From positions 1 through 49,500 of the forward strand of contig PNMF01000005.1 in NCBI GenBank assembly GCA_013823485.1: 49,500 nucleotides of DNA, given 5' to 3'. Shown piece after piece: positions 1 through 49,500 of this stretch; within the stretch, counting starts at the first letter, position 1, and each line of letters begins with the position of its first letter. The notes below the pieces were generated by a model, which was not told the origin of the DNA, did not search any database, and saw only the letters and a program-made list of their open reading frames with translations. The position numbers and the translations under genes were made by a program. The DNA comes from Comamonadaceae bacterium (lineage in GTDB: Bacteria; Pseudomonadota; Gammaproteobacteria; Burkholderiales; Burkholderiaceae_C).

Positions 1-1440
1 CGCATCAGCCGCGTGCGCCCGGCGATTCCGCCGCCCGGCGAGACCCGGCACGACTGGCGCATCGCGGTCGATCTGGCCCGCCGGCTCGAAGCCCGGCTGC
101 GGCCTGGGCAGCCCACGCTGTTCCCGTACGACCGCCCGGAGACCGTCTGGAACGAACACCGCGAAAGCACCCGGGGCCGCGATCTGGACATCACCGGCCT
201 GAGCTACGCCGCGCTGGAACAGGCGCCCCAGCAGTGGCCGCTGCCCGAAGGCCGGACCACCGGCAGGCCACGTCTGTACGAAGACGGCATCTACCCCACG
301 TCCGATGGTCGCGCACGTTTCGCCGCCCTGCCCTGGGAGCCGGTGGCCGAGGAACGGGTGTCCGACTTCCCGTTCTCGCTCACCACCGGCCGGCTGCGTG
401 ACCACTGGCACGGCATGACCCGCACCGGCACCCTGGGCCGGCTGTTCGGCCATGTGCCGGAGCCCCGCATCGACCTGCACCCGGATGACCTGCCGCCGCT
501 GGGCCTGTTGCCGGGCGATCTGGTGCAGGTCACCAGCAAGCGCGGCCGCATCGTGGTGCCGGTGCAGCCGGACGACGGCGTGGCGCCGGGCCAGGCCTTC
601 ATGGCCATGCACTGGGGCAGCGAATACCTCAGCGGCCGCGACACCGACGGCAGGCCGCTGGCCGGCGTGAATGCGCTGACCACCTCGGCGCACTGCCCGC
701 GCTCCAAGCAGCCCGAGCTGAAACACGCGGCGGTGCGCATCGAGCCGGCGCGGCTGGGCTGGTCGATGCTGGCCGCCGCCTGGCTGCCTGCCGAGAGCGC
801 CCTGTCCACCCGCGAAACCCTGCGCCACCTCATGCCCGAACTGGCCTTCGCCAGCTGCGTGCCCTTCGGCCACGACGGCACCGGCCTGCTGCTGCGCGTG
901 GCCGACACCGCGCCCCCCGAACGCGAGCTGCTGGACCGCATGACCGCCCTGCTCGGGCTGGACGACCCGGCGGCCCTGGCCTACACCGATGCCGCGCGCG
1001 GCCAATGGCGGCGGGTGCTGACCACAACCACAACCACAACCACAACCACCACCACCACCGCCGGCAGCGCCTTGAACGCCACCGAACGCCGGGTGCAGGG
1101 CTTCCTGCTGGCCGGCGACACCCGGGCCGAAGCCTGGCTGCTGCCGCTGCTGCTGCAACGCGACCCGGTGCAGGCCGATCCGCGTCGGCTGCTGTTGCCG
1201 GGCGCACAGCCGCCGCAACCGGCGCGCCCACGCAGCCCCCAGGTCTGCGGCTGCCACGCGGTGGACGCCGCCGCCATCGACACCGCCCTGTCGCAACAGG
1301 ACCCCGGGCTGGGTGAAGACGCCCGGCTCCAGGCCCTGCAGGCGGGGCTGCGCTGCGGCACCGGCTGCGGCTCCTGCGTGCCCGAACTGCGCCAGCGCAT
1401 CCGCGCCTTTCGGGCCAGCGCCGCCACCGCCACGGCCTGA
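1..1440 (+). CDS. nasA: Assimilatory nitrate reductase catalytic subunit, 3' part (truncated by window start), with C-terminal BFD-like [2Fe-2S] domain
   Basis: Molybdopterin oxidoreductase C-terminal region (FPFSLTTGRLRDHWHGMTRTG, HPDDLPPLGLLPGDLVQVTSKRG, MHWGSEYLSG) followed by a Cys motif VCGCHAVDAAAI...GLRCGTGCGSCVPELRQ typical of the BFD-like domain. ORF open to the window edge. Confidence 0.85.
   Translation, partial: RISRVRPAIPPPGETRHDWRIAVDLARRLEARLRPGQPTLFPYDRPETVWNEHRESTRGRDLDITGLSYAALEQAPQQWPLPEGRTTGRPRLYEDGIYPTSDGRARFAALPWEPVAEERVSDFPFSLTTGRLRDHWHGMTRTGTLGRLFGHVPEPRIDLHPDDLPPLGLLPGDLVQVTSKRGRIVVPVQPDDGVAPGQAFMAMHWGSEYLSGRDTDGRPLAGVNALTTSAHCPRSKQPELKHAAVRIEPARLGWSMLAAAWLPAESALSTRETLRHLMPELAFASCVPFGHDGTGLLLRVADTAPPERELLDRMTALLGLDDPAALAYTDAARGQWRRVLTTTTTTTTTTTTTAGSALNATERRVQGFLLAGDTRAEAWLLPLLLQRDPVQADPRRLLLPGAQPPQPARPRSPQVCGCHAVDAAAIDTALSQQDPGLGEDARLQALQAGLRCGTGCGSCVPELRQRIRAFRASAATATA
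1021..1059 (+). repeat. In-frame simple sequence repeat (ACCACA)x4 + (ACC)x5 encoding Thr13
   Basis: Read directly: accacaaccacaaccacaaccacaaccaccaccaccacc; interdomain position in the nitrate reductase ORF. Confidence 0.9.
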
Positions 1441-1496
1441 GCACGGCAAGTCGGCTTATTACGGCAAGTCATCAGGCCTGGACCACAATCGCGCCC

Positions 1497-2426
1497 ATGG
1501 CTGAACCCAGCGGCATCGCCGCCTACATCAAGGAAATCGGACGCGGCAAGGACGGTGCCCGGGCCCTGTCGCGCGAGCAGGCGGCCGACCTGATGGGCCG
1601 GGTGCTGGACGGCCAGGTGTCCGATCTGGAGCTGGGTGCGTTCTGCCTGGCCATGCGCATCAAGGGCGAGACCCCGGCCGAGATGGCCGGCTTCCTGGAC
1701 GCCACCCATGCCCGCCTGCAGCGCGTGCCCGACAGCGGCCAACCCACCGTGGTGCTGCCCAGCTACAACGGCGCCCGCAAGCTGCCGGTGCTGACCCCGC
1801 TGCTGGCCCTGCTGCTGGCCCGCCGGGGTGCGGCGGTGGTGGTGCACGGCACCGCCACCGAAGACCGGCGCGTCACCAGCCAGGCGGTGCTGGCGGGCCT
1901 GGGCGTGCCGGCCCGCACCACCGTGGGGCCGGTGGCGGCCGGCGAGGTGGCCTTCCTGCCCACCGGGCTGCTGCTGCCGGGTCTGCAGCGCCTGCTCGAT
2001 GTGCGCCGCGTGGTCGGTCTGCGCAACCCGGGCCACAGCCTGGTCAAACTCATGAACCCCTGCCATGGCCCGGCGCTGGTGGTGGGCAGCTACACCCACC
2101 CCGAATACGCCATCAGCATGGCCGACACCTTTGCGCTCACCGGCACCCGCGCGCTGCTGCTGCGCGGCACCGAAGGCGAGCCGGTGGCCGACGCCCGCCG
2201 CACGCCCCGGATGGAGGCGTTCGTGGACGGCGTGCGCACCGAAGTGCAGCCCCCGCAAGACGGCCCGCTGGCCCGCCTGCCCGACCTGCCGACCGAGATC
2301 GACGCCGACGGCACGGCCGGGTGGATCACGTCGGTGCTGGACGGCCGGCGGTCGGTCCCCGAACCCATCGCCCTGCAGATGGAACACATCTTGCACCTGC
2401 TCACCCATGAACCCGCAACCCCGTGA
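1497..2426 (+). CDS. ybiB: YbiB/TrpD2-like DNA-binding protein (anthranilate phosphoribosyltransferase fold)
   Basis: MAEPSGIAAYIKEIGRGKDGARALSREQAADLMGRVLDGQVSDLELGAFCLAMRIKGETPAEMAGFLDATHARL; TrpD-like N-terminal domain and glycosyltransferase-like body; next to nitrate/siroheme genes. Confidence 0.8.
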   Translation: MAEPSGIAAYIKEIGRGKDGARALSREQAADLMGRVLDGQVSDLELGAFCLAMRIKGETPAEMAGFLDATHARLQRVPDSGQPTVVLPSYNGARKLPVLTPLLALLLARRGAAVVVHGTATEDRRVTSQAVLAGLGVPARTTVGPVAAGEVAFLPTGLLLPGLQRLLDVRRVVGLRNPGHSLVKLMNPCHGPALVVGSYTHPEYAISMADTFALTGTRALLLRGTEGEPVADARRTPRMEAFVDGVRTEVQPPQDGPLARLPDLPTEIDADGTAGWITSVLDGRRSVPEPIALQMEHILHLLTHEPATP

Positions 2427-2433
2427 ACCCGGC

Positions 2434-3228
2434 ATGAACCCGCCCACCGACTTCCGCCCCGGCACCGTCACCCTGGTCGGCGCCGGCCCGGGCGACCCGG
2501 AACTGCTCACGCTCAAGGCGGTGCGGGCCATCGCCTCGGCCACCGTGCTGCTGGTCGACGACCTGGTGGGTGACGGGGTGCTGGCCCATGCCAGCCCGAA
2601 CGCACGCATCGTGCATGTGGGCAAGCGCGGCGGCTGCAAGAGCACGCCGCAGGCCTTCATCGGCAAGCTCATGGTCATGGCGGCCCGCGAAGGTGAAGTG
2701 GTGGTTCGGCTGAAGGGCGGCGACCCGTTCATCTTCGGGCGCGGTGGCGAGGAAATGGAGCACCTGCAGGCCCACGGCATCGAGGCCCAGGTGGTCAACG
2801 GCATCACCGCCGGCCTGGGGGGCATGACGTCGCTCGGCGTGCCGCTGACCCACCGCGACCATGCCCACGGCGTGGTGTTCGTCACCGGCCATGCCAAACC
2901 CGGCGACAGCGGCACCGACTGGCAGGCCCTGGCGGCCACCGCCCGCCAGGCCCGGCTCACCCTGGTGATCTACATGGGGGTGAGCGGCGCGGCGCAGATC
3001 GAGGCCGACCTGCTCACCGGCCTGGCGCCATCCACCCCGCTGGCCATCATCCAGAACGCCACCCTGCCCGACCAGCGCCAGGCCCTGACCACGCTGGACG
3101 ACCTCTGTGCCTGCCTGCAACGCGAAGGGCTGGGCAGCCCGGCCGTGATCGTGGTGGGCGATGTGCTGCAGGGCCTGCTGTCACTGCAGGCGTCCAGCAC
3201 CGCCGAAGCGGTGCGCCACGCCGGCTGA
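2434..3228 (+). CDS. cobA: Uroporphyrinogen-III C-methyltransferase
   Basis: VTLVGAGPGDPELLTLKAVRAIASATVLLVDDLV...VVRLKGGDPFIFGRGGEEMEHL...VVNGITAGLGGMTSLGVPLTHRDHAHGVVFVTGH are SUMT signature motifs. Start placed at the MNPPTDFRPG ATG. Confidence 0.93.
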   Translation: MNPPTDFRPGTVTLVGAGPGDPELLTLKAVRAIASATVLLVDDLVGDGVLAHASPNARIVHVGKRGGCKSTPQAFIGKLMVMAAREGEVVVRLKGGDPFIFGRGGEEMEHLQAHGIEAQVVNGITAGLGGMTSLGVPLTHRDHAHGVVFVTGHAKPGDSGTDWQALAATARQARLTLVIYMGVSGAAQIEADLLTGLAPSTPLAIIQNATLPDQRQALTTLDDLCACLQREGLGSPAVIVVGDVLQGLLSLQASSTAEAVRHAG

Positions 3229-3271
3229 TGCCCGGCAGCGGCATGGCCCGCCGCTTGCTAGCCGACAGGGC

Positions 3272-4000
3272 ATGAACCTGTCCGACACCCCACCGCTCCC
3301 GCCCGCCGCCACCGAACCGCCGGCGGCCGCCACGGCGCCCGCTCAACCCTCCACCGCACCGGCCCATGCGGCCGGCCTGTCGCTGGTCAACCTGGCGGCC
3401 CGGCAGCGCATGCTGTCGCAACGCATGATCCTGCAGACCATGCTGGCCGCGCAGGGCGACGCCGAGCGCATGCAGGCGGCCCGCCGCAGCCTGCAGGTGT
3501 TTACCGAGAGCCAGGCCCATCTGGAAGCCACCCCGCGCCGCATGGAGCCGACCGCGGCACGGCGCATCGCCGGCACCTACCACGGGGCGCAGGGCGTGGG
3601 GCCGACCATCCACGGCTTCATCGAACGGGTGCGCACCACACTGGACCGCATCAGCGAGGGCAACGGCCGGCTGGCCGGGCGATCGCTGGCCGAACTGGTG
3701 CAGCTCACCGATCCGGTGCTGGACGCCCTCAACACCGCCACCACTGCCTTCGACGAGGTCGGCCGCGCGCAGTCCGAGGCGATCATGCGCGAGCTCACCG
3801 GCATCGTCACCGACATCCAGGGCATTGCGCGTGAGGCACGGGTGGTCAGCTTCAACGCCCAGGTGGTGGCGGCCCGGGCCGGCGCGCACGGCCGCGAATT
3901 CGCGGTGGTGGCCAATGTGCTGACCGACATCACCAGCGAGATCGACCGGCTCACCCGCGACGCCGCCGTGCTGGCCGACCGCAGCCGGCGCAGCGCCTGA
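3272..4000 (+). CDS. Soluble PilJ-type N-terminal domain / short MCP-like protein
   Basis: LVNLAARQRMLSQRMILQTMLAA resembles the type IV pili MCP N-terminal (PilJ) domain; C-terminus IQGIAREARVVSFNAQVVAARAGAHGREFAVVANVLTDITSEIDRLTRDA resembles an MCP signalling hairpin; no TM helix evident. Confidence 0.65.
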   Translation: MNLSDTPPLPPAATEPPAAATAPAQPSTAPAHAAGLSLVNLAARQRMLSQRMILQTMLAAQGDAERMQAARRSLQVFTESQAHLEATPRRMEPTAARRIAGTYHGAQGVGPTIHGFIERVRTTLDRISEGNGRLAGRSLAELVQLTDPVLDALNTATTAFDEVGRAQSEAIMRELTGIVTDIQGIAREARVVSFNAQVVAARAGAHGREFAVVANVLTDITSEIDRLTRDAAVLADRSRRSA

Positions 4001-4042
4001 CGCCCGCAGCTGGCGGCCGGCGGGGCGCCTACACTGCGCGCC

Positions 4043-5245
4043 ATGCAGGAATTCGACGCCATCATCATCGGGGCCGGCGCTGCCGGCCTTTTTTGCGCCG
4101 GGGTGGCCGGCCAGCGCGGGCGGCGGGTGCTGCTGATCGACCACAGCCCCAAGGTGGCCGAGAAGATCCGCATCTCCGGCGGCGGACGCGCCAACTTCAC
4201 CAACCGCGATCTGGACCCGCACGCCCCGCACCGGCACTTCGTCAGCCGCAATCCGCACTTCTGCCGCTCGGCGCTGTCGCGCTACACGCCGGCCGACTTC
4301 ATCGCCCTGGTGCAGCGGCACGGCGTGCCCTTCCATGAAAAGCACAAGGGCCAGCTGTTCTGCGACCGCTCGGCCGACGACCTGATCCAGCTCCTGCTGC
4401 GCGAGTGCGAGGCCGGCGGCGTGACCCGCTGGCAGCCCTGCCCGGTGCAGGCGGTGCGGCAGGACGGCAACGGGCATTACGAGGTCGACACCGGCCAGGG
4501 CACGGTCCGCGCCGCTTCGGTGGTGGTGGCCACCGGCGGGCTGTCGATCCCGCAGATCGGGGCCAGCGACTTCGGCCACCGGCTGGCCGCGCAATTCGGT
4601 CTGCGGCTGGTCGACACCGGCCCCGGGCTGGTGCCGCTGACCTTCGACGCGCAGGCCTGGGCACCGTTTGCCGAACTGGCCGGACTGGCGCTGCCGGTCG
4701 AGATGGCCACCGGCGAGAAAAAACAACGCATGGCCTTCCGCGAAGACCTGCTGTTCACCCACCGCGGCCTGTCCGGGCCGGCGGTGCTGCAGATCTCCAG
4801 CTACTGGCAGCCCGGCCAGCCGGTGCGGCTCGATCTGGCGCCCGGCACCGATCTGGAGCAGGAGCTGCTGCAGGCCAAGCTGCGCTCGCGCAAGCGGCTG
4901 GCCAACGAGCTGGCCACCTGGGTACCGTCCCGGCTGGCCGACACCTGGACCGGCGCCGACCCGGACTGGCAACGCCCGGTCATGGAAACCACCGACAAGG
5001 CGCTGGCCCGGCTGGCGCAACGGCTCTCGCGCTGGGAGCTCACCCCCACTGGCACCGAGGGCTACCGCAAGGCCGAGGTCACCCTGGGGGGCGTGGACAC
5101 CCGCGACCTGTCGTCCCAGACGATGGAATCGCGCCAGAAAGGCCTGTTCTTCATCGGTGAAGTGGTCGACGTGACCGGGTGGCTGGGCGGCTACAACTTC
5201 CAGTGGGCCTGGGCCAGCGCCCACGCCTGCGCCCAGGCACTTTGA
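4043..5245 (+). CDS. NAD(P)/FAD-dependent oxidoreductase, HI0933/BaiN-like flavoprotein
   Basis: DAIIIGAGAAGLFCAGVAGQRGRRVLLIDHSPKVAEKIRISGGGRANFTN ... GVDTRDLSSQTMESRQKGLFFIGEVVDVTGWLGGYNFQWAWASA. Confidence 0.9.
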   Translation: MQEFDAIIIGAGAAGLFCAGVAGQRGRRVLLIDHSPKVAEKIRISGGGRANFTNRDLDPHAPHRHFVSRNPHFCRSALSRYTPADFIALVQRHGVPFHEKHKGQLFCDRSADDLIQLLLRECEAGGVTRWQPCPVQAVRQDGNGHYEVDTGQGTVRAASVVVATGGLSIPQIGASDFGHRLAAQFGLRLVDTGPGLVPLTFDAQAWAPFAELAGLALPVEMATGEKKQRMAFREDLLFTHRGLSGPAVLQISSYWQPGQPVRLDLAPGTDLEQELLQAKLRSRKRLANELATWVPSRLADTWTGADPDWQRPVMETTDKALARLAQRLSRWELTPTGTEGYRKAEVTLGGVDTRDLSSQTMESRQKGLFFIGEVVDVTGWLGGYNFQWAWASAHACAQAL

Positions 5246-5286
5246 GCATGCCGGGCCGGGCCGATGGTCAAGGCCCGGCAAATGGC

Positions 5287-5292
5287 TATAAT
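5287..5292 (+). promoter_or_regulatory. Candidate -10 element (TATAAT) upstream of rpsU
   Basis: Exact TATAAT in the 5246-5418 intergenic region; no clear -35 seen. Confidence 0.4.
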
Positions 5293-5418
5293 CGCAGGCT
5301 TTGCTGGCAAATTCCCGTCGGCCAATACTAGTTAATGACGGGACACAACGCTGGAACGAAGGCCGGGCCCGATCTTCCCGACCATCCTCTTGCAGCACAT
5401 TCTGGAAATCACTGCCCA

Positions 5419-5631
5419 ATGACCACCATCCGTGTTAAAGACAACGAGCCGTTTGACGTTGCTCTGCGTCGCTTCAAGCGCACCATCGAGAAGCTCGGCC
5501 TGCTGACCGACCTGCGCGCCCGAGAGTTCTACGAAAAGCCCACCGCCGAGCGCAAGCGCAAGAAGGCCGCCGCCGTCAAACGCCACTACAAGCGTGTGCG
5601 TTCGATGCAGCTGCCCAAGAAGCTGTACTGA
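5419..5631 (+). CDS. rpsU: 30S ribosomal protein S21
   Basis: [70 protein letters not shown]. Confidence 0.98.
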
Positions 5632-5660
5632 TCCCCGCCAGGACTCCGGTCCCGGACAAA

Positions 5661-5693
5661 AGCCCGCCAGAGGACGCTCAGGCGGGCTTTTTT
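5661..5693 (+). terminator. Rho-independent terminator after rpsU
   Basis: AGCCCGCC-agaggacgctca-GGCGGGCT followed by a T run. Confidence 0.85.
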
Positions 5694-5735
5694 GACGTCT
5701 GGGGCCCCGCCCGACACCCACCCACAGGAAACGCC

Positions 5736-6182
5736 ATGCCCATCAAGGACCAACTCGCCCAGGACATCAAGGCCGCCATGCTGGCCAAGGACAACCAGCG
5801 CCGCGACACGCTGCGCCTGCTGCAGGCCGCCATCAAGCAGCGCGAGGTGGACGAGCGCATCGAGCTCGACGACGCCGCCGTGATCGCGGTGGTCGACAAG
5901 CTGGTCAAGCAGCGCAAGGACTCGATCGCCGCCTTCGAGCAGGGTGGCCGCGCAGACCTCGCGGCCCAGGAAGCGGCCGAAATGGCCGTGCTGCAGACCT
6001 ACCTGCCGCAGCGCCTGTCGGCCGACGAGGTGGCGGCCGAAGTGCGCGCCATCGTGGCCGAGCTGGGCGCCGCCGGCCCGGGCGACATGGGCCGTGTCAT
6101 GGGTGCGGTCAAGACCCGGCTCGCCGGCAAGGCCGACATGGGCGCGGTGTCGGCAGCGGTCAAGGCGGCCCTGGCCGGCTGA
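5736..6182 (+). CDS. yqeY: GatB/YqeY domain-containing protein
   Basis: MPIKDQLAQDIKAAMLAKDNQRRDTLRLLQAAIKQREVDERIELDDAAVIAVVDKLVKQRKDSIAAFEQGGR ... YLPQRLSADEV. Confidence 0.92.
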   Translation: MPIKDQLAQDIKAAMLAKDNQRRDTLRLLQAAIKQREVDERIELDDAAVIAVVDKLVKQRKDSIAAFEQGGRADLAAQEAAEMAVLQTYLPQRLSADEVAAEVRAIVAELGAAGPGDMGRVMGAVKTRLAGKADMGAVSAAVKAALAG

Positions 6183-6250
6183 AACACCCCCGGGGGGTTC
6201 ACCTTCCGTCGTGGGCGTATTTTGGAAAGCCTCTGAACCAGGAGGTTTCC

Positions 6251-7468
6251 ATGACTTTTTCACGCTGGACCCGGCCTTCCCTCGCGAGGGCCACCGCCAT
6301 GGCCCTCACCGGCCTGCTGGCGCTGCCCCTGGCAGCCCAGACCCCGCCCCCCGCACCGGTCCGGATCGGCCTGATCGCGCCGCTGTCCGGGCCCTCTTCC
6401 GACTTCGGTCGCCCGGTGCTCCACGGGGCGCAGCTGGCGGTCCATGAAATCAACGCGGCCGGTGGCTACCTCGGCCGACCGGTCGAGCTGGTGGTGCACG
6501 ACGACCAGGGGCAGCCCGACGCGGGCCTGGCGGCCTCCCAGGCCATGGTGGCCTCGGGCGTGCTGGCGGCCATCGGCTTCTGCAACACCGGCGTGGCGGT
6601 GAAATCGGTCGGGGTCTTCCAGCAGGCCCGGGTGCCGCTGATCGTGCCGTGCTCGGCCGGTGCACCGGTCACGCGGCAGTTCCCGCCCTCCGGCAGCTAC
6701 ATCTTCCGCAATGCGCCCAGCGACGCGATCCAGGCGCCCTTCGTGGTCAACGACCTGATCCGGCGCGGCTGGACCCGGGTGGCGATCTTTGCGGACAAGA
6801 CACCCTATGGCGAGTCCGGCCTGCGCGACGTCGAAGCCGCGATGGCCAGCCACCAGCTCAAGCCGGTGCATGTGGAGCGCTTCGATCTCGGGGTGAAGGA
6901 CCTCACCGCCGGGTTGCAGCGGGCCCGGCAGGCCGGCGCCAACGTGATCTTCAGCTACACCGTCGGGCCCGAGAACGCCACCATCGCGCTGGGTCGGGAT
7001 GCCCTGAAATGGGAGGTTCCGCAGGTCGGGGGCTGGCCGCTGTCGTTCCCCTATTTCATCGTCGGCGGCGGATCGGCCGCCGAAGGGGCGCTGATGGCCC
7101 AGAGCTTCATCGCCGAGCCCAGCAACGAGCGCCGGGCGGCCTTTCTGGCGTCGTACTCGCGGCGCTTCCAGGGCCCGCCGGCCGTTCCCATGGCAGCGGC
7201 CCAGTCCTACGACGCGATGTACCTGCTGACCTACGCCATCTTTGCGGTGCGCAGCCAGCTGGACGGGCCGGCCATCAAGAACGCCCTGGAGAACCTGCCG
7301 CGCACCTACTACGGCGTGGTCGCCACCTACGACCGTCCTTTCACGCCGGACGACAAGGAAGCGGTGACCAGCAACATGCTGGTCATGGGCCAGGTGCGCA
7401 AGGGCAAGGTGACCTTTGCCTACCCGGAAGACGCACGGCGCAACCTGTTCATCCAGCGCAAGCGCTGA
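6251..7468 (+). CDS. ABC transporter substrate-binding protein, branched-chain amino acid type (periplasmic binding protein)
   Basis: Signal peptide, then PVRIGLIAPLSGPSSDFGRPVLHGAQLAVHEINAAGGYLGRPVELVVHDDQGQPDAGLAASQ. Confidence 0.9.
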   Translation: MTFSRWTRPSLARATAMALTGLLALPLAAQTPPPAPVRIGLIAPLSGPSSDFGRPVLHGAQLAVHEINAAGGYLGRPVELVVHDDQGQPDAGLAASQAMVASGVLAAIGFCNTGVAVKSVGVFQQARVPLIVPCSAGAPVTRQFPPSGSYIFRNAPSDAIQAPFVVNDLIRRGWTRVAIFADKTPYGESGLRDVEAAMASHQLKPVHVERFDLGVKDLTAGLQRARQAGANVIFSYTVGPENATIALGRDALKWEVPQVGGWPLSFPYFIVGGGSAAEGALMAQSFIAEPSNERRAAFLASYSRRFQGPPAVPMAAAQSYDAMYLLTYAIFAVRSQLDGPAIKNALENLPRTYYGVVATYDRPFTPDDKEAVTSNMLVMGQVRKGKVTFAYPEDARRNLFIQRKR

Positions 7469-7492
7469 CCCGCCGGGGCGGGACGCGGCCGA

Positions 7493-8890
7493 TCAGCTGC
7501 CGGCCACCTTCATGCGGTTCACCAGCACGGAACCCACCGTCTTGGCGCCGTAGTTGTAGGCGTCGGCACCGATCGCCTCGATGCCCAGCAGCATGTCGCG
7601 CAGGTTGCCGGCGATGGTGATCTCCTGCACCGGGTAGGCGATCTCGCCGTTCTCGACCCAGTAGCCGGAGGCACCGCGCGAGTAGTCGCCGGTGACGTAG
7701 TTGACGCCTTGGCCCATCAGCTCGGTGACCAGCAGGCCGCGGCCCATGCGGCGGATGAGCGCGTCCAGGTCGTCCTCCGGGCGGGTGAGGCGGCTGGTCA
7801 TGACCAGGTTGTGCGAGCCGCCGGCATTGCCGGTGGTGCGCATGCCCAGCTTGCGGGCCGAATAGGTCGACAGGAAATAGCCCTTGACCCGCCCGGCCGA
7901 CACCACCTTGCGGGCACCCGTGCGCACGCCCTCGTCGTCGAACGGTGCGCTGCCCTTGCCATTGATCAGGTGCGGGTCTTCGGCGATGTCGATGTGCCGC
8001 GCCAGCGCCTGCTTGCCCAGGCTGTCGGCCAGGAAGGTGGTCTTGCGGTAGAGCGCGCCGCCGCTGGTGGCCTGCACATAGGCACCCAGCAGGCCGGCGG
8101 CCATGGGCGACTCGAACAGCACCGGGCATTCGGTGGTCGGAATCTTGCGGGCCCCCAGGCGGGCGAGCGCCCGCTGGGCGGCGTAACGGCCCACCGCTTC
8201 GGGGCTGGCCAGATCCTGCGGGGCGCGCTGGCTGCTGTACCAGAAATCGCGCTGCATCTTCGAGCCCTTGCCGGCGATCGGCGAGACCGACAGGCTGTGG
8301 CGCGAGCTGGCGTAGCCGCCGCTGAAGATGCCGGGCTTGCCGCGCTCGCCACCGCGCATGTGGGCGGTGAAGAAGTGCGACTGCTGGGCCGAGACGCCGG
8401 CGCCTTCGCTGTTGGTGATCTGGCGGCTGGTGGAGAGCGCTGCCGACTCGCATTCGAGCGCGATGCGGGCGGCCTCTTCGGAGGTGAGTGCCCAGGGATG
8501 GAACAGGTCCAGGTCGGGGTAGCTGTCGGCGATGTCCTGCGCATCCGGCAGGCCGGCCACCGGGTCTTCGGCGGTGAAGCGGGCAATGTCGAATGCCGCC
8601 TGCACCGTCTGCCGGATGGCGGCCGCGGAAAAGTCGGAGGTGGAGGCATTGCCCCGGCGTTGGCCGAGGTAGACGGTGACGCCGAGCGACTTGTCGCGGT
8701 TGCGCTCCACGTTCTCGAGCTCGCCCTTGCGCACCGAGACGCTCAGGCCGGCACCTTCGGAGACCTCGGCGGCGGCGTCGGGTGCGCCCAGACTGCGGGC
8801 GTGGGAGAGGGCCAGGTCGACCAGTTCCTCGAACTGGCTGCGGGCGTACTGGAAACCGGCAAGCGGCTGGGTGTGGGCGGGGTTTTTCAT
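7493..8890 (-). CDS. pmbA: Metalloprotease PmbA/TldE
   Basis: AAEVSEGAGLSVSVRKGELENVERNRDKSLGVTVYLGQRRGNASTSDFS ... TGNAGGSHNLVMTSR ... GLLVTELMGQGVNYVTGDYSRGASGYWVENGEIAYPVQEITIAGNL. Confidence 0.94.
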   Translation of the reverse strand: MKNPAHTQPLAGFQYARSQFEELVDLALSHARSLGAPDAAAEVSEGAGLSVSVRKGELENVERNRDKSLGVTVYLGQRRGNASTSDFSAAAIRQTVQAAFDIARFTAEDPVAGLPDAQDIADSYPDLDLFHPWALTSEEAARIALECESAALSTSRQITNSEGAGVSAQQSHFFTAHMRGGERGKPGIFSGGYASSRHSLSVSPIAGKGSKMQRDFWYSSQRAPQDLASPEAVGRYAAQRALARLGARKIPTTECPVLFESPMAAGLLGAYVQATSGGALYRKTTFLADSLGKQALARHIDIAEDPHLINGKGSAPFDDEGVRTGARKVVSAGRVKGYFLSTYSARKLGMRTTGNAGGSHNLVMTSRLTRPEDDLDALIRRMGRGLLVTELMGQGVNYVTGDYSRGASGYWVENGEIAYPVQEITIAGNLRDMLLGIEAIGADAYNYGAKTVGSVLVNRMKVAGS

Positions 8891-8953
8891 GTCGGCCGCT
8901 ATGATACGGGCCGCCCTTCACCCGGCGCTGCCGCTCGCGCAGTGCCCCTGTCC

Positions 8954-9613
8954 ATGTCCCGCAAACCCACCAAAGGCTATTTCGTCCGTGGCCAGTTCGT
9001 TGCCCTGGGCAGCGAACTCGACCTGGAGCTCAAGCGCGAGCTCAAGGGTTCGGTCGACATGAGCAAGACCGACCTCAAGAAGCACAGCGACCACCTGCAG
9101 CAGCTCGGCCACGAGCTGCTCACGCTGCGCAGCGACCTCATGGCGCGGCTGGACCTGAGCGACAAGCTCAAGGACGCGCTGGCCGAGGCCCGCCGCATCA
9201 CCGACTTTGAAGGCAAGCGCCGCCAGATGCAGTTCATCGGCAAGCTGATGCGGGGCCTGGACCCCGACGCGGTGGCTGCGGTGGAAGCTGCGCTGGACGA
9301 GCAGCGCAAGCCGTCGGCCGCCGAAACGCTGCGCCTGCACCAGGCCGAACAATGGCGCGACCGCCTGATCGCCGACGACCAGGCCCTCACCGGCTGGCTG
9401 GCCATCGACACCGAAGCCGACGCCCAGCAGCTGCGCACCCTGATCCGCCAGGCCCGCAAGGACGCCCAGGCCACCGCCGCGCAGGAACGTCCGGGCGAAG
9501 CGGTGCGCCACGGCCGCGCGTACCGCGAGATCTTCCAGCAGGTCAAGGCCGCCCTGGCACGGGGCGAGGCCGAAGCCGGCACCGACACCGAGCCCTCCAC
9601 CGACCATGACTGA
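8954..9613 (+). CDS. yjgA: Ribosome biogenesis factor YjgA (DarP)
   Basis: SRKPTKGYFVRGQFVALGSELDLELKRELKG ... ALAEARRITDFEGKRRQMQFIGKLMRGLDPDAV. Confidence 0.88.
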   Translation: MSRKPTKGYFVRGQFVALGSELDLELKRELKGSVDMSKTDLKKHSDHLQQLGHELLTLRSDLMARLDLSDKLKDALAEARRITDFEGKRRQMQFIGKLMRGLDPDAVAAVEAALDEQRKPSAAETLRLHQAEQWRDRLIADDQALTGWLAIDTEADAQQLRTLIRQARKDAQATAAQERPGEAVRHGRAYREIFQQVKAALARGEAEAGTDTEPSTDHD

Positions 9614-10217
9614 CATCAGCCCCCCGGCCGATGCCGTGCGCATCGGCATCGTCTCCATCAGCGACCGGGCCAGCACCGGCGTCTACCAGGACCAGGGCCT
9701 GCCCGCCCTGCAGGACTGGCTGACCCGCGCGCTGCACAACCCGATCAGCTTCGAGCCCCGCCTCATTCCCGACGAGGCCGACCGCATCAGCGCCACGCTG
9801 ATCGAACTGGTGGAGGCCGGCTGCTCGCTGGTGCTGACCACCGGCGGCACCGGCCCGGCCCTGCGCGACGTGACCCCGGAGGCCACGCTGGCCGTGGCGC
9901 ACAAGGAAATGCCGGGCTTCGGCGAGCAGATGCGCCAGATCAGCCTGGCCTTCGTGCCCACCGCCATCCTGTCGCGCCAGGTGGCGGTGATCCGCGACCA
10001 GAGCCTCATCATCAATCTGCCCGGCCAGCCCAAGGCGATTGCCGAAACGCTGGAAGGCCTGAAGAACCCCGATGGCTCCCAGCGGGTCAACGGCATCTTT
10101 GCCGCCGTGCCCTACTGCATCGACCTGATCGGCGGGCCCTACCTGGAAACCCGCGACGAGGTCGTGAAGGCCTTCCGCCCCAAATCTGCCGTGCGCCCAC
10201 CGCGCGCGACCACCTGA
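9606..10217 (+). CDS. mog: Molybdopterin adenylyltransferase
   Basis: VRIGIVSISDRASTGVYQDQGLPALQDWL ... LVLTTGGTGPALRDVTPEATLAVAHKEMPGFGEQMR. Confidence 0.93.
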   Translation: MTDISPPADAVRIGIVSISDRASTGVYQDQGLPALQDWLTRALHNPISFEPRLIPDEADRISATLIELVEAGCSLVLTTGGTGPALRDVTPEATLAVAHKEMPGFGEQMRQISLAFVPTAILSRQVAVIRDQSLIINLPGQPKAIAETLEGLKNPDGSQRVNGIFAAVPYCIDLIGGPYLETRDEVVKAFRPKSAVRPPRATT

Positions 10218-10230
10218 AACGGACACCCCC

Positions 10231-10707
10231 ATGAAGATCACCAAGGACACCGTCGTCACCCTGCGCTTCAAGGCCACCGACAGCAAAGGCAAGGTGCTGG
10301 AAGACGGCAAGACCCCGCGCGCCTACCTGCACGGCGGCTACGGCAACACCCTGCCCGGCATCGAGCTGGCGCTGGAAAACCAGGAAGCGGGCTTCAGCAC
10401 GACGGTCACGCTGCAGCCCTCGCTGGCCTTCGGTGAACGCGATGAAACCCTGATCACCGCCATCCCCAAGGCCGAGTTCCCGCCCGGCGTGAAGGTGGGT
10501 GGTCAGATCGAGGGCGTGGACAACCAGGGTGTGCGCAAGGTGTTCACGGTCAAGAAGATCAAGGGCGACACGGTGCACCTGGACGCCAACCACCCGCTGG
10601 CCGGCGAAGACCTGACCTTCACCCTGACCGTGCTCGAGGTGCGCGCCGCCTCACCCGAAGAGGTGCAGCACGGCCACGCCCACGGGGCACACGGCCACCA
10701 CCATTGA
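10231..10707 (+). CDS. slyD: FKBP-type peptidyl-prolyl cis-trans isomerase, SlyD-like
   Basis: KDTVVTLRFKATDSKGKVLEDG...YLHGGYGNTLPGIELALENQEAGFSTTVTLQPSLAFGERDE ... VHLDANHPLAGEDLTFTLTVLEVRAAS; His-rich tail. Confidence 0.88.
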   Translation: MKITKDTVVTLRFKATDSKGKVLEDGKTPRAYLHGGYGNTLPGIELALENQEAGFSTTVTLQPSLAFGERDETLITAIPKAEFPPGVKVGGQIEGVDNQGVRKVFTVKKIKGDTVHLDANHPLAGEDLTFTLTVLEVRAASPEEVQHGHAHGAHGHHH

Positions 10708-10710
10708 GCC

Positions 10711-11481
10711 TCACTTGCCGACGAGCTGGTTGAGCTTGTCGGCCTCGAAGCACTCGGTGCGCGCAGCGTCTTTCGGCACGCAATCGCGTTCGCGGGCTTC
10801 GGCCATCTTCTCGATGGCCTGCCACAACAGCGCGATCTGGTGCTCCTGGCTGGCGGCGGAATCGACCAGACCCCGCAGCGCCTGCTGCAGCGGATCGTCT
10901 TCCTGGGTGATGCCGTAGGCCTGGAATTTGGGCGCTGCCTCGGTGACGTCGGCGCTCTCGCCGGTCTTGCTGGGGATGATGCGGGCCGGGATGCCGACCG
11001 CCGTGGCACCCGCCGGCACCGGCTTGATGACCACCGCGTTGCTGCCGATCTTGGCGCCGTCGCCGACTTCGAAGCCACCGAGCACCTTGGCCCCGGCACT
11101 CACCACCACATCGCGGCCCAGGGTGGGGTGCCGCTTGGCACCCTTGTAGAGCGAGGTGCCGCCCAGGGTCACGCCCTGGTAGATGGTGCAGCCGTCGCCG
11201 ATTTCGGCGGTCTCGCCGACCACAGTGCCCATGGCATGGTCGAAGAACACGCGGTCACCGATCTTCGCGCCGGGGTGGATCTCGATGCCGGTCAGGAAGC
11301 GGTTGATGTGCGAGATGAAGCGCCCCAGCCACAGCAGCCCGTTGTTCCAGCACCAGTGGGCCGGCCGGTGCAGCAGCACTGCGTGCAGGCCGGGATAGCA
11401 GGTCAGCACCTCGAAGGCGCTGCGCGCGGCCGGGTCGCGCTCGAGGATGCACTGGATGTCGGAGCGGAGGCGGGCAAACAT
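10711..11481 (-). CDS. cysE: Serine O-acetyltransferase
   Basis: [39 protein letters not shown]...[58 protein letters not shown]. Confidence 0.95.
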
Positions 11482-11490
11482 GGCGGCAGT

Positions 11491-12219
11491 CTAGCCTTTT
11501 GACCGGGCGGCGGTCTGCAGCATCGCCTTGGCAACACCGCGAAGAATGTGGATTTCCTCTTCGGTCGGCGCAGCGCGGTTGAACATCTGCTGCAGGCGCG
11601 GCATGAGCTTCTTGGGCGCGGCCGGGTCGAGAAAATCCACCGCCACCAGCGCCTGCTCCAGGTGGGTCAGCATGCCGGCCACGGCAGCCGCATCGGCGGC
11701 CGGGCGTTCGGCCACCGCCGGCTGCACCGCAAATCCGCCCAGGGCCTGGCGCCAGTCATAGGCCAGCAGCTGCACCGCTGCCGCCAGGTTGAGCGAACCG
11801 AAACCGGGCGCGGTCGGGATGGAGAGCGCGACATGGCAGCGGTAGACGTCTTCGTTGCGCATGCCGAAGCGCTCGCTGCCGAACAGGAAGGCCACGCCGG
11901 CCGGCGGGTCGGCCGCGAGCGTGGCGAAATGCTCGCGCGGCGCCCGGGTGGGCGGGCCGAAATCGCGTGGCGTCATGGCGGTGGCGCACAGGTGGCTGAT
12001 GCCCTCCAGCGCCTCGTCGAGCGTGTCCACCACGCGCGCCTTCTCCAGCACGTCGATGGCGCCGCTGGCGCGCTGGATGGTTTCCTCGCGGCGCAGCACG
12101 TTGGGCCAGCGCGGGGCGACCAGCACCAGGTCGTCAAAGCCCATGACCTTCATGGCACGCGCAGCGCCCCCCACATTGCCGGCGTGGCTGGTCTGGATCA
12201 GGATGAAGCGGGTGAGCAT
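11491..12219 (-). CDS. trmJ: tRNA (cytidine/uridine-2'-O-)-methyltransferase TrmJ-like (SpoU family)
   Basis: MLTRFILIQTSHAGNVGGAARAMKVMGFDDLVLVAPRWPN ... AFLFGSERFGMRNEDVYRCHVALSIPTAPGFGSLNLAAAVQLLAYD. Confidence 0.9.
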   Translation of the reverse strand: MLTRFILIQTSHAGNVGGAARAMKVMGFDDLVLVAPRWPNVLRREETIQRASGAIDVLEKARVVDTLDEALEGISHLCATAMTPRDFGPPTRAPREHFATLAADPPAGVAFLFGSERFGMRNEDVYRCHVALSIPTAPGFGSLNLAAAVQLLAYDWRQALGGFAVQPAVAERPAADAAAVAGMLTHLEQALVAVDFLDPAAPKKLMPRLQQMFNRAAPTEEEIHILRGVAKAMLQTAARSKG

Positions 12220-12333
12220 GGGGCGTGGCCGGGCAGGTAAAATCGCGCCTATTGTCGCCGCCCGCATCGCCGTGGCCGGCTCCCCGATCCCCCGCTCTTT
12301 CGCCCGTGCGCGCTCCGCCCGGGCCTACAACCC

Positions 12334-13284
12334 ATGTCGTCCAATCTCCACCCCATGCTCAACGTGGCCATCAAGGCCGCCCGCACCGCCGGTGCCATCA
12401 TCAACCGCGCCGCGCTGGACGTGGAGTCGGTCCGGGTCTCGGTCAAGCAGACCAACGACTTCGTCACCGAGATCGATCAGGCCGCCGAGGCCGCCATCAT
12501 CGAGACCCTGCTCACCGCCTACCCCGACCACGGCATCTGGGCCGAAGAGTCCGGCCAGCGCCCGGGCAAGAAAGGTGGCGCAGACCATGTCTGGATCATC
12601 GACCCCCTGGACGGCACCACCAACTTCATCCACGGCTTCCCGGTGTACTGCGTGAGCATCGCGCTCATGGTGGGCAACCGGATCGAGCAGGCCGTGGTCT
12701 ACGACCCCACCCGCAACGACCTGTTCTGCGCCACGCGCGGACGCGGCGCCTACCTCAACGACCGCCGCATCCGGGTGGCCAAGCGCAACACGCTGCGCGA
12801 CTGCCTGATCTCCACCGGCTTTCCGTTCCGCCCGGGCGACGCCTTCCAGACCTACCTGCAGATGCTGGGCGACGTGATGCCCAAGGTGGCCGGCGTGCGC
12901 CGCCCCGGTTCGGCAGCGCTCGACCTGGCCTACACCGCGGCCGGCTTCACCGACGGCTTCTTCGAGATGGGCCTGTCGCCCTGGGATGTGGCCGCCGGCT
13001 CGCTGCTGGTCACCGAGGCCGGTGGCCTGATCGGCAACTTCACCGGCGAGTCCGACTTCCTGGAGCAGAAGGAATGCCTGGCCGCCAACCCCAAGATCTA
13101 TGGCCAGCTGATTGCGCTCACCGGCAAGTACAGCAAGTTCGCCAGCGCCGGCGACAAGGCAGCGGTGCGCCAGGCCCGCATGTCGGTGCGCCGCAAGGGC
13201 ACCACCGCCGACCTGCCGCAGGGCGCAGACCCGCAGGATCCGCCGGCCACCCCGGCGGGCGACGACACCGCCGCGCCGTTCTGA
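12334..13284 (+). CDS. suhB: Inositol monophosphatase family protein
   Basis: [22 protein letters not shown]...[32 protein letters not shown] ... [28 protein letters not shown]. Confidence 0.94.
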
Positions 13285-13290
13285 AGCCGC

Positions 13291-16128
13291 TCAGGCCAGC
13301 GGCAGCCTGAACCAGAAGGTGGCGCCCCGGCCGGGCGACGATTCGGCCCAGATCCGGCCCCCGTGGCGTTCGATGATCCGGGCCACGATGGCCAGCCCCA
13401 CGCCCATCCCGGGCACGGTCGAGCCCGGGTGCAGGCGCTGGAACAGGCCGAACAGCTTGCCGGCGCGGGCCATGTCGAAACCCATGCCGTTGTCGCGCAC
13501 GTAAAAGGCTTCCTGGGCGATGTCGAAGCCGATGGTCACTTGGGCACCGGCCACGTGCTGCGAGTACTTGATGGCGTTGTCCACCAGATTGCTCAGCACC
13601 TGGCGCAGCAGGATGGCGTCGCCCAGCGCCTGGGGCATGTGACCCGTCTCCACCTGCAGCGCGCCGCCCTCGGGCGTGAGCGCATCGACCACCGACCGGG
13701 CCAGCACGACCATGTCGACCGGCACCGGCACCATGTCGACCCGGACCACCCGCAGCAGCTCCAGCATGTCGGTGATCATGCGACCCATGTTGGCCGACGA
13801 CCGGGCCACCCGGGCGAACATGTCGGCCCCCTCCGGGCTCAGCCGGTCGCCCTCGGTTTCCTGCAGCACCGCCACAAAGCCGTTGACCGAGCGCAGCGGC
13901 GCGCGCAGGTCGTGGGCGATCGAATACGAGATGGTTTCCATGTCGCGCATGGAACGCTCGAGCTGCGCGGTGCGTTCCCGCACCCGCTGCTCCAGGCTGG
14001 CATTGAGCGCCCTCACCTCTTCCTGCGCGGTCACGCGGTCGGTGATGTCCAGGTGGGTGCCCGACATGTACATCACGCGGCCGTCTTCGGTGCGCCGGTG
14101 CACCCGGCCCCGGGTGTTGATCCAGATCCAGCGCCCCTGCTTGTGGCGCATGCGGATGTCGCATTCGTAGTACGGCAGCACGCCTTCGATGTGCAGATTG
14201 CTCAGGCGCAGGGCGTGCCGCAGATCGTCCGGGTGGGTCAGGCGCTCCCAGGTCTTCAGACTCACCGGCTCCAGCTCTTCGAGCGTGTAGCCGACGATCT
14301 CCGCCCAGCGGGCATCCACCCGCAAGGTGCCCGACCCCAGGTCGGCCTCCCAGATGCCGGGGCGGGTGGCTTCCAGAATCCAGGCCAGGCGCTGACGTTC
14401 GGCCTGCAGCGCGGCCTCGGACTCGCGCCGGGCGACCAGCGCACGGTGGGCCAGCACCAGCTGCCGCACCGCGCCCAGCAGGGGCTCCAGGAAGCGGATG
14501 TCCTCTTCCGAATAACCGCCCTCCTGGTTGGCCAGACCGACCATGGCCACCATGTGTTCACCCGCCATCAGCGGAATGCCCAGGAACGAGTCCATGCGCG
14601 GATGGCCGGGCGGCAGCCCGCCCCGGCGCGGATCGTCGGCCGGCTGGTTGGCAATGACGGGTTCGCGCGCCACCATGGCGTGGCCGAACAGGGTCTGCAG
14701 GTTGCGGAACACCAGGCCGGCCTCCCGGTGCTGCTGGTACATGCGGTGCGAGGCGTCGTCCCAGGAGATGTCGGTGATGGCGTGGGTGCGCAGATACGGC
14801 TGGCCGGCGGGGTCCTGCATCACCTCGCCCACAAAGCCGTACTCGCTGGCGGTGACCTTGAGGAAGGTTTCCAGCAGCCCCTCGAAGGCGCGGCGCTTGT
14901 CCTCGGCCTCGATGAACAGGGCCTGCGCCTGCCGCACCGCGTCCAGCATGCGCTGCTGCCGCTCGACCCGCTGCTGGGCCAGCCGCACCTCGGTGATGTC
15001 GGTGGTGTAGCCGTGCCAGATCACGCTGCCGTCCGGTTCGCGCTGGGGCGCCGCGTCGACCTGGTGCCAGCGCACCCCCTGCCGGGGCAGCACCACCCGG
15101 TAGGCATGGCTCCACAGCGTGAGGTCGCGGGCCGAGGCCTCCAGCGACGCCAGCGTGGGCTTGATGTCGTCGGGGTGCACCCGCGAGTACAGCCGGCGCA
15201 CATCGGCCATCAGCTCCTCGGGCGTGCATTCCAGCATGTCGATCGCGCGGTCGTTCACATAGGTGATCTGGCTGCTGCCGTCGGGCCGGCGCCGCGCCTG
15301 GTAGGTCAGGCCCGGCACCCGCTCGGCGATGTTGCGCATCAGCCGCAGCTGCTCGGCCAGTTGCAGCCGGGCCTCGCGCTCGTCGGTGATGTCGTGCACC
15401 ACGCCGAAGTCGGTCATGGGCTGACCGTCGACCAGGGTGCGGCCGACCCGGGTGCGGTACCAGCGGGTGCGGCCGTCGGGGTGCAGCCAGCGGAATTCGA
15501 CATCGCGGCCGTCGGCGGCCTCGCGGGCTTCCAGCCAGGCCGGCATGTCGTCCGGATGGATCAGGCCACGCCCCTGGCGCCGCGTGATCAGCTCCACCGG
15601 CTCCAGACCGGTCATGGCGTACATGCCGGGCGACCAGAACACGTGCTGCTCGCTGCCGGCGTTGGTCCAGTAGCCCACGCGGGCCACCTTCTCGATCTCG
15701 GCGTACAGCTCCAGCCGGTGCTGCAGCAGGCGGTTGGCTTCGGTCAGCGCCTGCTGGCTGAAACGCAGCGCCTCGTGGGTGACGGTTTCCTGAGAAGCGT
15801 CGGTGAAGATGTTGACGATCAGGGGGCCATCGGCGGAATCGACCAGCGAGGTGTGCAGCCGGACCGAATAGATGCGCCCCGGCCGCAGCATCAGCTGCAA
15901 CAGCTGCTCGTCGTTGGCGACCCGGTCGAGAAAGGCCCGGCGCTGCAGCGGGTCCGGCCAGTGGCCCAGCTCCAGCGTGGTCCGGCCGATGGCCTCTTCG
16001 CGCTGCAGACCGGTGAGTGTCAGCCAGGCCTGATTGACTTCCACCAGTCGGCCATCGCTGCGGCGGGTGACCGCCCCCGGCAAGGGCAGCCCTTCAAAAA
16101 ACGCTGCGTAAGGCAGGGGTGATGGCAT
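13291..16128 (-). CDS. Multi-PAS/GAF sensor histidine kinase
   Basis: Repeated PAS/PAC blocks (FRWLHPDGRTRWYRTRVGRTLVDG; RHKQGRWIWINTRGRVHRRTEDGRVMYMSGTHLDITDR), GAF block (FLGIPLMAGEHMVAMVGLANQEGGYSEEDIRFLEPLLGAVRQLV), H-box SYSIAHDLRAPLRSVNGF, HATPase motifs VLSNLVDNAIKYS and GMGVGLAIVARIIERHGGRIWAES. Start set at MPSPLPYAAF. Confidence 0.88.
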   Translation of the reverse strand: MPSPLPYAAFFEGLPLPGAVTRRSDGRLVEVNQAWLTLTGLQREEAIGRTTLELGHWPDPLQRRAFLDRVANDEQLLQLMLRPGRIYSVRLHTSLVDSADGPLIVNIFTDASQETVTHEALRFSQQALTEANRLLQHRLELYAEIEKVARVGYWTNAGSEQHVFWSPGMYAMTGLEPVELITRRQGRGLIHPDDMPAWLEAREAADGRDVEFRWLHPDGRTRWYRTRVGRTLVDGQPMTDFGVVHDITDEREARLQLAEQLRLMRNIAERVPGLTYQARRRPDGSSQITYVNDRAIDMLECTPEELMADVRRLYSRVHPDDIKPTLASLEASARDLTLWSHAYRVVLPRQGVRWHQVDAAPQREPDGSVIWHGYTTDITEVRLAQQRVERQQRMLDAVRQAQALFIEAEDKRRAFEGLLETFLKVTASEYGFVGEVMQDPAGQPYLRTHAITDISWDDASHRMYQQHREAGLVFRNLQTLFGHAMVAREPVIANQPADDPRRGGLPPGHPRMDSFLGIPLMAGEHMVAMVGLANQEGGYSEEDIRFLEPLLGAVRQLVLAHRALVARRESEAALQAERQRLAWILEATRPGIWEADLGSGTLRVDARWAEIVGYTLEELEPVSLKTWERLTHPDDLRHALRLSNLHIEGVLPYYECDIRMRHKQGRWIWINTRGRVHRRTEDGRVMYMSGTHLDITDRVTAQEEVRALNASLEQRVRERTAQLERSMRDMETISYSIAHDLRAPLRSVNGFVAVLQETEGDRLSPEGADMFARVARSSANMGRMITDMLELLRVVRVDMVPVPVDMVVLARSVVDALTPEGGALQVETGHMPQALGDAILLRQVLSNLVDNAIKYSQHVAGAQVTIGFDIAQEAFYVRDNGMGFDMARAGKLFGLFQRLHPGSTVPGMGVGLAIVARIIERHGGRIWAESSPGRGATFWFRLPLA

Positions 16129-16215
16129 GGCGGTTGCCGGTGGGGAGATGCCGGGGGGTTCCCGCCGGCCTGGGTTGATGTAAAACATTGTGCATGAAGC
16201 CCTGCACCACAGGGT

Positions 16216-17145
16216 ATGGGTCAACCCGCATCCAGTGGCTGCCAGCAGCCGCGCCGAGCCCGAATGAAAAATCCAGGTTTCATGCCGTTCATGCACCACG
16301 TCGGGGCCGGTCTGCTGCAGGTCATGCTGCAAGCACGATTCCTGCCCGCTGTGCTGGCCGGCGCCGCCGTCATCGGCATACAGCTCCACGCCACCTGGCA
16401 GGCCTGGTGGTACGGCGCCGAAGTGGCCTGGGCCAGCCATGCCGCCACGCTGCTGACCACACTGGCCGCGCTGTGGGTGGCGGTGGCCGTGGTGCGGGGC
16501 CAGGAGGCCGATCCGCCCGGCTCCACCAGCCTGTTCAGCGTGGCCCGGGGCCTGGCCACCGGCTACTACTTCAACTTCCTGCAACCGCTGCTGCGCAGCC
16601 TGCGGCAGGCCGGTCTGGACCCGGCCCGCACCGAGTCGCTGTTCACCCTGCAGCTCGACGGGCGCCCGCTTGACCGGCTGCCCCGGTTGCACGGCCTGGT
16701 GGTGGCCATACCATGCCAGGACCACCAGCACTGCAGCACCCCGGCGGCGGGTGCGGCGCTGATCGCGCAGCGCTGCGACGGGCTGCAGATGCACACCATC
16801 GTGTTCGACCACATCCGCCACACGCCGGACGCCGTCTGGAGCCGGCCGATCGAACTGCGCCTGCTGCGCGAGCGGGCCGACGGCCCCGCCGTCCTGCTGG
16901 ACGTGCCCACCACGCTCAACGTCATCCACGAAACGCTCAGCCACCAGACCACGGCCGACGGCCAGCCCTCGCCGGCTCAGCAGGCCACCGACCGGTTCGT
17001 GCAGGTGCTCAACGAGTTCCGCGACGTGGTGGCCCAGGTCGGCGGCGCCGATCCGTTGCGGCACCGCTCGCCCCTGCAGGTGCATGTGGTGCCGGCCGAG
17101 GTGGCCGAGCACCGCATCCGCGAACTGCTGTCCTCGGGAGCCTGA
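16216..17145 (+). CDS. Putative membrane-anchored STING-like cyclic-dinucleotide receptor (paralog 1): two TM helices plus STING-like domain
   Basis: Two N-terminal hydrophobic segments (FLPAVLAGAAVIGIQL; AATLLTTLAALWVAVAVV), then by-eye STING motifs in order: VARGLATGYYFNFLQPLL (human STING VAHGLAWSYYIGYLRLIL), LHGLVVAIPC (RLYILLPLDC), DAVWSRPIELRLLRERADGPAVLLDVPTTLNVI ([33 protein letters not shown]), FVQVLNEFRDVV (LFCRTLEDILAD), LQVHVVPAE (CRLIAYQEP). Alternative start ATG 16264. Confidence 0.7.
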   Translation: MGQPASSGCQQPRRARMKNPGFMPFMHHVGAGLLQVMLQARFLPAVLAGAAVIGIQLHATWQAWWYGAEVAWASHAATLLTTLAALWVAVAVVRGQEADPPGSTSLFSVARGLATGYYFNFLQPLLRSLRQAGLDPARTESLFTLQLDGRPLDRLPRLHGLVVAIPCQDHQHCSTPAAGAALIAQRCDGLQMHTIVFDHIRHTPDAVWSRPIELRLLRERADGPAVLLDVPTTLNVIHETLSHQTTADGQPSPAQQATDRFVQVLNEFRDVVAQVGGADPLRHRSPLQVHVVPAEVAEHRIRELLSSGA

Positions 17146-17148
17146 ACC

Positions 17149-18150
17149 ATGGCCGACCCCACATCGCTGTCGGCGCGCCTGCGCGCCCTCCCCTGGACCA
17201 GCCTGCTGGCGGTCGCCATTCCACTGCTGTCGGCCGGCTTCCAGCTCTGGGCGCTGCTGGCCGGGCAGGACGCGCCGGTCTGGCTCGGCCCGATCGAGTC
17301 GCTCGGCGTGACCCTGCTGGCCCTGCTGGTGGGGCTGTGGCTGCTGGCCCGGTCGGTGCGCGACACCCGGGCCCGGGCCGACCGTTTCCACGTCGGTGAA
17401 GCCCTGGCCGTCGGGTATGGGCTCAACTTCCTGCAGCCGACCGGGTACCGGCTGGAGCCGGGCCGGCCGGCCCGCCAGCTGCTGGTGCTGGCCGACGCGG
17501 CCGGTGGCCCCGAACCGCCGGAGCCCAGCCAGGTCCGGACGCTGCTGGTCGCCCTGCCCCGGGTGGTCGACGATCTGGACAACGCCAGCATCGTGGGCTT
17601 GCGACGCGCCCTGCAGCAGGGGCTGGGGGACGGCTGGTGGATCGGGTCGGCCCGCCTGAACCAGGCCGATGCCGCCCCGGTGCCGCCCGGCCCCGACACC
17701 CTGGCCGGCAAGCCGGCGGGGCTGGCCAACGGCAGCGGCGGGGCCGGCACCGGGCGCGGCGTGGGCGTGACCGCCGTGGTGCACCGGGCCAGCGGCGCGA
17801 CGGTGCTGATCGACCTGCCGTCCACCCTGACGGTGGTGCCCCACTTCGCCCGCTTCGTGGCCGGGCAGGAACTGGACGGATCGCCCTGGGCCAACGAACT
17901 GGTGGCCGCCGGGCGCAGCACCATCGTGCGCCGCTTTGAAGCCGCCAAATTCGCCCAGGTGCTGACCGACGGGCTGGACGGCGCTGCACCCGAACCGGCC
18001 GCCGAACCCTCGGCCGAAGACCTGCTGCGGCAGCGTCTGGGGCCGCTGCGCGACCGCATCCGGCTGGTGCCGATGGAACGGCCCGACCGGCCCGAACCGC
18101 TGCTGAAAGCGGTGCAGGACGCGGTGCAGGCCCTGCGGGCAGCGGCTTGA
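17149..18150 (+). CDS. Putative membrane-anchored STING-like cyclic-dinucleotide receptor (paralog 2)
   Basis: Same architecture as the preceding gene: two TM segments (SLLAVAIPLLSAGFQLWALLAG; SLGVTLLALLVGLWLLAR), then VGEALAVGYGLNFLQP, RTLLVALP, GATVLIDLPSTLTVV, FAQVLTDGL, RIRLVPMERP. Clear paralogy to gene 1; 3-bp intergenic gap. Confidence 0.65.
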   Translation: MADPTSLSARLRALPWTSLLAVAIPLLSAGFQLWALLAGQDAPVWLGPIESLGVTLLALLVGLWLLARSVRDTRARADRFHVGEALAVGYGLNFLQPTGYRLEPGRPARQLLVLADAAGGPEPPEPSQVRTLLVALPRVVDDLDNASIVGLRRALQQGLGDGWWIGSARLNQADAAPVPPGPDTLAGKPAGLANGSGGAGTGRGVGVTAVVHRASGATVLIDLPSTLTVVPHFARFVAGQELDGSPWANELVAAGRSTIVRRFEAAKFAQVLTDGLDGAAPEPAAEPSAEDLLRQRLGPLRDRIRLVPMERPDRPEPLLKAVQDAVQALRAAA

Positions 18151-18181
18151 CGCACCGCGACGGTGTGTCAACCTGACTAAG

Positions 18182-18199
18182 TGTCCACTTTGTGTGACA
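18182..18199. promoter_or_regulatory. TGT-N12-ACA palindrome (PpsR/CrtJ-type site) upstream of bchI
   Basis: TGTCCACTTTGTGTGACA, 12 bp before the bchI ATG. Confidence 0.6.
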
Positions 18200-18211
18200 T
18201 ACTGAATCTCT

Positions 18212-19240
18212 ATGGCCCAGCCCTACCCTTTTTCCGCCATCGTCGGTCAGGACGAGATGAAAACCGCCATCCTGATCGCGGCGGTCGACCCCAGCATCGG
18301 CGGCGTGCTGGTGCTGGGCGACCGGGGTACCGGCAAGAGCACCGCCGTGCGGGCGCTGGCCGCCCTGCTGCCCCCCATGAAAGCGGTGGCCGGCTGCCGT
18401 TACGGCTGTGACCCGGCCGACACCTCCAGCCGCTGCGAGCAGTGCGCGGCCCTCAAGCCCGAAGGCCGCGCGCCGCGCACCCACACCATTCCGGTCCCGG
18501 TGGTCGACCTGCCGCTGGGCGCCACCGAAGACCGGGTGGTCGGTGCGCTCGACCTGGAGCGCGCGCTGTCGCAGGGGGTCAAGGCCTTCGAGCCCGGCCT
18601 GCTGGCCCAGGCGCACCGGGGCTTTCTGTACATCGACGAGGTCAACCTGCTGGAAGACCACCTGGTCGACCTGCTGATCGACGTGGCCGCCTCGGGCGAG
18701 AACGTGGTCGAGCGCGAGGGCCTGAGCATCCGCCACCCTGCGCGCTTCGTGCTGGTGGGCAGCGGCAACCCGGAAGAAGGCGAACTGCGGCCACAGCTGC
18801 TCGACCGGTTCGGGCTGTCGGTGGAGGTGCGCACCCCTGAAGGCCTGGCCGACCGGGTCGAGGTGGTGCGCCGCCGCGACGCCTACGAACAGGACCGTGC
18901 GGCCTTCGTCGAAGCCTGGAAGAAGGAAGACGAGCGCGTGCGCCGGCAGATCGTCGCCGGCCGCAAGCGGCTGGCCTCGGTCCAGGTGCCCGACGCCGCC
19001 CGGCAACGCATCTCGGCGCTCTGCATGGCCCTGGGCACCGACGGCCTGCGCGGCGACCTCACCCTCATGCGGGCCGCCCGCGCCATGGCCGCGCTCGACG
19101 GCGATGCCGAAGTGGGCGATGCCCACCTCAGGCGCGTGGCGGCACCCGCCCTGCGCCACCGCCTGCGCCGCAACCCGCTGGACAGCACCGGCTCGACCAG
19201 CCGCGTCGACCGCGCGGTGTCCGAACTGATGGGCGCATGA
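18212..19240 (+). CDS. bchI: Magnesium chelatase ATPase subunit I
   Basis: YPFSAIVGQDEMKTAILIAAVDPSIGGVLVLGDRGTGKSTAVRALAALLP ... LAQAHRGFLYIDEVNLLEDHLVDLLIDVAASGENVVEREG. Confidence 0.97.
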   Translation: MAQPYPFSAIVGQDEMKTAILIAAVDPSIGGVLVLGDRGTGKSTAVRALAALLPPMKAVAGCRYGCDPADTSSRCEQCAALKPEGRAPRTHTIPVPVVDLPLGATEDRVVGALDLERALSQGVKAFEPGLLAQAHRGFLYIDEVNLLEDHLVDLLIDVAASGENVVEREGLSIRHPARFVLVGSGNPEEGELRPQLLDRFGLSVEVRTPEGLADRVEVVRRRDAYEQDRAAFVEAWKKEDERVRRQIVAGRKRLASVQVPDAARQRISALCMALGTDGLRGDLTLMRAARAMAALDGDAEVGDAHLRRVAAPALRHRLRRNPLDSTGSTSRVDRAVSELMGA

Positions 19241-21090
19241 CCCTGACCGAGCGCCCGGCCCTCGGTGCCGATGCGGCACTGGCGGCGGCGCTGCTGGCCG
19301 TCGACCCGGCCGGCCTGGGTGGCCTGCACCTGTGCGCCGGTGCCGGCCCCGAACGCGATGCCTGGCTGGCCCTGCTGCGCCGCCTGATGCCCGCCGGCAG
19401 CCCCTGGCAGCGGGTGCCCCTGCACGCCGGCGAGTCCGCCCTGCTCGGCGGGCTCGACCTGGCCGCCACGCTGCAGGCCGCGCGCCCGGTGCTGCAGCCC
19501 GGCCTGCTGGCCCGCGCCGATGGCGGCACCCTGCTGCTGGGCAGCGCCGAACGCACGCCGACCCTGGTCGCCTCGCTGCTGGCCTCGGTGCTGGACCACG
19601 GCGAGATCCGGCTCCAGCGCGACGGCCTGTCGCAACGACAGCCCACCCGCTGGCTGCTGGTGGCCCTGGACGAGACCGTGCTCGAGAGCGACAGCCCGGA
19701 CGACGTCCTGCCCGCCGCACTGTCCGAACGGCTGGCGCTGCACCTGGACCTGCGGTCGATCCGGCCGGGGCCGCCCGGCGAAGCCCCGCCGGCCGATGCC
19801 GCCGCCGACTGGACCCACGCCGATGTGGCAGCAGCCCGCCTGCGGCTGCCGGGCGTCGAGCTGCCCGATGCCTGCCTGCAGGCCCTGTGCGCCACCGCGC
19901 TGGTCTGGGGCGTGGCCTCGCTGCGCGCACCGCTGATGGCGGTCCGGGTGGCCCGCGCCGCCGCCGCCCTGGACGGCAGCCGCACCGTGACGCAGACGCA
20001 TGCCGAGATCGCTGCCCGGCTGGTGCTGGCCCACCGCGCCACCCGCTGCCCGCCCGAGGCCACCGAGCCGGACGCCAGCGCCGAACAGCCCGAAGCCGAA
20101 GCCGGTGAACCCCAGGACAACGACCACACCCCCCGGGACACACCGCCACCCAATCCGGACGACCCCACCACCGAGTCCGCCGACAACGCCCCCGACCCGT
20201 CCGCCCGCGACCCGATGCAGGAGCGCCTGGTGGAAGCCGTGCGCGCCGTGCTGCCGACCGGGCTGCTGGCGGCGCTGCAGGCCGGCACGCTGGCCGGCCA
20301 GCCCCCCAGCCGGGGCAGCGGGCAGGCCGGCGCCGTGCTGCGCAACACCCCGCGCGGCCGCCCGATGGGCACCCGCCGGGGCGACCCCGGGCGCGGTCAG
20401 CGCCTGCATGTGCTGGACACCCTGCGGGCGGCGGCACCGTGGCAGACGCTGCGGCGTCCGCCCGGCGGGCCCGAGCGGCTGCGGGTAAGGCGCGACGACT
20501 TCCATGTGGTGCGGCACCGGCAGCACCGGCCCACCACCACCGTGTTCGTGGTGGACGCCTCCGGCTCCGCCGCCCTGCACCGGCTGGCCGAGGCCAAAGG
20601 TGCGGTCGAGCTGCTGCTGGCCGACTGTTATGTGCGGCGCGACCGGGTGGCGGTACTGGCCTTTCGTGGTCAGCAGGCCGAGGTGCTGCTGCCGCCCACC
20701 CGCTCACTGGCCCGCGCCCGACGCGAGCTGGCCGCCCTGCCCGGTGGCGGGGGCACACCGCTGGCCGCGGCCATCGACGCGGCACGCACCCTGGCGCTGC
20801 AGCTGCAACGCAGCGGCGACACGCCGGTGCTGGTGTTCCTGACCGACGGCCGGGCCAACATCGCCCACGACGGCACCCCCGGCCGCGCCCAGGCCGGGGC
20901 CGATGCCCTGACCCAGGCCGCGCTGCTGCGCGCCACCGGCCTCACCGCGCTGCTGATCGACACCTCGCCGCAACCGGCCGACGCCGCGCGCAGCGTGGCC
21001 CAGGGCATGGGGGCGCGTTATGTGCCGCTGCCCCACGCCGGCGCCACAGGCCTGTCGGCCGTGGTGCGTTCGGTGCTCCCGTCACCCTGA
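19237..21090 (+). CDS. bchD: Magnesium chelatase subunit D
   Basis: Inactive AAA-like N-terminus, acidic/Pro linker, C-terminal VWA domain (TTTVFVVDASGSAALHRLAEAKGAVELLLADCYVRRDRVAVLAFRG...AELLLPPTRSL-like); overlaps the bchI stop. Confidence 0.96.
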   Translation: MTLTERPALGADAALAAALLAVDPAGLGGLHLCAGAGPERDAWLALLRRLMPAGSPWQRVPLHAGESALLGGLDLAATLQAARPVLQPGLLARADGGTLLLGSAERTPTLVASLLASVLDHGEIRLQRDGLSQRQPTRWLLVALDETVLESDSPDDVLPAALSERLALHLDLRSIRPGPPGEAPPADAAADWTHADVAAARLRLPGVELPDACLQALCATALVWGVASLRAPLMAVRVARAAAALDGSRTVTQTHAEIAARLVLAHRATRCPPEATEPDASAEQPEAEAGEPQDNDHTPRDTPPPNPDDPTTESADNAPDPSARDPMQERLVEAVRAVLPTGLLAALQAGTLAGQPPSRGSGQAGAVLRNTPRGRPMGTRRGDPGRGQRLHVLDTLRAAAPWQTLRRPPGGPERLRVRRDDFHVVRHRQHRPTTTVFVVDASGSAALHRLAEAKGAVELLLADCYVRRDRVAVLAFRGQQAEVLLPPTRSLARARRELAALPGGGGTPLAAAIDAARTLALQLQRSGDTPVLVFLTDGRANIAHDGTPGRAQAGADALTQAALLRATGLTALLIDTSPQPADAARSVAQGMGARYVPLPHAGATGLSAVVRSVLPSP

Positions 21091-21100
21091 GTCGGCCCCC

Positions 21101-22006
21101 ATGCCCCACGACCTCGACTGGCAGCGCGACGGCCCCGGCTGGCCGCACGCCGACCGCAGCCGCTTCGTGCAGGCCGGCGGCCTGCACTGGCATGTGCAGG
21201 TCTGGCCCGGCGAAGGCCACGCCGAGGGCTGCTGCCTGCTGCTGCACGGCACCGGCGCCTCCACCCACAGCTGGCGCGATCTGGCACCGCTGCTGGCGCG
21301 CCATGCCACGGTGGTGGCGGTCGACCTGCCGGGCCATGCCTTCACCGGCATGCCGCCGGGCGGAGCGGGTTCACCGCAGCTGGGTCTGCACGGCATGGCC
21401 CGGGCGCTGGGCGCGCTGCTGCAGGCGCTCGACACCCCGCCCCCCGACCTGCTGGTGGGGCATTCGGCCGGTGCGGCGGTGGCGGTGCGGATGGCGCTGG
21501 ACGGCCATGCCGACCCGCAGCGCATCGTCGGCCTGAATGCGGCCCTGCTGCCCCTGGGCGGGCTGGCCGGGCAGTGGTTTTCACCGGCAGCCAAGCTCAT
21601 GGCCGCCCTGCCGCTGGTGCCGCAGCTGTTCGCCTGGCGGGCCCGCGACCCGACGGTGCTGGCGCGGCTGCTGGAGGGCACCGGCTCGCAGCTCGACGCC
21701 ACCGGACAGGCCCTCTACCAGCGCCTGGTCAGCAGCCCGGCCCATGCGCGCGGCGCATTGGCCATGATGGCCAACTGGGATCTGCCCCGGCTGGCCGCCG
21801 ACCTGCCGCGCCTCGCGGTGCGGCTCGATCTGGTGGTGGGTGAACGCGACCACACGGTACCGCCGGCCCATGCGCCTCGCATCCTCGAAGCCCTGGCGCC
21901 CTGGGCACGCGGCCGGCTGGCGCTGCTGCCCGACCTGGGGCATCTGGCCCACGAGGAAGACCCGGTCAGTGTGGCCGCGCTGATCCTGCCCGACCCCGAC
22001 GCCTGA
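21101..22006 (+). CDS. bchO: Mg-chelatase-associated alpha/beta hydrolase BchO
   Basis: WPHADRSRFVQAGGLHWHVQVWPG...LLLHGTGASTHSWRDLAPLLARHATVVAVDLPGHAFTGMPP...LLVGHSAGAAVAVRMAL; follows bchID. Confidence 0.93.
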   Translation: MPHDLDWQRDGPGWPHADRSRFVQAGGLHWHVQVWPGEGHAEGCCLLLHGTGASTHSWRDLAPLLARHATVVAVDLPGHAFTGMPPGGAGSPQLGLHGMARALGALLQALDTPPPDLLVGHSAGAAVAVRMALDGHADPQRIVGLNAALLPLGGLAGQWFSPAAKLMAALPLVPQLFAWRARDPTVLARLLEGTGSQLDATGQALYQRLVSSPAHARGALAMMANWDLPRLAADLPRLAVRLDLVVGERDHTVPPAHAPRILEALAPWARGRLALLPDLGHLAHEEDPVSVAALILPDPDA

Positions 22007-22036
22007 TGCGCCTGATGCGCCCGGGCGGGCCGCGCC

Positions 22037-23356
22037 TCAGGGCTGCACCCGGTCGATCAGCACCCGCACACCCTGTGCGCTGGCGGTGAATGCCGCACTG
22101 CGGCCGAGCAGATCGCCCGGTTGCGGCAGGGCCTGGCCGGAGCGGCTGATGCGCGCTTCCACCACCACCGGCGTCTTCTGGGCGAAGTGGCTCGACAGGC
22201 TGTGGCCGGCGGCCATGGCCAGGCTGTCGTCGAGCCGGAAATCGCTGGCCTGGGCGGTGGCCGGCCGACGGATCACGGCCAGCGGCATGCGCGAAGCCGG
22301 TGCACCACCGGCACTCTGCGACGGCGCGGCGCGGGCGGTGATGAACAGGGTGTCGCCCGGCTGCAGGCGGCCCTGCAGCGCCGCAGCGAGTTCGATGCGG
22401 CCCATCAGCACGGCCGGCGGCGGTGCCGTGGGCGTGGGGGTGGCTGCGGCAGCGGGCCCTGCCGTGGCCACGACAGCCGCCAGCGGCACCGCCGGCGATG
22501 CGATGGCACCGCGCCGCTCGGCCACCGCCTGCAGGCTGCGGTCCAGGTTGGCGGCGAAGGCGCTGCCGTCGGCCACCTGGCTGCGGGCACGGCGCCAGTG
22601 CGCTTCGGCCGCTGCCATGTCCTGCCGCTCCCAGGCGGTACCACCGGCCAGTGCCAGCGCCTTGGGGTGGTCCGGGTTCAGTTGCAGCGCGCGCGCCACC
22701 AGGCGGGCGGCCTCGGCCGGCGCACCGGGGGTGCCCACCAGCCCCAGGATGTCGGCCCGGTCGGCCAGCCAGTCCACCTGATCGGGTTGCAGGGCCAGGG
22801 CGCGCTGCAGGGAGCGGTCGGCATCGGCCCAGCGCTGCAGGCCGGCCTGGGTGCGGGCCAGCATGGCCCACGCATTCGGATCGGGCGCCTGCCCGGCCGG
22901 CGGGTTCTCCAGGGCCTGGGCCATCTGACGCACCATGGCGTCGACATCGGCCAGCGTGGCCTGCGGCGATGCGCTGATGCGCTGCGCCTCGGTCTGCACC
23001 GCCTGCGGCTGCCCCAGGTGCAGGTACAGCGCGGTGGCCAGCAAGGGCACGCCCAGCAGCAGCACGCCGGCGGTGACCAGCCGGTAGGCGGTCTGGTCGG
23101 GCGGTTCGGCCTGGGCGCTGGCTTCCAGCACCCGCCGCGCCAGGTCGGCCTGGGCGCGCGCATAGGCGGTCTCGTCGATCTGGCCGGCGCGGTGTTCCGC
23201 CTCGATGCGGGCATGCTGCTCGCGCAGCAGCGCCACCGGAGCGGCACTGGCCTGCACCGAATGCGGACGCGGGCTGCGCCGCCCGTTCAGGCTGCCGAGC
23301 AACGGCCACAGCGAAGCGGCCAGCAACAGCAAGGCCAGTGCGACAAAAGCGGTCAT
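22037..23356 (-). CDS. ccmI: Cytochrome c biogenesis protein CcmI (TPR)
   Basis: MTAFVALALLLLAASLWPLL...LREQHARIEAEHRAGQIDETAYARAQADLARRVLEAS; TPR region; last gene of the ccm operon. Confidence 0.9.
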   Translation of the reverse strand: MTAFVALALLLLAASLWPLLGSLNGRRSPRPHSVQASAAPVALLREQHARIEAEHRAGQIDETAYARAQADLARRVLEASAQAEPPDQTAYRLVTAGVLLLGVPLLATALYLHLGQPQAVQTEAQRISASPQATLADVDAMVRQMAQALENPPAGQAPDPNAWAMLARTQAGLQRWADADRSLQRALALQPDQVDWLADRADILGLVGTPGAPAEAARLVARALQLNPDHPKALALAGGTAWERQDMAAAEAHWRRARSQVADGSAFAANLDRSLQAVAERRGAIASPAVPLAAVVATAGPAAAATPTPTAPPPAVLMGRIELAAALQGRLQPGDTLFITARAAPSQSAGGAPASRMPLAVIRRPATAQASDFRLDDSLAMAAGHSLSSHFAQKTPVVVEARISRSGQALPQPGDLLGRSAAFTASAQGVRVLIDRVQP

Positions 23357-23832
23357 GGTCGATCTCCCTGCGGGCCCAGCAAGCGGCGGGCGCGTTCCCA
23401 TTCGGCCGCCGACAAGGGCGGTTCTTCGCGCCGGGCCTGCAGGCGCAGCTGACGCCACAGGGCCAGCAGGCCGACCAGCAGCAGCACGAACGGCCCGACC
23501 CACAGCAGCACGGTGCTGGCCTTCAGGGGCGGGCGGTAGAGCACGAAGTCGCCATAGCGCTCGACCATGAAGCGCTGGATGTCGGCTTCGGTGCGGCCCT
23601 CGGTGAGCTGGCGCCGGATCTGGTCGCGCAGGTCCACCGCGAGTTCGGCCTGGCTGGCGGCCACGGTCTCGTTCTGGCAGACCAGGCAGCGCAGCTCCTC
23701 GGCCACCTTCAGCACGCGGGCTTCGAGCACCGGGTCGGTGACCGGGGGGCGCACCGCGCGCTCCTGCGCGGTGGCCGTTGCCCACGCCCCCATGAACAGG
23801 GCCAGCAGCAGCCAGGATCGCATCGGTGTCAT
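23353..23832 (-). CDS. ccmH: Cytochrome c maturation protein CcmH
   Basis: EELRCLVCQNETVAASQAELAVDLRDQIRRQLTEGRTEADIQRFMVERYGDFVLYRPPLKASTVLLWVGPF. Confidence 0.97.
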   Translation of the reverse strand: MTPMRSWLLLALFMGAWATATAQERAVRPPVTDPVLEARVLKVAEELRCLVCQNETVAASQAELAVDLRDQIRRQLTEGRTEADIQRFMVERYGDFVLYRPPLKASTVLLWVGPFVLLLVGLLALWRQLRLQARREEPPLSAAEWERARRLLGPQGDRP

Positions 23833-23836
23833 GGCA

Positions 23837-24361
23837 TCAGCCCTCCAGCTGCCGTATCAGGGGCAGCAGCGTGCCCTGCACCACCTCGGGCGTGACCGCC
23901 CCGGTGTGCTTGTGGCGGATCACGCCATCGCGGTCGATGACATAGGTTTCCGGCACGCCGTACACACCCAGATCGAGGCCGACACGCCCGTCGGCATCCA
24001 GCAGGCTGGCCCGGTAGGGGTTGCCGTGCCGACCCAGCCAGACCAGCGCGGCCTCGCGCTTGTCCTTGTAGTTCAGGCCGACCAGGGTCACGTCGGTGCG
24101 GCGGGCCATGTCGACCAGCACCGGGTGCTCGGCCTCGCAGGCCACGCACCACGAGGCCCACACATTGAGCACCCAGACCCGGCCGCGCAACTGCTCCGGC
24201 CCGAGCTGCTGCGCCGGATCGGCCAGCGTGGGCAGGCTGAAGGCGGGTGCGCTGCGCCCCACCAGCGGCGAGGGCACCTCGCGCGGGTTCTTCATCAGGC
24301 CGGCGCCCAGCAGCGCCACCAGCCCGACGAACACCAGCAGCGGCCACAGGAAGCGCTTCAT
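23837..24361 (-). CDS. ccmG: Thiol:disulfide interchange protein CcmG/DsbE
   Basis: [46 protein letters not shown]...GRVWVLNVWASWCVACEAEHPVLV. Confidence 0.96.
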   Translation of the reverse strand: MKRFLWPLLVFVGLVALLGAGLMKNPREVPSPLVGRSAPAFSLPTLADPAQQLGPEQLRGRVWVLNVWASWCVACEAEHPVLVDMARRTDVTLVGLNYKDKREAALVWLGRHGNPYRASLLDADGRVGLDLGVYGVPETYVIDRDGVIRHKHTGAVTPEVVQGTLLPLIRQLEG

Positions 24362-26361
24362 GCCAGCCCCCGCGACGCCGCCTGGCCCTGCGGCACCACC
24401 GGCCCGGGCCGCTCGGCCTCGCGGGTGCGGCGCGCCGGGCGGTAACGCCGGTCGGCGGCGGCCAGCAGGCCACCCAGCGCCATGAACAGGCAGCCGCCCC
24501 AGATCCAGTTGACCAGCGGCTTGTGGTGCAGGCGCACGCTCCAGGCGGTGCCGCTGACCGGCTCCCCCAGGGCCACGTACAGGTCGCGCAGCACGCCCCG
24601 GTCGATCGCGACTTCGGTCATGGGCATGCGGCTGACGGTGTAGATGCGGCGCTCGGGCAACAGGGTCGCCACCGCATTGCCGTCGCGCACCACGTCGATG
24701 GTGGCGCGCGCGGCGGTGTAGTTGGGCCCCTGCACCAGCTCCACGCCGCGCAGCGTGAAGCGGTGGCCGCCGGCTTCCACTGTCTGGCCCGGCTCCATGC
24801 GCACGTCCGATTCGGTGCTCAGGCTGCTGACCACGGTCACGCCGGCCACGAACACCGCCACGCCCAGGTGGGCCAGCTGCAGGCCCCACCAGGCACCGCT
24901 CTGGGCCTGAACGCGACGGCGCCAGCCCGGGCCGGGGTGGTCGCTGAGCCGCTGCCAGGCACCGGCCAGCGTGCTGGCCGCCACCCAGGCCGCCATCAGC
25001 AGGCCGAGCGCGGACAGCGGTGTCCAGCTGCCCAGCAGCAGGGCGGTGACCGTGGCCACCGCCACCGCCACCAGCGCGGCGGCCCGCAGGCGCAAGGCCA
25101 GGTCGGGCAGGCTGGCACTGCGCCAGCGGGCCAGCGGGCCGAGCCCCATCAGGAACAGGGCCGGTGCCATGAGCGGCACGAACACGGCCTGGAAGTACGG
25201 CGCGCCGACCGACAGCTTGCCCTGCCCCAGCGCATCGACCACCAGCGGGTAGAGCGTGCCCAGCAGCACGGCAGCGGCCGCGGTGAGCAGCAGCACATTG
25301 TTGGCCAGCAGGAAGGACTCGCGGCTGACCGGCTCGAAGCGGTCACCGGCACTGATGGCGGGCGCCCGCCAGGCGAACAGCGTCAGCGAGCCGCCCACCA
25401 CCAGCACCAGGAAGGCCAGGATGAACACGCCCCGCGCCGGGTCGGTGGCAAACGCATGGACCGAGCTCAGCACGCCCGAGCGCACGATGAAGGTGCCCAG
25501 CAGCGAGAGCGAAAACGCCAGGATGGCCAGCAGCACGGTCCAGCGCCGGAAGGCGCCCCGCTTCTCCGACACCGACAGCGAATGGATCAGCGCCGTGCCG
25601 ACCAGCCAGGGCATGAAGGAGGCGTTTTCCACCGGGTCCCAGAACCACCAGCCGCCCCAGCCCAGCTCGTAGTAGGCCCAGAAGCTGCCAAGCGCAATGC
25701 CCACGGTCAGGAACATCCAGGCCAGCAGCGTCCAGGGCCGCGACCAGTGCGCCCAGGCGGCATCGAGCCGGCCGGCCAGCAAGGCCGCCACCGCGAAGGC
25801 AAAGGCCACCACGAAGCCCACGTAACCCATGTAGAGCATGGGCGGGTGGATGGCCATGCCCGGGTCCTGCAGCAGCGGGTTCAGGTCCTGCCCGTCCAGC
25901 GGCGGCACGGCCAGCCGCAGGAAGGGGTTGGAGGTGAACAGGGTGAACAGCAGGAAGCCCACGCTGATCAGGCCCATGACGCCCAGCACCCGGGCGCGCA
26001 TCGGCAGGTCGAGCGCGGCGCTGCGGTGCGCCACGGCGAAGGTCCAGAGCGAGAGCACCAGCGACCACAGCAGGATCGAGCCTTCGTGGTTGCCCCACAC
26101 GGCGGTGATGCGGTAGACCAGCGGCAAGGCGGTGTGCGAATGCTGCGCCGCCAGCTGCACCGAAAAGTCGTGCGTGATGAAGGCATGGGTCAGGCAGCCA
26201 TACGACACCAGCAGCAGCAGGCAGTGCGCGGTGGCCGCCGGGGTGGCCAGCCGCATCCAGGCGCTGTTGCCGCTGTGGGCACCCCACAGGGGCAGCACCG
26301 ACTGCACCAGCGCCAGCACCAGGGCCAGCACCAGCGCGAAATGACCGAGCTCGGGGATCAT
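24358..26361 (-). CDS. ccmF: Heme lyase CcmF
   Basis: [27 protein letters not shown]...[20 protein letters not shown]...[29 protein letters not shown]. Confidence 0.98.
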
Positions 26362-26816
26362 GGGCGGCCCTCCGGGGCGACCACGGTCTGGCCGGCGCGG
26401 GCACGGGCCAGTGCGTCGGCGGCTTCGGGTGCCATGTAGTTTTCATCGTGCTTGGCCAGCACCTGATCGGCGCGGAACACGCCATCGGCACCGAGCCGGC
26501 CCTGCGCCACCACGCCCTTGCCCTCCTGGAACAGGTCGGGCAGCAGGCCGGTGTAGCTCACCGGCACTCGCTGCACCGTGTCGGTGACGGCAAAGCGGAT
26601 GGTCAGGCCCTGCGGCTCGCGCACCACGCTGCCCTCCTCGACCAGGCCGCCGACCCGGAAGCTGCGCTTGCGCGGCGCCTCGCTGGCCGCCACCTGGGTC
26701 GGGCTGTAGAAGAACACCAGATTGCTGCGGAAGGCATTCAGCACCAGGGCACTGGCAGCGCCCACGGTGCCCAGGCCCACCAGCAGGGCCAGCGCGCGGC
26801 GGCGGCGCGGCGTCAT
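26358..26816 (-). CDS. ccmE: Heme chaperone CcmE
   Basis: [49 protein letters not shown]...[42 protein letters not shown]. Confidence 0.97.
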
Positions 26817-27022
26817 GCCCGGCCTCCATGCAGCCGGGACGGATCGGGCGCGGACACGCCCACGCCGTCGTCAATCTCGTCCTGCATGGCGCGCTCCAGC
26901 AGGCGCCGGCGTAGCCGCAGCAGCGCCATCTCGGCCACCAGCACGGCAGCACACATGCCCAGCGATCCCCAGACATACAGACCATGGCCATCCATGGCCA
27001 GGAATTCGACAACGTGGTTCAT
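26813..27022 (-). CDS. ccmD: Heme exporter protein CcmD
   Basis: [42 protein letters not shown]; short single-TM protein between ccmC and ccmE, hidden inside longer antisense-frame ORF 26813-27700. Confidence 0.9.
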
Positions 27023-27771
27023 GCGGCCTCCGCAGATGGGTGCAGGGCCGCCCGGGCCCATTCGGTGTGGCGTTCGCGTTCCAGCAGCAGCACACGGGCC
27101 CGCGCCAGGCCCATGGCGATGCAATAGGCCCAGGCCGCCAGCGACATGAGCAGCATGCCCAGCAGCATCGGCGTGGCCATGCTGGGCGCCTTGTTCAGCG
27201 TGACGGAAGCGCCCTGGTGCAGCGTGTTCCACCACTGCACCGAGAAATAGATGATGGGCAGGTTGACCACGCCCACCAGCGCCAGCAGGCCGGCGGCGCG
27301 ATCGGCGCGGCGCGGGTCGTCGATGGCGCCGTGCAGCGCCATGAAGCCGATGTAGAGGAACAGCAGCACCAGCTCGGAGGTCAGGCGGGCGTCCCACACC
27401 CACCAGGTGCCCCAGGTGGGCTGGCCCCAGAGGGCGCCGGTCCAGAGCGCCAGGAAGGTCATGAGCGCACCGGTGGGGGCCAGGGCCAGCGCCATCACGC
27501 TGGCCAGCCGGGCATTGAAGACCAGCCCCACCCCGGCCCAGACCGCCATGACCAGGTACACGAACATCGACATCCAGGCCGCCGGCACATGCACATAGAT
27601 GATCCGGTAGGCCTCGCCCTGCTGGGCATCGCTGGGCGCCACGAAGAAGCCCACATACAGACCAAGCGCCGCCAGCACGACGGCGGCCGAGCCGAACCAC
27701 GGCACCAGCCGCCCGGCCAGCGCATGGAAGCGGGCCGGCGCCGCGAAATGGAACAGGTTGATGCGGGTCAT
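27019..27771 (-). CDS. ccmC: Heme exporter protein CcmC
   Basis: YRIIYVHVPAAWMSMFVYLVMAVWAGVGLVFN...GALWGQPTWGTWWVWDARLTSELVLLFLYIGFMAL. Confidence 0.97.
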   Translation of the reverse strand: MTRINLFHFAAPARFHALAGRLVPWFGSAAVVLAALGLYVGFFVAPSDAQQGEAYRIIYVHVPAAWMSMFVYLVMAVWAGVGLVFNARLASVMALALAPTGALMTFLALWTGALWGQPTWGTWWVWDARLTSELVLLFLYIGFMALHGAIDDPRRADRAAGLLALVGVVNLPIIYFSVQWWNTLHQGASVTLNKAPSMATPMLLGMLLMSLAAWAYCIAMGLARARVLLLERERHTEWARAALHPSAEAA

Positions 27772-27775
27772 GGGC

Positions 27776-28501
27776 TCACTCCAGGGCAATGCGCAAGGCT
27801 GCGCCGGTCACGGCGGGGGCCGCCAGCAGGGCCAGCAGCAGCAGCGCCCCCAGCAGCGAAAAATGGCCGACCACGTCCAGCCCGGCCAGATGGGCCTGCA
27901 CCGCGCCGGCCCCGAAAATCAGCACGGGCACCAGCAGCGGCAGCACCAGCAGCGACATCAGCACCCCGCCGCCGCGCAGGCCCAGGGTCAGCGCAGCGCC
28001 GAGCGAGCCCACCAGGCTGAGCACCGGCGAGCCCAGCAGCAATGAAGCCACCAGCACCCCGATGGCCGAGGCCGGCAGGCCGAACTGCAGCGCCAGCACC
28101 GGCGCCACCAGCACCAGCGGCAGCACGCCGGCCACCCAGTGCGCGGCCACCTTGCCCAGCACCAGCAGGGCCAGCGGGTGCGGCGAGAGCAGCAGCAGCT
28201 CCAGCGTGCCGTCGGCATGGTCGTCGGCGAACAGGCGCGAGAGCGGCAGCGTGCAGGCCAGCAGGGCCGCCACCCACACCACCCCCGGGGCCATGGTGCG
28301 CAGCAGGCCCGGCTCCGGCCCGACGCCGAGCGGGAACAGGCTCACCACCAGCACGAAGAAGACCAGCGCGGCCAGGGTGTCGGAGCGGCGGCGCAGGGCG
28401 ATGCGCAGATCGCGCTGGAAGACCGCACGCAGGCCATCGAACAGGCCGGGCAAGGCCGCGTCCGGCGCAGCGTGGTCGGCCGCGGTGGCGAGTGTGTTCA
28501 C
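27776..28501 (-). CDS. ccmB: Heme exporter permease CcmB
   Basis: RDLRIALRRRSDTLAALVFFVLVVSLFPLGVGPEPGLLRTMAPGVVWVAALLACTLPLSRLFADDHADGTLELLLLSPHPLALLVLGKV; likely GTG start. Confidence 0.93.
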   Translation of the reverse strand: MNTLATAADHAAPDAALPGLFDGLRAVFQRDLRIALRRRSDTLAALVFFVLVVSLFPLGVGPEPGLLRTMAPGVVWVAALLACTLPLSRLFADDHADGTLELLLLSPHPLALLVLGKVAAHWVAGVLPLVLVAPVLALQFGLPASAIGVLVASLLLGSPVLSLVGSLGAALTLGLRGGGVLMSLLVLPLLVPVLIFGAGAVQAHLAGLDVVGHFSLLGALLLLALLAAPAVTGAALRIALE

Positions 28502-29121
28502 AGCTGCAGCTCCCGGGCCGGCGGTGGCAGCGGCACGCTCTGGTGGCTGGTGAGCACCAGCAGGCCACCGCGTTGCAGGTGTTCGCCCAGGCGTTCGGAC
28601 AGCCAGCGGCAGGCGTCGGCATCGAGCGCGTTGAAAGGTTCGTCCAGCACCCACAGGGGCGTGCTGCGCGAGAGCAGCAGGCGGGCCAGGCCGCAGCGGC
28701 GACGCTGGCCCTGCGACAGGCGCCGCACCGGTGTGCGTTCGCAGCCCCGCAGACCGGCGTCGGTCAGGGCGGCGCGGGCCTCGGCACGGCTGGCGGGCCA
28801 GCCGGCCAGCAGGCTGGCCGACTGCAGGTTCTCCAGCGGGTCCAGGTCGTCCTTGAGGGCCGCCTCGTGGCCCAGGTACAGGCGTTCGCGGCACCAGCGG
28901 TCGCGCTGGCCGGCCACCGGCTCGCCGCGCCAGCGCACCTCGCCGGCACTCGGTGGCAGCAGCCCGCTGACCAGCCGCAGCAGGCTGGTCTTGCCGGCCC
29001 CGTTGGCACCGCGCACCTGCAGCCACTGCCCGGCCGAGAGCGTCAGGTCCAGCCCTTCAAACAGGGTGCGCCCGCCGCGCGTGCAAGCCACCGATTCCAG
29101 CACCAGACCGGGTGTGTTCAA
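28498..29121 (-). CDS. ccmA: Heme exporter ATPase CcmA
   Basis: LESVACTRGGRTLFEGLDLTLSAGQWLQVRGANGAGKTSLLRLVSGLLPP...RLSQGQRRRCGLARLLLSRSTPLWVLDEPFNALDADA. Start taken as TTG after GAGGAA; upstream ATG at 29190 is the alternative. Confidence 0.93.
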   Translation of the reverse strand: MNTPGLVLESVACTRGGRTLFEGLDLTLSAGQWLQVRGANGAGKTSLLRLVSGLLPPSAGEVRWRGEPVAGQRDRWCRERLYLGHEAALKDDLDPLENLQSASLLAGWPASRAEARAALTDAGLRGCERTPVRRLSQGQRRRCGLARLLLSRSTPLWVLDEPFNALDADACRWLSERLGEHLQRGGLLVLTSHQSVPLPPPARELQL

Positions 29122-29162
29122 CGGGTGTTCCTCGGGTGGGGCCTTGGCATGCCGACATGGCG

Positions 29163-29180
29163 TGTCAATTTGAGTTGACA
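29163..29180. promoter_or_regulatory. TGT-N12-ACA site (PpsR/CrtJ-type) proximal to ccmA, in the ccmA/crtE divergent region
   Basis: TGTCAATTTGAGTTGACA. Confidence 0.65.
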
Positions 29181-29272
29181 CTTGTACCACACCCGTTCAG
29201 ATGACACAAACCGCCGCTGGTGGCCGGAGCGGCGTTCAAAACGGACTGCAAAAGTTCATTGACATTCCGAAG

Positions 29273-29290
29273 TGTCATGTTAGATTGACA
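29273..29290. promoter_or_regulatory. TGT-N12-ACA site upstream of crtE (first of a pair)
   Basis: TGTCATGTTAGATTGACA. Confidence 0.75.
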
Positions 29291-29297
29291 CTTGATC

Positions 29298-29315
29298 TGT
29301 CGAATTCCTTTGACA
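29298..29315. promoter_or_regulatory. TGT-N12-ACA site upstream of crtE (second of a pair, 7-bp spacer)
   Basis: TGTCGAATTCCTTTGACA. Confidence 0.75.
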
Positions 29316-29335
29316 GCACCACCACCGAGGCCGCC

Positions 29336-30262
29336 ATGGACCTGATGTCACGCATACAGCCAGCGCTCGAATCGCAACTGTTGCGGGCCCACAGCCCCAG
29401 CGCCCCGCCCCGGCTGCTGGCGGCCATGCGGCACGCGGTGTTTCCGGGCGGCGCCCGCATCCGTCCGCAGCTGTGCCTGGCTGTGGCCCGGGCCTGCGGC
29501 GACAGCGCCCCGGCCCTGAGCGACGCGGCGGCGGTGGCCATCGAGCTGCTGCACTGCGCCTCGCTGGTGCACGACGACATGCCCGCCTTCGACGACGCCG
29601 ACACCCGGCGCGGCCAGCCCACGGTGCACCGGCTCTATGGCGAGCCGCTGGCCCTGCTGACCGGCGACGCCCTGATCGTGCTGGCCTACCAGGCGCTGGC
29701 CCACGGCGCCCGGCTGTCGCCCGAACACATCGACCGCCTGCCCGGCCTGCTGCAGCTGGTGTGCACCGGCACCGGCGCCCCCGACGGCATCGTGGCCGGC
29801 CAGGCCTGGGAATGCGAGCCCCAGGTGGAACTGGCCGCCTACCAGCGCGCCAAGACCGGCGCCCTGTTCGTCGCCTCCACCTGTGCCGGGGCCCTGGCCG
29901 CCGGGGCCGACCCGGCCGGCTGGCGCGCCCTGGGCGAATGCCTGGGTGAGGCCTACCAGGTGGCCGACGACATCCGCGATGTGCTGATGGAGTCCGAACA
30001 GCTCGGCAAGCCCGCCGGCCAGGACGCCACGCACCATCGGCCCAGCGCCGCCAGCGACCTCGGTCTGGGCGGCGCCATGGACCACTTTCAGGCGCTCATG
30101 TCGGCCGCGGTCGACTCGGTGCCGGCCGGTCCGGCCCGCCGCGCCATGCAGGCGCTGGTGCTGCACGAAGCGGCACGGCTGATCCCGCCGGCCACCAGCG
30201 AACGTATCGAACGCGAGCGCCGCCGGCCCACCCGCGTCATGCACCGTCCGGCCGTGGCCTGA
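29336..30262 (+). CDS. crtE: Geranylgeranyl diphosphate synthase
   Basis: FPGGARIRPQLCLAVARACG...LLHCASLVHDDMPAFDDADTRRGQPTVHRLYGEPLALLTGDALIV...YQVADDIRDVL; located before crtF-bchC. Confidence 0.96.
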   Translation: MDLMSRIQPALESQLLRAHSPSAPPRLLAAMRHAVFPGGARIRPQLCLAVARACGDSAPALSDAAAVAIELLHCASLVHDDMPAFDDADTRRGQPTVHRLYGEPLALLTGDALIVLAYQALAHGARLSPEHIDRLPGLLQLVCTGTGAPDGIVAGQAWECEPQVELAAYQRAKTGALFVASTCAGALAAGADPAGWRALGECLGEAYQVADDIRDVLMESEQLGKPAGQDATHHRPSAASDLGLGGAMDHFQALMSAAVDSVPAGPARRAMQALVLHEAARLIPPATSERIERERRRPTRVMHRPAVA

Positions 30263-30304
30263 AGCGCCGCCCGCCCGACCGCCCGACCGCCCGGCCATTC
30301 ACCC

Positions 30305-31504
30305 ATGAGCGCACTGCAACCCGCCACGCCCCCGGCGGCCGCCAGCGGCTGGAGCGAACGCTGGGCCCGGCAGGTCGACCGCTGGATGACCAGCCCGGCC
30401 CTGGGCCGCTGGGCCGGCCGCAGCGTGTTCACGCGCTGGCTGGTGCGCCGCCGCTCCCGCGAGCTGTTCGACCTCATGGCGGGGTTCGTGCATTCGCAGG
30501 TGCTGCTGGGCTGCGTGCGGCTGCAACTGTTTGAACGCCTGGCACAGCGGCCCCACACCCTGGAAGAAATCGCCGCCCGCGCCCGCGTGCCGGCGCCGCA
30601 CCTGCAGCGCCTGCTCGATTCGGCGGTGGCCCTGCGCCTGCTGGAGCCGCGCGGCGAGCGCCGTTACGGCCTGGGCCCGCTCGGGGCACCGCTGGCGGTG
30701 CACGCCGGCATCCGCGACATGGTGGAACACAACGCCACCCTCTACCGCGACCTGCACGACCCGCTGGCCCTGTTGCGCGACCCGGACGGTGCCCAGATGC
30801 ACGCCTGGTGGCCCTACACCGACCACCAGGACGGCAGCGCCCAGCCGGCAGCCCCCAGCGACCAGTTCGCGCGCTATTCGGCGCTGATGGCCAGTTCGCA
30901 GCGCTTCGTCATCGACGAAATGCTGGACAGCCACGATTTCAGCCGCCACCGCCAGGTGCTGGACGTCGGCGGCGGCCTGGGCGGCTGGGTCTGTGCGCTG
31001 GCGCGCCGCTACCCCCACCTGTCGCTGATGCATCTGGACCTGCCACCGGTGTCGGCCCTGGCGGCGCAGCGCATCGCATCGGACGGGCTGAGCGCGCGCA
31101 TTGCGTGTCACCCCGGCAGCTTCCTGCACGACCCGCTGCCCCGGGGGGCCGACCTGGTCACCTTGGTGCGGGTCGCCCATGACCACCCCGATGCCGCCGT
31201 TCGCCGGCTGCTGCGCGCCATTCACGACGCCCTGCCGGTGGGCGGGGAACTGCTGCTGGCCGAGCCGATGGCCGAGGTCGACGGGCAGCCCGCCACCCCA
31301 GACCCGTACTTCCACTTCTACCTGCTGGCCATGGGATCGGGCCGCTTGCGCACCCCGGCCGAGCTGATGCACCTCATGACCGAGGCCGGTTTTGAGGGGG
31401 TTCGTCGCCTTTCAGGCCACCAACCGGTGCACGCGACCCTGCTGTCAGGACAAAAGACTAGGTGTTTACCCTTGGAACCCGGCACAAGTGTCAATAAAGA
31501 ATGA
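30305..31504 (+). CDS. crtF: Hydroxyneurosporene O-methyltransferase
   Basis: SAM-dependent O-methyltransferase (VLDVGGGLGGWVCALARRYPHLSLMHLDLPPVSALA...LVTLVRVAHDHPDAAVRRLLRAIHDALPVGGELLLAEPMAE) in the crtE-crtF-bchC order. Confidence 0.94.
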   Translation: MSALQPATPPAAASGWSERWARQVDRWMTSPALGRWAGRSVFTRWLVRRRSRELFDLMAGFVHSQVLLGCVRLQLFERLAQRPHTLEEIAARARVPAPHLQRLLDSAVALRLLEPRGERRYGLGPLGAPLAVHAGIRDMVEHNATLYRDLHDPLALLRDPDGAQMHAWWPYTDHQDGSAQPAAPSDQFARYSALMASSQRFVIDEMLDSHDFSRHRQVLDVGGGLGGWVCALARRYPHLSLMHLDLPPVSALAAQRIASDGLSARIACHPGSFLHDPLPRGADLVTLVRVAHDHPDAAVRRLLRAIHDALPVGGELLLAEPMAEVDGQPATPDPYFHFYLLAMGSGRLRTPAELMHLMTEAGFEGVRRLSGHQPVHATLLSGQKTRCLPLEPGTSVNKE

Positions 31505-31506
31505 CA
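31489..31506. promoter_or_regulatory. TGT-N12-ACA site upstream of bchC (first of tandem pair; spans the crtF stop)
   Basis: TGTCAATAAAGAATGACA. Confidence 0.8.
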
Positions 31507-31514
31507 CTACATTC

Positions 31515-31532
31515 TGTCAACCAATAAATACA
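31515..31532. promoter_or_regulatory. TGT-N12-ACA site upstream of bchC (second of tandem pair, 8-bp spacer)
   Basis: TGTCAACCAATAAATACA, ending 4 nt before the bchC ATG. Confidence 0.75.
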
Positions 31533-31536
31533 CACC

Positions 31537-32508
31537 ATGAACGCCGCCGCCATCGTCTTCCAGCAACCGTGCCAGCTTTCGGTGCGGTCGCTGCCCCTGC
31601 GGGCGGCGCAGCCGGGCGACGTGGAGGTGCAGGTGGAGTACAGCGGCATCAGCACCGGCACCGAGCGCCTGCTCTGGGACGGCAGCATGCCCCCCTTCCC
31701 CGGCATGGGTTACCCGCTGGTGCCCGGCTACGAGACGGTGGGCCGCGTGGTGCGGGTGCATGGCGATCTGACCGGCCGCCAGGCCCCGGCCCTGGGCGAC
31801 CGGGTGTTCGTGCCCGGCTCCTACAGCTTTGAAGGCGTGCACAACCTGTTCGGCGGCGCCGGCTCGCGCCTGGTGGTGCCGGCCGACCGCGTGGTCCGCC
31901 TGGCACCCGACGGCAATGCCCAGGGCGCCTCGGCGGTGCTGCTGGCCCTGGCCGCCACCGCCTACCACACGGTGAGCCACGGCGGCACCCGCGAACCCGG
32001 CACGCCGCCCGACCTGATCGTCGGCCACGGTGTCATGGGCCGCCTGCTGGCCCGCCTGACGGTGGCCGCCGGTGCACCGGCCCCGGTGGTCTGGGAAACC
32101 CAGGCTGCCCGCCGCAGCGGCGCCGAGGGCTACACCGTGGTGCACCCGGACGAGGACACCACCGCGAAATACAACGCCATCTACGACGTCAGCGGCGACT
32201 CCGGCGTGCTGCACACCGTCATTCCCCGCCTGGTCAAGGGCGGCGAGGTGGTGCTGGCCGGCTTCTACCGCCAGGACCTCTCCTTTGCCTACGCACCGGC
32301 CTTCATGCGCGAGGCCACGATCCGCGTGGCCGCCGAATGGAAGCGCGCCGACCTGCTGGCCGTCACCGAACTGGTCAACACCGGCCGCCTGAGCCTGGAA
32401 GGGCTGATCACCCACACCGAATCACCGGTCCGCGCCCACGCGGCCTACGAGGCGGCGTTCGGCGACCCGCTGTGTCTGAAGATGGTCCTCGACTGGAGCA
32501 ACGCATGA
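31537..32508 (+). CDS. bchC: Bacteriochlorophyllide 2-desacetyl-2-hydroxyethyl dehydrogenase
   Basis: AAIVFQQPCQLSVRSLPLRAAQPGDVEVQVEYSGISTGTERLLWDGSMPPFPGMGYPLVPGYETVGRVV. Confidence 0.97.
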   Translation: MNAAAIVFQQPCQLSVRSLPLRAAQPGDVEVQVEYSGISTGTERLLWDGSMPPFPGMGYPLVPGYETVGRVVRVHGDLTGRQAPALGDRVFVPGSYSFEGVHNLFGGAGSRLVVPADRVVRLAPDGNAQGASAVLLALAATAYHTVSHGGTREPGTPPDLIVGHGVMGRLLARLTVAAGAPAPVVWETQAARRSGAEGYTVVHPDEDTTAKYNAIYDVSGDSGVLHTVIPRLVKGGEVVLAGFYRQDLSFAYAPAFMREATIRVAAEWKRADLLAVTELVNTGRLSLEGLITHTESPVRAHAAYEAAFGDPLCLKMVLDWSNA

Positions 32509-33512
32509 ACGCACCTGAACTCAAAACCCATCCGGTCCACTTCCAGGAGCGGCTGCGGCAGGAGGCTTCCATCGAACCCGATCCGGTGCACACCGGCGAG
32601 GTCAAGAAAGAAACCCAGATCATTGCCATCTACGGCAAGGGCGGCATCGGCAAGAGCTTCACGCTGGCCAACCTGAGCTACATGATGGCGCAGCAGGGCA
32701 AGAAGGTGCTGCTGATCGGCTGCGACCCCAAGAGCGACACCACCAGCCTGCTGTTCGGCGGCCGGGCCTGCCCCACCATCATCGAGACCAGCAGCAAGAA
32801 GAAGCTGGCCGGCGAGGCGGTGCAGATCGGTGACGTGTGCTTCAAGCGCGACGGCGTCTACGCGATGGAACTCGGTGGCCCCGAGGTCGGTCGCGGCTGC
32901 GGCGGCCGCGGCATCATCCACGGCTTCGAGACACTGGAAAAGCTCGGCTTCCACGAGTGGGGCTTCGACTACGTGCTGCTCGACTTCCTGGGCGACGTGG
33001 TGTGCGGCGGCTTCGGTCTGCCGATTGCCCGCGACATGTGCCAGAAGGTGATCGTGGTGGCCAGCAACGACCTGCAGTCGCTGTATGTGGCCAACAACGT
33101 GTGCAGCGCGGTGGAGTACTTCCGCAAGCTCGGCGGCAACGTGGGGGTGGCCGGCATGGTCATCAACCGCGACGACGGCACCGGCGAGGCATCGGCCTTC
33201 GCCCAGGCGGTGGGCATCCCGGTGCTCTCCACCATCCCGGCCAACGACGACATCCGCCGCAAGAGCGCCAGCTACGAAATCATCGGCCGGCCCGATTCGC
33301 CCTGGGGCCCCATGTTCGCCGAGCTGGCCAGCAACGTGGCCACCTCGGTGCCCAACAAGCCCAGCCCGCTGAGCCAGGACGCCCTGCTGGGCCTGTTCTC
33401 GGCCTCCGCCACCGGCCGCGACTACGTGCTGGAGCCGGCCACGCAGTTCGACATGTGCGGCAAGACCGACACCAGCCGCCCCAGCCTTGAAGTCATCTAC
33501 GACGAGGACTGA
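32505..33512 (+). CDS. bchX: Chlorophyllide reductase iron protein subunit X
   Basis: KKETQIIAIYGKGGIGKSFTLANLSYMMAQQGKKVLLIGCDPKSDTTSLLFGGRACPTIIET; ATGA overlap with bchC. Confidence 0.98.
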   Translation: MNAPELKTHPVHFQERLRQEASIEPDPVHTGEVKKETQIIAIYGKGGIGKSFTLANLSYMMAQQGKKVLLIGCDPKSDTTSLLFGGRACPTIIETSSKKKLAGEAVQIGDVCFKRDGVYAMELGGPEVGRGCGGRGIIHGFETLEKLGFHEWGFDYVLLDFLGDVVCGGFGLPIARDMCQKVIVVASNDLQSLYVANNVCSAVEYFRKLGGNVGVAGMVINRDDGTGEASAFAQAVGIPVLSTIPANDDIRRKSASYEIIGRPDSPWGPMFAELASNVATSVPNKPSPLSQDALLGLFSASATGRDYVLEPATQFDMCGKTDTSRPSLEVIYDED

Positions 33513-33515
33513 TCC

Positions 33516-35060
33516 ATGAGCGGCACCACCATCCCCATCGTTCCCCTGAAAGTGCCCACGGCCATCGAGGGCGATGGCATGGGCTGCCACAGCGGCGGCG
33601 AGACCCTGCTGGCCGCGGCCCGCCAGGCCGGCAAGAGCGACGTGCTGCAGCAGTACGCCCAGGACTACCCCAAGAACCCCGACGCCGGTCCGCACGACCA
33701 GCCGCAGAGCATGTGCCCGGCCTTCGGTTCGCTGCGGGTGGGTCTGCGGATGCGCCGCACCGCCACCATCCTGTCCGGTTCGGCCTGCTGCGTGTACGGC
33801 CTGACCTTCACCAGCCACTTCTACGGTGCCCGCCGCAGCGTGGGCTACGTGCCCTTCAACAGCGAGACGCTGGTCACCGGCAAGCTGTTCGAGGACATCC
33901 GCGAGGCGGTGCACGCCATCGCCGACCCGACCCAGCTCGACGCCATCGTGGTCATCAACCTGTGCGTGCCCACCGCCAGCGGCGTGCCGCTGCAGCTGCT
34001 GCCCAAGGTGATCGACGGCGTGCGCGTCATCGGCATCGACGTGCCCGGCTTCGGCGTGCCGACCCATGCCGAGGCCAAGGACGTGCTGTCCGGCGCCATG
34101 CTGCGGTTTGCCCGGGAAGAGATCATGGCCGGGCCGGTGCAGGCACCGCGCCGTGGCCGCCAGAGCCTGCCGGCCATCACGCTGCTGGGTGAAATGTTCC
34201 CGGCCGACCCGATGCTGATCGGCCAGATGATCGCGCCCATGGGCCTCGCGGTGGGTGCCACGGTGCCGACCCGCGAATGGCGCGAGCTGTATGCCGCGCT
34301 CGACGGCGTGGCCGTGGCCGCCATCCACCCCTTCTACACCGCCAGCGTCCGCGAGTTCCAGGCCGCCGGCCGACCCGTGGTGGGCTCGGCGCCGGTGGGC
34401 ATCGACGGCACGCACGAGTGGCTGGGCGCCATCGGCGCGGCAGCAGGTGTCTCGCAGGACCGGATCGACGCCGCCCGCAACGCCACGCTGGGTGCCATCC
34501 GCGGCGTGCTGTCGCAACAGACCATCCAGGGTCGCATCACCCTCTCCGGCTACGAAGGCTCCGAACTGCTGGTGGGCCGCCTGCTGGTGGACTGCGGTGC
34601 CGACCTGCGCTACGTCGGCAGCGCCTGCCCGGCCACCCCCTGGAACCAGGCCGACGCCGACTGGCTGCGCGCCAAGGGCGTGCAGGTGCAGTTCCGCGCC
34701 TCCCTCGAACAGGACCTGGCCGCCGTGCGCGAATACCAGCCCCAGTTGGCCATCGGCACCACCCCGGTGGTGCAGGCGGCCAAGCAGGCCCGCATCCCTT
34801 CGCTGTACTACACCAACCTGATCTCGGCCCGCCCGCTCATGGGCGTGGCCGGTGCCGGTTCGCTGGTGCAGGTGATCAACGCCGCCATGGCCAACCAGCA
34901 CCGCTTCGACGCCATGGCCGACTTCTTCGGCAACGTCGGCCAGGGCGACCGCGCCGGCGTCTGGGAAGGCGTGCCGGTCGAGCACCCGGAGTTCCGCAAG
35001 GACAACCGCCGCATGCTCGACAAGCAGGCCAAAAAGCGCAAAGCCGAGGAGATGGGCTGA
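33516..35060 (+). CDS. bchY: Chlorophyllide reductase subunit Y
   Basis: Nitrogenase-like component: [69 protein letters not shown]. Confidence 0.98.
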
Positions 35061-36559
35061 TGCTAGTTCTCGACCACGATCGCGCTGGCGGCTACTGGGG
35101 TGCCGTGTATGTGTTCACCGCCATCAAGGGCCTGCAGGTGGTCATCGATGGCCCGGTGGGCTGCGAGAACCTGCCGGTGACCAGCGTGCTGCACTACACC
35201 GACGCCCTGCCCCCGCACGAGCTGCCCATCGTGGTCACCGGCCTGGCCGAAGAACAGCTGGGCCGCGAAGGCACCGAAGGCGCCATGAAGCGGGCCCACG
35301 CGGTGCTCGACCCCGAGCTGCCCGCCGTGGTGGTGACCGGCTCCATCGCCGAGATGATCGGTGGCGGCGTCACCCCCGAAGGCACCGGCCTGATGCGTTT
35401 CCTGCCCCGCACCATCGACGAAGACCAGTGGCAGTGCGCCAACCGCGCCATGACCTGGCTGTGGAGCGAGTACGGCATGAAGAAGGTGCCGGCCCGCACC
35501 CCGCTGGCCGAGCGCCCGGCTGGTGAAAAGCCCAGGGTCAACATCATCGGCCCGTGTTACGGCACCTTCAACAGCCCGAGCGATCTGGCCGAGATCCGCC
35601 GCCTGGTGCAGGGCATCGGCGCCGAGGTGAACATGGTGTTCCCGCTGGGCAGCCACCTCTCCGAGGTGTCGCGCCTGGTCGAAGCGGACGTGAACATCTG
35701 CATGTACCGCGAGTTCGGTCGCCAGCTCTGCGAGGTGCTGGAGCGCCCTTACCTGCAGGCCCCCATCGGCCTGCACAGCACCACCCAGTTCCTGCGCACG
35801 CTCGGCGAGCTGCTGGGCCTGGACCCGGAGCCCTTCATCGAGCGCGAGAAGCACACCACCATCAAGCCGGTGTGGGACCTCTGGCGCAGCGTCACCCAGG
35901 ACTTCTTTGCCACCGCCAGCTTTGCGGTGGTGGCCGGCGAGACCTATGCCCGCGGCCTGCGCCACTTCCTCGAAGACGAGATGGGCCTGCCCTGCCGCTT
36001 CGCGGTGTCACGCAAGGCGGGCGAAAAGACCGACAACGCCGCCGTGCGCGAGATGGTGCAGCAGAAGATGCCGCTGATCCTGTTCGGCAGCTACAACGAA
36101 CGCATGTACCTGGCCGAAGCCGGCAGCCAGGGCCCGATGCGCTCGGCCTTCATACCGGCTTCGTTTCCCGGCGCCATCATCCGCCGCCACACCGGCACCC
36201 CCTTCATGGGCTACAGCGGTGCGACCTACCTGATCCAGGAAGTGTGCAACGCGCTGTTCGACGCGCTGTTCCACATCCTGCCGCTGGCCTCCGACATGGA
36301 CCGGGGCGAGGCCACACCGGCCCGCCTGGCCGACGGCACGGCCGGTGCCGACGACAACGCACAGACCCCCTGGGACGACGCTGCCCACGCCCGCCTGCAG
36401 GCCATCGTGGCGCTGCAGCCGGTGCTGGTGCAGATCTCGGCCGCACGCCGGCTGCGCGACGGCTCGGAGCGGCAGGCCCGCCAGGCCGGCGCGGCCCAGG
36501 TCGACACCAGTCATGTGAACAACGCCGGGCGCGAGCTCGGCCTGGGAGCCCCGGCATGA
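35060..36559 (+). CDS. bchZ: Chlorophyllide reductase subunit Z
   Basis: [80 protein letters not shown]. Confidence 0.98.
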
Positions 36560-36667
36560 ACGCCGCCGGCTCCCCCAAGAGATGTCAGGGCATTTCGCCC
36601 TGGCTGCCCAGGTTGCGCGGGTTGGGCGCAACGCAGGCCATGAGGCCTTATTGAGAAGGAGCATCAC

Positions 36668-36811
36668 ATGTCACAACGGACATCCATATCCGGCCTGACG
36701 GACGACGAGGCTCAGGAGTTCCACCAGTACTACATGCAAGGCTTTGTGGGTTTCACGGCGATTGCCGTGGTGGCCCACCTGCTGGTGTGGTTCTGGCGGC
36801 CCTGGCTCTGA
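36668..36811 (+). CDS. pufB: Light-harvesting complex 1 beta polypeptide
   Basis: 47-aa ORF read from sequence (not in the supplied track): [49 protein letters not shown]1 beta signature with the AxxxH and W-RPWL end. Confidence 0.96.
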
Positions 36812-36849
36812 TTCCATAGCCCAACCCAACCGATGAGTGGAGAACTGCC

Positions 36850-37074
36850 ATGAACGACCTGACTTTTGCGGCCCAGAAGGCATCACGCAAGGAAGACAAG
36901 CTGTCTTTCCTGCTGATCTTTGCGCCCTGTTTCCTGCTGCTGCTGTCTCTTGCCGTGCTGGGCCAACTCGTTGGCCTGCATTGGCAAGTGTGGCTGCCAG
37001 GGGCGGAGCACAAGGCCAGCATCTTTTCGGGCGTCCACGCGGCGGTCTACACCCTCATGTCTCACATCATCTAA
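36850..37074 (+). CDS. Small single-TM protein of unknown function between pufB and pufA (possibly PufQ-like)
   Basis: MNDLTFAAQKASRKEDKLSFLLIFAPCFLLLLSLAVLGQLVGLHWQVWLPGAEHKASIFSGVHAAVYTLMSHII; charged N-terminus, one TM, position inside the puf operon. Confidence 0.75.
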   Translation: MNDLTFAAQKASRKEDKLSFLLIFAPCFLLLLSLAVLGQLVGLHWQVWLPGAEHKASIFSGVHAAVYTLMSHII

Positions 37075-37086
37075 GGAGCACACATC

Positions 37087-37278
37087 ATGTGGCGAATCTG
37101 GCGACTCTACGACCCGCTGCGCGCGATGGTCGTCCAAGGCGTTTTCCTGTTCACGCTGGCAGCAATGATCCACCTCATTCTGCTGAGCACGAACAAGTTC
37201 AACTGGCTCGACGGTCCCAAGGCCAAGGCGGCGTCAGCGGCAGTCATGCCTGCTGCCACCCCGGCAGCCAAGACCTGA
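37087..37278 (+). CDS. pufA: Light-harvesting complex 1 alpha polypeptide
   Basis: [49 protein letters not shown]; canonical LH1 alpha. Confidence 0.97.
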
Positions 37279-37293
37279 CTGTCATCGCGGCAC

Positions 37294-37334
37294 GCAGGTG
37301 CCGGTCCGTCACAACGGGCCGGTCCGGCACCTGC
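37294..37334 (+). promoter_or_regulatory. pufA-pufL intercistronic stem-loop (candidate RNA-stability element)
   Basis: Perfect 11-bp inverted repeat GCAGGTGCCGG ... CCGGCACCTGC with additional inner pairing. Confidence 0.8.
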
Positions 37335-37396
37335 ACCGCACCGACTTTCGCACCAGCACAAAGAACTCCATCCACCTGAGACAGGAGGGCCGCATC

Positions 37397-38236
37397 ATGG
37401 CTATGCTCAATTTTGAAAAGAAATACCGGGTTCGAGGCGGGACCTTGGTAGGCGGCGACCTGTTCGATTTCTGGGTGGGGCCGTTCTATGTCGGCTTCTT
37501 CGGCGTGACGACCCTGTTCTTCACGCTCCTGGGCACCGCGATGATCCTCTGGGGTGCATCGCAGGGACCGACCTGGAACCTCTGGCAGATCAGCATCGCG
37601 CCCCCCGATCTTTCCTACGGCCTGCGCTTCGCGCCGCTGATGGAAGGCGGCCTGTGGCAGCTCATCACCGTCTGCGCCCTCGGCGCCTTCGGCTCATGGG
37701 CACTGCGAGAAGTCGAGATCTGCCGAAAACTCGGCATGGGCTACCACGTGCCTGTGGCCTTCTCGGTGGCCATCCTGGCGTACTTCACCCTGGTGGTGGT
37801 GCGGCCGGTGCTGCTGGGCGCCTGGGGACACGGCTTCCCCTACGGCATCTTCAGCCACCTGGACTGGGTCTCCAACGTGGGCTACCAGTACCTGCACTTC
37901 CACTACAACCCGGCGCACATGCTGGCGGTCAGCTTCTTCTTCGCCACCACCTTCGCGCTCTCGCTGCACGGCGCCCTGGTGCTGTCGGCCACCAACCCGG
38001 CGCCCGGCACCGAAGTGAAGACGCCCGAACACGAAGACACCTTCTTCCGCGACATCATCGGCTACTCGGTGGGCACCCTGGGCATCCACCGGCTGGGCCT
38101 GTTCCTGGCGCTGGCGGCCGTGCTGTTCAGTGCCCTGTGCATCGTCATCAGCGGTCCGTTCTGGAGCCGTGGATGGCCCGAGTGGTGGGGCTGGTGGCTG
38201 AACCTGCCCATCTGGTCGCAGTGGCCGCTGACCTAA
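37397..38236 (+). CDS. pufL: Photosynthetic reaction center L subunit
   Basis: [55 protein letters not shown]. Confidence 0.99.
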
Positions 38237-38252
38237 CCCCAGGGAGAACACC

Positions 38253-39230
38253 ATGGCGCAATACCAGAACCTCTTCACCACGGTCCAGGCCGTGGGCCCG
38301 CTGCACCACGGCGTGCCGCTGGGACACGGCAACAGCCCGCGCACCGGCAAGGTGCCGGCCATCGTCCACCTGTTCGGTCGCCTGGGCAACGCCCAGATCG
38401 GACCGATCTACCTGGGCGGCCTTGGCCTGGCCTCGCTGATCCTCGGACTGCTGGCTTTCAACATCATCGGCTTCAACATGCTGGCCTCGGTCAATTACGA
38501 CCCGATCCAGTTCGTGCGCCAGCTCTTCTGGCTGTCGCTGGAGCCCCCGGGACCGGAAAACGGCCTGGGCCTGGCACCGCTCAACCAGGGCGGCTGGTGG
38601 CAGATCGTCGGCTCGTTCCTGACCGTCTCCATCCTGCTGTGGTGGGCCCGCACCTACCGCCGCGCCCGCGAGCTGGGCATGGGCACCCACGTGCCATGGG
38701 CCTTTGCGGCGGCCATCTGGCTGTTCCTGGTGCTGGGCCTCTTCCGCCCGGTGCTGATGGGCAGCTGGGCCGAGGCCGTGCCCTTCGGCATCTTCCCCCA
38801 CCTGGACTGGACGGCCGCCTTCAGCCTGCGCTACGGCAACCTGTTCTACAACCCGTTCCACGCGCTCTCCATCGCCTTCCTGTACGGCTCCACCCTGCTG
38901 TTCGCGATGCACGGCGCCACCATCCTGGCGGTCGGCCGCTACGGCGGTGAACGCGAGATCGAGCAGATCACCGACCGCGGCACCGCCAGCGAGCGCGCTG
39001 CCCTGTTCTGGCGCTGGACCATGGGCTTCAACGCCACCATGGAATCCATTCACCGCTGGGCCTGGTGGTTCGCGGTGCTGTGCCCGCTCACCGGCGGCAT
39101 CGGCATCCTGCTGACCGGCACCGTGGTGGACAACTGGTACCTGTGGGCGATCAAGCACGGCGTGGCGCCGCCCTACCCGGCCGTCTTCCCCGAGGTCATG
39201 GACCCGGCCCTCATGAACGGAGGCAAGTGA
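38253..39230 (+). CDS. pufM: Photosynthetic reaction center M subunit
   Basis: [58 protein letters not shown]. Confidence 0.99.
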
Positions 39231-40330
39231 TGAACACGACATCCCGCACCCGCCGCTGGCTTGGCCTGGCGGCACTGGCCTCCCTCACGCTGCTGGCCGC
39301 CTGCGAGCGCCCGCCCATGGAAACCGTGCAGCACGGTTACCGGGGCACCGGCATGGTCCAGGTCTACAACCCGCGCGCCCTGGTCGAGCTCGACAAGGCC
39401 AACGTGGTGCCCGAGGCCCAGCCGCCGGCCGATGCCTCCGGCCCCAAGGCCGGCGCGGTCTACCAGAACGTGCAGGTGCTGGGCGACCTCAGCGTGGGTG
39501 AGTTCACCCGTCTGATGGTGGCCATGACCGCCTGGGTCTCGCCCGAGCAGGGCTGCACCTACTGCCATGCCGGCGCCAACTTCGCGGACGACAGCCTCTA
39601 CACCAAGGTGGTGGCCCGCAAGATGGTCCAGATGACGCAGCACATCAACAGCAGCTACAAGAGCCACGTCAAGGAAACCGGCGTGACCTGCTACACCTGC
39701 CACCGTGGCCAGCCGGTGCCCAAGGAAATCTGGTTCACCGCCAAGTCCGAACCCTACGGCTCGAACTTCATGGGCGACAAGGCCGGGCAGAACACCCCGG
39801 CCGACTCGGTGGGCCTGGCTTCGCTGCCCTACGACCCGTTCACCCCGTACCTGCTGGGTGCCGAGCCGATCCGGGTGCAGCCCCAGAACGCGCTGCCCAT
39901 CAGCGGCGCCAAGGGTGAAAGCATCCAGCGCACCGAGAAGACCTATGCCCTCATGGAGCACATGTCGTCCGGCCTGGGCGTGAACTGCACCTACTGCCAC
40001 AACAGCGCCAACTTCGGCGGCTGGGAAGGTGGCCCGCCGCAGCGCGTGACCGCCTGGCACGGCATCCGCATGGCACGCGACGTGAATCTGGCCTACATGG
40101 AGCCGCTGACCGATGTCTTCCCGGCCCACCGCAAGGGCGAGCTGGGCGACGTGGCCAAGGCCAACTGCGCCACCTGCCACCAGGGTGCCTACAAGCCGCT
40201 GTTCGGCCAGTCCATGCTCAAGGACCATCCGGAACTCGCGGCCTACCGGCCCTACGCCGCCGCGCCGCCTGCGGACGCAGCGGCAGCGCCCGCGGCAGCC
40301 GAACCGGCTGCCCCGGCCACCAAACCCTGA
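39230..40330 (+). CDS. pufC: Photosynthetic reaction center tetraheme cytochrome c subunit
   Basis: Lipoprotein-type signal (LLAACERP) and four CXXCH motifs (CTYCH, CYTCH, CTYCH, CATCH); follows pufM. Confidence 0.98.
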   Translation: MNTTSRTRRWLGLAALASLTLLAACERPPMETVQHGYRGTGMVQVYNPRALVELDKANVVPEAQPPADASGPKAGAVYQNVQVLGDLSVGEFTRLMVAMTAWVSPEQGCTYCHAGANFADDSLYTKVVARKMVQMTQHINSSYKSHVKETGVTCYTCHRGQPVPKEIWFTAKSEPYGSNFMGDKAGQNTPADSVGLASLPYDPFTPYLLGAEPIRVQPQNALPISGAKGESIQRTEKTYALMEHMSSGLGVNCTYCHNSANFGGWEGGPPQRVTAWHGIRMARDVNLAYMEPLTDVFPAHRKGELGDVAKANCATCHQGAYKPLFGQSMLKDHPELAAYRPYAAAPPADAAAAPAAAEPAAPATKP

Positions 40331-40364
40331 GCCCCCGGCCAGGTCATCCACCGGGCACCCCGAC

Positions 40365-41144
40365 ATGGCAGAGGTCGCCCAGGATGTGATCACCCTCTCG
40401 GGGGTGGTGGTGGTCGTGCTGGTGAACTACCTGCGCGAACACCAGGGCTGGGGCTGGATGCGGCTCGCCCAGGGGCCCGGCGCTCTCAAGGAGACGCCGG
40501 GTCTGTGTTTTGCCAAGGTCATGGGCAGCGGGCACGGCGGCGGCTTCGGCCTGCGGCCCAGCCCCAGCCACCAGGGCCTGATCGCGGTGTTCGACCACGC
40601 CGGCCAGGCCGCTGCCTTCCTGGACGGCGGCCATGTGCAGGCCATGCGCCAGCGCGCTGCACAGCACTGGAGCGGTCTGCTGGAGGTGGTGTCGGCACGC
40701 GGCCAATGGGACGGCCAGGCCTGGGGCTCCACCCCGGCCAGCCAGCTTGGCGAACACGCCCATGGCGATGCAGGCGCCGCACCCACACCGCTGGCCGTGC
40801 TCACCCGCGCCAGCATCCGGCCGGCCAAGGCCATGGCCTTCTGGCGCAACGCACCACCGGCCCAGAACGCCATGCAGCGGGCCGAAGGCTGCACCCTGGC
40901 CATGGGCCTGGGCGAGGCGCCGCTGGTGCGCCAGTGCACCTTCAGCCTGTGGCGCGACACCGAGGCCATGAACACCTATGCCCGGCAGGGCCCGCACCAG
41001 ACCGCCATCGAGGCGGCCTGGCGCCACCAGTATTTTTCCGAGTCGCTGTTCGTGCGCATGCGCCTGCTGCAGCAGCACGGTGCCTGGCCGGCACCCAGCG
41101 CCACCGGCGTATCAGCCTATTTCCCCCAGGAGGCCACCCCATGA
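40365..41144 (+). CDS. crtA: Spheroidene monooxygenase
   Basis: VVVVVLVNYLREHQGWGWMRLAQGPGALKETPGLCFAKVMGSGHGGGFGLRPSPSHQGLIAVFDHAGQAAAFLDG. Confidence 0.94.
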   Translation: MAEVAQDVITLSGVVVVVLVNYLREHQGWGWMRLAQGPGALKETPGLCFAKVMGSGHGGGFGLRPSPSHQGLIAVFDHAGQAAAFLDGGHVQAMRQRAAQHWSGLLEVVSARGQWDGQAWGSTPASQLGEHAHGDAGAAPTPLAVLTRASIRPAKAMAFWRNAPPAQNAMQRAEGCTLAMGLGEAPLVRQCTFSLWRDTEAMNTYARQGPHQTAIEAAWRHQYFSESLFVRMRLLQQHGAWPAPSATGVSAYFPQEATP

Positions 41145-42676
41145 GCACACACCGCGTGGTCGTCATCGGCGCCGGCATGGGCGGGCTGGTATCCGCACTG
41201 CAGCTCGCCGCCCAGGGCCTGGAGGTGACGGTGGTGGAAGCCGCCGCCGGCCCCGGCGGCAAGGTGCGGCAGATCGAGGTCGACGGCGCCGCCATCGACA
41301 GCGGCCCCACCGTCATGACCATGCGCTGGGTATTCGACCAGATCCTGGGCGCGGTCGGCGCCCACCTGGACACCGAGCTCAAGCTGCGCCCGCTGAGCGT
41401 GCTGGCCCGCCACTGGTGGGACGACGGCAGCAGCCTGGACCTGCACGCCGACGCCGCCCGCTCGGCCGAGGCGGTGGGCGAATTCGCCGGCGCAGCCGAA
41501 GCGCGCCGCTTTGAAGCCTTCTGTGCCCAAGCGCGCGAGGTCTACCGCACGCTCGAAGGCCCCTACATCCGCGGCCGCATGCCGGGCATGCTGGGCCTGT
41601 CGGCCCGGCTGGGCGCGCGCGGCATGGGCGTGCTGGCCGGGCTCGGCCCCATGACCAGCCTGTGGCGCAGCCTGGGCCGGCACTTCCACGATCCGCGCCT
41701 GCGCCAGCTGTTCGGCCGCTATGCCACCTACACCGGCTCGTCGCCGTGGCAGGCACCGGCCACCCTGATGCTGATCGCCCAGGTCGAGCTGGACGGCGTC
41801 TGGTCCATCGACGGCGGCATGCACGCGCTGGCGCGCTGCCTGGAGCGGCTGGCCCGCAGCCAGGGCGCGGTGTTCCGGTACCACAGCGAATGCGCCCGGA
41901 TCCAGACCGAGGGAGGCCGGGTGTCCGGCGTGCTGCTGGCCAGCGGTGAACGGCTGGCCGCCGACAGCGTGGTCTTCAACGGCGACGTGGCGGCCCTGCG
42001 CGGCGGCCTGCTCGGGCCCCAGGTGCAGGACAGCGTGCCGGCCAAGGCCCAGCCCCGTTCGCTGTCGGCCCTGACCTGGTCGATCCACACGCCCACCAGC
42101 GGCTTGCCGCTGGACCGCCACAACGTGTTTTTCCGCAGCGACTACGAGAGCGAGTTCCGCGACATCTTCGGCCGCGGCCAGCTGCCCACGCAACCCACGG
42201 TCTACGTCTGTGCCCAGGACCGGGGCACCGGCACCGTGCCCGAGGGCGCCGAGCGCCTGCTGTGCCTGGTGAACGCACCCGCCCTGGGTGACCAGCCATC
42301 CCGCTTCACTCCGCAGGAGATCGAACCATGTCAGACCGCCGCTTTCACCCTGCTGCGCCGGTGTGGGCTGCGCATCCGTCAGGCGAATCCGCCGTCGGTG
42401 CTCACCACCCCGGCGGATTTTCATCGGCTCTTCCCGGCCACCGGGGGAGCCCTGTATGGCCAGGCGACCCACGGCTGGATGTCGGCCTTCGCCCGGCCGA
42501 ACGCCGCTACGCCGGTGGCTGGCCTTTTTCTGGCGGGGGGGAGCGTCCATCCGGGTCCGGGGGTGCCGATGGCGGCCCTGTCTGGCCTTCGGGCGGCCGA
42601 GGCCCTGCTGGCGAGCCCCGCTTTGACGCGCCGGTTCCCACGGGCGGTTACCTCTGGTGGTACCTCGATGCCCTGA
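41141..42676 (+). CDS. crtD: Hydroxyneurosporene/methoxyneurosporene 3,4-desaturase
   Basis: MSTHRVVVIGAGMGGLVSALQLAAQGLEVTVVEAAAGPGGKVRQIEVDGAAIDSGPTVMTMRWVFDQI. Confidence 0.94.
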   Translation: MSTHRVVVIGAGMGGLVSALQLAAQGLEVTVVEAAAGPGGKVRQIEVDGAAIDSGPTVMTMRWVFDQILGAVGAHLDTELKLRPLSVLARHWWDDGSSLDLHADAARSAEAVGEFAGAAEARRFEAFCAQAREVYRTLEGPYIRGRMPGMLGLSARLGARGMGVLAGLGPMTSLWRSLGRHFHDPRLRQLFGRYATYTGSSPWQAPATLMLIAQVELDGVWSIDGGMHALARCLERLARSQGAVFRYHSECARIQTEGGRVSGVLLASGERLAADSVVFNGDVAALRGGLLGPQVQDSVPAKAQPRSLSALTWSIHTPTSGLPLDRHNVFFRSDYESEFRDIFGRGQLPTQPTVYVCAQDRGTGTVPEGAERLLCLVNAPALGDQPSRFTPQEIEPCQTAAFTLLRRCGLRIRQANPPSVLTTPADFHRLFPATGGALYGQATHGWMSAFARPNAATPVAGLFLAGGSVHPGPGVPMAALSGLRAAEALLASPALTRRFPRAVTSGGTSMP

Positions 42677-43539
42677 GCGACGACGGACAGTACGGCCTGA
42701 CCATCATTGCCTTCGTCGGCAGCGTGTTCTCGCCCTACTACGCCTGGGCAAGGCGCGGCGGCGCGCACACCAACCCCGACAACTTCTGCGCCCTCAATGT
42801 GGCGCTGTACAGCCGCCATGCCCGGCGCTGGACCATGACCGAACGCGGCGCGGCCCACAACCAGCGCGACCGCACCCACTTCAAGATCGGGCCGAGCCAG
42901 CTGCGCTGGAACGGCGACAGCCTGGTGATCGACATCGACGAGGTCGGCGTGCCGCTGCCGCGCCGGGTGCGCGGGCGCATCCAGGTGCACCCGATGCAGC
43001 TGTTCCAGTTCAGCACGCCGCTGGACGCCGCCGGCCGCCACCGCTGGGGGCCGCTGGCCCCGCAGGCGCGGGTGGAAGTCGACCTGAGCCTGCCCGAGCA
43101 GCGCTGGCGCGGCCAGGCCTACCTGGACTCGAACGAAGGCGACGAGCCGATCGACCGCGCCTTCACCGAATGGGACTGGTCGCGCAGCCTGCTGTCCGAC
43201 GGCAGCACCGCCGTGCTGTACGACCTGGAGCCCGGGCGAGACGACGGCCGCCTGCTGGCGCTGCGTTTCGGCACCGACGGCGAGGTCACGCCCTTCGATG
43301 CGCCGCCGCAGAAGGAACTGCCACGCACCGCCTGGCGGCTCGCCCGCCGGCTGCGCAGCGACGGGCCGGTGACGGTGCACGAGCAGCTGGAGGACACGCC
43401 GTTCTACCAGCGCGCCGCCCTGCGCCACAGCCTGCTGGGCGAAACCGTGACCTGCTTCCACGAGACGCTGCATGTGCCCCGGCTGGTCTCGCCGGTGGTG
43501 CAGGCCATGCTGCCCTGGCGCATGCCCCGGCGCACCTGA
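42328..43539 (+). CDS. crtC: Acyclic carotenoid 1,2-hydratase (hydroxyneurosporene synthase)
   Basis: TGGYLWWYLDALSDDGQYGLTIIAFVGSVFSPYYAWARRGGAHTNPDNFCALNVALYSRHARRWTMTERG. The 5' boundary is uncertain: the only ATG upstream of the core lies deep inside crtD. Confidence 0.88.
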   Translation: MSDRRFHPAAPVWAAHPSGESAVGAHHPGGFSSALPGHRGSPVWPGDPRLDVGLRPAERRYAGGWPFSGGGERPSGSGGADGGPVWPSGGRGPAGEPRFDAPVPTGGYLWWYLDALSDDGQYGLTIIAFVGSVFSPYYAWARRGGAHTNPDNFCALNVALYSRHARRWTMTERGAAHNQRDRTHFKIGPSQLRWNGDSLVIDIDEVGVPLPRRVRGRIQVHPMQLFQFSTPLDAAGRHRWGPLAPQARVEVDLSLPEQRWRGQAYLDSNEGDEPIDRAFTEWDWSRSLLSDGSTAVLYDLEPGRDDGRLLALRFGTDGEVTPFDAPPQKELPRTAWRLARRLRSDGPVTVHEQLEDTPFYQRAALRHSLLGETVTCFHETLHVPRLVSPVVQAMLPWRMPRRT

Positions 43540-43569
43540 CGGCCTTGTCGGGCGCGGCATCATCACGGC

Positions 43570-44328
43570 ATGAGACGAACCGCCCTGACCTGGCTCCTGC
43601 TGACCTGCGCCGCCCTGCCGGCCGGTGCAACCCGTCCCACCGGCGCCCCGGCCGCCCCCGAGACCGTGACCCTCGGCGCCCTGCGCTGGGACCGGACCGA
43701 GGTGAGCATCGCCCGCTTCGGCCGCTTCGTGGCCGACACCGGCACCCGCACCCGGGCCGAAGCCGAGGGTGGCGGTTTTGAATTCAGCGGTGGCTGGACC
43801 CGCCGCCCCGGCTGGACCTGGCGCATGCCGGAAGGCCGGCCGGCCAGCGACGCCCTGCCCGCCGTGCACCTGAACTTCGATGAGGCCGCCGCTTTCTGCC
43901 GCTGGGCCGGTGGCCGCCTGCCCACCGCCGCCGAGTGGGACAACGCTGCCTACACCGAGCAGCGCAGCGATCCGCCGCCGCCCCTGCAGCGCGGCACCAC
44001 CTACCCCTACCCGACCGGCAGCAGCCCGGAAGGCGCCAACACCAGCGACAACGCCGGACCGGACCGCTGGCCCACGGCCGCACCCACCGGCGCCAGCCGC
44101 GCCGGCGTGAACGGCCTGTTCGACATGGGCGCCAATGTCTGGGAATGGGCCAGCGACACCCGCCCCGGCAGCGACGGGCCCGAACGCCGGACCATGGGCG
44201 GTTCGTGGTGGTACGGCGCCAGCCAGATGCGCGCCGGGGTGGACGCCTGGAAGCCGGCGCGCTTTTACGCCGTCTACATCGGGCTGCGCTGCGTCTACCC
44301 GGCCGACGGACCGGCCCCCACCCGATGA
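43570..44328 (+). CDS. Secreted formylglycine-generating-enzyme (SUMF1/FGE-sulfatase domain)-like protein
   Basis: Signal peptide; PETVTLGALRWDRTEVSIARFGRFVADTG...LPAVHLNFDEAAAFCRWAGGRLPTAAEWDNAAY...GANVWEWASDTR...TMGGSWWYGA...IGLRCVY. Confidence 0.88.
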   Translation: MRRTALTWLLLTCAALPAGATRPTGAPAAPETVTLGALRWDRTEVSIARFGRFVADTGTRTRAEAEGGGFEFSGGWTRRPGWTWRMPEGRPASDALPAVHLNFDEAAAFCRWAGGRLPTAAEWDNAAYTEQRSDPPPPLQRGTTYPYPTGSSPEGANTSDNAGPDRWPTAAPTGASRAGVNGLFDMGANVWEWASDTRPGSDGPERRTMGGSWWYGASQMRAGVDAWKPARFYAVYIGLRCVYPADGPAPTR

Positions 44329-45326
44329 ACCCGCCCGCCGGCCTGCGCGTGCTGCTGCTGGGGGCCACCGGCACCATCGGCCAGGCGACCGCCCAGGCCC
44401 TGCGGCGCCAGGGGCATTCGGTGGTGTGTCTGGTGCGGCCGCGCAGCGGTGTGGGCGGCCGGCTCGACGCCTCGGCCGCCGCCGCGCTGCTGCCCGGCTG
44501 CACCGTGCGCACCGGCGACCCGACCCAGGCCGGCTCCGTCCTGCGCGACGGCCTGGCCGGCGAGCGCTTTGACGCGCTGGTGACCTGCATGGCCTCGCGC
44601 ACCGGTGCGCCGGCCGATGCCTGGGCCATCGACGCCGGTGCCACGCAGCAGGCAGTGCAGGCCGCACAGGCCGGGGGCGTGCCCCAGATGGTGATGCTCT
44701 CGGCGCTGTGCGTGCAGAAGCCGCTGCTGGCCTTCCAGCAGGCCAAGCTGGCGGCGGAAAAGGCATTGATCGAGTCCGGCCTGAACCACAGCATCGTGCG
44801 GCCCACCGCCTTCTTCAAATCGCTCTCCGGCCAGGTGGAACGGGTGCGGCGCGGCCAGCCCTTCCTGCTGATGGGCGATGGCCGGCTGACCGCCTGCAAA
44901 CCCGTCAGCGACCGGGATCTGGGCGACTTCATCGCCGGCTGCCTGACCGATCCCGATCGGCACCGGCGGGTGCTGCCGATCGGCGGGCCGGGGCCGGCCA
45001 TCACGCCGCGTGAACAGGGCGAACGGCTGTTCGAGCTGTTCGGGCAGAAGCCGCGTTTCCGGCAGGTGCCGGTGGCCGTGCTGGACGGCGTGATCGGGGC
45101 GCTGCGGCTGGCCTCGCGCTTCAGGCCTTCGCTGGCCGACAAGGCCGAGCTGGCGAGCATCGGGCGTTACTACGGCACCGAGTCCATGCTGGTGTGGGAT
45201 GCGGTGAACCGGCGTTACGACGAAGCCGCCACGCCTTCTACCGGCAGCGACACCCTGTGGGACCACTATGCCGCGCTGGCCCGGGGCGAAGCCCTGCCCG
45301 AGCGCGGCGACCACGCGGTGTTCTGA
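44325..45326 (+). CDS. bciA: Divinyl (proto)chlorophyllide a 8-vinyl reductase, BciA-like (NmrA/SDR family)
   Basis: LRVLLLGATGTIGQATAQALRRQGHSVVCLVRPRSG...FDALVTCMASRTGAPADAWAIDAGATQQAVQAAQAGGVPQMVMLSALCVQKPLLAFQQAKLAAEKALIESGLNHSIVRPTAFFKSLSGQ; PGC context. Confidence 0.87.
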   Translation: MNPPAGLRVLLLGATGTIGQATAQALRRQGHSVVCLVRPRSGVGGRLDASAAAALLPGCTVRTGDPTQAGSVLRDGLAGERFDALVTCMASRTGAPADAWAIDAGATQQAVQAAQAGGVPQMVMLSALCVQKPLLAFQQAKLAAEKALIESGLNHSIVRPTAFFKSLSGQVERVRRGQPFLLMGDGRLTACKPVSDRDLGDFIAGCLTDPDRHRRVLPIGGPGPAITPREQGERLFELFGQKPRFRQVPVAVLDGVIGALRLASRFRPSLADKAELASIGRYYGTESMLVWDAVNRRYDEAATPSTGSDTLWDHYAALARGEALPERGDHAVF

Positions 45327-45336
45327 AAGCCCGGCC

Positions 45337-46452
45337 TCAGGCCGAGAGGCGTTCGCTGCCGACCGGCACCGGCACGGCGCTGTTGGCTGAAGCCACGCCC
45401 TGCTGGGCGCGCCGCTGTGCCATGCGCTGTTCCAGCCGCTGCAACTCGACCCGCTCGAACATCTCGATCATCCAGACCACGCGCGTACGCAGGGGCCGCG
45501 CCATGGCGGACGGCAGGTCATCGATGGTCGAAACATGGTCGACCAGGTAGGCCACAGCCGCCAGCGGATCGGCCTGCAGTCGGGTGCGATCGACCTGGCG
45601 CGTGCCCTGCCAGGCCTGCAGCGAAGCCTGGCCAGCCAGCACCAGCTTGCGCGCGGTGGGCACCACGCTGCGCTGCTGCATCGGGTCGATGGCCTGGCGC
45701 CGCATCTGGCGGCCGATGTCGGCATAGATCAGCCGCGCCGCAAGAATGGCGGCCCGGCAGTCGCGCGGCAGCAGGGCCACCCCCAGGGTGGCCTGCCGGT
45801 ACAGGCGGTCGGCCTCGTCGAGCAGGCGCAGCACCACCGACTGCAGGGCCGGCGAGCCGGCCGGCGCCGCCAGCCAGGCTTCCGGCTCGATGCCGGCCTG
45901 GCGCAGCCACTGGCGCGGCAGGTACAGGCGGCCGTTGCGGGCGTCGTCGCCGACATCGCGGGCAATGTTGGTGAGCTGCATGGCCACGCCCATTTCGCAG
46001 GCGCGTGCCAGGGCCTGCGGGCTGCGAACGCCCATCAGCCAGCACATCATGGCGCCCACGCTGCCGGCCACCCGGGCGCCGTAGTCGTGCACCTCTTCCA
46101 GCGTTTCGTAGGTGCGACCGGTGGCATCCCAGGCAAAGCCGTCGAGCAAGGCATCGAGCCAGGGGCGCGGCAGATCGTGCTGCTGCACCACGGCGGCCAG
46201 GGCGCGGTCTTCCACCGCCGGGCCGGGCCGCCCGGCATAGATGGCATCGAGCCGGCCGGCCAGCAAGGCGCGGCTTTCGGCCGGGGCCAGCCCGGCCTCG
46301 TCGACGATGTCGTCGGCCACGCGGCAGAAGGCGTAGAGCGCGATCGAGGCCGGTCGTACCCGCTGCGGCAGCAGGCGGCTGGCGGCAAAGAAGCTGCGCG
46401 ATCCGGTGCGCATCAGGGCCACGCAGGCCTGCAGGTCGTCGGCCTGGCTCAT
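45337..46452 (-). CDS. crtB: Phytoene synthase
   Basis: MSQADDLQACVALMRTGSRSFFAASRLLPQRVRPASIALYAFCRVADDIVDEA...AMQLTNIARDVGDDARNGRLYLP. Confidence 0.97.
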   Translation of the reverse strand: MSQADDLQACVALMRTGSRSFFAASRLLPQRVRPASIALYAFCRVADDIVDEAGLAPAESRALLAGRLDAIYAGRPGPAVEDRALAAVVQQHDLPRPWLDALLDGFAWDATGRTYETLEEVHDYGARVAGSVGAMMCWLMGVRSPQALARACEMGVAMQLTNIARDVGDDARNGRLYLPRQWLRQAGIEPEAWLAAPAGSPALQSVVLRLLDEADRLYRQATLGVALLPRDCRAAILAARLIYADIGRQMRRQAIDPMQQRSVVPTARKLVLAGQASLQAWQGTRQVDRTRLQADPLAAVAYLVDHVSTIDDLPSAMARPLRTRVVWMIEMFERVELQRLEQRMAQRRAQQGVASANSAVPVPVGSERLSA

Positions 46453-48053
46453 CGGGCTGCCACCGGATGGCGTTCGCGGTGCGCCACGGCGTGCGGCACC
46501 ACCGAGTCCAGCGCCTTGGCCGACATCAGCACCCCCGGCACGCCGGCGCCCGGGTGGGTGCTGGCACCCACCATGTACAGGCTGGGCAGGTCTTCGCTGC
46601 GGTTGTGCGGGCGGAACCAGGCGCTCTGCAGCAGCAGGGGCTCCAGCCCGAAGGCCGCACCCTTGAAGGACAGCAGCCGGTCGTGGAAGTCCTGCGGCGT
46701 GGTGATGAGCGAGGCGCTGATCTCCTTCTGGAAACCCGGCAGCACGGTGTTCTCCAGCACGCGGGCCACCGCATCGCGGTAAGGGGCGGCGCGCACCGAC
46801 CAGTCGGTGCCGCTGTCCAGGTGCGGCACCGGGGCCAGCACATAGAAGGTGTCGTGCCCCGGCGGCGCCATCGACGGGTCGCTGGCGGTCGGCCGGTGCA
46901 GGTAGAGGCTGAAGTCCTCGGCCAGGTGGTGGTTCTTGAAGATGTCGGTCAGCAGCTCGCGGTAGCGCGGGCCCAGCAGCATCATGTGGTGCGGCACGTC
47001 GGGGTAGGTGCGGCGGGTGCCGAAGTACCAGACGAACAGGCTCATGGAGTAACGGCCGCGCTCGATGCGGCGGTCGGTCCAGTGGTGGCGGTGCTCGGAC
47101 TCGACCAGGTGCCGGTAGGTCCAGGCGGTGTCGGCGTTGGAGATCACGATGTCGGCGTCGATGCGCTCGCCGCTGGCCAGCGTCACGCCGCTGGCACGGC
47201 CATCCGTCACCTCGATGCGGCGCACCTCGGCGTTGCAGCGCAGCGTGCTGCCCTGCCCTTGCAGCAGGCTCACCAGGCCCTGCACCAGCCGGCCGGTGCC
47301 GCCCAGGGCCCAGTGCACGCCGAAGCGGCGCTCCAGCGCATTGATCAGGCTGTAGATGCAGGTGACCGAGAACGGGTTGCCGCCGATCAGCAGGCTCTGC
47401 AGGCTGAGCGCGGCGCGCAGCTTGGGGTGCTTCACATGGCTGGCCACCATGGCGTGCAGGCTGCGCCAGCCGCGCATCTTGAGGATCGCGGGGCTGGCCC
47501 GCAGCAGGTCGCCCACGGTGTCGAAGGCCTTGTCGCCCAGCGCCTCGAAACCCAGCTGGTAACAGCGGTCGGCCTCGGCCACGAAACGGTCGTAGCCCGC
47601 CAGGTCGGGCGCGTGGATGCGCGCGATCTCGGCGCGCTGGCGCTCCAGGTTGCCGCTGTAGTCGAAGTGGCTGCCGTCGTCGAAACGGATGCGGTAGAAC
47701 GGGTCGAGGGCCTTGAGCGTGACCTCGTCGTGGAAGTTGCGGCCGCACAGGGCCCACAGCTCCTCGAACAGGTAGGGCACGGTGATGATGGTGGGGCCGG
47801 CGTCGAACACATGGCCGGCCTGCCGGTGCACATAGGCACGGCCGCCGGGGGCGTCGAGCTTTTCCAGCACGGTCACGCGCCAGCCCTTGGCGCCCAGGCG
47901 CACCGCTGCGGCCAGACCGCCGAAGCCGCTGCCGATGACGATGGCGTGCGGCGCGTCCGGGTTGCGCCGCACGGCCGGCGCAGGGATCGGCGCCGGACCG
48001 GACGGCTCGGGAAAGCCGTCCAGAAAACCTTCAGGGGTGCGGTAAGCGTTCAT
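46449..48053 (-). CDS. crtI: Phytoene desaturase
   Basis: HAIVIGSGFGGLAAAVRLGAKGWRVTVLEKLDAPGGRAYVHRQAGHVFDAGPTIITVPYLFEELWAL...HPGAGVPGVLMSAKAL. Confidence 0.97.
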   Translation of the reverse strand: MNAYRTPEGFLDGFPEPSGPAPIPAPAVRRNPDAPHAIVIGSGFGGLAAAVRLGAKGWRVTVLEKLDAPGGRAYVHRQAGHVFDAGPTIITVPYLFEELWALCGRNFHDEVTLKALDPFYRIRFDDGSHFDYSGNLERQRAEIARIHAPDLAGYDRFVAEADRCYQLGFEALGDKAFDTVGDLLRASPAILKMRGWRSLHAMVASHVKHPKLRAALSLQSLLIGGNPFSVTCIYSLINALERRFGVHWALGGTGRLVQGLVSLLQGQGSTLRCNAEVRRIEVTDGRASGVTLASGERIDADIVISNADTAWTYRHLVESEHRHHWTDRRIERGRYSMSLFVWYFGTRRTYPDVPHHMMLLGPRYRELLTDIFKNHHLAEDFSLYLHRPTASDPSMAPPGHDTFYVLAPVPHLDSGTDWSVRAAPYRDAVARVLENTVLPGFQKEISASLITTPQDFHDRLLSFKGAAFGLEPLLLQSAWFRPHNRSEDLPSLYMVGASTHPGAGVPGVLMSAKALDSVVPHAVAHRERHPVAAR

Positions 48054-48808
48054 GGCATGGCCCAGGACCAGAGTTTCTGCATGGGCGAGGGAAACGCCAT
48101 GATCAGATGTTCGACGATGGCCAGCCCCAGCAGGGTGGCCAGCAGGACCCAGCCGGTGGACACCACCGTCTGCCCGTGCTGCGCCTGCCACACCAGGGCA
48201 GCCCAGACGCACACCGAGACGGCGACGCTGATGTAGTAGAAGCTGCTCAGCGAGCCGCGCCGGAAATAGCTGGCCAGGTAACGCAGCCGTGCCGGCAGGT
48301 ACTGCTCGCCGGTCTCGGGCACGCCCAGGAACAGGTTGAGCTTGGCCGAGAAGCGCATGAACCAGAGCAGCGCAAAGGTGCACAGCGCCACATGGCTGCC
48401 CTGGGCCGGCTGCATCCACCACAGCACCGCCATGTGGGCGGCCAGGGCCAGCTCGTGCCACAGAACCGCCTGGGTCGACTGCACGAAGCGCGGCCAGCCG
48501 CGCAGGCCGGTGTCCAGCGCGCGGCGGCGGGGCCCGGCCAGCCAGCCGGTCAGGAAGGCCATTTCATGCCAGCTCCACATGGCGATCACGCTGGCGAAGG
48601 CCAGGTAGGCGCCCTGTTCGGAGGGGTCGTGCATGCTCAGCCGCGCGGTCCAGAAGCTCAGGCCCAGCAGCACGGTGAGTGCGGCCATGCTCCAGGCAAA
48701 GGTGGCGGGGGGGCGCCGCACCAGCCACAGGATGGCACCCGTGCCGAACCACCAGCACAGCAGCGCAAACAGCGCCGGGGCGATGACGGTCACGAGTGCG
48801 TCGGCCAT
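48050..48808 (-). CDS. puhE: PuhE-like putative photosynthetic complex assembly protein (DUF3623)
   Basis: Multi-TM; HEMAFLTGWLAGPRRRALDTGLRGWPRFVQSTQAVLWHELALAAHMAVL...RFSAKLNLFLGVPETGEQYLPARLRYLASYFRR. Confidence 0.87.
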   Translation of the reverse strand: MADALVTVIAPALFALLCWWFGTGAILWLVRRPPATFAWSMAALTVLLGLSFWTARLSMHDPSEQGAYLAFASVIAMWSWHEMAFLTGWLAGPRRRALDTGLRGWPRFVQSTQAVLWHELALAAHMAVLWWMQPAQGSHVALCTFALLWFMRFSAKLNLFLGVPETGEQYLPARLRYLASYFRRGSLSSFYYISVAVSVCVWAALVWQAQHGQTVVSTGWVLLATLLGLAIVEHLIMAFPSPMQKLWSWAMP

Positions 48809-48827
48809 GGCGCAGGCCCGGTGGCGA

Positions 48828-49500
48828 TCACCACACCGGCTGCATGCGGATCTCGCTGGGCAGCTCGTGTCGGATCACCGGTTGCAGGAACAACCGGCCG
48901 AAGGTGAAGGCCGCGCGAACCGCACAGCCGGCCAGCTGCAGCCGGCCCACCATGCCGCCCCGCGCACGGGCCCGGTCGGCCGCCAGCGAGGTCTGCAGCA
49001 GGCTCTCCAGCCCGCGGCGGAACACCGGGTTGTCGATGTCGATCTCGACCGGGAACACCTGGCGGCAGATGTCGCTGGTGATGCGGAACACCTCATAGTC
49101 GTAGGTGGTCGACTCCAGACCCATCGCCTCGTGCAGCAGCGGGCGGGTGTGGTCGCGCACGAACATGGTGGCGTACACGGCCAGGATGAAGAAGCGGATC
49201 CAGAGCTTGTTGGCACCGCGCAGCAGCTCGGGCTGGGCCCGCATGATGAGCGCGAAGGATTCACCGTGCCGGAATTCGTCGTTGCACCAGCGCTCGAACC
49301 AGCGAAAGATCGGGTGGAAGCGCTTGTCCGGGTGGCGTTGCAGCTGCCGGAAGATGGTGATGTAGCGGGCGTAGCCGATCTTCTCGGACAGGTAGGTCGC
49401 GTAGAAGATGTACTTGGGCTTGAAGTAGGTGTAGGCCTTGACCTTCTTGAGGTTGCCCAGATCGATGCCGAGGTTGAAGTCCTTGAGCGACTGGTTGATG
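48828..49500 (-). CDS. acsF: Aerobic Mg-protoporphyrin IX monomethyl ester oxidative cyclase, C-terminal part (runs off window)
   Basis: Minus-strand translation [80 protein letters not shown]. Confidence 0.95.

Follow-up and report, generated by a model that had tools for sequence, protein, structure and literature searches.

Tandem transmembrane STING paralogues beside the photosynthesis gene cluster of a Hydrogenophaga-type bacterium: a candidate cyclase-less two-subunit effector

The bacterial STINGs described in the literature consulted consist of one protein, form homodimers and are activated by a cyclase encoded in their own operon. The window analysed here, a stretch of 49,500 nucleotides from a Comamonadaceae bacterium (GCA_013823485.1, contig PNMF01000005.1), raises the question of what two STING-like proteins, p1 and p2, encoded by adjacent tandem ORFs only 3 nt apart, do without such a cyclase beside them. 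The pair offers a test case for heteromeric function of STING, for the ligand of an orphan STING and for the job of the membrane domain, and it places STING in Burkholderiales also outside CBASS-type operons. The best explanation, in which our confidence is about evenly balanced, is that the pair constitutes a cyclase-less Cap13-like TM-STING effector with two subunits of divided functions that possibly form a heteromer. The host genome is of the Hydrogenophaga type (assembly of 2.97 Mb in 218 contigs, 88.8% complete), and Hydrogenophaga records are its nearest sequenced relatives. The features discussed below are collected in Table 1.

Table 1. Positions of the genes, residues and sequence elements of the p1/p2 locus in the window
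Feature	Position	Strand	Basis
PAS/GAF sensor histidine kinase, left divergent neighbour of p1	13291-16128	-	Pfam
26-bp element GGTTGATGTAAAACATTGTGCATGAA, kinase/p1 intergenic region	16173-16198	+	identical in three species
p1, first TM-STING paralogue, 309 aa, two N-terminal TM helices and prok_STING domain	16216-17145	+	
p1 TM helix 1, about residues 41-60	16336-16395	+	hydropathy peak; model helix 40-65
p1 TM helix 2, about residues 75-93	16438-16494	+	hydropathy 1.93; model helix 72-97
p1 F121, base-stacking Phe (FsSTING F92 / PcSTING F171 equivalent)	16576-16578	+	alignment
p1 R210, equivalent of p2 lid Arg R203	16843-16845	+	alignment
p1 D229 (DVPTT), equivalent of p2 D222	16900-16902	+	alignment
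p1 alpha3-alpha4 loop, residues 243-260, shortened, variable	16942-16995	+	multiple alignment
p2, second TM-STING paralogue, 333 aa, two TM helices and divergent STING domain	17149-18150	+	
p2 TM helix 1, about residues 19-37	17203-17259	+	hydropathy 2.01; model helix 16-37
p2 TM helix 2, about residues 49-67	17293-17349	+	hydropathy 2.12; model helix 46-77
p2 G91, counterpart of p1 Y118, not the stacking residue	17419-17421	+	multiple alignment
p2 F94, stacking Phe kept (= p1 F121)	17428-17430	+	profile and multiple alignment
p2 lid insert, residues 171-202, Gly/Pro/Ala-rich	17659-17754	+	model and three-species alignment
p2 R203, kept lid Arg (FsSTING R153 position)	17755-17757	+	alignment
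p2 D222-T226 (DLPST), base-contacting Asp and P-x-T	17812-17826	+	alignment
p2 alpha3-alpha4 region, residues 241-268, intact, conserved	17869-17952	+	multiple alignment
11-bp hairpin, begins at p2 stop codon	18147-18171	+	
TGT-N12-ACA site (PpsR/CrtJ type), 5' of bchI	18182-18199	+	identical in three species
bchI and bchD, downstream of p2, start of photosynthesis gene cluster	18212-21090	+	genus-wide BchI comparison

p1 matches the Pfam family prok_STING (PF20300) with an E-value of 6.8e-15 and 55.7 bits, over the cut-off of 27.1. p2 reaches 17.3 bits and its orthologues 17.6 and 23.9 bits, with an E-value of 4.4e-5 for the orthologue in NZ_NFUT01000001.1 (L007); being under the cut-off, p2 is not counted as a Pfam member but, on profile and fold, as a divergent homologue of STING. 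BLASTP aligns the STING domains of p1 and p2 with each other (E 1e-5), and a p1-led profile, built from the p1 orthologues and two other TM-STINGs, matches p2 in its own genome (9.6e-9 and 5.6e-6). When the AlphaFold model of p2 (mean pLDDT 69) was compared with the PDB by Foldseek, the top nine matches all turned out to be STING, with a probability of 0.96-1.00 for the top eight. Among the best 50 matches of the weaker p1 model (mean pLDDT 58) there was nothing but STING, with E-values down to 2.1e-6, and the confidence of the models behind these fold matches is moderate. NCBIfam gave no match to either protein. Hydropathy and the models give both proteins the Cap13 architecture of two TM helices and a STING domain. 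On the profile, fold-match and two-TM-helix evidence, p1 and p2 are assigned to the TM-STINGs, and it is almost certain that both are STING. Chance likeness between them was ruled out by BLASTP, the p1-led profile and the fold search. The first-pass annotation of this DNA had read p2 as a second, divergent STING paralogue of p1 on the motifs GYGLNFLQP (residues 89-97), VLIDLPSTL (219-227) and PPGPDTLAGKPAGLANGSGGAGTGRG (179-204); the motifs are all present, and the paralogy is borne out by the same three comparisons.

Ko et al. (PMC8748872) described the ligand contacts of bacterial STINGs as a stacking Phe (FsSTING F92, PcSTING F171) and an Asp (FsSTING D169), and the lid motif as R-x-(Y/F) in class I and R-x-R in class II. 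The first lid Arg is described as conserved among characterised bacterial STINGs. The pocket was mapped on an alignment of solved STING sequences with both proteins, their orthologues and their relatives, and by profile alignment to 6WT4; the lid register depends on sequence motifs, namely the Pro that follows the lid motif, and on models of moderate confidence. The segment GYYFNFLQP of p1 occupies the same place as GYGLNFLQP of p2, the Phe of the shared GYxxNF aligns with FsSTING F92, and both copies carry the bacterial contact set, F121, R210 and D229 in p1 and F94, R203 and D222 in p2, the Arg being that of the second lid position. At the first lid position p1 has Trp and p2 has Thr; this Arg is gone from both copies, and there is therefore no asymmetry between them there. 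As aligned, the lid reads W-S-R in p1 and T-G-R in p2, which is not the class I (c-di-GMP) motif R-x-(Y/F), and of the class II motif R-x-R the second Arg alone is kept in each.

A loss of the pocket in p2 was thus ruled out at the published contact positions, where F94, R203, D222 and P-x-T are kept as in p1. The difference lies at G91, a position held by Tyr or Phe in 12 of 12 non-p2 STINGs aligned. The Tyr that it replaces is the equivalent of FsSTING F89, a neighbour of the stacking F92 and not a published ligand contact. The earlier claim of diverged pocket residues in p2 is therefore only partly right: the exchange of Tyr for Gly at an otherwise aromatic position stands, but the core contacts are the same in both copies. 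With F, R, D and P-x-T complete, neither copy looks pocket-dead, as would be expected of two independent homodimeric receptors that serve different ligands or thresholds after duplication, and the solved bacterial STINGs described in the literature consulted are homodimers. We nevertheless consider such independence unlikely, in view of the 3-nt spacing, the failure to find a lone copy in the genus and the complementary conservation of different regions set out below.

The copies differ at the lid. The p2 insert comprises 32 residues of low model confidence (disordered-looking) and is 72% identical across three species, compared with 68% for p2 as a whole. The first-pass annotation had noticed this Gly/Pro/Ala-rich insert and had put it ahead of the lid-like region; it is present, but it lies at the lid hairpin itself, directly before R203. 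The conserved insert specific to p2, together with the Gly where the other aligned STINGs always have an aromatic residue, could mean that p2 modulates p1 or serves it as an antitoxin-like partner, in which the lid flap or the missing aromatic residue blocks full lid closure. SfSTING activation requires lid closure, and p2 evolved fastest after the duplication (stem of 1.62 vs. 0.67). It appears quite unlikely that p2 is such a partner, and equally so that mixed dimers would stay inactive until a signal or a phage takes p2 away: the contact residues are kept in p2, and its oligomerisation loop is better kept than that of p1, which fits an active subunit equally well or better.

This loop, between alpha3 and alpha4, is 12-14 residues shorter in p1 than in p2, in the single TM-STING L002 of genome G048 and in the TM-STING L004 of G106 (multiple alignment). 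The distance from the Asp to the Phe of the next helix is 32 residues in p1, 45 in L002, 46 in p2 and 38-39 in the two solved STINGs counted. In ElSTING the alpha3-alpha4 loop makes the STING-STING filament contacts, and the SfSTING contact residues P276-Q279 fall in the same loop of the multiple alignment. With three orthologues per copy, 7 of 18 alpha3-alpha4 positions are invariant in p1 vs. 25 of 28 in p2 (Fisher 6e-4). The C-terminal part behaves in the opposite way, with 43 of 49 invariant positions in p1 vs. 31 of 65 in p2 (Fisher 9e-6, the same three species). Each copy thus keeps a region that the other let go. Such complementary conservation is suggestive of the pattern expected if p1 and p2 act together, and we hold it probable that the two do function jointly. 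That the working form is a p1/p2 heterodimer is a more tentative proposal, drawn from these sequence comparisons.

p1 was found in 3 of 68 genus genomes: the window genome, NZ_OY288135.1 (L006) and NZ_NFUT01000001.1. In all three p2 follows p1 directly, with the same order, spacing and flanks, and the pair always lies between the sensor kinase and bchI; no lone p1 occurs among the 68 genomes, and the p1-led profile, which is able to detect p2, had no further match in 400 genomes of the order. In the co-occurrence check that had been proposed for the pairing, p2 accompanied p1 in 3 of 3 genomes; because the three bearers form a single clade, 'always paired' amounts to one evolutionary event. 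Prok_STING proteins in general are rare: 5 of the 401 genomes searched in the family have them, as do 2 of 399 sampled from the whole phylum, and both counts include the window genome. Relatives of p1 were not found in phages, and relatives of p1 or p2 were not found in plasmids or viral contigs, and phage or plasmid carriage of the pair was rejected on these searches.

Across the three species p1 is 75-84% identical, p2 74-86% and BchI 96-98%. Both p1 and p2 are under purifying selection. The comparison of dN/dS suggested earlier gave values well below 1 for both copies (NG86; 0.26-0.31 for p1, 0.19-0.40 for p2, and 0.03-0.06 for bchI), and the ORFs are intact in all three species. These data bear on the idea of a decayed CBASS cassette that has lost its cyclase and whose p2 is drifting to a pseudogene. 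No cyclase adjoins the pair, p2 is under the Pfam cut-off and the pair is confined to one clade, as such a remnant would have it, but intact ORFs under constraint, with alpha1 96-100% and the p2 alpha3-alpha4 region 89% invariant, make it improbable. The pseudogene was rejected as the main reading on the dN/dS values.

To the right of p2 the photosynthesis cluster continues beyond bchI and bchD with bacteriochlorophyll, reaction-centre and carotenoid genes (Pfam matches of bchX/Y/Z type, reaction-centre L/M and cytochrome). The constant position of the pair directly upstream of bchI, in 3 of 3 genomes, would suit a role in photosynthesis or redox physiology, with nucleotide sensing that tunes membrane or bacteriochlorophyll functions. 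This role seems very improbable. BchI matches at 1e-60 occur in 25 genus genomes, about 24 of them with true BchI, and p1 is absent from the other bchI-bearing genomes of the genus; those inspected (17 of the genus, 27 of the family) have different genes upstream of bchI. Between p2 and bchI stand first the hairpin and then a PpsR-type site belonging to bchI itself, and bchI evolves far more slowly than p1 and p2. Membership of the pair in the photosynthesis operon is weakened by the relatives with bchI and without the pair, and by the separate PpsR-type site. Further TGT-N12-ACA sites of this type are seen in the photosynthesis cluster at window positions 29163, 29273, 29298, 31489 and 31515.

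The region 18140-18215 around the hairpin folds with -27.4 kcal/mol (z -3.1, window sequence); the same sequence is present in L006 and a shorter version in L007, and the hairpin is a possible transcript end. The 26-bp element before p1 is a candidate promoter or operator. An inverted repeat, ATGT-AAA-ACAT, lies within this element. The promoter scan gave no result. Judging from the element, the PpsR-type site and the hairpin, p1 and p2 probably form their own transcript. In 7 of 7 pair-free relatives examined, suhB adjoins the sensor kinase as backbone order and photosynthesis genes do not stand alongside, which places the pair, in one clade, where the backbone meets the photosynthesis cluster.

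As to the source of the signal, no CD-NTase stands beside the pair: the flanking genes are the same in the three genomes and none is a cyclase. PADLOC reported no defence gene around the pair. A SMODS search revealed no cyclase in the window genome (G000) or in G463, each about 88% complete; the pair-bearing assemblies lack 7-12% of the genome, and a SMODS-negative cyclase would also be missed. The third genome, G416, does contain a CD-NTase (PADLOC PDLC00824, 4e-137; L064 about 4976-6040, near a contig end). SMODS gives this genuine enzyme a score of just 24 bits, and a search with that model alone therefore underestimates the number of cyclases. The enzyme was rejected as the cyclase of the pair, because about 417 kb lie between it and the pair and it did not turn up in either of the other assemblies. 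The lack of a defence gene near the pair and of a cyclase common to the three genomes speaks against the effector interpretation that we prefer.

In the three pair-bearing genomes no GGDEF domain was detected, not even a candidate, and no EAL domain. GGDEF is present in 62 of 68 genus genomes, one of them of merely 2.2 Mb. Three other genus genomes are without GGDEF, and G451 (99% complete) has neither GGDEF nor EAL nor the STING pair. The pair is associated with the absence of GGDEF over the 68 genomes (Fisher 4e-4); as the pair-bearers are one clade and G451 lacks the pair, this counts as a single evolutionary observation. The absence of GGDEF and EAL fits the notion that a c-di-GMP-like ligand would be kept free for STING. 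In G048 the related single TM-STING occurs beside 11 GGDEF domains in one genome.

Among the closest known systems is Cap13, the TM-STING of CBASS (Flavobacteriaceae FsSTING, 6WT4), with which the pair shares the two TM helices and STING domain and the conserved Phe, second lid Arg and Asp; 6WT4 is the best PDB sequence match of the family profile A1 (E 2.3e-6). Unlike Cap13, which is single, p1 and p2 are tandem paralogues without an adjoining CD-NTase in the operon, both have lost the first lid Arg, p2 has gained the lid insert and p1 has a short alpha3-alpha4 loop. The TIR-STINGs (Cap12; SfSTING, PcSTING, MySTING, ElSTING) have the STING fold, stacking Phe and Asp in common with the pair, whereas p1 and p2 contain no TIR domain and no class I c-di-GMP-specific lid motif. 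L002 is 35% identical to p1 and 27% to p2 and has the same architecture; it differs by an R-P-R (class II-like) lid and joins the pocket helix of p1 with the long alpha3-alpha4 region of p2. Its contig is only 2.8 kb long, and an upstream partner gene is possible. In the tree p1, p2 and L002 form one group, with L002 placed weakly beside p2 (85/86), whose branch is long; the duplication may therefore be older than the split, and L002 is perhaps not a genuine single-copy ancestor.

Cap13 belongs to the oligomerising TM effectors that damage membranes (PMC10419184), and what the membrane domain does in bacterial TM-STINGs is stated to be unclear (PMC12421889). We assume that a single TM-STING like that of G048 was duplicated into p1 and p2 and that the work was then divided. 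p1 would have retained the usual STING core and C-terminal region with a shortened oligomerisation loop, and p2 would have retained this loop and gained a conserved flap at the lid. Both would be located in the inner membrane and sense a cyclic dinucleotide that is produced during infection or at another site in the cell; the ligand-bound proteins would assemble, probably as heteromers, and the complex would disturb or depolarise the membrane, as has been proposed for CBASS effectors of the TM type. The role of the pair is more probably antiviral than metabolic. A further-reaching proposal, rather doubtful at present, is that p1 and p2 make up one asymmetric receptor with a shared pocket for a foreign or different ligand and would be the first heteromeric bacterial STING. 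In such a receptor p1 would supply the standard core, and p2 the oligomerisation loop and lid flap; since the cells are without canonical c-di-GMP enzymes, the ligand would be a different or foreign cyclic dinucleotide, made by a phage or in trans. The first-pass annotation knew of no paired STING system, and likewise no account of a paired bacterial STING was found in the literature searched.

Further STINGs were noted in other genomes. L004 (G106) and L005 (G301), from the same bacterial family, resemble the pair in being cyclase-less two-TM STINGs; they differ in being single-copy, in their housekeeping neighbourhood near dcd and in clustering with FsSTING, not with p1 and p2. There is no cyclase in about 19 kb around the orphan TM-STINGs of G106 (L061:9098-10018) and G301 (L062 about 9095-10222), and the C-terminal part of the G301 protein looks frameshifted. 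In G132, with no CD-NTase on the 8.9-kb contig and no SMODS match in the genome, a STING domain follows a weak nucleoside-deoxyribosyltransferase/TIR-like domain (L060:4521-5591). Finally, the nearest single TM-STING, that of G048, shares its 2.8-kb contig (L063) with a REP-associated-type transposase gene, which suggests mobility.
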